From Candidatus Woesearchaeota archaeon (GTDB taxonomy: Archaea > Nanobdellota > Nanobdellia > Woesearchaeales > GCA-2687795), in contig NZBG01000012.1 of the NCBI GenBank assembly GCA_002687795.1, positions 1-33,037 on the forward strand: a stretch of 33,037 bases of DNA, given 5' to 3'. Positions 1 to 33,037 of the stretch are shown here, piece after piece. Position numbers and translations under genes: made by a program. The first letter of the stretch is position 1, and the number at the start of each line of letters is the position of its first letter. A model generated the notes under the pieces. That model had not been told where the DNA came from and searched no databases. It saw nothing but the letters and a program-made list of their open reading frames with translations.

Positions 1-150
1 AGGCTCAAGATGCGCAATATTGCACTTTCTCCTTCTTGTCTCGCCATCTATAAGAACATGGCTCTTATCAAGAGAATCAACTATTAAAGCCTTCTTTCCA
101 GCATCTCTGCCTGCAGTCTTGACCACTAATCTTCCTATCTGATTAAGCAT
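1..150 (-). CDS. rpl14e: Ribosomal protein L14e, N-terminal part (3' end outside window)
   Basis: Fifty codons read leftward from an ATG at 150 to the window edge; the ORF track missed them because of length. The peptide starts MLNQIGRLVVKTAGRDAGKK and continues with a 'VLIDGETRRRKCNIAHLEP' stretch, which matches the N-terminal KOW-like SH3 barrel of archaeal/eukaryotic L14e, a large-subunit protein absent from bacteria. The family is about 75-130 aa, so a modest C-terminal part lies outside. The start is supported by a TATA box (171-180) about 25 bp upstream, giving a leaderless mRNA. The call rests on recognised sequence; only the C-terminus is unseen. Confidence 0.88.
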   Translation of the reverse strand, partial: MLNQIGRLVVKTAGRDAGKKALIVDSLDKSHVLIDGETRRRKCNIAHLEP

Positions 151-170
151 TTTAGATAAAGAATGGGGCT

Positions 171-180
171 TAAATTTAAA
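171..180 (-). promoter_or_regulatory. TATA box of rpl14e
   Basis: TAAATTTAAA, read on the minus strand as TTTAAATTTA, is centred about 25 bp before the L14e ATG at 150. This is the usual archaeal TATA-to-start distance for a leaderless transcript. Confidence 0.6.
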
Positions 181-196
181 AACCTTGCTATAAATA

Positions 197-310
197 CAGT
201 ACCTACGCAACTAACGTTGCGTAGTTACATCCTCCCCATTATCGCAACTGAAGTATCTAGGGCCCACCCCTAACAAGGGATGTTTAAACATGCTACTTGC
301 GTAGATACTG
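197..310. other. Hairpin-rich intergenic element between rpl14e and the giant surface-protein gene
   Basis: Three structures are visible. A local hairpin CTACGCAAC-taac-GTTGCGTAG occupies 203-224 (9 bp, 4-nt loop). A long-range helix can pair 197-210 (CAGTA, then CTACGCAA) with 297-310 (TTGCGTAG, then TACTG), leaving one mismatch. Between them lie TAGGG-cccac-CCCTA (258-272) and the perfect palindrome ATGTTTAAACAT (280-291). The local hairpin and the long-range helix use the same CTACGCAA strand, so they are mutually exclusive. The element lies just past the stop of the leftward giant gene and upstream of the rpl14e promoter. A role as a 3' structure or terminator is possible but inferred. 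Confidence 0.5.
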
Positions 311-320
311 AAAATAAGGC

Positions 321-3300
321 TTATTCAGGGTCTAAGATAGCGCTTATATTAACGCACTCTCCCCCTAAACACCTTATGCCAGCCGTAAAATTAAACAGTG
401 TATCTCTTCCAACCTCTATGCTTTCATTAAAGGGATAGGTAAGGAAAGGCTGCAGGGCTCCCCATGCGATTGTCCAGTTTGTTAAGCTGGTGGTTGATAA
501 AGACACATTGTCATAGCATGAAATCGTTATGTTCCATGCTCCGCTGTCAGCAAAAACATGGCCTGAAGTGTTATACACAAACCAGTCTGTTGTTGAGTAG
601 TTATAGCTGGATGAGTTAATAGTAACATTATCATCAGGATTGTTCCTTAGCGTATATGTCAGATTATTTATCCCGCTTGAGTCTGTGCAGTTTGCCCTGA
701 TATGGGTAAGGTTCTGGCCATAAAGAAGGGTTGTGCAGTCAATCCATGAAGCTGCTGTATCATTGCTGCACTCTACGCTGTTTATCACAGGGGCAGTTGT
801 GTCCAGGGTTATTATTCTTGTTACTGTGCTGTTCCTGTTATTTGCCTTGTCTTCTATTGTGACATTGTAATAATACACAGAATTTGAATCAAGGCTGGTG
901 AAATTAATGCTCCTGTTATTAGGGCCAAAGGCTGTTGTGTTTACATTATCTGTATTATTATACAAATAGAAAGTGATATTTACCTCATTGGTATCGCTTG
1001 CCGTTACATTCACATAAATCCAGTCCCTGTTGAAATATGTGTTATTATCTTCTGTGCCGTTTGCATAGCTTACTGATGGGCCTGTGATGTCAATGGTAAT
1101 ATTATAATAAGTGGTGTTGGTATTGCCGGCTTTGTCAGTTACTATTGCAGCCAGCTGGCAGAGCCCTTCATCAACACAGCCAAGCTCAGAGGCATTGGTC
1201 AGGTTGAACGAGAGATTACCTTGCGTCATTAATGAGCCGTTCAGGGTAACATTAGCCAGATAAAGGTCGCTTGCATTCACAGTAAAGTTTATTAAAACAT
1301 CATTCCTTGAAATATTATCTGTATCATTCGATCTTAACTCTAATATGCCTGGGCCTGTTGAATCTAAGGTTATTCTTCTTATTTCTGTTGCTGCCAGCTG
1401 GTTTATATCATCTCTGATAGTGACATTATAAAGATAATATTCATTATCATTAAGGCCTGTGAAGTTAATGCTCCTGTTATTAGGGCCGAAGGTTGTTTTA
1501 TTTACCAGGCTGGTTGAATTATCTAAAGAGAAGCTTATATTAGCCTCGTTTGCATCAGCAGCTGTTACATTCACATAAATCCAGTCCCTGTTAAAGTATG
1601 AGTCGTTTGCTTCCGTGCCCCCTGCAAATTCTATAGAAGGGAAAGTGGAATCCATGGTTATTATCCTGGCCTCTGTTGAATTTATATTATTAGCCTTATC
1701 AACAACACTAACATTATAATAATAAACCATATTAGAACCAAGACCTGTAAAATTAATGAACGTAGTGCCATCTGTATAATTGGTATTATTAACCAACTCA
1801 AGAAGGCTATTATATAGGTAAAACCTTGTCTCATTTTTATTAGTATCTATTACTGAAACATTAATGTAAATCCAGTTCACTTTGATATCTGTATTGTTAG
1901 CCTCTGTGCCACCAGCATAGGATATTGATGGAACAACCTGGAAGTATGTTAAAGGAAGATAATCATAATTAGATCCATCCAAACTGTATGAAGTATCACA
2001 AATACCATCTTCATTTGTATCATTACATGTTTCTGAAAATCCTGTGCCATCTGGTTCTGCCCAATAATTACCTCCTATATTAGGGCCACCTATTATACTA
2101 GTGCCTGTTATTTTAGTTGTGTTGAAGTAGTTTGTTAGCTCTGTATTATTATAATAATTAACTGTATTATTGAGATAGTTGTTGAAGATCAAGTTATACT
2201 CTGGATTACCAGTAAACGCCTGAAAATATAAACCATATACAGAATTATTCTCTATATACGAACTGTTAATTGTATTATTATCACTTTCAGCATAAAAATT
2301 AATTCCATATAGAGAGTTTAAATTTGCTGTGAGATTTATAAATGTGTTATTAACGCCATAGTCAAAGTAAACACCACTTTGAGAATTTGAATTTGCTGTA
2401 ATATTAGTAAAGGTATTACTGTTACTTCTAGAAAAACGGAAGCCATAGTAGTTTCCCGAAGAATTTATGTTTGAAAAAACAGCATTATCTGTTCTATGTA
2501 TGAAAAGTTCGTTATTCTGCTTTGAATCAGAACCTATTATAGTTACATTATCAACAGTTGAACCATCCGCGTCACAGAGAATAAGTGAGGAGAGTATTTT
2601 GTCTTGGATTGTTGCTGAATAATTATAAACTTCAATCGGCCTATTGCCTGAACCAGTTATATCAGTAAAGTTATTATTACAATCTGTCTTACTATTAGAG
2701 CCAACAGTGATATCATATCGAGTATTTTCCTGAACTGTTATGTTTTTTAGAATATTGCCTGTACTATAAGTTAAAGATATACCATAAACAACATGATTAT
2801 TGAGGGTAATATCAGTAAATCTATTATAATCACTGTTGGATGCAGAGAGGCCGTATACACCATCATTGGCTGTAATGTTGGAAAATACATTACTATGAGA
2901 ATTACTCATTCTGATACTATATGTACTATTACTGAATGAAGAGTTTTTGATTATATTGTTATCAGCAGAGGAAAAGTCCAGATTATAAAAGAATTTTGAG
3001 ATACTACAGTTCATTATCGTATTATTATCGCTGCCACTATCAAGAAGGAGACCAGTGTCTATTCCGGATTTATCACCTTCAATATAATAATTCTGACAGT
3101 CAAAGGTAACATTATCAGAAGAATTAAAGTCAATACAATTTCCACTGATACCTGATATTGATTGATTAAGCCTTACTATATCCCCTGGACTTGCATTTAC
3201 AATAGCTCCAGCACAATCAGAACAACTGGAACAATTGTATATATTACCTGCCTTTGCCCAGTTGTTTGCATATTCTATATTTCCTCCAAAGTTGAACTCC

Positions 3301-3608
3301 AATGTATGTTTTCCTGGTGTCAAGACTTTGCTTGTTTCATATCCAGTTTCATCACAATTATAATCCTCAACAAACAAAGAATCATTTATCCATTCATAAT
3401 CCAAAACAGTTTGATTACACCTAATCTCTAAGAACCTTAAGTCATATAATGTTGAATTCTCGCTAACATTACTCCCTGTTGTCCCATTAGAAGCCTTAAT
3501 CGTAAGATTTCCAACACCAGTTGTATTAAACATAACAGTCCAATTCCCGCCAACAGTAGGATAGCTTTGCGCATTAAGAATAGTAATTTCCAGCTCATAG
3601 CTTTGATT
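321..3608 (-). CDS. Giant surface glycoprotein, C-terminal part after the in-frame TAG: NosD-like beta-helix plus Ig-like repeats
   Basis: The track begins this ORF at an internal Met (3533). The same frame runs open back to the TAG at 3609-3611, adding 25 codons (NQSYELEITILNAQSYPTVG...). That stretch directly continues the '...VDYVEWIVPSL' end of the upstream ORF, so this is most likely one protein with 3609-5573. Visible domains in order: a linker; a long right-handed parallel beta-helix of NosD/CASH type (repeated N-NTF-NIT-N-S-YGI units, about nt 3160-2030); a GGNYW plus Ca-binding-like 'DTNEDGICDT' strip; then Ig-like repeats to the C-terminus. It is extremely Asn-rich with very many N-x-S/T sequons, as expected of an exported, N-glycosylated cell-surface protein. 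It ends abruptly at 'SAILDPE', so the C-terminus may be shortened. It could instead be a separate gene with a non-AUG start; I see no such start with a good ribosome binding site. Confidence 0.75.
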   Translation of the reverse strand, partial: NQSYELEITILNAQSYPTVGGNWTVMFNTTGVGNLTIKASNGTTGSNVSENSTLYDLRFLEIRCNQTVLDYEWINDSLFVEDYNCDETGYETSKVLTPGKHTLEFNFGGNIEYANNWAKAGNIYNCSSCSDCAGAIVNASPGDIVRLNQSISGISGNCIDFNSSDNVTFDCQNYYIEGDKSGIDTGLLLDSGSDNNTIMNCSISKFFYNLDFSSADNNIIKNSSFSNSTYSIRMSNSHSNVFSNITANDGVYGLSASNSDYNRFTDITLNNHVVYGISLTYSTGNILKNITVQENTRYDITVGSNSKTDCNNNFTDITGSGNRPIEVYNYSATIQDKILSSLILCDADGSTVDNVTIIGSDSKQNNELFIHRTDNAVFSNINSSGNYYGFRFSRSNSNTFTNITANSNSQSGVYFDYGVNNTFINLTANLNSLYGINFYAESDNNTINSSYIENNSVYGLYFQAFTGNPEYNLIFNNYLNNTVNYYNNTELTNYFNTTKITGTSIIGGPNIGGNYWAEPDGTGFSETCNDTNEDGICDTSYSLDGSNYDYLPLTYFQVVPSISYAGGTEANNTDIKVNWIYINVSVIDTNKNETRFYLYNSLLELVNNTNYTDGTTFINFTGLGSNMVYYYNVSVVDKANNINSTEARIITMDSTFPSIEFAGGTEANDSYFNRDWIYVNVTAADANEANISFSLDNSTSLVNKTTFGPNNRSINFTGLNDNEYYLYNVTIRDDINQLAATEIRRITLDSTGPGILELRSNDTDNISRNDVLINFTVNASDLYLANVTLNGSLMTQGNLSFNLTNASELGCVDEGLCQLAAIVTDKAGNTNTTYYNITIDITGPSVSYANGTEDNNTYFNRDWIYVNVTASDTNEVNITFYLYNNTDNVNTTAFGPNNRSINFTSLDSNSVYYYNVTIEDKANNRNSTVTRIITLDTTAPVINSVECSNDTAASWIDCTTLLYGQNLTHIRANCTDSSGINNLTYTLRNNPDDNVTINSSSYNYSTTDWFVYNTSGHVFADSGAWNITISCYDNVSLSTTSLTNWTIAWGALQPFLTYPFNESIEVGRDTLFNFTAGIRCLGGECVNISAILDPE
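790..1935 (-). repeat. Ig-like domain repeats inside the surface glycoprotein
   Basis: Three diverged copies of a roughly 95-aa unit are visible, with a fourth, different Ig-like unit between copies two and three. Each copy has a GTE-(A/D)N start, then 'W-IYVNV(T/S)', 'INFT-L---YYYNV(T/S)' and ends near 'RIITLD-T-P'. Approximate nucleotide spans are 1935-1645, 1642-1350 and 1084-790. Two copies also keep long DNA-level matches, for example CATAAATCCAGTCCCTGTT near 1015 and 1577. This is consistent with tandem duplication of a structural stalk domain. Confidence 0.8.
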
Positions 3609-3611
3609 CTA
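3609..3611 (-). other. In-frame amber codon (TAG) inside the giant surface-protein frame
   Basis: The minus strand reads CCT TCA CTT TAG AAT CAA AGC. The frame of the 5573-start ORF and of the 321-stop ORF is identical, and this TAG (codon 655 of 1750) is the only stop between 5573 and the TAA at 321-323. The residues on either side, WIVPSL and NQSYELEI, form one continuous motif. From memory of related archaeal surface proteins this motif normally reads WIVPxLSNQ(S/T)YE, so the TAG sits where a serine would be. A single C-to-A change in TCG would produce it. Confidence 0.9.
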
Positions 3612-5573
3612 AAGTGAAGGAACAATCCATTCAACATAATCAACAAGTCCATTTGAATTAGTATCAAACTTATCAATACTAACCTCCTGCCTAGAACCAT
3701 TCACAAGCCAATATAACCTTACAGCTTCTTCATTAGCTTCAACAGGAAGATAAGTATAACTCAGTATATCCTCATAATGAATATCCGAAGAAACAACAAT
3801 CCTCTTCTTATAATCAGAAATAACAACCTCTTCAGCAGTTGGACCTTCAGTATAGTATTCAACCTCAATCTCTTCAATCAAATCTTCAATAATAATTTCT
3901 GTAATATTCTGTTCTTCACTTGAAGCTAAACCAATTACAGCTCCTGTAATCATATTACTCTTTTTAGGCTCTATACCTCTCTTCTCATTCTCATACTCTC
4001 CCAGACTTTTTACAACATTATCCTCAACAACCTTAATCTTTGACTTATCTAATTCAATGTCATTAACGATATCCTTCACAGAAACATTGAACGCTCCTTT
4101 AGTAACATTAACCCTAATGCCAGCCTCCTTTTTATCCAGTTTAACCCTCTTCACCCACTTAACAGGTCTGCCGATAACAACCCTTGTCCTGTTAATCTTC
4201 TCAGTCTCTTCCTCAACTATCTCACTCACACTAACCCTAAACACATTGCTAACAGCAACAAGCGAAGAATCATTAGCAACAAAAAACATGCTTCTGCTCC
4301 CAACAAATCCAGAAGCAGAAACAACAGCAATCTCACCATCAATAGAAACATTCAAACCTTCAGCCTCATAATAAGAATACGAAAGAACATCACCATCCTC
4401 ATCAACGAAATACTCCCTCAAATTAATAGTATAATTCCCTCCCTCAACAAGCTTAACATCAGAAACATTCCTAACCAGTTTAGGAGCATTATTAATCTCT
4501 CTTTCCTTTTCCACAGTATAAGAAACACTCTCTACTTCCAAAGTACCATTCTCCACTTCAAAAAATAAAGAATAACTGGAAGCATTAAGACCTGGCAGCA
4601 GGCAGGTCTCCAAACAGAAATCGTTAATCTCAGTTTTGGGGGTTGAGAACCTAACGCTTAGATCAGAAACCCCGCTGTAAGCTACCTCTGCCTCCAGTTT
4701 TTTAAAATCGTAATAAGCATAAACAACCTGAGCGCTAACAACATTATCATACCCAGTTCCTTCCTTCTCTAAATAACTGTAATAAACATCATCCCATTCA
4801 GAAGAATCACTATCCAGTCCTAAGAACCCGCAGCACTCCTCCACTCCATGGCAAACATGATTAACATTCTCCCCTGAATTAACACTCCATCTAGTACATA
4901 AATTACTAGAATTAACCTCAAAATCAAACTCAGTATCCTTCACTGATAAATCAACAACACCATCAATCTCTTCAACACCATCATTATCAATATCAAAACT
5001 GCTATCATTATAATAATTCAAAACTAACTTAATAGTCTTATTCAAAACTGTTTCATTCAAAACTGTTAGGTTTTGAATGAACTTAGAAATCTGCTCTTCA
5101 GATTTCTGGTTTCCCAAAAATTCTTCGAATTTTTCAGGATGCTCAGAAACATTAGTTTCTGACATATTAACCTCAACCTGCTCTTCCAACGTTTCATTCT
5201 CAATGCTCTCATTCAAAACAGCAAATCCTGTAACACCAGCCAACCCACCTTCATCAGACTGAGAAGAATCAAAAATAAGATAATCAGTATCCCCCTCTCT
5301 CAGATAAACCTTAGCAAAACCTTCACCTGAAAACCTTGCATCAATACTAACCCTCTTCAAACTCCCTTCATTCATCAAAGACCATGAATAACTGCTTGAC
5401 TCATTCACTTCCAATCCTAAATACTCTGTATAATTATTCGTCTCAGACACGCTAATATAACCAGTAAAAGCAGGCTTAATAAAGAAAACAGCAAGAGCTA
5501 TCAAGGACAATACAAATGCCACTACAAAAATCTCTGATACACTAATCTCTCTCTTACTTTTACCTTTTTTCAT
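3609..5573 (-). CDS. Giant surface glycoprotein, N-terminal part up to the in-frame TAG
   Basis: The start is placed at the internal Met (5573, MKKGKSKREISVSEIF) rather than the track start at 5615. GAGGAG lies just upstream of it, and the upstream gene overlaps only 14 nt. This gives 654 residues before the TAG. A basic N-terminus is followed by one hydrophobic segment (IFVVAFVLSLIALAVFFI), acting as a signal anchor or signal peptide. The extracellular region then has a beta-rich stretch, an acidic coil, a Cys-containing module (CHGVEECCGFLG), a cadherin-like 'DEDGDVLSYSY' domain and a dockerin/EF-hand-like 'DTNSNGLVDYVE' just before the stop. Sequons are abundant. The protein is probably a cell-wall, S-layer or adhesin-type component; substrate and partner are unknown. 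It is co-transcribed with the RHH gene upstream. Confidence 0.8.
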   Translation of the reverse strand: MKKGKSKREISVSEIFVVAFVLSLIALAVFFIKPAFTGYISVSETNNYTEYLGLEVNESSSYSWSLMNEGSLKRVSIDARFSGEGFAKVYLREGDTDYLIFDSSQSDEGGLAGVTGFAVLNESIENETLEEQVEVNMSETNVSEHPEKFEEFLGNQKSEEQISKFIQNLTVLNETVLNKTIKLVLNYYNDSSFDIDNDGVEEIDGVVDLSVKDTEFDFEVNSSNLCTRWSVNSGENVNHVCHGVEECCGFLGLDSDSSEWDDVYYSYLEKEGTGYDNVVSAQVVYAYYDFKKLEAEVAYSGVSDLSVRFSTPKTEINDFCLETCLLPGLNASSYSLFFEVENGTLEVESVSYTVEKEREINNAPKLVRNVSDVKLVEGGNYTINLREYFVDEDGDVLSYSYYEAEGLNVSIDGEIAVVSASGFVGSRSMFFVANDSSLVAVSNVFRVSVSEIVEEETEKINRTRVVIGRPVKWVKRVKLDKKEAGIRVNVTKGAFNVSVKDIVNDIELDKSKIKVVEDNVVKSLGEYENEKRGIEPKKSNMITGAVIGLASSEEQNITEIIIEDLIEEIEVEYYTEGPTAEEVVISDYKKRIVVSSDIHYEDILSYTYLPVEANEEAVRLYWLVNGSRQEVSIDKFDTNSNGLVDYVEWIVPSL

Positions 5574-5850
5574 ACTCTCCTCTCTTCCCCATAAGTCCCC
5601 AAATAACCTCTTCATACGATTGTCTAGGATGAATCTTCAACTTAGAAAGAACACTCACAGTCCTCTTCTTCAGCTTAATAGTAGTAATCCCCTTAATACC
5701 CTTAGGACCTCTACTAATCTGTACATCAGAACCCTTACCCTTCAGCCCCAGAATAACCTCTTCATAGCTTTGCCTTGGATGGATCTTTAGTCCTGACAGA
5801 AGTCTAACTGTGCTCTTCCCTAATTTAATGGTCGTGATCTCTTCTTTCAT
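5560..5850 (-). CDS. Double ribbon-helix-helix DNA-binding protein, candidate repressor
   Basis: Ninety-six residues made of two near-identical halves. Residues about 3-39 and 54-90 each read (I)TTIKLxKxTVxxLSxLKIHPRQSYEEVIxGLxGK. This is the archaeal ribbon-helix-helix pattern of VapB-like antitoxins ('KIHPRESYDEVI'): a beta strand (TTIKL) followed by two helices. RHH proteins normally dimerise; two RHH units in one chain would make a built-in pseudo-dimer. The gene overlaps the start of the giant surface-protein gene by 14 nt and is first in that transcript. Its promoter carries an array of ATACTT/AAGTAT half-sites (5856-5901), which suggests autoregulation and control of the surface protein. 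No toxin partner is adjacent, so a solitary regulator is more likely than an antitoxin. Confidence 0.72.
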   Translation of the reverse strand: MKEEITTIKLGKSTVRLLSGLKIHPRQSYEEVILGLKGKGSDVQISRGPKGIKGITTIKLKKRTVSVLSKLKIHPRQSYEEVIWGLMGKRGEYEKR

Positions 5851-5855
5851 ATGGC

Positions 5856-5901
5856 ATACTTAAGTATATTTCAATATATATTGATATACTTTGGTATACT
5901 T
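5856..5901 (-). promoter_or_regulatory. Promoter of the RHH/surface-protein operon with four ATACTT-type half-sites
   Basis: CAATATATATTG (5872-5883), a perfect palindrome containing the TATA box, is centred about 28 bp before the RHH ATG. Half-sites surround it: ATACTT|AAGTAT at 5856-5867 over the transcription start, ATACTT at 5886-5891, and ATACTT at 5896-5901, exactly 10 bp (one helical turn) further. An RHH repressor bound here would cover the TATA box, upstream region and start site. The sites are seen directly; assigning them to the adjacent RHH protein is inference. Confidence 0.6.
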
Positions 5902-5951
5902 ATATAAAAAGGTTGCTGTTTTCTAACCCTTTTTTCCACGCCAACAAATAA

Positions 5952-5962
5952 TCTTTTAAACC
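5952..5962 (+). promoter_or_regulatory. TATA box of the helicase-fragment gene
   Basis: TCTTTTAAACC is centred 28 bp before the ATG at 5986, giving a leaderless start. A second TATA-like TTATATAAAAA at 5900-5910 is about 80 bp away and fits less well. Confidence 0.45.
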
Positions 5963-5985
5963 AACAAGCATTACACCCTCTTAAT

Positions 5986-6660
5986 ATGAAACTCGCAGAG
6001 CTAAAACAGCAGGGCGTCCCGGACTTTGCAATAAATTATTTCACAAGCAAAAAAATCCTTAATCTAAACCCCGCCCAGGAAAAGGCGGTAAAGGCAGGGA
6101 TCCTTGAAGGAAAAAGCACACTAGTCTGCACACCCACTGGCTCTGGAAAAACAGCAATAGCAACATTTGCCCTAACAAAAACCCTAACAGAACACCCTGG
6201 CTCAAAAGTTGTTTACCTTGTCCCCCTAAAAGCATTAGCCAACGACAAATTCAGGGAATACCAGGAGCTGCTAAAAGACACAGGCTTCAGGGCAATCCTA
6301 AGCACTGGCGACATAGACTCAGGCTCTGACTGGCTAGGCAAATACGACCTCTTAATCTTAACAGTAGAAAAAATGGACTCTTTGCTAAGGCACCACTGTT
6401 CCTGGCTTCATGATATAAAATGCGTAATCTGCGATGAAATACACCTCCTTAACGATCCAGGCAGAGGGCCAACATTAGAAGTTCTTCTAACACTGCTAAA
6501 AGACCTAAACAACATGCAGATTATAGGCTTATCAGCAACAATAGGAAACCCTGAAGAATTAGCAGAATGGCTCAATGCAGAACTAGTCTTAGACAACTGG
6601 AGGCCTGTAAAATTATCCAAAGGAATCTATCATCAGGGTGAAGTAGAATTCTATGACTAA
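5986..6660 (+). CDS. Hel308/Ski2-type DNA helicase, first RecA domain only (truncated)
   Basis: The 224 residues contain the N-terminal motor domain of a superfamily 2 Ski2-like helicase: Q-motif-like 'LNPAQEKAV', Walker A PTGSGKT, motif Ia 'PLKALANDK', motif II DEIH and motif III SATIGN. It closes with 'WRPVKLSKGIYHQGEVEFYD', which in Hel308 marks the end of RecA domain 1. Hel308 proteins are about 700 aa. Here a TAA stops the frame exactly at the domain boundary, and RecA domain 2 (motifs IV-VI), the winged helix and the ratchet are absent. The following DNA codes for a small protein on the other strand, so no frameshifted remainder is visible. Such a fragment could bind ATP but is unlikely to unwind DNA alone. 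It may be a relic, or part of a split helicase encoded elsewhere. Confidence 0.8.
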   Translation: MKLAELKQQGVPDFAINYFTSKKILNLNPAQEKAVKAGILEGKSTLVCTPTGSGKTAIATFALTKTLTEHPGSKVVYLVPLKALANDKFREYQELLKDTGFRAILSTGDIDSGSDWLGKYDLLILTVEKMDSLLRHHCSWLHDIKCVICDEIHLLNDPGRGPTLEVLLTLLKDLNNMQIIGLSATIGNPEELAEWLNAELVLDNWRPVKLSKGIYHQGEVEFYD

Positions 6661-6794
6661 ACATACCTTTTAACCAAAACAAACATAAGAATAACAAACC
6701 CAACAATAATAGTTATCTCAGAAACAATCCTTGCAATGGTTATAATCATAAAGAGCTTTGCCCTCTTATCCTCTTCATTCTTGAATAACTGCAT
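6657..6794 (-). CDS. Small single-pass membrane peptide (45 aa)
   Basis: This ORF is too short for the track. ATG at 6794 follows the cysteine desulfurase stop by only 3 nt, and the frame ends with TAG. The peptide starts MQLFKNEEDKRAKLFMII, continues with a long hydrophobic span (ITIIVGFVILMFVLV) and ends KRYV. It reads as a charged cytoplasmic N-terminus, one membrane helix and a positive C-terminus. Tight coupling to the upstream gene suggests operon membership. It overlaps the helicase-fragment stop by 4 nt tail to tail. I do not recognise a family. Confidence 0.55.
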   Translation of the reverse strand: MQLFKNEEDKRAKLFMIITIARIVSEITIIVGFVILMFVLVKRYV

Positions 6795-6797
6795 TTT

Positions 6798-7985
6798 CTA
6801 GACAAACTCAGCAATCTTCTTAACCTGCTCAACAAACTCTTCACACTCTTCCTTAGTATTATAAACATAAAGAGAAACCCTTGCACTACCATTCATCTTA
6901 TTAGCATTAAACCATGAATGAACACAATGTGCTCCGCTCCTTATCATTATGTTAGAGCTTTCATTCAACATAGTTGCAATATTATGAGGATTCATACCTT
7001 CAATATTAAAACTGAACACTCCTCCTCTCTTATCAGGCTCTTCAGGCCCTATAATCTTCAATCCTTTCACATCTTTCAAACCTTCAGTAATCTGTTTGTT
7101 AAGCATAACCTCATGCTCATGAATATTATCCAAACCAATCTTTTTCAGATACCTAATAGCTTCACCTAAACCTATTATCCCTGCATAGTTCTGTAATCCT
7201 GCTTCAAACCTCTCAGGAATATCTTCAAACTCATGCTCTGTATAAGTTGTTTCCTTAACAGTATCTCCTCCAACCAAAAACGGCTTAAGTTCCTCCAAAA
7301 GTTCAAGTTTTCCATACAAAACTCCAGTGCCGCTAGGCCCAAGCATCTTATGGCCTGAGCATGCAAGAAAATCCACATCAAGCTTTCTAACATCAACCTC
7401 TTTATGAGGAGCTGACTGTGCAGCATCCAGCAAAACCAAAGCATTATTCTCATGCGCAATCTTAATCATTTCCTTAACAGGATTAGAAGTGCCATCAAGG
7501 TTAGAAGTATGCACAATAGAAACCATCTTAACACCTTTAACCTTCTCCTTAAAATCCTCAATATCGCCAAACTTAAAAATACGATGCTCAACTTTATCAT
7601 TAACCTGCCATGGCAAAAGGTTAGAATTATGCTCTTTATCAGAAGTAAGCATAATATCATCCTTCTCAAACTTAAACGAATTAGCAACCAGATTAATAGA
7701 CTCTGTTGTATTCTTAGTGAATATTATCTCCTTCTCAGACTTTGCATTAAAAAACCCTTTAACCTCTTTCCTTGTCTTCAGAACCTCTTCATCAACCTGT
7801 TTCCCTAATTTATGTATGCTCCTCCCGCCGCATGCAGGAAACTCATTATAATACCTGTTGATAGCCTCAATAACCTGCTTAGGCTTCATGCTCACGCATG
7901 CAGAATCCATATAAATAATTGGCTTCCCATTGATATCTCTATCATAAACAGGGAAATCCTTCCTAATCTTCTCAGTATCAATCAT
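6798..7985 (-). CDS. sufS: SufS/CsdA-type cysteine desulfurase (class V aminotransferase fold)
   Basis: The 395 aa match the usual size of the SufS/NifS-like group II desulfurases. These PLP enzymes take sulfur from cysteine as a persulfide for Fe-S cluster or thio-nucleoside synthesis. Visible features: N-terminal 'YMDSACVSMKP', the 'LLDAAQSAPH' PLP pocket, the Schiff-base lysine in 'CSGHKMLGPSGTGVLYG', and the active-site cysteine in 'IRSGAHCVHSW' (the SufS RSGxHC pattern). Its ATG overlaps the DsbA-like stop by 4 nt and has a GAGGAG site inside the upstream gene, so the two are translationally coupled. No SufBCD or SufE/U is in the window. The stop codon is TAG, showing that TAG is a normal terminator here. 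The specific acceptor is unknown. Confidence 0.9.
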   Translation of the reverse strand: MIDTEKIRKDFPVYDRDINGKPIIYMDSACVSMKPKQVIEAINRYYNEFPACGGRSIHKLGKQVDEEVLKTRKEVKGFFNAKSEKEIIFTKNTTESINLVANSFKFEKDDIMLTSDKEHNSNLLPWQVNDKVEHRIFKFGDIEDFKEKVKGVKMVSIVHTSNLDGTSNPVKEMIKIAHENNALVLLDAAQSAPHKEVDVRKLDVDFLACSGHKMLGPSGTGVLYGKLELLEELKPFLVGGDTVKETTYTEHEFEDIPERFEAGLQNYAGIIGLGEAIRYLKKIGLDNIHEHEVMLNKQITEGLKDVKGLKIIGPEEPDKRGGVFSFNIEGMNPHNIATMLNESSNIMIRSGAHCVHSWFNANKMNGSARVSLYVYNTKEECEEFVEQVKKIAEFV

Positions 7986-8908
7986 TTTTCCAGCTCCTCA
8001 TCAATGATTTTAGTAAAAGCCCTTATAGGCTTAGGACCTGTAATTACTCTGTTATTTATAAAGAATGTGGGTGTTCCCCTGACTCCTGCCTTAACACCAT
8101 CCCAAAAGTCGTTAATTACCTCATCCTTATACTTTCTTGAATCCATGCAGTCATCAAATTTCTCTATATCAAGCTCCAGCTCTTTCGCATACACTTTTAA
8201 TTCCCATGTATGATCCTCAGCTGCTTTGCATGATTCCTGCACCTCAAAAAGTATATCTCTAAACTCCCAATACCTTCCCTGTTCATTAGCGCAGTTAGCA
8301 GCCTCAGCATGCCAATCAGACTCAGCATGTTTCTCTGACAAAGGAAAGTCACGATAAACAAACCTTATCCTGCCTTCATATGTTTCAAGCAATTCCTTAA
8401 TCACTGGCTCAGCCTCCCTTGTATAAGGGCACATCAGGCAGCCGAACTCTATTATTGTAACCTTAGCATCCTCCGGCCCAATGCTTGGGTCATCATCAGC
8501 GGTAGGATAAACAACAGGACCGGTATAACTGCTATCATACTCTGACAAAGCATCTCCCTCAAACACTGCAAGAGGGCAGAAAGCATCTGATTCAGGTCCA
8601 TAACAGTTGCCATAAAGTGCATAATTATAAACAATAAATCCTGAATAGATCATGCTGGAAAAAAACATTATAAGGAAAAACCATGACAACAGCTCAAAAT
8701 GCCTGAACACAATCCTTGCAAGCTTAACATTCTTCCTCATCATCCTTCCGGTTATCTGGCTTTTCAGCCTTTGGTCTAGGTTAGAGGTGCATTTCCTGAA
8801 AGTCATCCTTCTAAACACACAATCAAATGCCTCAGCAGCAAGCTTACGGTGAGTTGCGCTGAAGATCCCCAGCACTCCAAACACTATAAGTGCTAATACG
8901 CATATCAT
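7982..8908 (-). CDS. Membrane-anchored DsbA-like thiol-disulfide oxidoreductase
   Basis: Of 308 aa, the N-terminal third carries a hydrophobic start (MICVLALIVFGVLGIF) and a second membrane span near residues 77-95. A C-terminal thioredoxin-fold domain of the DsbA type follows: beta strand 'KVTIIEFGCLMCPYTREAEP' with the CLMC redox motif, 'FVYRDFPL', a helical insert and the cis-proline loop 'GVRGTPTFFINN'. The domain most likely faces outside and forms or shuffles disulfides in exported proteins, such as the Cys-containing surface proteins here. It is first gene of an operon with the desulfurase. A TATA box centred 27 bp upstream of the ATG supports the chosen start. Two extra N-terminal cysteine clusters (AFDC, FRKC) lie between the membrane spans. 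Confidence 0.85.
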   Translation of the reverse strand: MICVLALIVFGVLGIFSATHRKLAAEAFDCVFRRMTFRKCTSNLDQRLKSQITGRMMRKNVKLARIVFRHFELLSWFFLIMFFSSMIYSGFIVYNYALYGNCYGPESDAFCPLAVFEGDALSEYDSSYTGPVVYPTADDDPSIGPEDAKVTIIEFGCLMCPYTREAEPVIKELLETYEGRIRFVYRDFPLSEKHAESDWHAEAANCANEQGRYWEFRDILFEVQESCKAAEDHTWELKVYAKELELDIEKFDDCMDSRKYKDEVINDFWDGVKAGVRGTPTFFINNRVITGPKPIRAFTKIIDEELEK

Positions 8909-8930
8909 ATAGAATTGGATTATTTAGGGG

Positions 8931-8940
8931 TATTTAAAGG
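8931..8940 (-). promoter_or_regulatory. TATA box of the DsbA-like/sufS operon
   Basis: The minus strand reads CCTTTAAATA, centred about 27 bp before the ATG at 8908, consistent with a leaderless transcript. It lies in the 53-bp gap after lysS, so the operon need not depend on lysS read-through. Confidence 0.6.
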
Positions 8941-8961
8941 TTGTTGAAGTTTCAAGAGAAA

Positions 8962-10533
8962 TCAAACCTTCCCAAACAACTCAACAACCCTCTTCTTCCC
9001 CAAAGTAAGAATAAAACTCGCCAGCCTTGGCCCTCTTTCCTTGTTAATAAGCACAAGATAAGCAGCCTTAAAGAACTCACCCACTTTCAGGTCAAGCTCT
9101 TTGCAGATATCATAAAACCTCTCGTGCAGCTCCTTATCATCCTTAACCTTTCCCTTAAGAACCTCAGCAGCCTTATGCAAAGCATCCTTTTGTTTCTTAT
9201 CGAGATTTAAGCCTTCAGCAACCTTTTCCTGCACACTGAACTTAAACTCCTCAGGAGCATACTTCTCCAGCCAATTCAGCACACACTTACACTTAACATC
9301 AAACCTCTCCTTATCCTCCTTAGTCTTAAGAAACTCCTCAAAAAACTCAGCAGCCTTCTTAACATCCTTCTCATAAACCTGCAGCACAGTTGTCAAATGC
9401 CTAAACCCCGGCTGGAAAGGCATCTTCTTAGGAACATCAACTGAAGACAGCTCATAAATCCTCTTCTGCTTCTCAAAATCCTTCTCCTCAGCCTTCTCTT
9501 CCTTAAAATAAATCCTTTCACACTTATCAAAATCCTCATAAACCTTTAACACATCCAAATCAAAGCTAATCGCAAACTCAGCTGCAGGCCTTGAGCCTGC
9601 AAAGATATACCTCACGATTGAGGGCTCATAAACCTCCAAAACATCCTTCAATGTAAAGATAATGCCTTTTGAAGAAGAAAACTGCTTTCCACCTTTTATG
9701 CCGATCCAGCCAAACCCAAACCCTAAAGCCTTTTCAATACCATAAACCTCCTTTGCCATCAACGCAGCAGTAGCAAAAACACCGCCAGCTACATAATGGT
9801 CCTTTCCCGCTGACTCAAAATCCACGCCCTTATAATCCCAGAAAGCCGGAACCTGGATCCTGTACTTCAACTTTAACAAACCTTTCTTCCTGAAATCAAA
9901 ACTTTTCCATTCACCCTTTTGGTCTTTATACCTGGCCTCATAACCCCCAACATACTCCATCTCTTCCGCCTCAAAACCTGTTTCTTCATCATAGATAGAT
10001 ATAGGCAGCCATCCTTCCTTAATGTTTTCTCTCCTGAACTTATTAAGAATATCTTTTATCTTATCTGTATTCTCCAAAGCAACCTTTATCTGCTCTGCAA
10101 GAACGCATTTCATATACTGCTCACTATTCCTTATTATTGTAGGGCTTAACCCGACAATAGGCAGCAGCTTCTCAAACTCTTCTTCACAATGCTCAGCATA
10201 ATTCTTATGCTTATCATCAACAACATCAGGAACATTGACAAGGGCCTGCCTAAGATGCTTCTTCAGAACATCAGCCTTTGGCATATTAACAGGAACCTTC
10301 CTAAAAACATCATAATCATCCCAATAATGGTAATGCGTTGCATTCTTCCCCTGATGCTTTAACGCCTTTGCGATAAAATCCCCCATGATAAACTCCCTGA
10401 AATTACCAATATGCAGGGTTCCTGAAGGTGTTGCCCCAGTTGCAACAACATACTCCTTTTTCCCAGGATTCCTTCTAATGATTTGTTCAGCAGCCTGGTC
10501 AGCCCAATGCATAACTTCAGTTTCTTTTTTCAT
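8962..10533 (-). CDS. lysS: Class I lysyl-tRNA synthetase
   Basis: The enzyme charges tRNA-Lys with lysine and ATP. At 523 aa it is the archaeal class I type, unrelated to the bacterial class II enzyme. The Rossmann catalytic domain shows the HIGH motif as 'GATPSGTLHIGNFRE' near residue 40 and the KMSKS equivalent as 'KQFSSSKGIIFTL' near residue 285. The C-terminal alpha-helical region is the anticodon-binding cage. 'MHWADQAAEQII' at the N-terminus is typical of the family. A TATA-like CTTTTTATAATCC lies about 30 bp upstream (around 10560). It appears monocistronic, with the next gene's own promoter directly after it. Confidence 0.95.
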   Translation of the reverse strand: MKKETEVMHWADQAAEQIIRRNPGKKEYVVATGATPSGTLHIGNFREFIMGDFIAKALKHQGKNATHYHYWDDYDVFRKVPVNMPKADVLKKHLRQALVNVPDVVDDKHKNYAEHCEEEFEKLLPIVGLSPTIIRNSEQYMKCVLAEQIKVALENTDKIKDILNKFRRENIKEGWLPISIYDEETGFEAEEMEYVGGYEARYKDQKGEWKSFDFRKKGLLKLKYRIQVPAFWDYKGVDFESAGKDHYVAGGVFATAALMAKEVYGIEKALGFGFGWIGIKGGKQFSSSKGIIFTLKDVLEVYEPSIVRYIFAGSRPAAEFAISFDLDVLKVYEDFDKCERIYFKEEKAEEKDFEKQKRIYELSSVDVPKKMPFQPGFRHLTTVLQVYEKDVKKAAEFFEEFLKTKEDKERFDVKCKCVLNWLEKYAPEEFKFSVQEKVAEGLNLDKKQKDALHKAAEVLKGKVKDDKELHERFYDICKELDLKVGEFFKAAYLVLINKERGPRLASFILTLGKKRVVELFGKV

Positions 10534-10684
10534 TAATCAGCATAAGAATTATGGATTATAAAAAGATTACTATAAACTGGCTGTTAAGTAAGAGGGTATA
10601 GACTAATCTACTACATAAATACTTATATACTTTTTATAGTAAGATATAACAAAAAGAGGTTCTAATGAATAATATACCAGAAAA

Positions 10685-11107
10685 ATGCAATTATTATATT
10701 TTTTGTTATCGAATATTATACTTCTTATAGTTACTATGGTGATATTTATCCTATTTACTGAAAATATTCTCAGAGAAATTAATAGGTTCTGTGAATCTTG
10801 TCAACGTTTTATTTCTGAACGTAATGGTTTCTTTAAGATGCTATTTATTATTCTTTTTTTTGCTGAGCAAGGTCTTTTTTTATATATCTTAAACAAACAT
10901 TATGATATATCAAAAGATGCAGGTATTTTCATCAGTATTTTTGCGCTTATCGTGGTATTAACTGCTTCCTTCCAAGCATTTATTTGGGAATACAAATATA
11001 CCTTAACAGAACGTGCAAGGATTCTTTTGAAAAATTCTTTATTAAAATTAAGTGCATATAGAGAGTGGGTTGATAAATATCTTCGTATTAAATCAAAGAA
11101 AAAATAA
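10685..11107 (+). CDS. Small multi-pass membrane protein, unknown function
   Basis: The 140 aa show a long hydrophobic N-terminal segment (LLYFLLSNIILLIVTMVIFILF), a charged Cys-containing loop, a second span (MLFIILFFAEQGLFLYIL), a third (GIFISIFALIVVLTASFQAFIW) and a basic, probably cytoplasmic tail ending RIKSKKK. TATA-like AT-rich sequence (ACTTATATAC near 10621) lies about 60 bp upstream. The tail overlaps the 3' end of the small ORF on the other strand. I do not recognise a family. Base composition is even more AT-rich than its neighbours, with many TTT/ATT codons, which may mark recent acquisition. Confidence 0.6.
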   Translation: MQLLYFLLSNIILLIVTMVIFILFTENILREINRFCESCQRFISERNGFFKMLFIILFFAEQGLFLYILNKHYDISKDAGIFISIFALIVVLTASFQAFIWEYKYTLTERARILLKNSLLKLSAYREWVDKYLRIKSKKK

Positions 11108-11224
11108 TTTATGTGCTTCCTTCAGAATTTCTTTTGACTTTCTTTGTAATTCTTTAGCTTCCCTTACTAATGTTTCCTCTTCGTCCTCTTCATCAACCTC
11201 TTTAACTTCTTCATCAGGTGGCAT
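11093..11224 (-). CDS. Small acidic/coiled-coil ORF (43 aa), tentative
   Basis: Not in the track because of length. It begins MPPDEEVKEVDEEDEEE, then a heptad-like helical part (LVREAKELQRKSKEILKEAHKL), and ends FFL-TGA. The acidic head plus amphipathic helix looks like a real small protein, and the same bases read on the other strand give a low-complexity Ser/Thr string. It overlaps the previous gene's 3' end by 15 nt tail to tail. No clear TATA box or ribosome binding site was found, so support is coding composition only. Confidence 0.4.
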   Translation of the reverse strand: MPPDEEVKEVDEEDEEETLVREAKELQRKSKEILKEAHKLFFL

Positions 11225-11281
11225 ACTAATATACTAAATGACCCAATATTTAAATTTTTCTAAAAAGGATATATTTTTGGG

Positions 11282-11316
11282 GTATAGTATACAGTTTACT
11301 ATAACCTTTATATACC
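11282..11316 (+). promoter_or_regulatory. Promoter of the histidine-phosphatase gene with inverted repeat
   Basis: TATA box TTTATATA (11307-11314) is centred 27 bp before the ATG at 11337. Directly upstream lies an inverted repeat TATAGTA-n7-TACTATA (11283-11303), extendable by GG/CC with one bulged base. It overlaps the BRE position, so it is a plausible operator. Confidence 0.5.
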
Positions 11317-11336
11317 CTGCTCAATTTCCTAATATC

Positions 11337-11921
11337 ATGAAATTAATCCTTGTAAGGCATGGGGAAACGCCCTACAACATAAAGAAAATAATGCAGGGCC
11401 AGGCCCATGGAGAATTATCAGCTTTAGGCAGAGAGCAGGCTGATAAGCTAGGCAAAAGGCTCTCCAAAATGAGCATTGACCATATCTATTGCAGCGACCT
11501 GGGAAGAGCTAAGCAGACTGCAGATGAAATACTGAAACACACAAAAGCCCCCATTGAATATGTTGAAGATATAAGGGAAAAGAACTGCGGGGGATATGAA
11601 GGAAAAAGCTATTCAGGATTTGAAAGAGACCTATTAAACAGCCCTGATATGATGAACTTTAAGCCAAAGGATGGAGAATCCACCAACGAAGTGAATGAAA
11701 GAGTCTTAAGCTTTCTAACCGAAATTGAAAAAAAGCATAAAAACCAGACAGTTTTACTGGTCATGCATGGTGGTCCTATTGCAAACTTCCTATTGCAAAT
11801 ATTAAAAGACAAGAAATTTGAAGAAGTGATTCCCCCTAATTGTGCAGTAAGCATTATAGAAAAACAAGAAGACAATGATTATAAAGTAGAATTACTTAAT
11901 TGCACAGAGCATCTGTCATAA
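11337..11921 (+). CDS. Histidine phosphatase family protein (phosphoglycerate-mutase-like)
   Basis: The start is moved from the track's 11238 to the Met at 11337, because the family begins right at 'MKLILVRHGETPYN' and a TATA box sits 27 bp upstream (leaderless). This gives 194 aa. It has the catalytic RHG triplet near residue 8, 'SDLGRAKQTADEI', the acid/proton-donor region 'IREKNCGGYEGKSY', and the second histidine in 'VLLVMHGGPIANFLL'. The branch includes cofactor-dependent phosphoglycerate mutases, CobC-type phosphatases and broad phosphatases. The short length and sequence favour a phosphatase, but the substrate cannot be read from sequence. Confidence 0.85.
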   Translation: MKLILVRHGETPYNIKKIMQGQAHGELSALGREQADKLGKRLSKMSIDHIYCSDLGRAKQTADEILKHTKAPIEYVEDIREKNCGGYEGKSYSGFERDLLNSPDMMNFKPKDGESTNEVNERVLSFLTEIEKKHKNQTVLLVMHGGPIANFLLQILKDKKFEEVIPPNCAVSIIEKQEDNDYKVELLNCTEHLS

Positions 11922-11982
11922 TCACTTTCTAATCTGCTTCTTATACTCTAAAATTTATATAATTATCGTTAAGAATTTGTTA

Positions 11983-12831
11983 TCAATTAACTGGAATCAT
12001 CTCATCAAAAAAAGGGTTTGAGATATTTCTTAATAAATCACGAAAATCAGATTTATAGAATCCATGTAGTTCATAAGGTCTAACGATATTTGTATCATCC
12101 CATTTATAGCGCGCATCATTCAGCATAAGCTGATTCGAAGCCATTACATTGGTTTCGCCTTCATATCCAGGACCTGTAATTCCAACACCTGGCTCATAGT
12201 CTGCATTCCATTTTCCAAACGCAGTGAGAGCTACACATGAAGCGGAATTAACACCCATCACAATATAATTTATGATTCCTCTCATAAATATAACTTCTTC
12301 TAAGTCAGTATTAATCCAGCCATTATCATAAGCTTTCTTAATGTAATGTATATCCTCAAGCTCATTTAGTTTACTTTTAAGTGGCTCAATAGTATCCCCA
12401 CGGTCTTCATACTCAAAAACAATCACAGGAACATCCTTAATTCTGCAATAATCCAAAACCTCTATTTGGTTTCTTAATTCTCTCTCTAATTCTTCAGGAT
12501 TAACCCCTTCTTCTCCATATAAGAAATATGCCTGCATATCAATCAGAAACACAGCAGAATTATCCTTTCTTGGATTAAGATACCTGCCTTCTTCTGCATT
12601 ATAAAGAAGCTCAAATTCAATCCTGTTTCCATTCTCATCGAAATATAACCTTTGATTTAATTCTTCTTCCTCACTAACCTCTTCTATAACTGGTTCTATG
12701 AGCTCAAAAACCCCTATTTCGCAGCCAAAAAACGATAAACCCAAATGGACTGACATAACTCCGCCTAATAAAAGCCTTCTAAATCTGCCAATTTTAATGT
12801 TTTTATTTACTTCTCTTTCTAAACTATCCAT
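11983..12831 (-). CDS. Exported isochorismatase-fold cysteine hydrolase
   Basis: Of 282 aa, the N-terminus has a basic region and hydrophobic stretch (RRLLLGGVMSVHLGLSFFGC), an export signal with a possible lipoprotein-type cysteine. An acidic spacer follows. The catalytic domain shows the isochorismatase/nicotinamidase triad: Asp in 'AVFLIDMQAYF', Lys in 'HYIKKAYDNGW' and nucleophilic Cys in 'YIVMGVNSASCVALTA'. Known members hydrolyse isochorismate, nicotinamide, ureidoacrylate or N-carbamoyl compounds and are normally cytosolic, so the apparent export is unusual. The substrate is not predictable. It lies between the phosphatase (convergent) and the ZIP operon. Confidence 0.75.
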   Translation of the reverse strand: MDSLEREVNKNIKIGRFRRLLLGGVMSVHLGLSFFGCEIGVFELIEPVIEEVSEEEELNQRLYFDENGNRIEFELLYNAEEGRYLNPRKDNSAVFLIDMQAYFLYGEEGVNPEELERELRNQIEVLDYCRIKDVPVIVFEYEDRGDTIEPLKSKLNELEDIHYIKKAYDNGWINTDLEEVIFMRGIINYIVMGVNSASCVALTAFGKWNADYEPGVGITGPGYEGETNVMASNQLMLNDARYKWDDTNIVRPYELHGFYKSDFRDLLRNISNPFFDEMIPVN

Positions 12832-12936
12832 TATATTTTCACTCTTTAGACCCTAAATAGGATGCAATTCTTATCAAGAAAGGCGCTATATTACTTTATA
12901 AATCTTTCTATTTTAACTGCTAAGAAGAAGTAAAAA

Positions 12937-13680
12937 CTAATGCTCAAAGATAAATTTAATCCCAAACATAAACAATATTCCAATCACAAAAAAAATGAAT
13001 GAGCTCAATGATTTCTTCAAGTCAGGCTCCTTATGCAGCTCAGGAATAAGGTCAGAGGCGGAGATATAAATAAACCCTCCTGCAGCAAAAGGCAAAATAA
13101 AAGGAATAATCCCTTCAACTGAGCCAGACAAAAAATATCCAATAACCCCTCCGGCAACACAGATGATCTGCGAGACAAAATTATAAGTTAAAGCCTTTAC
13201 CTTACTAAACCCCCCATAAACCAAAGCGCCAAAATCCCCCAGCTCCTGCGGAATCTCATGGCCTATGATAATAAGGCTTGTAACAATCCCAAAAGGAATG
13301 CTAACAAAAAAGCTTGCAGCGATGATCAGCCCGTCAATAAGGTTATGTATGCTATCCCCAAACAAAATCAGATAGGTAAAAGGATGCTCATCACATCTCC
13401 CAGTATGGCAGTGATGCCAATGAAGGAACCTCTCAATAAGAAAGAACACTATAAACCCAACCAGCAGATAGCCAAATGCTTTTGTTGTAGATAGTTCTTC
13501 TAAAGACTCAGTTAACAGATGAAACAATGAGCCGCTCAGCAAAGCACCAGCGGAAAAAGCAACTAAGATAATAAGTATCTTCTTAAGCAGCCTGTCTTTC
13601 ATCCATAATGAGAAAATGCCGATTAATGATATAAAGCCAACTATAGATGTCATTAATATTATCCATAACAAAATGCTCAT
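12937..13680 (-). CDS. ZIP-family divalent metal transporter
   Basis: The 247 aa have about eight membrane spans, as in ZIP (ZupT-like) zinc/iron uptake proteins. The metal-binding signatures are present: 'FGDSIHNLIDGLIIAASF' (HNxxDG) in TM4 and 'IIGHEIPQELGDFGAL' (HEIPQE) in TM5. A His/Cys-rich loop before them (HWHHCHTGRCDEHP) is the usual cytosolic metal-sensing loop. The ATG is 3 nt after the stop of the zinc-ribbon gene, making it last in the rnfC-rnfD-zinc ribbon-ZIP operon. It probably imports zinc or ferrous iron; the Fe-S and zinc proteins upstream could be the users (inference). Confidence 0.9.
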   Translation of the reverse strand: MSILLWIILMTSIVGFISLIGIFSLWMKDRLLKKILIILVAFSAGALLSGSLFHLLTESLEELSTTKAFGYLLVGFIVFFLIERFLHWHHCHTGRCDEHPFTYLILFGDSIHNLIDGLIIAASFFVSIPFGIVTSLIIIGHEIPQELGDFGALVYGGFSKVKALTYNFVSQIICVAGGVIGYFLSGSVEGIIPFILPFAAGGFIYISASDLIPELHKEPDLKKSLSSFIFFVIGILFMFGIKFIFEH

Positions 13681-13683
13681 TTT

Positions 13684-13836
13684 TTATTCCAATGGCTCAA
13701 ACCCAGCCCCTCCATTCTTCATAGCGCCTCCGCACTTTGGGCACTTCATCCCGCTGCAATCAACACCCTTTGGAGCAGGCATGCTAAACCCGCACTTTGT
13801 GCAGACACATGTTCCTATAACATCCTTATCATTCAT
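13684..13836 (-). CDS. 50-aa zinc-ribbon protein in the rnf operon
   Basis: Too short for the track. ATG at 13836 overlaps the rnfD stop by 8 nt, and its own stop is 3 nt before the ZIP start. The sequence carries 'CVCTKCG' and, after about 17 residues, 'CPKCGG', two CxxC knuckles that would bind one zinc or iron as in rubredoxin-like ribbons. The linker contains another Cys (VDCSGMKC). Translational coupling on both sides argues it is real. It could be an electron carrier or a structural zinc protein; sequence alone cannot decide. Confidence 0.75.
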   Translation of the reverse strand: MNDKDVIGTCVCTKCGFSMPAPKGVDCSGMKCPKCGGAMKNGGAGFEPLE

Positions 13837-14761
13837 TTTTATTCACCTTTTCTACAAAACCAAACGGCTTCAACCTGGTCCATCTCTCAATCAGCGGACT
13901 AAACCCATTCATAAGTAAAATAGCATAAGTAACCCCCTCAGGCAGGCCGCTATAAAGCCTGATAATAACAGTAAGCACACCGCATCCAACCCCGAAGATA
14001 ACCCTTCCCTTCTTGGTCAAAGGCATGCCTTCATAACCGGTTGCCATGAAAAATGCAGCCAGGATAAGCCCTCCGGAAAGTATCTGGAAAACAGGATCCT
14101 TGCCAAGAACATAAGCCAGCACAAACAAACTGCCGATATAGGTTAAAGGAACTCTCCAGTCAATTATTTTAGTAACCATCAAAAACAATCCTCCAACCAG
14201 CAGCAAAAGCGCGGAAGTCTCTCCTATACAGCCCCCAATATTGCCTATAAAAAGCTCTGAATAAGATGCCATCTTAACCCCGCCAGCCTTCAAAGCCCAT
14301 AAAGGAGTTGCAGCTGTAACACCGTCAGCATTAATCCAGGCAGTCATCAAAGCTGGCCATGCAGCAACCAAAAATGCTCTCCCAACCAATGCAGGGTTAA
14401 ACATAGCATAACCAAACCCTCCAAACGCCCACTTTGCAATCGAAATAGCAAAGAAAGCCCCAACAGCAGGCATCCATAAAGGAACCGTAGGCGGCAAAAT
14501 CATACCTAACAACAAACCAGTAGCAACCGCAGAGCCATCAACCTTAACCTTCCTCTTAAGCAAAACCTGCATCAGCACCTGCGTCAAAACAGCGGAAACA
14601 ATGCTCACAACAATAATAAAAAGAGCCCTAGCGCCAAAAAAATAAACACCATACCCAGCAGCAGGAAGCAAAGCTAACAAGAAATAACCCATAATCCTTT
14701 TCTTTGAACTTTTATCAAAGATATGCGGGCTTACAGTAACGCTAAAATCTTGGTTAGCCAT
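13829..14761 (-). CDS. rnfD: RnfD/NqrB-type flavin-binding membrane subunit
   Basis: The 310 aa have about nine to ten hydrophobic spans, typical of RnfD. In the Rnf ferredoxin:NAD oxidoreductase and Na-NQR this subunit holds FMN covalently bound to a threonine and helps build the ion path. The S/T-x-A-T flavinylation motif is visible as 'DGVTAATPLWAL' near residue 155, and 'MAGNQDF..'-like N-terminal and 'GYEGMPLTKKGR' segments fit the family. The start is 1 nt after the rnfC stop. RnfA, B, E and G and an ApbE flavin transferase are not in the window, so this is not a standard full rnf operon. Confidence 0.9.
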   Translation of the reverse strand: MANQDFSVTVSPHIFDKSSKKRIMGYFLLALLPAAGYGVYFFGARALFIIVVSIVSAVLTQVLMQVLLKRKVKVDGSAVATGLLLGMILPPTVPLWMPAVGAFFAISIAKWAFGGFGYAMFNPALVGRAFLVAAWPALMTAWINADGVTAATPLWALKAGGVKMASYSELFIGNIGGCIGETSALLLLVGGLFLMVTKIIDWRVPLTYIGSLFVLAYVLGKDPVFQILSGGLILAAFFMATGYEGMPLTKKGRVIFGVGCGVLTVIIRLYSGLPEGVTYAILLMNGFSPLIERWTRLKPFGFVEKVNKNE

Positions 14762-14762
14762 C

Positions 14763-16070
14763 TTACTTCACACCGCCCTCCTTACTCTCGCGGATTTTCT
14801 CCTTAGCATACTTGATCCATTTAACCAATGGAACCTTGCTGGGGCAAACATAAGAGCAGATACCGCACTCAAAGCATGCAGTGGCATAATACTCCTCCGC
14901 CTGCTTTATCCTCTCCGCTCTCCCAAACCTTGCAATCGTAATAGGCATAAGATTCATAGGGCAATAATCAACGCACTTGCCGCACCTTATGCACTCCCTT
15001 TCCTCAGGCTCTTCAGCGTCTCCAAGAACCAAAACACCAGAACTGCCTTTAATAACAGGAACATTATCAGAACTCTGGGCAATCCCCATCATTGGACCTC
15101 CCATAATGAGCTTCTTAGGGCTTCCCTTATAACCCCCGCACTCCTTAACCAAATCCCTAACCAAAGTGCCTATCTTAACCATAACATTCTTAGGCTCATT
15201 AACATTCCCTGTAACAGTAACAACCCTCTCAATCAAAGGCTTGCCTAAATAAACAGCGTCATAAACAGCCTTTGCAGTGCCAACATTATTAACCACAACC
15301 CCAACATCCATAGGCAGCCCATTCAAAGGCACAACCCTGCCGACAAGCTCCTTGATCAGCATCTTCTCAGCGCCTAAAGGATACTTTGTTTTTAATGAAA
15401 CAACCTTAATATTATTATCACTCCCAACTTCCTTCTTTATGGCTTTTATAGCATCCCTTTTATTATCCTCAACCCCTATAAACCCATTCTTTGCATTAAC
15501 AATCTTCATCAGAACCTTAAGCCCTTTGACAATCTCAGAGCTATACTCAAGCATTAGCCTATGGTCAGCTGTAAGATAAGGCTCGCACTCAGCCCCATTC
15601 AGAATAACAGTATCAATCTTCTTCTCCTTAGGCGGTGAAAGCTTGACATGTGTGGGAAAAGTGGCTCCCCCAAGGCCAACAATGCCAGCCTCTTTAATAA
15701 TGCTCAACAGCTTATCCCTGCCCAGCTTATCTGCGCTCTTATTCTCCTTAAACCCTTCATCCTTACCATTTGATTCAATCACAACACTCAAAACCTTCTT
15801 TCCCATCGGATGCAGCCACTCCTTTACTTCAATAACCCTCCCAGAAACGCTTGAATGCACAGAAGCACTCACAAAACCATCACTCTTGCCTATCTTTTGC
15901 CCTTCTTTTACAGAATCACCCGCTTTAACAACAGGCTGGCACCCCTTTCCAATATGCTGCTGTAAAGGGATAATTACCCTCCTTTGGGCGCTTAAAACCT
16001 CAATCTTACTATTTTCTGTAAGCTCCAGGTGAGGTAAATATATACCTTTATTTAACAAAAAAGATGTCAT
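14763..16070 (-). CDS. rnfC: RnfC-type NADH/ferredoxin electron-transfer subunit
   Basis: The 435 aa match RnfC. Domain order: N-terminal barrel/sandwich hybrid ('HIGKGCQPVVKAGDSVKEGQKIG'), a Complex-I 51-kDa-like Rossmann domain with 'GIVGLGGATFPTHVKL' for FMN/NADH binding, an SLBB-like region ('VTVTGNVNEPKNVMVKIG'), and two 4Fe-4S clusters ('CIRCGKCVDYCP' and 'CFECGICSYVCP') near the C-terminus. In Rnf it oxidises or reduces NADH and passes electrons through the membrane complex. It is first gene of the four-gene operon; a TATA box 26 bp before the ATG (16091-16100) gives a leaderless mRNA and supports the start. Confidence 0.93.
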   Translation of the reverse strand: MTSFLLNKGIYLPHLELTENSKIEVLSAQRRVIIPLQQHIGKGCQPVVKAGDSVKEGQKIGKSDGFVSASVHSSVSGRVIEVKEWLHPMGKKVLSVVIESNGKDEGFKENKSADKLGRDKLLSIIKEAGIVGLGGATFPTHVKLSPPKEKKIDTVILNGAECEPYLTADHRLMLEYSSEIVKGLKVLMKIVNAKNGFIGVEDNKRDAIKAIKKEVGSDNNIKVVSLKTKYPLGAEKMLIKELVGRVVPLNGLPMDVGVVVNNVGTAKAVYDAVYLGKPLIERVVTVTGNVNEPKNVMVKIGTLVRDLVKECGGYKGSPKKLIMGGPMMGIAQSSDNVPVIKGSSGVLVLGDAEEPEERECIRCGKCVDYCPMNLMPITIARFGRAERIKQAEEYYATACFECGICSYVCPSKVPLVKWIKYAKEKIRESKEGGVK

Positions 16071-16090
16071 AAGCTTTTAATTATTCAGCT

Positions 16091-16129
16091 AAATTTAAAA
16101 AAGTTTTTATATTAGAACGTTTATAAAAA
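16091..16129. promoter_or_regulatory. Divergent promoters: rnfC (left) and lipoprotein gene (right)
   Basis: The leftward TATA box TTTTAAATTT (16091-16100) is 26 bp from the rnfC ATG. The rightward TATA box TTTATAAAAA (16120-16129) is about 50 bp before the lipoprotein ATG at 16175, whose leader contains a strong ribosome binding site (AAGGAGG, 16161-16167). The two genes therefore differ: one leaderless, one with a leader. Confidence 0.6.
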
Positions 16130-16174
16130 TAATTAAACTACAATAACCTATAAAATTAAAAAGGAGGCAAAAAA

Positions 16175-17134
16175 ATGGATAAAAAACTATTATCTTTAAC
16201 ATTATTAACAGCATTAATATTGATTGTTGGTTGCGCGGAGGAGGCTCAAGAAACAAGCTCAGCTTCTCCCTTTTTAGGGGGCACTAAAGGCATTGTTGCT
16301 GAATTTCAGGACATGGGCATAAGGAACGAGAGAACAGGCCAGAACGAGATATATGAAGGAGAAACCTTCCCGATTGAGATTCTTGTTTGGAACAAAGGCG
16401 AGGATGATGTTGAACCAAGTAATCTTCTGGTTTCTTTAATGGGAATTAATCTTCCTGATTTTGATAATATAACTGGCGAAAATGATCCAAATGTTGAGGA
16501 AGGTGCTTTATCTAATATCGCAAAAATTGAAAGGATTTCTGAATTTAACCCAGAGGGCGGAGAAATACCCCTTAATTTCATTGAATCTGACGCAGATGGC
16601 GCTAACTATACTATCAATTTAACAGGCTCCAGCTATAATGTTAACCTGTTTGCATCTGTTGTTTATAATTATACAACCTATGTGGCTGTGCCAAAGCTGT
16701 GTTATAACGGCGACCCTGCAAACACTGATATCTGTGTTGTTGATGAAGAAAAGGATGTTTTCTCATCTGCTGCGCCTATCCAGGTGAAAAAGGCAGAGGA
16801 AAAGAGAGCAGGTTCAGGTATTATAGCTGTTGAATTTGATGTAGAAAATGTTGGCAGCGGAAAGGTAACAAAACAGGGAGAAGGCTTTGACAACAGATAT
16901 GATCAGTTCGAATTTAAAATGCCAGACGCTACTGAAGCAGCAAACTGGGCTTGCACATCAGGCGGCAACACTGATTGGGGAAGACTTGACAAGAGCGGTA
17001 AAGCAAAGATCAGATGCAAGAGGAATACGCAGATACAAAAGAATGATGCAGTCTACACAAGAGAGTTTGGCTTAGAGATAAAGTATAAATACAAAGATAT
17101 TATACAGGACTCTGTGAGAATCTTGAAGAGCTAA
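16175..17134 (+). CDS. Secreted lipoprotein with beta-sandwich domains
   Basis: The 319 aa begin with a clear lipoprotein signal: MDKKLLSLTLLTALILIVGC, lipobox-like IVGC followed by acidic AEEAQE. Two beta-rich, CARDB-like domains follow; 'YEGETFPIEILVWNKGEDDVE' and 'GIIAVEFDVENVGSGKV' are typical first strands. A Cys pair (LCYNGD...DICVV) and another (WACTSG...IRCKR) could form disulfides. It is probably anchored outside the cell. AAGGAGG 8 bp upstream fixes the start. Similar proteins with several CARDB-like domains are common in DPANN surface sets, but I do not recognise a specific function. Confidence 0.75.
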   Translation: MDKKLLSLTLLTALILIVGCAEEAQETSSASPFLGGTKGIVAEFQDMGIRNERTGQNEIYEGETFPIEILVWNKGEDDVEPSNLLVSLMGINLPDFDNITGENDPNVEEGALSNIAKIERISEFNPEGGEIPLNFIESDADGANYTINLTGSSYNVNLFASVVYNYTTYVAVPKLCYNGDPANTDICVVDEEKDVFSSAAPIQVKKAEEKRAGSGIIAVEFDVENVGSGKVTKQGEGFDNRYDQFEFKMPDATEAANWACTSGGNTDWGRLDKSGKAKIRCKRNTQIQKNDAVYTREFGLEIKYKYKDIIQDSVRILKS

Positions 17135-17138
17135 GAAC

Positions 17139-17170
17139 TCTTTTTTATTATTTTCTTTTTTTCTATTTCT
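17139..17170 (+). terminator. Oligo-T terminator after the lipoprotein gene
   Basis: CTCTTTTTTATTATTTTCTTTTTTTC directly after the stop is the U-rich run expected for intrinsic archaeal termination on the plus strand. Confidence 0.55.
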
Positions 17171-17209
17171 GATATTGTAAACAATTTCTTGTAGGATATG
17201 TTCTTCGCG

Positions 17210-17387
17210 GATTTGCTCAGCCCTGCTCTCTGAGCAGGGTTCTTTTTTCTCCCCCTCGGAAATCAAGGGGGAGAAAAAATAAGTCTGGCAGGTAAGTTAA
17301 ATTTGCGAAGTCCCAGAGGGACACCAGAAACACGAAGTGTTTCTCAGTGCAAATTTATGGCAACTTACCGCCAGACCTGAGCAAATC
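17210..17387. other. Branched palindromic element of about 178 nt (candidate structured RNA or DNA element)
   Basis: Every helix is perfect Watson-Crick apart from the bulges noted. P1: GATTTGCTCAG 17210-17220 with CTGAGCAAATC 17377-17387 (11 bp). Hairpin H1: CCCTGCTC-tct-GAGCAGGG 17221-17239, directly abutting P1. H2: a 14-bp stem 17243-17256/17266-17279 with a 9-nt loop. P3: GTCTGGC, one bulged A, GGTAAGTT and AAATTTGC (17283-17306) pair with 17349-17376, with a 5-nt bulge ATGGC. P3 encloses GTCCC-aga-GGGAC (17310-17322) and AGAAACAC-gaa-GTGTTTCT (17326-17344). Linkers between arms are 0 or 3 nt, so this folds as a compact four-way junction with a T-shaped arm. It sits between the convergent lipoprotein and rfcS genes and has no ORF. 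I do not recognise it as a known RNA family. The stretch 17171-17209 shows nothing further. Confidence 0.75.
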
Positions 17388-17425
17388 TACAGCACTAACT
17401 AGGCGATATACACCTTAACTTAGAA

Positions 17426-18382
17426 TTATTTTATATTTACCAACACAACCTGGCTTAGCAACGCTTCCAGCTGTATGAACTCATCAGAGCCCTCAGTCAT
17501 CCTGAACTCTGCCTCACCGCACTTATTAATAAGAAGCATCCTTTTCCTGTCATCAATCTCCAGGTTTAAGATTTCTGCCTGAATCTGCTTGATAATATCC
17601 AGGCCGGAAAGCCCATACTCCAGCATAACATTCAGCAGCTTCTCCCTTGCCTGGCTAAACTTATTCTCCAATGCCAGCCTCAACACCTCATTAACCTCTT
17701 TCGGCTTTGCAACAGAAGCTAATGAATATACTATCTCTTCATTAACCTCTTTGCCAAGCGCTGCGCAGCTTTGCATTATATTTTCCAGTCTTCTGCAGTC
17801 GCCGTTGCTAACCTCAAACAATGCCAGCTTTGCTTTCTCATCAATAACAAGGCCTTCTTCTTTTGATATCTTCTCAGTTATAACGGAAATATCCTCTTTC
17901 TTAAGAGGCTTGAACTTAAAAACAGCGCACCTGCTCTGTATAGGATCAACAATCTTGCTGCTCCAGTTGCAGCTTAAAATAAATCTGGTAGTCTTAGTAT
18001 AATTCTCCATTGTTCTCCTTAAAGCCTGCTGAGCCTCCCTTGTCAGTGCATCAGCTTCATCAAGAAATATTATCTTAAAGGGAACATCCCCTATAGCCCT
18101 TGTTCTTGCAAAATCCTTTACTTGGTTTCTTACAGTATCTATCCCTCTTGAATCAGATGCATTAAGCTCAAGAAAATTCTGCCCCCAGCTATCTCCAAAC
18201 AGTTTCTTTGCCACAACTATGGATAAGCTTGACTTGCCAACCCCTGCCGGCCCGGAAAACATCAGATGAGGCATATTCTTCTGCTCAACAAACGCCTTTA
18301 CTTTGCTAACTATATCATCCTGACCCTTAATATCAGAGAAATCATTAGGCCTGTACTTTTCTGTCCAGATAGCGTTTGCCAT
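17426..18382 (-). CDS. rfcS: Replication factor C small subunit
   Basis: The clamp-loader ATPase opens PCNA and loads it on primed DNA together with the large subunit (not in this window). At 318 aa it has the usual archaeal size without intein. Visible: RFC box 'WTEKYRP' at the N-terminus, Walker A 'FSGPAGVGKSS', Walker B 'IIFLDEADAL', sensor 1 'RFILSCN', the SRC arginine-finger motif 'IQSRCAVFKF', and the C-terminal helical collar domain. It has a TATA-like CTTTATTAATACC about 24 bp upstream in the 40-bp gap after the PRC-barrel gene, so it may be transcribed independently of it. Confidence 0.95.
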   Translation of the reverse strand: MANAIWTEKYRPNDFSDIKGQDDIVSKVKAFVEQKNMPHLMFSGPAGVGKSSLSIVVAKKLFGDSWGQNFLELNASDSRGIDTVRNQVKDFARTRAIGDVPFKIIFLDEADALTREAQQALRRTMENYTKTTRFILSCNWSSKIVDPIQSRCAVFKFKPLKKEDISVITEKISKEEGLVIDEKAKLALFEVSNGDCRRLENIMQSCAALGKEVNEEIVYSLASVAKPKEVNEVLRLALENKFSQAREKLLNVMLEYGLSGLDIIKQIQAEILNLEIDDRKRMLLINKCGEAEFRMTEGSDEFIQLEALLSQVVLVNIK

Positions 18383-18422
18383 AGAAAAAGGAAATAAGAA
18401 GGTATTAATAAAGATTTAGTAT

Positions 18423-18686
18423 TTAGATAATATCTTCCTCAGAAACAACCATAAAATCACCGGTAGCCAGGACAGCGCTGAAAGGAATCAGAATCTCCCC
18501 GTCTTTATTCTTCTCAAGCTCTAATTTCTCGGTATAAGATGTTGGGCTGCTCAGCACAATATGGATCAGTTCACCGCTTCTTGTCTCAAAGATAATGTCA
18601 CCAACCTCGCCAAATCTTTTACCGGTCTTGCTTACAACCGTCTTGCCTATAAGCTGTTTTGAGAACTTTTTTTCTTCTTCTGCCAT
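18423..18686 (-). CDS. PRC-barrel domain protein
   Basis: The 87 aa form a single PRC-barrel: 'LIGKTVVSKTGKRFGEVGDIIFETRSG' is the diagnostic first half, with beta strands to 'IPFSAVLATGDFMVVSEEDII'. Stand-alone archaeal PRC-barrel proteins are widespread; some take part in archaeal cell division, others are thought to bind RNA. This copy follows pelA at about 108 bp on the same strand and precedes rfcS by 40 bp. Specific role unknown. Confidence 0.85.
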   Translation of the reverse strand: MAEEEKKFSKQLIGKTVVSKTGKRFGEVGDIIFETRSGELIHIVLSSPTSYTEKLELEKNKDGEILIPFSAVLATGDFMVVSEEDII

Positions 18687-18794
18687 ATTTTCCCCTCTAC
18701 CTGTTTAGTAAAATAAATGGTGGATGCAGATATATATAAATGTTTCTATACCCCATAAGATAAATTAATCTAAATTTGAACATCACCTGACTTT

Positions 18795-19859
18795 TCAGTA
18801 ATTCAGCTTAAACCTCAACACAGCCCCTATGCCACCTAAACCTTCAAGCTTCTTGCCAGCTTCATTATCCCCGCTGATGATAAAAATCTCAGCCTTCATC
18901 TGCTCTGTCAGCTTCATCAGCTCTTCAATTTCACTAAATCTATTCTCCTGCCTGCTCTTTTGTATCAAAGAGTCTGTAACCAATAATTTGGTAACAGCGC
19001 CAGCATTAACAGCCCCTTTAACCTCTTTTAATCCATAAGCCGCCAGATTATCCTTAGAAATCTCCTTAAAAAGCTCCTCAACAAGCCCCATTTCCTTTGC
19101 AATCCTTTCTTTCTTTAGGATATTCCTTATCTCATCCCTTTTTAAGACCTCGTTAACCCCTGAGCTGCCTGTGTTAGAGCAGGTAGCCAAAACAATCTTT
19201 TTCTTTAATTCCTCGTTCTTAGCTGTCTTCATCAGCTCTTCCTTCCAGAACGCAGGAGAAGCAAGCAGTATATGCCTTATCTTATACCTTTTATCATATT
19301 CTTCTATCTTCCTTATAATATCAGAATAAAAAGTATTCTTTACATTGACCCCTTCAACCTTCTTACTAACATCCCCCTTAAGATGAGAAAGCAGCTTATA
19401 GCCCTGCTTCTTAAGCAACCCAAAATCAGCCTCTTCCCTGTCAAAAACGCAGATTAGAATATCCTCCTTCCTTTGCTCCTTTGCCTCTTTCAGCCTATCT
19501 AACTGGAACTTCAGCCAATGCTCTTTAATAACAGTTATCACACTATTCTCTTCTATGTTAAATGTATGGTAAGAGCCTTTCTGGACATCCTCAGGCCCTT
19601 CTATGATTATCCCCGAGACCCTTAAAATATCAGAATACTTATGAAACTCTAACTTCTCCGCTTTTATAGAGATAAAGACATGTTTCTTAGCAACCTTCTG
19701 CGCTCTCTCGCCTTCCTTGCCAAGCTTGATCTTTCTTATTGTTTTCCCCCGGACTATATCCTCAGGCTCTATAACCTGGCTTAGATACCATAAATCATCC
19801 ATGGTTTTTATCTTAACAGTAACCAATCCTTTTTTGGCATTTTGCTTTATTATATCCAT
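18795..19859 (-). CDS. pelA: Pelota (aPelota), mRNA surveillance and ribosome rescue factor
   Basis: The 354 aa resemble release factor aRF1 in domains 2 and 3. Domain 1 is Sm-like: 'GLVTVKIKTMDDLWYLSQVIEPEDIV', typical of Pelota, which lacks the GGQ and NIKS motifs of aRF1. The central domain holds 'DREEADFGLLKKQGYKLLSHLKG'. The C-terminal eL30-like domain includes 'EVKGAVNAGAVTKLLVTDSLI' and ends with 'GIGAVLRFKLNY'. With aEF1A and ABCE1 it dissociates stalled ribosomes. It is leaderless, sharing a palindromic TATA box with the divergent gene at 19913. Confidence 0.95.
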   Translation of the reverse strand: MDIIKQNAKKGLVTVKIKTMDDLWYLSQVIEPEDIVRGKTIRKIKLGKEGERAQKVAKKHVFISIKAEKLEFHKYSDILRVSGIIIEGPEDVQKGSYHTFNIEENSVITVIKEHWLKFQLDRLKEAKEQRKEDILICVFDREEADFGLLKKQGYKLLSHLKGDVSKKVEGVNVKNTFYSDIIRKIEEYDKRYKIRHILLASPAFWKEELMKTAKNEELKKKIVLATCSNTGSSGVNEVLKRDEIRNILKKERIAKEMGLVEELFKEISKDNLAAYGLKEVKGAVNAGAVTKLLVTDSLIQKSRQENRFSEIEELMKLTEQMKAEIFIISGDNEAGKKLEGLGGIGAVLRFKLNY

Positions 19860-19881
19860 TATCTTCTAATAAAACAAAAGC

Positions 19882-19893
19882 TTTATATATAAA
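19882..19893. promoter_or_regulatory. Single palindromic TATA box serving divergent leaderless genes
   Basis: TTTATATATAAA is a perfect 12-bp palindrome in the 53-bp gap between pelA and the 19913 gene. Its centre is about 28 bp from the pelA ATG and about 26 bp from the rightward ATG, the expected leaderless distance in both directions. No second suitably placed TATA box is visible for either gene. Confidence 0.6.
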
Positions 19894-19912
19894 ATTATTT
19901 ATAGTATAGGCA

Positions 19913-21112
19913 ATGTTTAACAGAAAAAAGGGCCAGACGAGTCCTGGCGGGCAAGCCGCGTCACTTATAGGACTTATATTGCTATTGATTGTTTTCTATA
20001 TAGTGTTTCTTCCGCCATCTGAGAGAGAGGCTTTGTTGGACGGTGATGGTGATGAAGATGATGGAGATGATGACAATGGGGAAAATATCAATGAAACCCT
20101 GCTCTCGGAAGCTGTTGGCACATTATCTTATCTTGGGAAAGATAAGGTTGAAAAAACCATCCCGAACATCTACCTGTCTGAAGCCACAAACGCTAAAGAA
20201 ATTGAAAAATTTAACCCTTTTTATATAAAAAACAGCTGGTTCGACAAGAAATCCAAGACCCTAAGTTTTAATATAGACAATCTTGAAAACACTGATAATT
20301 TTATACTATCTTTTAAGGCAAGGACACATAAAGGAATCCTCACAATAAAACTAAACGAGAGGGTAATATACGAATATAGCGTTAACAAGCTTGACGTTGG
20401 GCCTATTAAGCTTAAGAAGGACTTGTTAAAAGAAAATGATAACGTTCTTGAATTCTCTGTTTCCGGCATAGGCGCAAAGTTCTGGAAAACAAATGAATAC
20501 AGCATAGAGGATACAAGAATTTTTGCTGATATAACAGACCTCAGCAGGCAAAAGAGCCAGAACATATTCATCCTCACAAGCGGGGAGTACCAAAACATAA
20601 ACAAGGCGAAAATAAGAATGATTCCTTACTGCTCCGGGCAGGAAAGCGTTGGCGTACTGAACATCTGGATAAACAACCATGACATTTACTCATCCTTGCC
20701 TGTATGCGATGACCCTATTGTACAGGAAATCCCTATTGACATAATAAACATAGGAGAAAATAATATAGTCTTCAAGTCAGATGACGGCTCTTATTCTGTT
20801 GAGCAAGTAAGATTAACATTTGACCTGAAAGAAACAAAATCTGTGACATACTTCTTTGAGCTGGAACAAGAAGACTATGATGACATCACTAATGAAGACA
20901 AGAGCGCTTACTTAAAGCTGGAATTTGTTGATGATGATGAGCCAAAGGAAGCGGAGATAAGCGTTAACGGCCATAAAGTAATGGTAGACCAGACAAAGCC
21001 GGAATATTCAAGGAGAATAGACCACTGGGTAAAGGCCGAGAACAACTATGTTATAATCAAGCCAAAGACGTTGCTGAAGATTGTCAGCATGGATATTTAT
21101 CTTGAGGATTAG
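19913..21112 (+). CDS. Membrane-anchored surface protein with acidic linker and beta-sandwich domains
   Basis: The 399 aa start MFNRKKGQTSPGGQAASLIG, followed by one hydrophobic helix (LILLLIVFYIVFLPP) and an Asp-rich low-complexity linker (DGDGDEDDGDDDNG). The ectodomain is beta-rich and appears to hold two or three jelly-roll-like units; 'FYIKNSWFDKKSKTLSFNID' and 'NIWINNHDIYSS' are visible strand-rich parts. The KKGQ-S-GQAA start resembles archaeal class III (pilin-like) signal sequences, but the helix is followed by a linker, so a simple anchor is as likely. I recognise it only as a conserved type in small-genome archaea, with no known function. The stop codon is TAG. Confidence 0.65.
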   Translation: MFNRKKGQTSPGGQAASLIGLILLLIVFYIVFLPPSEREALLDGDGDEDDGDDDNGENINETLLSEAVGTLSYLGKDKVEKTIPNIYLSEATNAKEIEKFNPFYIKNSWFDKKSKTLSFNIDNLENTDNFILSFKARTHKGILTIKLNERVIYEYSVNKLDVGPIKLKKDLLKENDNVLEFSVSGIGAKFWKTNEYSIEDTRIFADITDLSRQKSQNIFILTSGEYQNINKAKIRMIPYCSGQESVGVLNIWINNHDIYSSLPVCDDPIVQEIPIDIINIGENNIVFKSDDGSYSVEQVRLTFDLKETKSVTYFFELEQEDYDDITNEDKSAYLKLEFVDDDEPKEAEISVNGHKVMVDQTKPEYSRRIDHWVKAENNYVIIKPKTLLKIVSMDIYLED

Positions 21113-21181
21113 AATAATTAAACTATGTGTTAACTAATTTCTGTAAGGCGAAAAAAAGTTTTTCAAACTTATTTAGTAATG

Positions 21182-21862
21182 TTATTCAACCACAGTCCCC
21201 TTAAACTCCTTATTCTCTAGAAAACCCTTAAAATTCTCCAGCTCAGTGCCTTTCATAATAATAACCTTAATCCCCAGCTTCTCAGCTTTCTCAGAGGCAA
21301 CAGGATCAAAAGGCAGGTTCATTCCCGCTTTCCATTTATTACCCACAACTCTTCTGAAGTCTTTCCAGGAAATATTTTCCAAAGGCTTTGCATCCTTATA
21401 TTTCTTAGGGTCCTTATCATACACATATTCCACATTAGAAAGATTGATAACAGCACTGGCATTAAGGCTATCTGCAAACAAAACAGCATCTTTATCTGTT
21501 GAGCAGCCAGGCAGCCAGCCTGCGCAGACGATTATCTTCTTATCTGTATTAACTTTCTTAGAATAATCAATAATCACCTTTTCATAAGCCTGCTCAGAAA
21601 ATATTGCCCTCACAAGCTCAGCATTTAATCTTGTTGCCATGATGCCTATCCAGTCATAATCAGTATCCTTGACCTTAGCTATCTTAGCGGCATACTCATA
21701 ATACCTCCTGCATACCCTGCCCCCGCCGCATACAATAACAGCTCTGTTCCCATCCTTAACAAAATCAAGGATTATCTTTCTAAAACCCTTCAGGAAACTG
21801 ACATCAACCTCATCAGGCGCGATTATTGAGCCTCCAAGCGATATTATAACAGTTTTTGCCAT
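21182..21862 (-). CDS. pyrH: UMP kinase (archaeal type)
   Basis: The enzyme phosphorylates UMP to UDP with ATP. At 226 aa it belongs to the amino-acid-kinase fold of archaeal UMP kinases. Visible: 'VIISLGGSIIAPDEVD' (phosphate-binding glycines), 'AVIVCGGGRVCRRYYEYA' (GGG loop), 'WIGIMATRLNAELV', and 'KWKAGMNLPFDPVASEKAEKLGIKVIIMKG' near the C-terminus. It is leaderless, with TATA CTTTATAAAAAG (21882-21893) centred 26 bp upstream. It is divergent to CTP synthase, so two steps of pyrimidine nucleotide synthesis share one intergenic region. Confidence 0.93.
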   Translation of the reverse strand: MAKTVIISLGGSIIAPDEVDVSFLKGFRKIILDFVKDGNRAVIVCGGGRVCRRYYEYAAKIAKVKDTDYDWIGIMATRLNAELVRAIFSEQAYEKVIIDYSKKVNTDKKIIVCAGWLPGCSTDKDAVLFADSLNASAVINLSNVEYVYDKDPKKYKDAKPLENISWKDFRRVVGNKWKAGMNLPFDPVASEKAEKLGIKVIIMKGTELENFKGFLENKEFKGTVVE

Positions 21863-21881
21863 AACAAACCTAAGACAGAAT

Positions 21882-21937
21882 CTTTATAAAAAGCTTTCTA
21901 AAACAAATAGACTAAAACAAATGAAAAAATTTTTAAA
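21882..21937. promoter_or_regulatory. Divergent pyrH/pyrG promoters
   Basis: Leftward TATA box at 21882-21893 (26 bp from the pyrH ATG) and rightward TTTTTAAA at 21930-21937 (25 bp from the pyrG ATG at 21959). Both genes appear leaderless. No palindromic operator was found between them. Confidence 0.6.
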
Positions 21938-21958
21938 CAGCGCTTGATTGCTCTTTTT

Positions 21959-23671
21959 ATGCAAGAAAAATTAAAAGAGATAGCAAAGAAAACCGAAGGC
22001 TCTGAATTCTATACATCATTTCCTCGAGGCTACAAGCCAGGAAAAACAAAATACATCATAACCACAGGCTCGGTTATATCCGGTGTGGGAAAAGGAACAT
22101 TTTCCTCCTGCCTTGGCAGCATGCTGAGGATGTATCATGGGCTTAATATAACCCCTTTAAAATTTGAATGCTATGTAAACTATGACGCAGGCACACTAAA
22201 CCCTTACAGGCATGGAGAAGTCTTTGTTCTTGATGACGGCACAGAAACAGACCTTGACCTGGGAACATATGAAAGGATGCTTAACAAAAGCCTGACAAAA
22301 AACAGCTTTGTAACAATGGGCAGGGTCTTCAAAACAATAATAGACAAAGAAAGGAAAGGCGATTACCTTGGCAGAGACGTAGAATTTATTCCTCATATAA
22401 CAGGCGAAATAAAAAGCTTTGTAAGAAAGCTTGCAGTCGAATCAAAAGCTGACATTCTCATGATTGAAATCGGCGGCACAGTTGGAGAGATCCAGAACTC
22501 TCTCTACCTTGAAGCGATGAGAGAGCTTGCATATGAAGAAGGCAGGCAGAACGCATGCTTCATCAACGTTACCTACATCCTTCAGCCAGGCTCTCTTGGA
22601 GAGCAGAAAAGCAAAGCAGCCCAGCTGGGAATAAAAGCCCTGATGAGCGTTGGCATACAGCCTGACATAATAATCTGCAGGTCTGAAAAGCCCATAACAG
22701 AAAAAATCAAGGAAAAAATAAGCATATACTCCAATGTCCCAGTCTCAAGAACGATAGGCTTCCATGACACAAGGAACATATACAAATTCCCGTTAACGCT
22801 AAAAGAAAAAGAAATTGACAAAGCTGTTCTTGAAATCCTAAGCCTCAAGCCAGGCAAATCTGTTCCTGAGCTGAAAAAATGGAAAGAGCTTGTAGAAAAA
22901 ATAGACAAAGCTGAAAAAGAAATAACAATAGGCATGGCAGGAAAATATACAAACGTCCATGACTCTTACATAAGCATACTAAAAGCATTGGAGCACACTG
23001 CGCCATATTATAATGCATCCATAAAAATAAAATGGATAGAAGCTGAAGAAATAGAAAAAGGCAGAGTTTCTGTTAAGGACGCCCTAAAAGACATTGACGC
23101 CCTCATTGTCCCGGGCGGCTTTGGCAAGAGAGGCACAGAAGGAAAGATTGAATGCATAAAATATGCAAGAGAAAACAATGTACCCTTCCTTGGCTTATGC
23201 TTCGGCTTCCAGATGGCAGTCATAGAATATGCAAGAAACATGTGCGGAATAAAAGAAGCAAACTCCACAGAAGTTGAGCCCGAATGCAAAGAAAACGTGA
23301 TAGACTTCCTCCCTGAGCAAAAAAAGATAGAAGGCCTTGGGGGAAATATGAGGCTTGGCAGTTATCCAGCAGTCCTCAAAAAAGGAAGCCTTGTCTGTGG
23401 TTTGTATAATAATGAGAAGATAGATGAAAGGCATCGCCATAGGTATGAAGTAAACAATAAATATGTTGAGCAGCTGGAAAAGAAAGGGCTGGTTTTCTCA
23501 GGCAGATCCCCAAAAGGAAACCTTATGGAATTCTTAGAGCTCCCCGGCCATAGGTTCTTTATAGGAACCCAGGCTCACCCATGCTTCAAATCAAGGCCAA
23601 GCAGCCCAAGCCCTGTCTTCTCCGGGCTGATTAAAGCTGCTCTTGAACATTCTCAGAAAAAGTCTACATAA
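21959..23671 (+). CDS. pyrG: CTP synthase with altered glutaminase triad
   Basis: The enzyme makes CTP from UTP, ATP and glutamine. The start is placed at the second Met (21959), 25 bp after a TATA box; 570 aa. An extra N-terminal stretch of about 25 aa precedes the synthase domain, whose ATP loop is 'ITTGSVISGVGKGTFSS'. 'EIGGTVGEIQNSLYLEA' and 'PITEKIKEKISIYSNVP' are also family signatures. The C-terminal class I glutamine amidotransferase domain has oxyanion 'VPGGFGKRGTEGKI' and nucleophile 'FLGLCFGFQMAVIEYARN'. The His/Glu pair, normally HPEF, reads 'AHPCFKSRPSSPSPVF': His is kept, but Glu is Cys (codon TGC, 23582-23584). Glutaminase activity may therefore be altered. The 3' end overlaps the convergent DHH gene by 8 bp. 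Confidence 0.93.
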   Translation: MQEKLKEIAKKTEGSEFYTSFPRGYKPGKTKYIITTGSVISGVGKGTFSSCLGSMLRMYHGLNITPLKFECYVNYDAGTLNPYRHGEVFVLDDGTETDLDLGTYERMLNKSLTKNSFVTMGRVFKTIIDKERKGDYLGRDVEFIPHITGEIKSFVRKLAVESKADILMIEIGGTVGEIQNSLYLEAMRELAYEEGRQNACFINVTYILQPGSLGEQKSKAAQLGIKALMSVGIQPDIIICRSEKPITEKIKEKISIYSNVPVSRTIGFHDTRNIYKFPLTLKEKEIDKAVLEILSLKPGKSVPELKKWKELVEKIDKAEKEITIGMAGKYTNVHDSYISILKALEHTAPYYNASIKIKWIEAEEIEKGRVSVKDALKDIDALIVPGGFGKRGTEGKIECIKYARENNVPFLGLCFGFQMAVIEYARNMCGIKEANSTEVEPECKENVIDFLPEQKKIEGLGGNMRLGSYPAVLKKGSLVCGLYNNEKIDERHRHRYEVNNKYVEQLEKKGLVFSGRSPKGNLMEFLELPGHRFFIGTQAHPCFKSRPSSPSPVFSGLIKAALEHSQKKST

Positions 23672-25064
23672 TATTCTTTCTTAACATATTTTTTGCAATC
23701 TTGATAAACTCTTCCTCCTTCTCTGAAGGTATGATCGCGCCGGCTGCCTGGGGATGGCCTCCTGAATCCCCGCAACCCACTTTCTTAATGATCTCTGTAA
23801 TAATCTGCCTTAAATCAACATCCTCAATGTTGCTCATACTTGCTATCCTTAATGAAACCTTCACCGTATTCTCCTCTGTCCTTGCCAAAGACATGATATA
23901 AGTGCCCTCCTCAATATTATTAGACCTTGACAGGATAGACGCAATAGTGCCGATCATTGAAGGCATAATATTATCCTTTGCATTAATAATCATCAGGCCC
24001 TTTTCTTTAAATATGCAATCTGAATCTTTATTCTCAGTATGCCACTTCAACGCTTTCACTATCTCTTTCTTATACTCATTAAGATTATTAATCGCCTTTC
24101 GCTTGGACTTCTCCTCATTTAAACAAACGCCAATCCCCAAAGACGCCTTATTAAGCCTGCCGCAGGAATTAAGAAGCGTGGAAAACTCTTTTGCATCCCT
24201 CAAAGGGCACTCCTTATCTTCCTCTATAAGCGTATACACATTGCCCAGAACATCCTCCGGATTCTTTTCAGCTGACCTCTTTAAGATAATAGCTGTCACA
24301 AGCTTCTTCATCTCATCTTCTGTCAGATGTATAAGCTTTCTCCAGCCTTTCTCTGTTTTTGGGTTGATGCCTACCTGGTCAAGAAACTGTATAACGCCTG
24401 ACTCAGAGCCAGTCACCCCTGGAATATAAGGGTCTGAGCAGTACTCCAGCACTTTATGGATTGGCTTTGTCTGCGCCCCAAATATCCTCAGCCCCTTTTT
24501 AACTTCAATCTTCTTCCCGCTAACCGCAATATCCAATATATCCCTATTCAGCCTCTGAAAACCGTTCTCCTCCTGCACATCCCCAATAGCCCCTATCACC
24601 GCTATATGCGCCATATCAATATTCTTATCCAGAGAAGAACAAAAAAGGTAAACAACCCCTGCCCCCGAAATTTCCTTTCCCCCGTCTATGCCAAACAGGT
24701 TAGGATTAATATGATAAGGAGACGCCTGTTTATCCTCAATCTCATGATGGTCTAAAATAAAGAAATTCTTATTATGGAACAGCTTCTTAATGCTGTTAAA
24801 ATAAGCGCTCCCCAAATCTGTAAAAATAAAAGTATTATAATCCTCCTTAGAAAGCTCTTCCAGCACCTCCTCACTCAGCTGCTGTACTATAGAAATAGAA
24901 TATCTCCTGTTCTCAGATGTCAGCAGCTTGATTAAAATAGAGCATGCGCAGATGCCGTCGCAATCCAGATGGGAAACAACCCTCACAGCTCCATTTTTAT
25001 CTATCTTCCTGAATTCTTTAGCGCTTTCTCTTAGATGCTCCCTAAAAAGCTCATACTTATCCAA
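23664..25064 (-). CDS. DHH-family RecJ-like phosphoesterase
   Basis: The 466 aa carry the DHH and DHHA1 domains of archaeal RecJ-like single-strand nucleases/phosphoesterases. Motifs: 'RVVSHLDCDGICACSIL' (motif I), 'TFIFTDLGSAY' (II), 'FFILDHHEIED' (DHH, III), 'AVIGAIGDVQE' (IV), and C-terminal 'GCGDSGGHPQAAGAII' (DHHA1 GGGH-like). Archaeal homologues include GAN, which binds GINS at the replication fork, and other RecJ-like exonucleases; which one this is cannot be decided. It follows rps15 by 17 nt. The track start at 25064 is TTG, and no Shine-Dalgarno or nearby ATG is evident, so the exact start is uncertain. The stop is TAG. Confidence 0.88.
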   Translation of the reverse strand: MDKYELFREHLRESAKEFRKIDKNGAVRVVSHLDCDGICACSILIKLLTSENRRYSISIVQQLSEEVLEELSKEDYNTFIFTDLGSAYFNSIKKLFHNKNFFILDHHEIEDKQASPYHINPNLFGIDGGKEISGAGVVYLFCSSLDKNIDMAHIAVIGAIGDVQEENGFQRLNRDILDIAVSGKKIEVKKGLRIFGAQTKPIHKVLEYCSDPYIPGVTGSESGVIQFLDQVGINPKTEKGWRKLIHLTEDEMKKLVTAIILKRSAEKNPEDVLGNVYTLIEEDKECPLRDAKEFSTLLNSCGRLNKASLGIGVCLNEEKSKRKAINNLNEYKKEIVKALKWHTENKDSDCIFKEKGLMIINAKDNIMPSMIGTIASILSRSNNIEEGTYIMSLARTEENTVKVSLRIASMSNIEDVDLRQIITEIIKKVGCGDSGGHPQAAGAIIPSEKEEEFIKIAKNMLRKNIM

Positions 25065-25081
25065 TTTATTTCACAATAGAA

Positions 25082-25537
25082 TTATTCTATATATAAATTC
25101 AGTTTCTTTGGCTCAAACTTCCAGTTCAAAGGAAGCCTTTTTGCCCTTTTGTAGTATTTGACCAGCCTTTTGATCTTTGACTCAGTAAGCTGCAGCCCTC
25201 TTAGCGCGCTCTTATCATGCTTGTTATTCTCTAAATGCTTCTTTTCATTTATTGCCTTCTTAATCAAGGCCATTAAATCCTCTGGAAGCTCTTTCAGAAG
25301 GCTGCTCTCTTTCAGGATTTTTGTGATTTTCTTCTTAGTGACAGCGGAAACATCAGGTATCCCATACGTATCCCTTAGTATGATTCCTATATCTGATGCT
25401 GTCTTGCCTTCCTTAGCAAGCTTTGTGACCAACAGCTCAACCTCTTTAGGCTTATACCTCACCCAAGTGGATATTACCTTCTTTGAAGGTTTTGTTGAGC
25501 CTGCCTTTCCCTTCTTTCTTGAATACATACGTGCCAT
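25082..25537 (-). CDS. rps15: Ribosomal protein S15 (archaeal uS15)
   Basis: The 151 aa match the archaeal/eukaryotic S13-type uS15, longer at the N-terminus than the bacterial protein (about 89 aa). Visible: 'MARMYSRKKGKAGSTKP' start, 'WVRYKPKEVELLVTKLAKEGKTASDIGIILRD' and the C-terminal S15 core 'DLMALIKKAINEKKHLENNKHDKSALRGLQLTESKIKRLVKYYKR'. It binds 16S rRNA in the small subunit. Upstream of the DHH gene, an arrangement often seen in archaea. Confidence 0.95.
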   Translation of the reverse strand: MARMYSRKKGKAGSTKPSKKVISTWVRYKPKEVELLVTKLAKEGKTASDIGIILRDTYGIPDVSAVTKKKITKILKESSLLKELPEDLMALIKKAINEKKHLENNKHDKSALRGLQLTESKIKRLVKYYKRAKRLPLNWKFEPKKLNLYIE

Positions 25538-25679
25538 TTTATTATATTATAAGGAAACAAAGAAATTCTTGTCTCCAGTATAGGAAAGTTAATTACAACC
25601 TGCCTATCTCTTGATTATTATAAGAAAGGCTGGCTTATTTATAAAGATTTTGGTTGGGTTACAGTCCAGGGCAATAAAC

Positions 25680-25726
25680 TTTATATACCACTCAATAATC
25701 CCATTTATCATAACAAAACAAGGGAG
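25680..25726 (+). promoter_or_regulatory. Promoter and ribosome binding site of the tandem paralogue pair
   Basis: TATA box TTTATATA (25680-25687) and GGGAG (25722-25726). The GGGAG touches the first ATG (25727) but lies 9 nt before the next in-frame ATG (25736), which favours the latter as start. Confidence 0.5.
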
Positions 25727-25735
25727 ATGATCATA

Positions 25736-25999
25736 ATGAAAAAACAAGTTGAAGAGCACAAGTTTGGAGATTTATTTCAAGGGAGGGTACACGTATTTGA
25801 TGGTTTTCCGTTTCCTTTAACGGGAGGAGAGTATGTGCTGATGCATTCTGGCTTACCAGCACCTTGTTTAGAGCAAAGATGCGACGAGCATCCTAATAAC
25901 AACAGAACCGGTTCTGCTGCTGTGATGCGCCAGAGAGGATGCGACGCTAAACCCAGTGAATATTGCAAAAGGCCTTACCTACACAGGTATGGGAAATAA
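25736..25999 (+). CDS. Unrecognised short protein, copy 1 of a tandem pair
   Basis: 87 aa from the ATG at 25736 (the track starts 9 nt earlier). The core 'FGDLF-x4-V-VF-GFPF-LTGGEYVLM-S-L-APCLEQRCD-H' is shared with the next gene. After it comes a Cys-containing tail (RGCDAKPSEYCKRPYLHRYGK). The C-x4-C-x2-H spacing plus later cysteines could bind a metal, but this is only suggestive. Differences between the copies fall largely at third positions of this plus-strand frame (e.g. GTG/GTA, ACG/ACA, GGT/GGA), so this strand is the coding one and selection keeps the protein. No signal peptide or membrane segment. No known family recognised. Confidence 0.65.
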   Translation: MKKQVEEHKFGDLFQGRVHVFDGFPFPLTGGEYVLMHSGLPAPCLEQRCDEHPNNNRTGSAAVMRQRGCDAKPSEYCKRPYLHRYGK

Positions 26000-26004
26000 T
26001 CACA

Positions 26005-26238
26005 ATGAAAGAACCAGAGCCAAGATTCGGAGATTTGTTTAAGGAGTATGTATGCGTATTTAATGGATTTCCGTTTTCTTTAACAGGAGGAGAGTATGTA
26101 CTGATGTATTCTAGCTTATCAGCACCTTGTTTAGAGCAAAGATGCGACAGACATTTTAATGATAGTAAAGGCTGCTCTGCTGTTAATGATAAAAACATTT
26201 CAAAGGGCGTGAAGCGCCAGGGCTGGTATAGAAAATAA
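26005..26238 (+). CDS. Unrecognised short protein, copy 2 of a tandem pair
   Basis: 77 aa from ATG at 26005, 5 nt after the stop of copy 1 and preceded by GGGAAATAATCACA, similar in layout to the copy 1 leader. The track start at 25963 overlaps copy 1 and is not needed. The shared core is kept (FGDLFKEYVCVFNGFPFSLT, then GGEYVLMYSSLSAPCLEQRC), while the tail diverges (GCSAVNDKNISKGVKRQGWYRK). A tandem duplication with later divergence is the simplest origin. Function unknown. Confidence 0.65.
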   Translation: MKEPEPRFGDLFKEYVCVFNGFPFSLTGGEYVLMYSSLSAPCLEQRCDRHFNDSKGCSAVNDKNISKGVKRQGWYRK

Positions 26239-26376
26239 GCAAACTTAGTGAAGCATCAATAAAAACAAAATCATATATAGGCTGGCTTTCTAGCTATTGT
26301 TAAAGACTATCTAATAATAGTAACATTTATAAAAAAGAAAGGATTCCTCAAAATATTAATTTAGGGGGTAGATAAT

Positions 26377-26823
26377 ATGATTAAACAACTAAAGAAATCT
26401 TTTATAGGGTTAACAGCCTTTTTGGCTGTGATGATATGCTTAACAGGCTTCTCTTTGATTGTTGCAGGGCAGTACTCTGGAGCAGATGTTCAGGAAAAAG
26501 AAGGTGCGCCTGAATTCAAGTCATATGTAGTAACTATGTCTGAACAGTACACACTAAACTATCAGGTGGCAAGGTTATACAATGTTAAGATTGATGTTGA
26601 AGAGGTATCACCTGGAAAACTAAACCTAAGGCAGAATGATATAGTAAAGCTGATGGTTGATAGCGGCTTTGGCTGCGTGTTCAGCATCCATGGGTATGGC
26701 ATATCAGTGTATGTTCCTAAGGATGTAAAGACAGAGATTGCATTTAATGCTGTCAGGAAGGGCGTCTTTGCATATTCCTGCAAGGGAGAAATAGAAAGGG
26801 CAGGATTGGTTGAGGTTTATTAA
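26377..26823 (+). CDS. Exported cupredoxin-like protein
   Basis: The 148 aa begin with a signal peptide or anchor (MIKQLKKSFIGLTAFLAVMICLTGFSLIVAG). The rest fits a single cupredoxin (COX2-like) beta-sandwich: 'YNVKIDVEEVSPGKLNLRQNDIVKLMV', 'CVFSIHGYGISVYVPKDVKTEIAFNAVRKGVFAYSCKGEIERAGLVEVY'. In copper-binding relatives the ligands are the His of 'xxHGYG' and a C-terminal loop C-x-x-x-GH-x-x-M. Here His and Cys (YSC) are kept, but the GH and M are not obvious, so metal binding may be altered or lost. TATA-like ACATTTATAAAAAAG lies near 26320, and a GGGGGT site about 8 bp before the ATG supports the start. Confidence 0.65.
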   Translation: MIKQLKKSFIGLTAFLAVMICLTGFSLIVAGQYSGADVQEKEGAPEFKSYVVTMSEQYTLNYQVARLYNVKIDVEEVSPGKLNLRQNDIVKLMVDSGFGCVFSIHGYGISVYVPKDVKTEIAFNAVRKGVFAYSCKGEIERAGLVEVY

Positions 26824-26826
26824 ACC

Positions 26827-26848
26827 TCTTTTTTATTTCTTTTTTTCT
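26827..26848 (+). terminator. Oligo-T terminator after the cupredoxin-like gene
   Basis: TCTTTTTTATTTCTTTTTTTC directly after the stop codon, on the plus strand. Confidence 0.5.
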
Positions 26849-26853
26849 AAATA

Positions 26854-26893
26854 AAGCGATGCGAGAAAACATAAAATAGCCCTGTCAGGATTC
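26854..26893. repeat. 40-bp direct repeat, copy 1: partial duplicate of the tRNA-Gln 3' end
   Basis: AAGCGATGCGAGAAAACATA and the next 20 bases match 26968-27007 at 39 of 40 positions. Read on the minus strand it contains the last 16-17 nt of the tRNA (T-stem 3' strand, acceptor 3' strand, discriminator) plus the downstream flank. The rest of the tRNA is absent here. It looks like an attachment-site-like remnant or a decayed tandem duplication with a 114-bp period. Confidence 0.8.
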
Positions 26894-26897
26894 CCAC

Positions 26898-26952
26898 ATA
26901 AGGGTTTCACCCTTATCAACCCGTGGTCTATCACTCACTTCGTTCGTGATAG
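26898..26952. other. Two hairpins between the 40-bp repeats
   Basis: ATAAGGGT-ttc-ACCCTTAT (26898-26916; 8 bp, 3-nt loop) and CTATCAC-n11-GTGATAG (26928-26952; 7 bp) lie in the 74 bp between the repeat copies. No ORF is present. Confidence 0.6.
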
Positions 26953-26967
26953 CCCGACTTGGTTACG

Positions 26968-27007
26968 AAGCGATACGAGAAAACATAAAATAGCCCTGTC
27001 AGGATTC
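26968..27007. repeat. 40-bp direct repeat, copy 2: overlaps the true tRNA-Gln 3' end
   Basis: Matches 26854-26893 with a single difference (GATA here, GATG in copy 1). Bases 26991-27007 are the 3' end of the tRNA gene; 26968-26990 are its downstream flank. Confidence 0.8.
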
Positions 27008-27075
27008 GAACCTGAGTCGCAAGGTCCAGGGCCTTATGCTTAAATTTGCATGCTTGACCACTACACTACAGGGCT
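26991..27075 (-). tRNA. tRNA-Gln (anticodon CUG) with an internal insertion of about 12 nt
   Basis: Read leftward: acceptor AGCCCTG/CAGGGCT with discriminator A; D arm GTGTAGTGGTCAAGCAT; anticodon stem TAAGG/CCTTG around loop CCCTGGA (anticodon CTG, followed by GA); variable loop CGAC; T arm TCAGG-TTCGAAT-CCTGA. These match archaeal tRNA-Gln. The gene is 85 nt instead of about 73: roughly 12 extra nt lie between the D arm and anticodon stem (near 27037-27048). They are flanked by an AAGCAT duplication and can form ATGC-n8-GCAT. Position 33 would be C instead of the usual U. CCA is not encoded. A TATA box is well placed upstream. The insert may be a very short intron at an unusual site, or a defect. 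Confidence 0.8.
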
Positions 27076-27097
27076 ATAATGCAAGAATATCCAAAGT

Positions 27098-27109
27098 GAT
27101 TTATAAATC
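27098..27109 (-). promoter_or_regulatory. TATA box of the tRNA-Gln gene
   Basis: GATTTATAAATC, a 12-bp palindrome, is centred 28 bp before the tRNA 5' end at 27075. It indicates that the gene is transcribed. A further hairpin, CAAA(G)GAATTTTT-gta-AAAAATTCTTTG, lies at 27129-27156 in the otherwise empty gap to 27211. Confidence 0.6.
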
Positions 27110-27211
27110 TTTATAATAAAGACATTGCCAAAGGAATTTTTGTAAAAAATTCTTTGTAGCCTTTCAGAAGAAGATAAAAGGATAAGATTATTATTTTTCA
27201 GTAAAACTTAT

Positions 27212-28462
27212 ATGTTTTCTTTCAACAACATCTTTAAAATGCAGGCAGTAGCTAATATTGAAAGGAAATTAGCAGAATATTCTCCCACTAAATATTCAAA
27301 TAAAGAAATACCTGGAATTATTCCATTCTATAGAACAACCAATGCCCCTCAAGAACAAAAAGCAGAACCTTTGGAAGAGAAAATAATAAAGTTTCCTGAT
27401 AAAAGATATGCCACAGAACATATACAGTTTAAAACCCCTACACCTCTTAGATATTTAGTAAATCCTGATTCAGCTTTATCTGAGGTTTATTGTCTCCCTG
27501 AAGGGCAAACAATAGTTAGAAGGAACTGGAGAAAACCTGATATAACAAATAAAGAGCTGGAATGTTTAATAGAATTATGCGGGGAAGAATATAGAGCTAG
27601 TTTAGAGAAAAATAATGAAGTGGGAAATGATTTCAGTGCTTATTTAAGAGAATCTGAAAATGATGATGCAAGAAAGAGGATTTCTAAGAGGAAAACACCC
27701 GGCAAATTCTGTGTAGCTCCTTATGGAAGATTGGGGGCTCCTAAAAAAATGATAGCTGCAGTATCAGATTCATCTTCCATAGATGATTACTTCTTAAATT
27801 CGGATAACTACTTTGAAGCTTTTGAAAAGATGTCAAAAGCTCTCCAGGAGATGGGCATATCAGAAGAAAAAGCTGGTTATGCCGCAAGAAGCGGAGTAAG
27901 GTACCATGAAGATTATCATAAAGAGCAAAGTTGGTTTGTTAAGCACAGAGATAGCCCTTTCCTTGCAGAGTTAAATGGGGAACTTGGATTAGCTGATAGG
28001 CTGTATAATACATCTCAAGACCCAAAATACAGGGAAAGGCAAAACGAGTTTGCAATTCTCTCAGATATTTGTTTGAATAATGGGTTAGCAATGATAGCAG
28101 CATATTTTAGTGATTATGGTGTCGCCTTTACTCCAGGTAATATTTTAAGATACGTTGGAAAAGAAATGCCCAATGGAGCATTGCAAAGATTACTAAGAAA
28201 AAGTATTGAAAACGGGGAAATAGACTTAAATAAATTAGAGAAAATAGGCAAAGAAATAATCGAGGATTATAGCGATAGAGGTGAATTAACTAAAATAGAC
28301 CATAATAAGCAGGATTCAAATCATAAGAAGACATATGATGGAAAGGAAGCAGAAGAAACGCAAGCGGAATCAGATGCAAAAAATTCTGAAACAGAAGGGG
28401 AAGAAGCTGGAAAAGATACAGCAGAAGCAACCGACTCAGCAGAGCAGGCAGAAGCTGTATAA
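27212..28462 (+). CDS. Putative zinc metallopeptidase-like protein (HEXXH motif), unknown family
   Basis: The 416 aa have no clear signal peptide. Near residue 232 is 'GVRYHEDYHKEQSW', which contains HEDYH and thus fits the HEXXH zinc-binding motif in a helical context. A later Glu in 'RERQNEFAILSD', about 60 residues on, could be the third ligand as in gluzincins. Residues 50-110 are basic and Pro-rich. The C-terminal 60 residues are low-complexity, Glu/Ala/Thr-rich (EAEETQAESDAKNSETEGEE). I do not recognise the family; protease activity is inferred only from the motif, which also occurs by chance. Promoter signals are weak. Confidence 0.6.
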   Translation: MFSFNNIFKMQAVANIERKLAEYSPTKYSNKEIPGIIPFYRTTNAPQEQKAEPLEEKIIKFPDKRYATEHIQFKTPTPLRYLVNPDSALSEVYCLPEGQTIVRRNWRKPDITNKELECLIELCGEEYRASLEKNNEVGNDFSAYLRESENDDARKRISKRKTPGKFCVAPYGRLGAPKKMIAAVSDSSSIDDYFLNSDNYFEAFEKMSKALQEMGISEEKAGYAARSGVRYHEDYHKEQSWFVKHRDSPFLAELNGELGLADRLYNTSQDPKYRERQNEFAILSDICLNNGLAMIAAYFSDYGVAFTPGNILRYVGKEMPNGALQRLLRKSIENGEIDLNKLEKIGKEIIEDYSDRGELTKIDHNKQDSNHKKTYDGKEAEETQAESDAKNSETEGEEAGKDTAEATDSAEQAEAV

Positions 28463-28512
28463 CCATTATCGTTAAATATATATATCCCTACTTCTCACCA
28501 TTGTGTGTAATA

Positions 28513-28848
28513 ATGGAACTTACACTGGAGGAGTTAAAGGTAATCAAGGAACAGGTTTCTGAAGGAAAGCCTTTAAAAGAAGTTTTAACACAATTCTCTG
28601 ATGCGGAAATCACAATAGTTCTGCTTAGATATCCTCCATCGCATGTATTGCACATAGGTGAAGCATTCTTTAGGCCTGATGAAGCTATAAAATACATAGC
28701 TAACACCCCAGCCAGCCCTCATAGAGTAGATGGAACAATTGGAGATTTAGAAAAATGCGCAATCTTGGATGGAAACTGCCAATCTCTTAAGGAAGGTAAG
28801 ACAGATTCTGTTTATGCTTTACTAGGAAGAAAACTAAAAGAACTCTAA
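28513..28848 (+). CDS. Small hypothetical protein (111 aa)
   Basis: The track starts at a TTG (28501); the ATG at 28513 (MELTLEELKVIKEQVSEGKP) is preferred. TATA-like TTAAATATATATA (28472-28484) would give a transcription start near 28501-28508, so a leaderless TTG start cannot be excluded. The sequence is mixed alpha/beta: helical N-terminus, 'ITIVLLRYPPSHVLHIGEAFF', then 'PASPHRVDGTIGDLEKCAILDGNC'. The latter could be two short substrate or metal loops with two cysteines, but no family is recognised. Confidence 0.55.
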   Translation: MELTLEELKVIKEQVSEGKPLKEVLTQFSDAEITIVLLRYPPSHVLHIGEAFFRPDEAIKYIANTPASPHRVDGTIGDLEKCAILDGNCQSLKEGKTDSVYALLGRKLKEL

Positions 28849-28890
28849 CTTTCCGCAACATTATTATACAAACTATCCTTACTTTATTCT

Positions 28891-29214
28891 ATGCAAAGAG
28901 GAAGACCTTCTAGATCTAAGATAAGAGAAAACATAACAGAAATACTCTATTTCCTTAAAGATGGCTATGGCTATGACATTTACAAGGCATACTTAGCCAT
29001 CTTCCCCAAAGTAACGCTAAGATCAATCTATTACCATCTTAAGAAAGGGGTTGAGTTAGAGGAGTTTAAGATAAAAAAGATAGCCCCTGAGCAGGGTAGT
29101 TACAGCTGGGGAGCTTCTGTAGAAAGAACTTATTACAGCTTAGGGCCTAATGCTAAACCAATTGGAGATATTAAAGTAAAAAACTTTGTTGACAAAAATC
29201 ATAAAGAGAAATAA
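28891..29214 (+). CDS. PadR-like winged-helix DNA-binding protein
   Basis: The 107 aa open with a basic 'MQRGRPSRSKIRENITEILYFL', then helices matching a winged helix-turn-helix ('GYGYDIYKAYLAIFPKVTLRSIYYHLKKGVELEEF') and a wing with a conserved 'GSYSWGASVERTYYSLGPNAKP'. Similar short proteins recur in small-genome archaea (from memory). It may be a transcription regulator or chromatin-associated factor; the target is unknown. The TATA-like ATTATTATAC is about 27 bp upstream (leaderless). It ends 7 nt from the convergent DUF655 gene. Confidence 0.65.
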   Translation: MQRGRPSRSKIRENITEILYFLKDGYGYDIYKAYLAIFPKVTLRSIYYHLKKGVELEEFKIKKIAPEQGSYSWGASVERTYYSLGPNAKPIGDIKVKNFVDKNHKEK

Positions 29215-29221
29215 TTCTATC

Positions 29222-29788
29222 TTAAACGTCCACAAATATCCTGTGCTTTTCTATGCCTTTGAGCTCGTTCATTACCCTGTGGATAATGATTTTCTTAGGC
29301 TCTGGCAACAGCTTAACCCTTTTTTTCAGGTCATTAAAGCTCTCAAAAGGCTTTCCTTTCCTTTCTTCAAGGATTTCCCACATATGCTTCTTTCCCAGGC
29401 CTGGCAACAGCTCTAACTGGTGCATTCTTGTGCTTAAAGGCGCGGAATTATTAAAAAAATCAACAAACCTCTTCTCATTCTCTGTTACAAGCTTCTCTAT
29501 GCTGTATTCAAGCTCAGCCTTGGCTGTGGCTGTGAGTTTTTCTAAAGGAAGTTTTCCTAGAATATGATGGATCTCTTCCCTTTTCCCTTCGCCTATATAG
29601 ATATCTTCCCCTGGCTGCAGCTGCCTTGAATCCTTTTTAGGCACAAGCTCAAGCAGAGTGAAATGCTCTTTGCCCAAAGCCTGGACAATAGCGTTCTTTC
29701 TATGCGAAGGTGTGCTGTCAAATGGATACCCGTTTGGCAGGTAATCCAGCACAACTGCCTTTTCCTCTCTGGTTATTTTCTTGAACAT
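29222..29788 (-). CDS. DUF655 family predicted nucleic-acid-binding protein
   Basis: The 188 aa match the archaeal DUF655 family: N-terminal OB-like part ('VLDYLPNGYPFDSTPSHRKNAIVQALGKEHFTLLELVPK'), 'EDIYIGEGKREEIHHILG', and a helix-hairpin-helix region ('LELLPGLGKKHMWEILEERKGKPFESFNDLKKRV'). It is encoded after L21e and Rpb4, the conserved archaeal order, where it usually precedes the rRNA dimethyltransferase KsgA. That gene is not here: the next gene is convergent. The biochemical role is unknown. A 94-nt gap to rpoF contains small imperfect palindromes (AGTCT-t-AGACT near 29809) and nothing coding. Confidence 0.88.
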   Translation of the reverse strand: MFKKITREEKAVVLDYLPNGYPFDSTPSHRKNAIVQALGKEHFTLLELVPKKDSRQLQPGEDIYIGEGKREEIHHILGKLPLEKLTATAKAELEYSIEKLVTENEKRFVDFFNNSAPLSTRMHQLELLPGLGKKHMWEILEERKGKPFESFNDLKKRVKLLPEPKKIIIHRVMNELKGIEKHRIFVDV

Positions 29789-29882
29789 TTTATTTCACTA
29801 GTCTTAGACTGGCGGTTCAAAGTGGAATAAAATGTGCTCAAAAGTGAGTGGCCCGAACGGTCACGAACTTTCGACACATATT

Positions 29883-30221
29883 TCACTTCTTTACAAATTC
29901 TTTTACAGTGCTTATTATCTTCTTTATATTTTCATTATTGACAGTGATTGTATAGCCCTGGAGCGCTGATTTAAGCTCTTCTGTTGAGGTTGGCATTATA
30001 TCAACAATCTTGCATATATGCTTCTCTTTCAGCCTTGGCACCTTCAGCTTGTCAAGCTTCTCAAATAAGGCTTTGCTGTCTTTAAGTGGAAGCTTGGTAA
30101 ACTGGTTCAGATACTCAACTGTTTTATTTACTCTTATATTAGGATCTTTGATCTTAGACAGGTCTTCTTTCACTTCAGCCATTGTAAGAGGCGTTTCTGA
30201 GATTGTTTCTTTTGCTTGCAT
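29883..30221 (-). CDS. rpo4: RNA polymerase subunit Rpo4 (Rpb4, subunit F)
   Basis: The 112 aa correspond to archaeal Rpo4, which pairs with Rpo7 to form the stalk of RNA polymerase. 'SETPLTMAEVKEDLSKIKD' and 'EKHICKIVDIMPTSTEELKSAL', with the typical C-terminal 'IKKIISTVKEFVKK', support the call. AAGGAGG overlaps the L21e stop and lies just before the ATG, so translation is probably coupled. It is the second gene of L21e-rpo4-DUF655. Confidence 0.9.
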   Translation of the reverse strand: MQAKETISETPLTMAEVKEDLSKIKDPNIRVNKTVEYLNQFTKLPLKDSKALFEKLDKLKVPRLKEKHICKIVDIMPTSTEELKSALQGYTITVNNENIKKIISTVKEFVKK

Positions 30222-30231
30222 TTTTTCCTCC

Positions 30232-30522
30232 TTATGCCTTTCTTAGATGAACAGGGTGTATTACCAGGGTTTTTTGCTTGCTTTTATCCTTTATTGCTAC
30301 AGTATAGCAGTTTCCCTTCTTCTCTTTGATAACCCCTATTTTGGAATGGAATCTATGTGAATATATGCCTTTCTGGATGCCTGGCTCTATATTTAACAGC
30401 ACCTTTTCCCCTTTCTTAAACTCCTGAAAGTACTTTCTAAGGCTTATTTTGCCCTTTTTTCTTATGTTCTTACTGAATTTATTCCTGGTCTTTCTTCTGG
30501 TTCCGCCAATTCTCTTAACCAT
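30232..30522 (-). CDS. rpl21e: Ribosomal protein L21e
   Basis: The 96 aa match archaeal/eukaryotic L21e: 'MVKRIGGTRRKTRNKFSKNIRKKGKISLRKYFQEFKKGEKVLLNIEPGIQKGIYSHRFHSKIGVI' shows the basic N-terminus and SH3-like barrel, ending 'LVIHPVHLRKA'. It is a large-subunit protein absent from bacteria and the first gene of the operon with rpo4. TATA-like CTTTTTATAATA lies upstream around 30565. Confidence 0.95.
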   Translation of the reverse strand: MVKRIGGTRRKTRNKFSKNIRKKGKISLRKYFQEFKKGEKVLLNIEPGIQKGIYSHRFHSKIGVIKEKKGNCYTVAIKDKSKQKTLVIHPVHLRKA

Positions 30523-30643
30523 TTTTAGATTCCCCCAACTATTTAAGGCTCATAAGATGTTATATTATAAAAAGCTTTTTATTATATGGGCTTCATCCAA
30601 AAAAAGGTTGCCATCAATATCCTGTTTTGACAATTTCCGATAA

Positions 30644-30653
30644 CTTTAAATAT
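30644..30653 (+). promoter_or_regulatory. TATA box of the 30676 membrane-protein gene
   Basis: CTTTAAATAT is centred 27 bp before the ATG at 30676, supporting that Met over the track start at 30658. Confidence 0.55.
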
Positions 30654-30675
30654 TTTAATGTTCTGTGTTTTTGGA

Positions 30676-31455
30676 ATGAGCGAAAAAAAGGAAGATGTCG
30701 AGATACCCTTTGCAACATATGATGTTGAAGGGAGGAAAAAGGCTAAACAAAAAGAGCATGAGCATTCAGAGCATTCGCATTCTAAGGAGCATAATATATT
30801 CAATATTAAAAAGGAGAAAGGCGAGATTGTAATCCCTCTTCATCCAATTAAATTAAACGCAAGAACCTTTGAGAGAAGCATTTTTATTGCTATTATACTC
30901 TTCCTTGCATCATTATTGGTATTTAAGCCAGCATTTATTTTCTGGGAAGGAAACCCACTGGTAAAGGAGACTGCCTCTAATGATGTTGTTGGGGCTGTAA
31001 CAACTGAGAACTCCAGCAATGATACTATTGAAGCTGAAACAGCTGAAGAAGAAGAAGAAGAAGAGGAGGAAGAGGAAGAGCCGGAAGAAACCAGTTCTGG
31101 TGGACTGACAGGGAAGATAAAGCTTATTGTAGGGGTTATAGGCTCTGAGGAGAAAGATACAGGCGGCAAAATAACCTCTGTAGGCTTTGTTGTTGACAAC
31201 CAAAAATCAGCCTTTGTTCCTCAAGTAAAGATATATATTTTTGATGCAGATTCAAGGGATATCTATAAGACAAGGCCAAGAGAAACCTATGAGGCTGAGA
31301 GCGTTCTTGGCGCAGGCAAAAAGCTTTCTAAGGTGGTTTCAGTATTAGCCCAGTTCCCTGATACCAGCGGAGGAAAGACAGTTAAGCTTGAGCTTTATGA
31401 TGCAGAAACAGATGAGCTTCTTGATGATGGCTCGAAAGTGGTTGTAATTTCGTGA
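30676..31455 (+). CDS. Membrane-anchored protein with His-rich N-terminus and acidic linker
   Basis: 259 aa from the Met at 30676. The cytoplasmic N-terminus is charged and His-rich (HEHSEHSHSKEH), which could bind metal. One membrane helix follows (SIFIAIILFLASLLVFKPAFIF), then a polyglutamate stretch (about 13 E in a row around residue 130) and an exterior beta-sandwich domain ('GKIKLIVGVIGSEEKDTGGKITSVGFVVDN', 'PQVKIYIFDADSRD'). The domain resembles those that follow anchors in other surface proteins of these archaea. Function unknown; the beta domain has no catalytic signature. Confidence 0.65.
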   Translation: MSEKKEDVEIPFATYDVEGRKKAKQKEHEHSEHSHSKEHNIFNIKKEKGEIVIPLHPIKLNARTFERSIFIAIILFLASLLVFKPAFIFWEGNPLVKETASNDVVGAVTTENSSNDTIEAETAEEEEEEEEEEEEPEETSSGGLTGKIKLIVGVIGSEEKDTGGKITSVGFVVDNQKSAFVPQVKIYIFDADSRDIYKTRPRETYEAESVLGAGKKLSKVVSVLAQFPDTSGGKTVKLELYDAETDELLDDGSKVVVIS

Positions 31456-31533
31456 GGGTTTTGAATATCTCTTTCTGGATTGAGGACACTTTCTTTTATA
31501 GTTTTATACCTCTCCAATGTTTTAATGGAAAAG

Positions 31534-31560
31534 TTTATATATAGGATGATATACTATATA
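31534..31560 (+). promoter_or_regulatory. Promoter of the TumE/TumA-type operon
   Basis: TATA box TTTATATATA (31534-31543) is centred 27 bp before the ATG at 31565, giving a leaderless start. Directly after it, TATATATAG-n-CTATATATA-like inverted sequence spans the start site, a possible autoregulatory operator. Confidence 0.5.
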
Positions 31561-31564
31561 TAAT

Positions 31565-31873
31565 ATGAATAAAGCTATACCTATTATTGAGCCTAATAGG
31601 GAAGTTACAGAGAAAGGAAATATAATAGCTTTTTCAGCTTGGGAGGTACCAGTCTCAAAGTTTTACCCAGAAGGTGTGAAGTATTCCCTTGTGTTGATTT
31701 GTGATAATAAAAGAGTAATTGGCTTTGACAACTACAACAATGAAGGCCACCATAAGCATTACTTGAAGGAAAATGTATTGGTTAAAGAAAAGTTAAAGTT
31801 CAAGAGCTTAGAAGACACAATAAATAGGTTTTTAGAAGAAGTTGACAGATTTGAGAATAAGGAGGTTGATTAA
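31565..31873 (+). CDS. tumE: TumE-type toxin (DUF6516 family)
   Basis: The 102 aa match the DUF6516/TumE pattern: an N-terminal strand pair, 'VKYSLVLICDNKRVIGFDNYNNEGHHKHY', then a helix 'EDTINRFLEEVDRFE'. Family members are toxins paired with an HTH antitoxin of the HVO_A0114 type. The proposed active-site residues in this class are conserved Asp, Asn and His, which are visible here as DN and GHHKH. The gene is first in the pair; the SD for the next gene lies within its 3' end. Target and activity are known only from the family and were not tested here. Confidence 0.72.
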   Translation: MNKAIPIIEPNREVTEKGNIIAFSAWEVPVSKFYPEGVKYSLVLICDNKRVIGFDNYNNEGHHKHYLKENVLVKEKLKFKSLEDTINRFLEEVDRFENKEVD

Positions 31874-31874
31874 T

Positions 31875-32258
31875 ATGGAAATCAGAAAATTGACAATTAT
31901 AGTAGAGCCAAAGCAGGAATTTAGAGAAAGAATTAAAGGTTATGCTAGAAAAATTGATAAAGGAAAAAGAGGATTAATAGCAGGGGAAAGCATATCTTTC
32001 CCAAGTATAGATGTGCTTAAACAATTTCTAACACCGAAGAGAATACAGTTACTGAGAATAATCAGAAATCAAAAGCCTAAATCCTTGTATGAATTGGCAA
32101 AACTATCTGGCAGGAAACAAGAATCTGTGTTCTATGATATTAAATTATTAGAGAACTCAGGGTTCATTGAAATTGAGAAGATTAAGGATGTCAGAATTAA
32201 GACCATACCCAAAATTGGTTATGACGAGGTTGATGTAAGGATTCCGATAAAGGCATAA
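31875..32258 (+). CDS. tumA: TumA-type HTH antitoxin (HVO_A0114-like)
   Basis: 127 aa from the ATG at 31875 (the track start is upstream, inside tumE). GGAGGT at 31861-31866 fixes the start. The sequence shows 'SIDVLKQFLTPKRIQLLRIIRNQKPKSLYELAKLSGRKQESVFYDIKLLENSGFIEIEK', a winged helix-turn-helix of the HVO_A0114 group, often the antitoxin of TumE. Stop of the toxin gene and start of this one are separated by 1 nt. It ends next to the convergent archease gene. Confidence 0.75.
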   Translation: MEIRKLTIIVEPKQEFRERIKGYARKIDKGKRGLIAGESISFPSIDVLKQFLTPKRIQLLRIIRNQKPKSLYELAKLSGRKQESVFYDIKLLENSGFIEIEKIKDVRIKTIPKIGYDEVDVRIPIKA

Positions 32259-32672
32259 TCAGATATCCAGGCTAACCACTGCCTTGTAACCATCCTTTGT
32301 TTTCTTAAAGCTGTACTTGTAATTGGTTACAGCCTTTACAACAGTCTCCCCTTTCTCAGGGGTTATTGGCTCTCCGTATAGCTTTGCGGTGACATGAGTT
32401 TTATCTATTTCTTCAATCTCTACCTTTGAAAAGAATTTCTGCTCAGTATCAACTATGGCTATAAGGCCCTGGAGCCAGTTAAACATAAGCTCTTCTTCAT
32501 TATCCCCTTTTATCTCGAACTCTTCTATGTCTTTTGGATTTACTTTTTTTATTTGGCATATAACTGAGAACAAAGCTAAAGCTGCGTTCTCGAACACTTC
32601 TTTCAGGCTCTTGCCATAGGCTTCGAACAGCACATCTGATGTTAAGTCGTTTATGAATTTGTATTTTTGCAT
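32259..32672 (-). CDS. Archease (RtcB tRNA-ligase activator)
   Basis: The 137 aa match archease: 'KYKFINDLTSDVLFEAYGKSLKEVFENAALALFSVI' at the N-terminus, 'ELMFNWLQGLIAIVDTEQKFFSKVEIEEI' in the middle, and a C-terminal 'VKAVTNYKYSFKKTKDGYKAVVSLDI'. Archease is a small metal-binding protein that helps guanylylate RtcB, the RNA ligase for split and intron-containing tRNAs. The usual N-terminal HTAD motif reads LTSD here, so the His is replaced while the Asp stays. RtcB is not in the window. Its presence means the organism may splice tRNAs, which is relevant to the insertion in tRNA-Gln. Confidence 0.9.
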   Translation of the reverse strand: MQKYKFINDLTSDVLFEAYGKSLKEVFENAALALFSVICQIKKVNPKDIEEFEIKGDNEEELMFNWLQGLIAIVDTEQKFFSKVEIEEIDKTHVTAKLYGEPITPEKGETVVKAVTNYKYSFKKTKDGYKAVVSLDI

Positions 32673-32792
32673 TTTAACATTGAATCTTTTTAGTTATTAA
32701 AAGTTTTCCATTATTAATATAATTTGCTGAAAAAGATAAGATATTGGTTAAGTGGCTGAGAAAAATGGGTGGTTTGGGGTTTGTGTGGAGTT

Positions 32793-33035
32793 TTATTGGA
32801 GTGTTACTAGGGCTGTGATCTTGCAAACACTTTGAGTGCAAGGCTCTAAGGCTTTTCCTAAGATTGAATTCCTGCAGAGGTCGTTTTGATAATTGATCTC
32901 TTTGAGTTCATCAAAATCAGAAGCTGTTCTTACATCTTTTATTTCGCATTTCATTGCATGGCCTTCAGTTGAACTTGTTGTTAAGAGGTCGCCTGGCTGG
33001 ATTTCTCCGTTTTCATTTGTTACCTTTGTTGGGAC
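32793..33035 (-). CDS. C-terminal part of a surface/fibre-like protein (5' end outside window)
   Basis: Eighty codons run leftward from the window edge to TAA at 32793-32795: 'VPTKVTNENGEIQPGDLLTTSSTEGHAMKC...ILGKALEPC...ITALVTLQ'. The pattern 'VPVKVSTENGxIxxGDxLTSS...GxAMKA...GKALE...GxIxVxV' is that of the C-terminal autoproteolytic or trimerisation region (peptidase G2-like or a related intramolecular chaperone) found in tail-fibre-like and surface proteins. The gene end is seen directly; family membership is from motif memory. Four cysteines are an addition. The remaining gap 32673-32792 shows nothing else. Confidence 0.55.
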   Translation of the reverse strand, partial: VPTKVTNENGEIQPGDLLTTSSTEGHAMKCEIKDVRTASDFDELKEINYQNDLCRNSILGKALEPCTQSVCKITALVTLQ

Positions 33036-33037
33036 CC

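Follow-up and report, generated by a model that had tools for sequence, protein, structure and literature searches.

Many of the internal stop codons found in genome assemblies are errors (PMC11017572), and some conserved internal stops have been argued to be read through (PMC7918605). In archaea, in-frame TAG codons are known from the methyltransferase genes of methanogens, in which they encode pyrrolysine. We analyzed an in-frame TAG in a giant surface protein gene carried by a window of 33,037 nucleotides (the whole stretch of DNA under analysis). The window is contig C12 of an archaeal MAG of 925,456 bases in 39 contigs (75.8% complete). The gene content of this MAG and its relatives point to an archaeon of DPANN type. 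Our results indicate that this TAG very probably represents an isolated nonsense substitution, at a codon whose serine is invariant in relatives, in the consensus of one MAG, arising by mutation or by assembly error. The codon most likely originates from a single-base mutation or an assembly error in one genome, and not from a novel use of the genetic code.

Translation of positions 321–5,615 on the minus strand showed that 324–5,615 forms one frame, closed by a TAA terminator at 321–323 and interrupted by a single internal stop, the TAG at 3,609–3,611. This confirms the original prediction that the two open reading frames annotated here share one frame and are separated by this stop only. The upstream part (3,612–5,615, minus strand) contains 668 codons from the ATG at 5,615, with an alternative ATG at 5,573, and encodes a probable N-terminal membrane anchor followed by a beta-rich ectodomain. 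The hydrophobic stretch IFVVAFVLSLIALAVFFI (5,478–5,531, minus strand), recognized by eye from the translation, is a probable signal anchor or transmembrane segment. The downstream part (324–3,608, minus strand) consists of 1,095 open codons that encode a NosD right-handed beta-helix and then Ig-like repeats, as had been anticipated from the translation; the best Pfam stretch of the beta-helix lies at 2,046–2,552 on the minus strand (PF05048, E = 2.8e-22; PF13229, E = 7.4e-15). At 38% GC, simple arithmetic predicts approximately 70 stops by chance over 1,095 codons and none was observed, so the open downstream frame is not a chance product. The codons of this part present no decay over its entire length.

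The motif at the site reads WIVPSL*NQSYELEI (the asterisk marks the stop), as compared to WVVPSLSNQTYELE in a paralogue on contig C11 of the same genome. This paralogue shares 50% identity across 728 aligned columns spanning the site and is uninterrupted, with a serine encoded by TCT. In a congener (G001), the paralogue on contig C71 is likewise uninterrupted and carries a serine encoded by AGC. The same-genus orthologue (G001:C37, L090:1) is 74% identical to the upstream part, and its contig breaks off at EWI, five codons short of the position that corresponds to the TAG, which leaves the nearest comparison missing. We then used a query of 107 amino acids around the site to search 288 genomes of the order and found the module in 97 of them. 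Among the approximately 160 places listed, the stop was present only in the window's own copy, and most of the matches listed lie in open frames of 1,000–4,000 codons. When the 44 distinct homologous sites were read codon by codon, all encoded serine (TCT 13, TCA 10, AGC 9, TCG 5, TCC 4, AGT 3), which corresponds to the invariant alignment column S94. Judging from the sequences compared, the long continuous protein is the normal form. Every homologue supports the continuous giant protein that had been proposed.

The region could alternatively comprise two separate genes, the downstream one starting at the ATG at 3,533, which sits 25 codons past the TAG. These 25 codons (NQSYELEITILNAQSYPTVGGNWTV; 3,534–3,608, minus strand) are, however, the remainder of the conserved module (alignment A1), and the methionine at 3,533 is an ordinary residue of this module (GGNWTVMFN in the paralogue and in the congener copy). 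Moreover, the downstream piece would have neither signal nor anchor, and no homologue among the matches listed is split here. We consider this arrangement, which was already disfavoured, extremely unlikely.

A structural model of the module (mean pLDDT of 86) places the serine in a turn between strands 83–92 and 96–102. According to this model, ending translation at the TAG would deprive a folded domain of one of its strands, which argues against a planned end point and is compatible with a tolerated one. The module, centered on WxVPxLSNQ(T/S)(Y/F)E (window 3,336–3,890; alignment A1), had no Pfam match here, and a fold search of the PDB returned nothing at E ≤ 0.001 (best E = 0.028). It constitutes an uncatalogued surface domain.

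We further analyzed the usage of TAG in this genome. Of the 464 genes that are conserved between the two congeners and have a terminal stop, 88 end with TAG, 258 with TAA and 118 with TGA. The end position agrees with that of the congener for 72 of 84 TAG genes, no less often than for the other stops (204/225 for TAA and 84/100 for TGA). In the window itself, the genes at 6,798–7,985, 12,937–13,680, 19,913–21,112 and 23,664–25,064 all end in TAG, and the genome encodes the release factor aRF1. TAG is an ordinary working terminator in this genome and is not reassigned, in agreement with the original prediction, which had cited other TAG-terminated genes of the window. A second and weaker match to the aRF1 family (59 bits, below the cut-off) was found at 18,795–19,859; its product is probably the mRNA-surveillance factor aPelota.

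The use of TAG as a terminator in 88 conserved genes, at conserved places, also speaks against the idea that pyrrolysine or a suppressor tRNA decodes TAG in this organism. The C-terminal domain of PylS (TIGR02367) had no match at E ≤ 10 in this 75.8% complete MAG, and the control in Methanosarcina acetivorans was positive. No CUA anticodon was found in the 30 tRNA-like frames of the genome, whose tRNA set is incomplete, or in the 22 of the congener; the tRNAs of the MAG are rich in introns and difficult to detect, and the assembly is incomplete, which makes this a weak test. A missing tRNA is conceivable for these same reasons, and they are what keeps the idea alive; we regard decoding by pyrrolysine or a suppressor as highly improbable.

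Several tRNA candidates were considered and set aside. The single TCTA match reads as tRNA-Arg(UCU). The tRNA gene of the window (26,990–27,076) was rejected as a CUA tRNA, its loop containing no CUA; it has an unusual intron, apparently inside the anticodon stem, and is miscalled by ARAGORN. Its loop, CCCTGGA, suggests tRNA-Gln(CUG). The L014 tRNA, also miscalled by ARAGORN, reads as Arg(UCU) after removal of a stem intron. Finally, a SeC(UCA) call by ARAGORN (G000:C33:9235) proved to be an intron-containing tRNA-Gly(CCC) and is neither an opal nor a Sec tRNA.

Programmed or leaky read-through is a further explanation: most ribosomes would stop at the TAG and yield a short anchored protein, while a fraction would continue and yield the giant protein. 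As this explanation expects, the frame past the TAG is intact and looks like protein-coding sequence. The congener also possesses a paralogue consisting naturally of the N-terminal half only (G001:C43, 687 aa), and both lengths could therefore be useful. In addition, a second giant surface gene (C31, 7239) is interrupted by an in-frame TAG, in its case at a repeat position occupied mostly by tyrosine. In bacteria, in-frame stops conserved under purifying selection have been reported (PMC7918605). Here, however, the TAG is conserved in no homologue, the genome's own paralogue included, and the residue that it replaces is invariant elsewhere. The 103 nt from the TAG onward fold no better than shuffled sequences (z = 0.46). 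The context TAG-AAT-CAA is not known to be leaky, which also counts against read-through. Finally, read-through in archaea has been demonstrated only for Sec and Pyl (PMC8211752). Read-through at this site is thus very unlikely. Also very unlikely is the joint reading in which a leaky TAG sets the ratio of the short anchored protein to an extended form of approximately 1,760 aa and the lineage as a whole tolerates single in-frame stops in its large surface proteins.

The original prediction had listed read-through or suppression, phase-variation-like loss, a recent nonsense mutation and a sequencing error as options. The last two survive. For the first, no conserved TAG, decoding machinery or stimulatory context was found, as described above. 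For the second, no simple repeats were seen by eye around ccttcactttagaatc, and phase variation by repeat slippage has no basis at this site. An assembly chimera at a repeat was also rejected: within 190 nt, the site has no 16-mer in common with other contigs of the same genome.

The third-codon-position style is unchanged across the TAG and shifts approximately 50–80 codons later, from T/G-rich to C-richer, in a zone at 3,365–3,455 (minus strand) that is likely a mosaic junction. The position of this shift, 60–75 codons downstream of the TAG, together with the lack of a common 16-mer, makes a join exactly at the TAG unlikely. The C-terminal third of the giant protein resembles a different surface gene located beside rpl14e in the congener (L125:5511–7190). 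This likeness and the change in codon style suggest domain shuffling of the downstream part.

We then searched for other isolated in-frame stops in the two genomes, using two-way tblastn on non-overlapping ORFs (approximately 150,000 aligned codons each way). In the genome of the window, three were found: the TAG described here, a TGA at a tryptophan on contig C1 and the TAG at the mostly tyrosine repeat position on C31. The congener presented three as well, with TGA at tryptophan twice (L186:6910 and L192:1703) and TAA at glutamate once. By simple arithmetic, alignable isolated stops occur at approximately 1–2 per 100,000 codons, a similarly low frequency in both genomes, which would amount to an erroneous or mutated base about once in every 10,000. 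This level is compatible with consensus error or recent mutation. Stray stops of all three types occur in both genomes, and the TAG analyzed here matches this background of stray nonsense changes.

The TGA on C1 (G000:C1:22048; L101:2048–2050, plus strand) lies in an Elp3-like gene, between 375 and 213 codons; the congener has a tryptophan at this site and is 75% identical over 580 aa. Of the six isolated stops that could be aligned, three are TGA at tryptophan, which is above our expectation, and leaky reading of UGA by tRNA-Trp is a possibility. The C31 gene (G000:C31, L081:7239, minus strand) encodes the second giant surface protein, with 748 and 1,611 codons on either side of its TAG. Its context is CK*CIPNW, as compared to CDYCAPNW, and tyrosine is found in most of the aligned repeat copies. 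Separately, we observed that the gene of a Cys-rich surface protein (G000:C16, L066:7511, plus strand) contains an in-frame TGA, flanked by 1,282 and 700 codons, at which the aligned residue is not conserved. We also observed in the window a short helicase-like ORF of 224 aa (5,986–6,660) ending in TAA, whose congener counterpart (L090:2449–3147) is likewise short and ends in TAG; the short form seems conserved.

On the favoured reading, the serine codon was turned into TAG by a nonsense substitution in the sampled strain or by a base error in the assembly. We infer that a recent, undecayed mutation in the sampled strain and a base error in the consensus are about equally likely. A single-step origin from serine would require TCG, the codon used at 5 of the 44 homologous sites, and a real mutation could also have followed a two-step path to TAG through another stop or another residue. 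If the TAG is real, aRF1 would end translation there, and the product would be a membrane-anchored stub of approximately 650–670 aa ending inside the membrane-distal beta-domain. Such a stub would lack the last strand of this domain as well as the entire NosD beta-helix and Ig stalk; the loss of the helix and stalk on truncation had been foreseen. Some points count against an isolated nonsense substitution: TCG is rare in this genome (2.2 per 1000 codons), the downstream codons are undecayed, and the C31 surface gene also bears a TAG, which could be cited in favour of read-through.

These results show that the alarming stop occurs in a single assembly only and that the protein is normally made in its giant form. 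In practice, the annotation should describe one interrupted gene and not two proteins. If read-through were true, it would represent the first archaeal case beyond Sec and Pyl, which are the only demonstrated cases listed in a review (PMC8211752).

Relative to described systems, the locus resembles the pyrrolysine methyltransferases of methanogens in presenting an in-frame TAG in an archaeal gene, but here PylS is absent, a serine is replaced and the product is a surface protein with no link to methylamines. It shares an intact downstream frame with the prokaryotic in-frame stops for which read-through has been proposed (PMC7918605); the defining sign of those stops is conservation and purifying selection across relatives, whereas the stop is found here in one genome only. 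As regards the spurious pseudogenes of assemblies (PMC11017572), the stop may here be a real mutation as well as an error, but the likeness is otherwise direct: one isolated and non-conserved stop, in a gene that is otherwise intact and whose relatives are uninterrupted.
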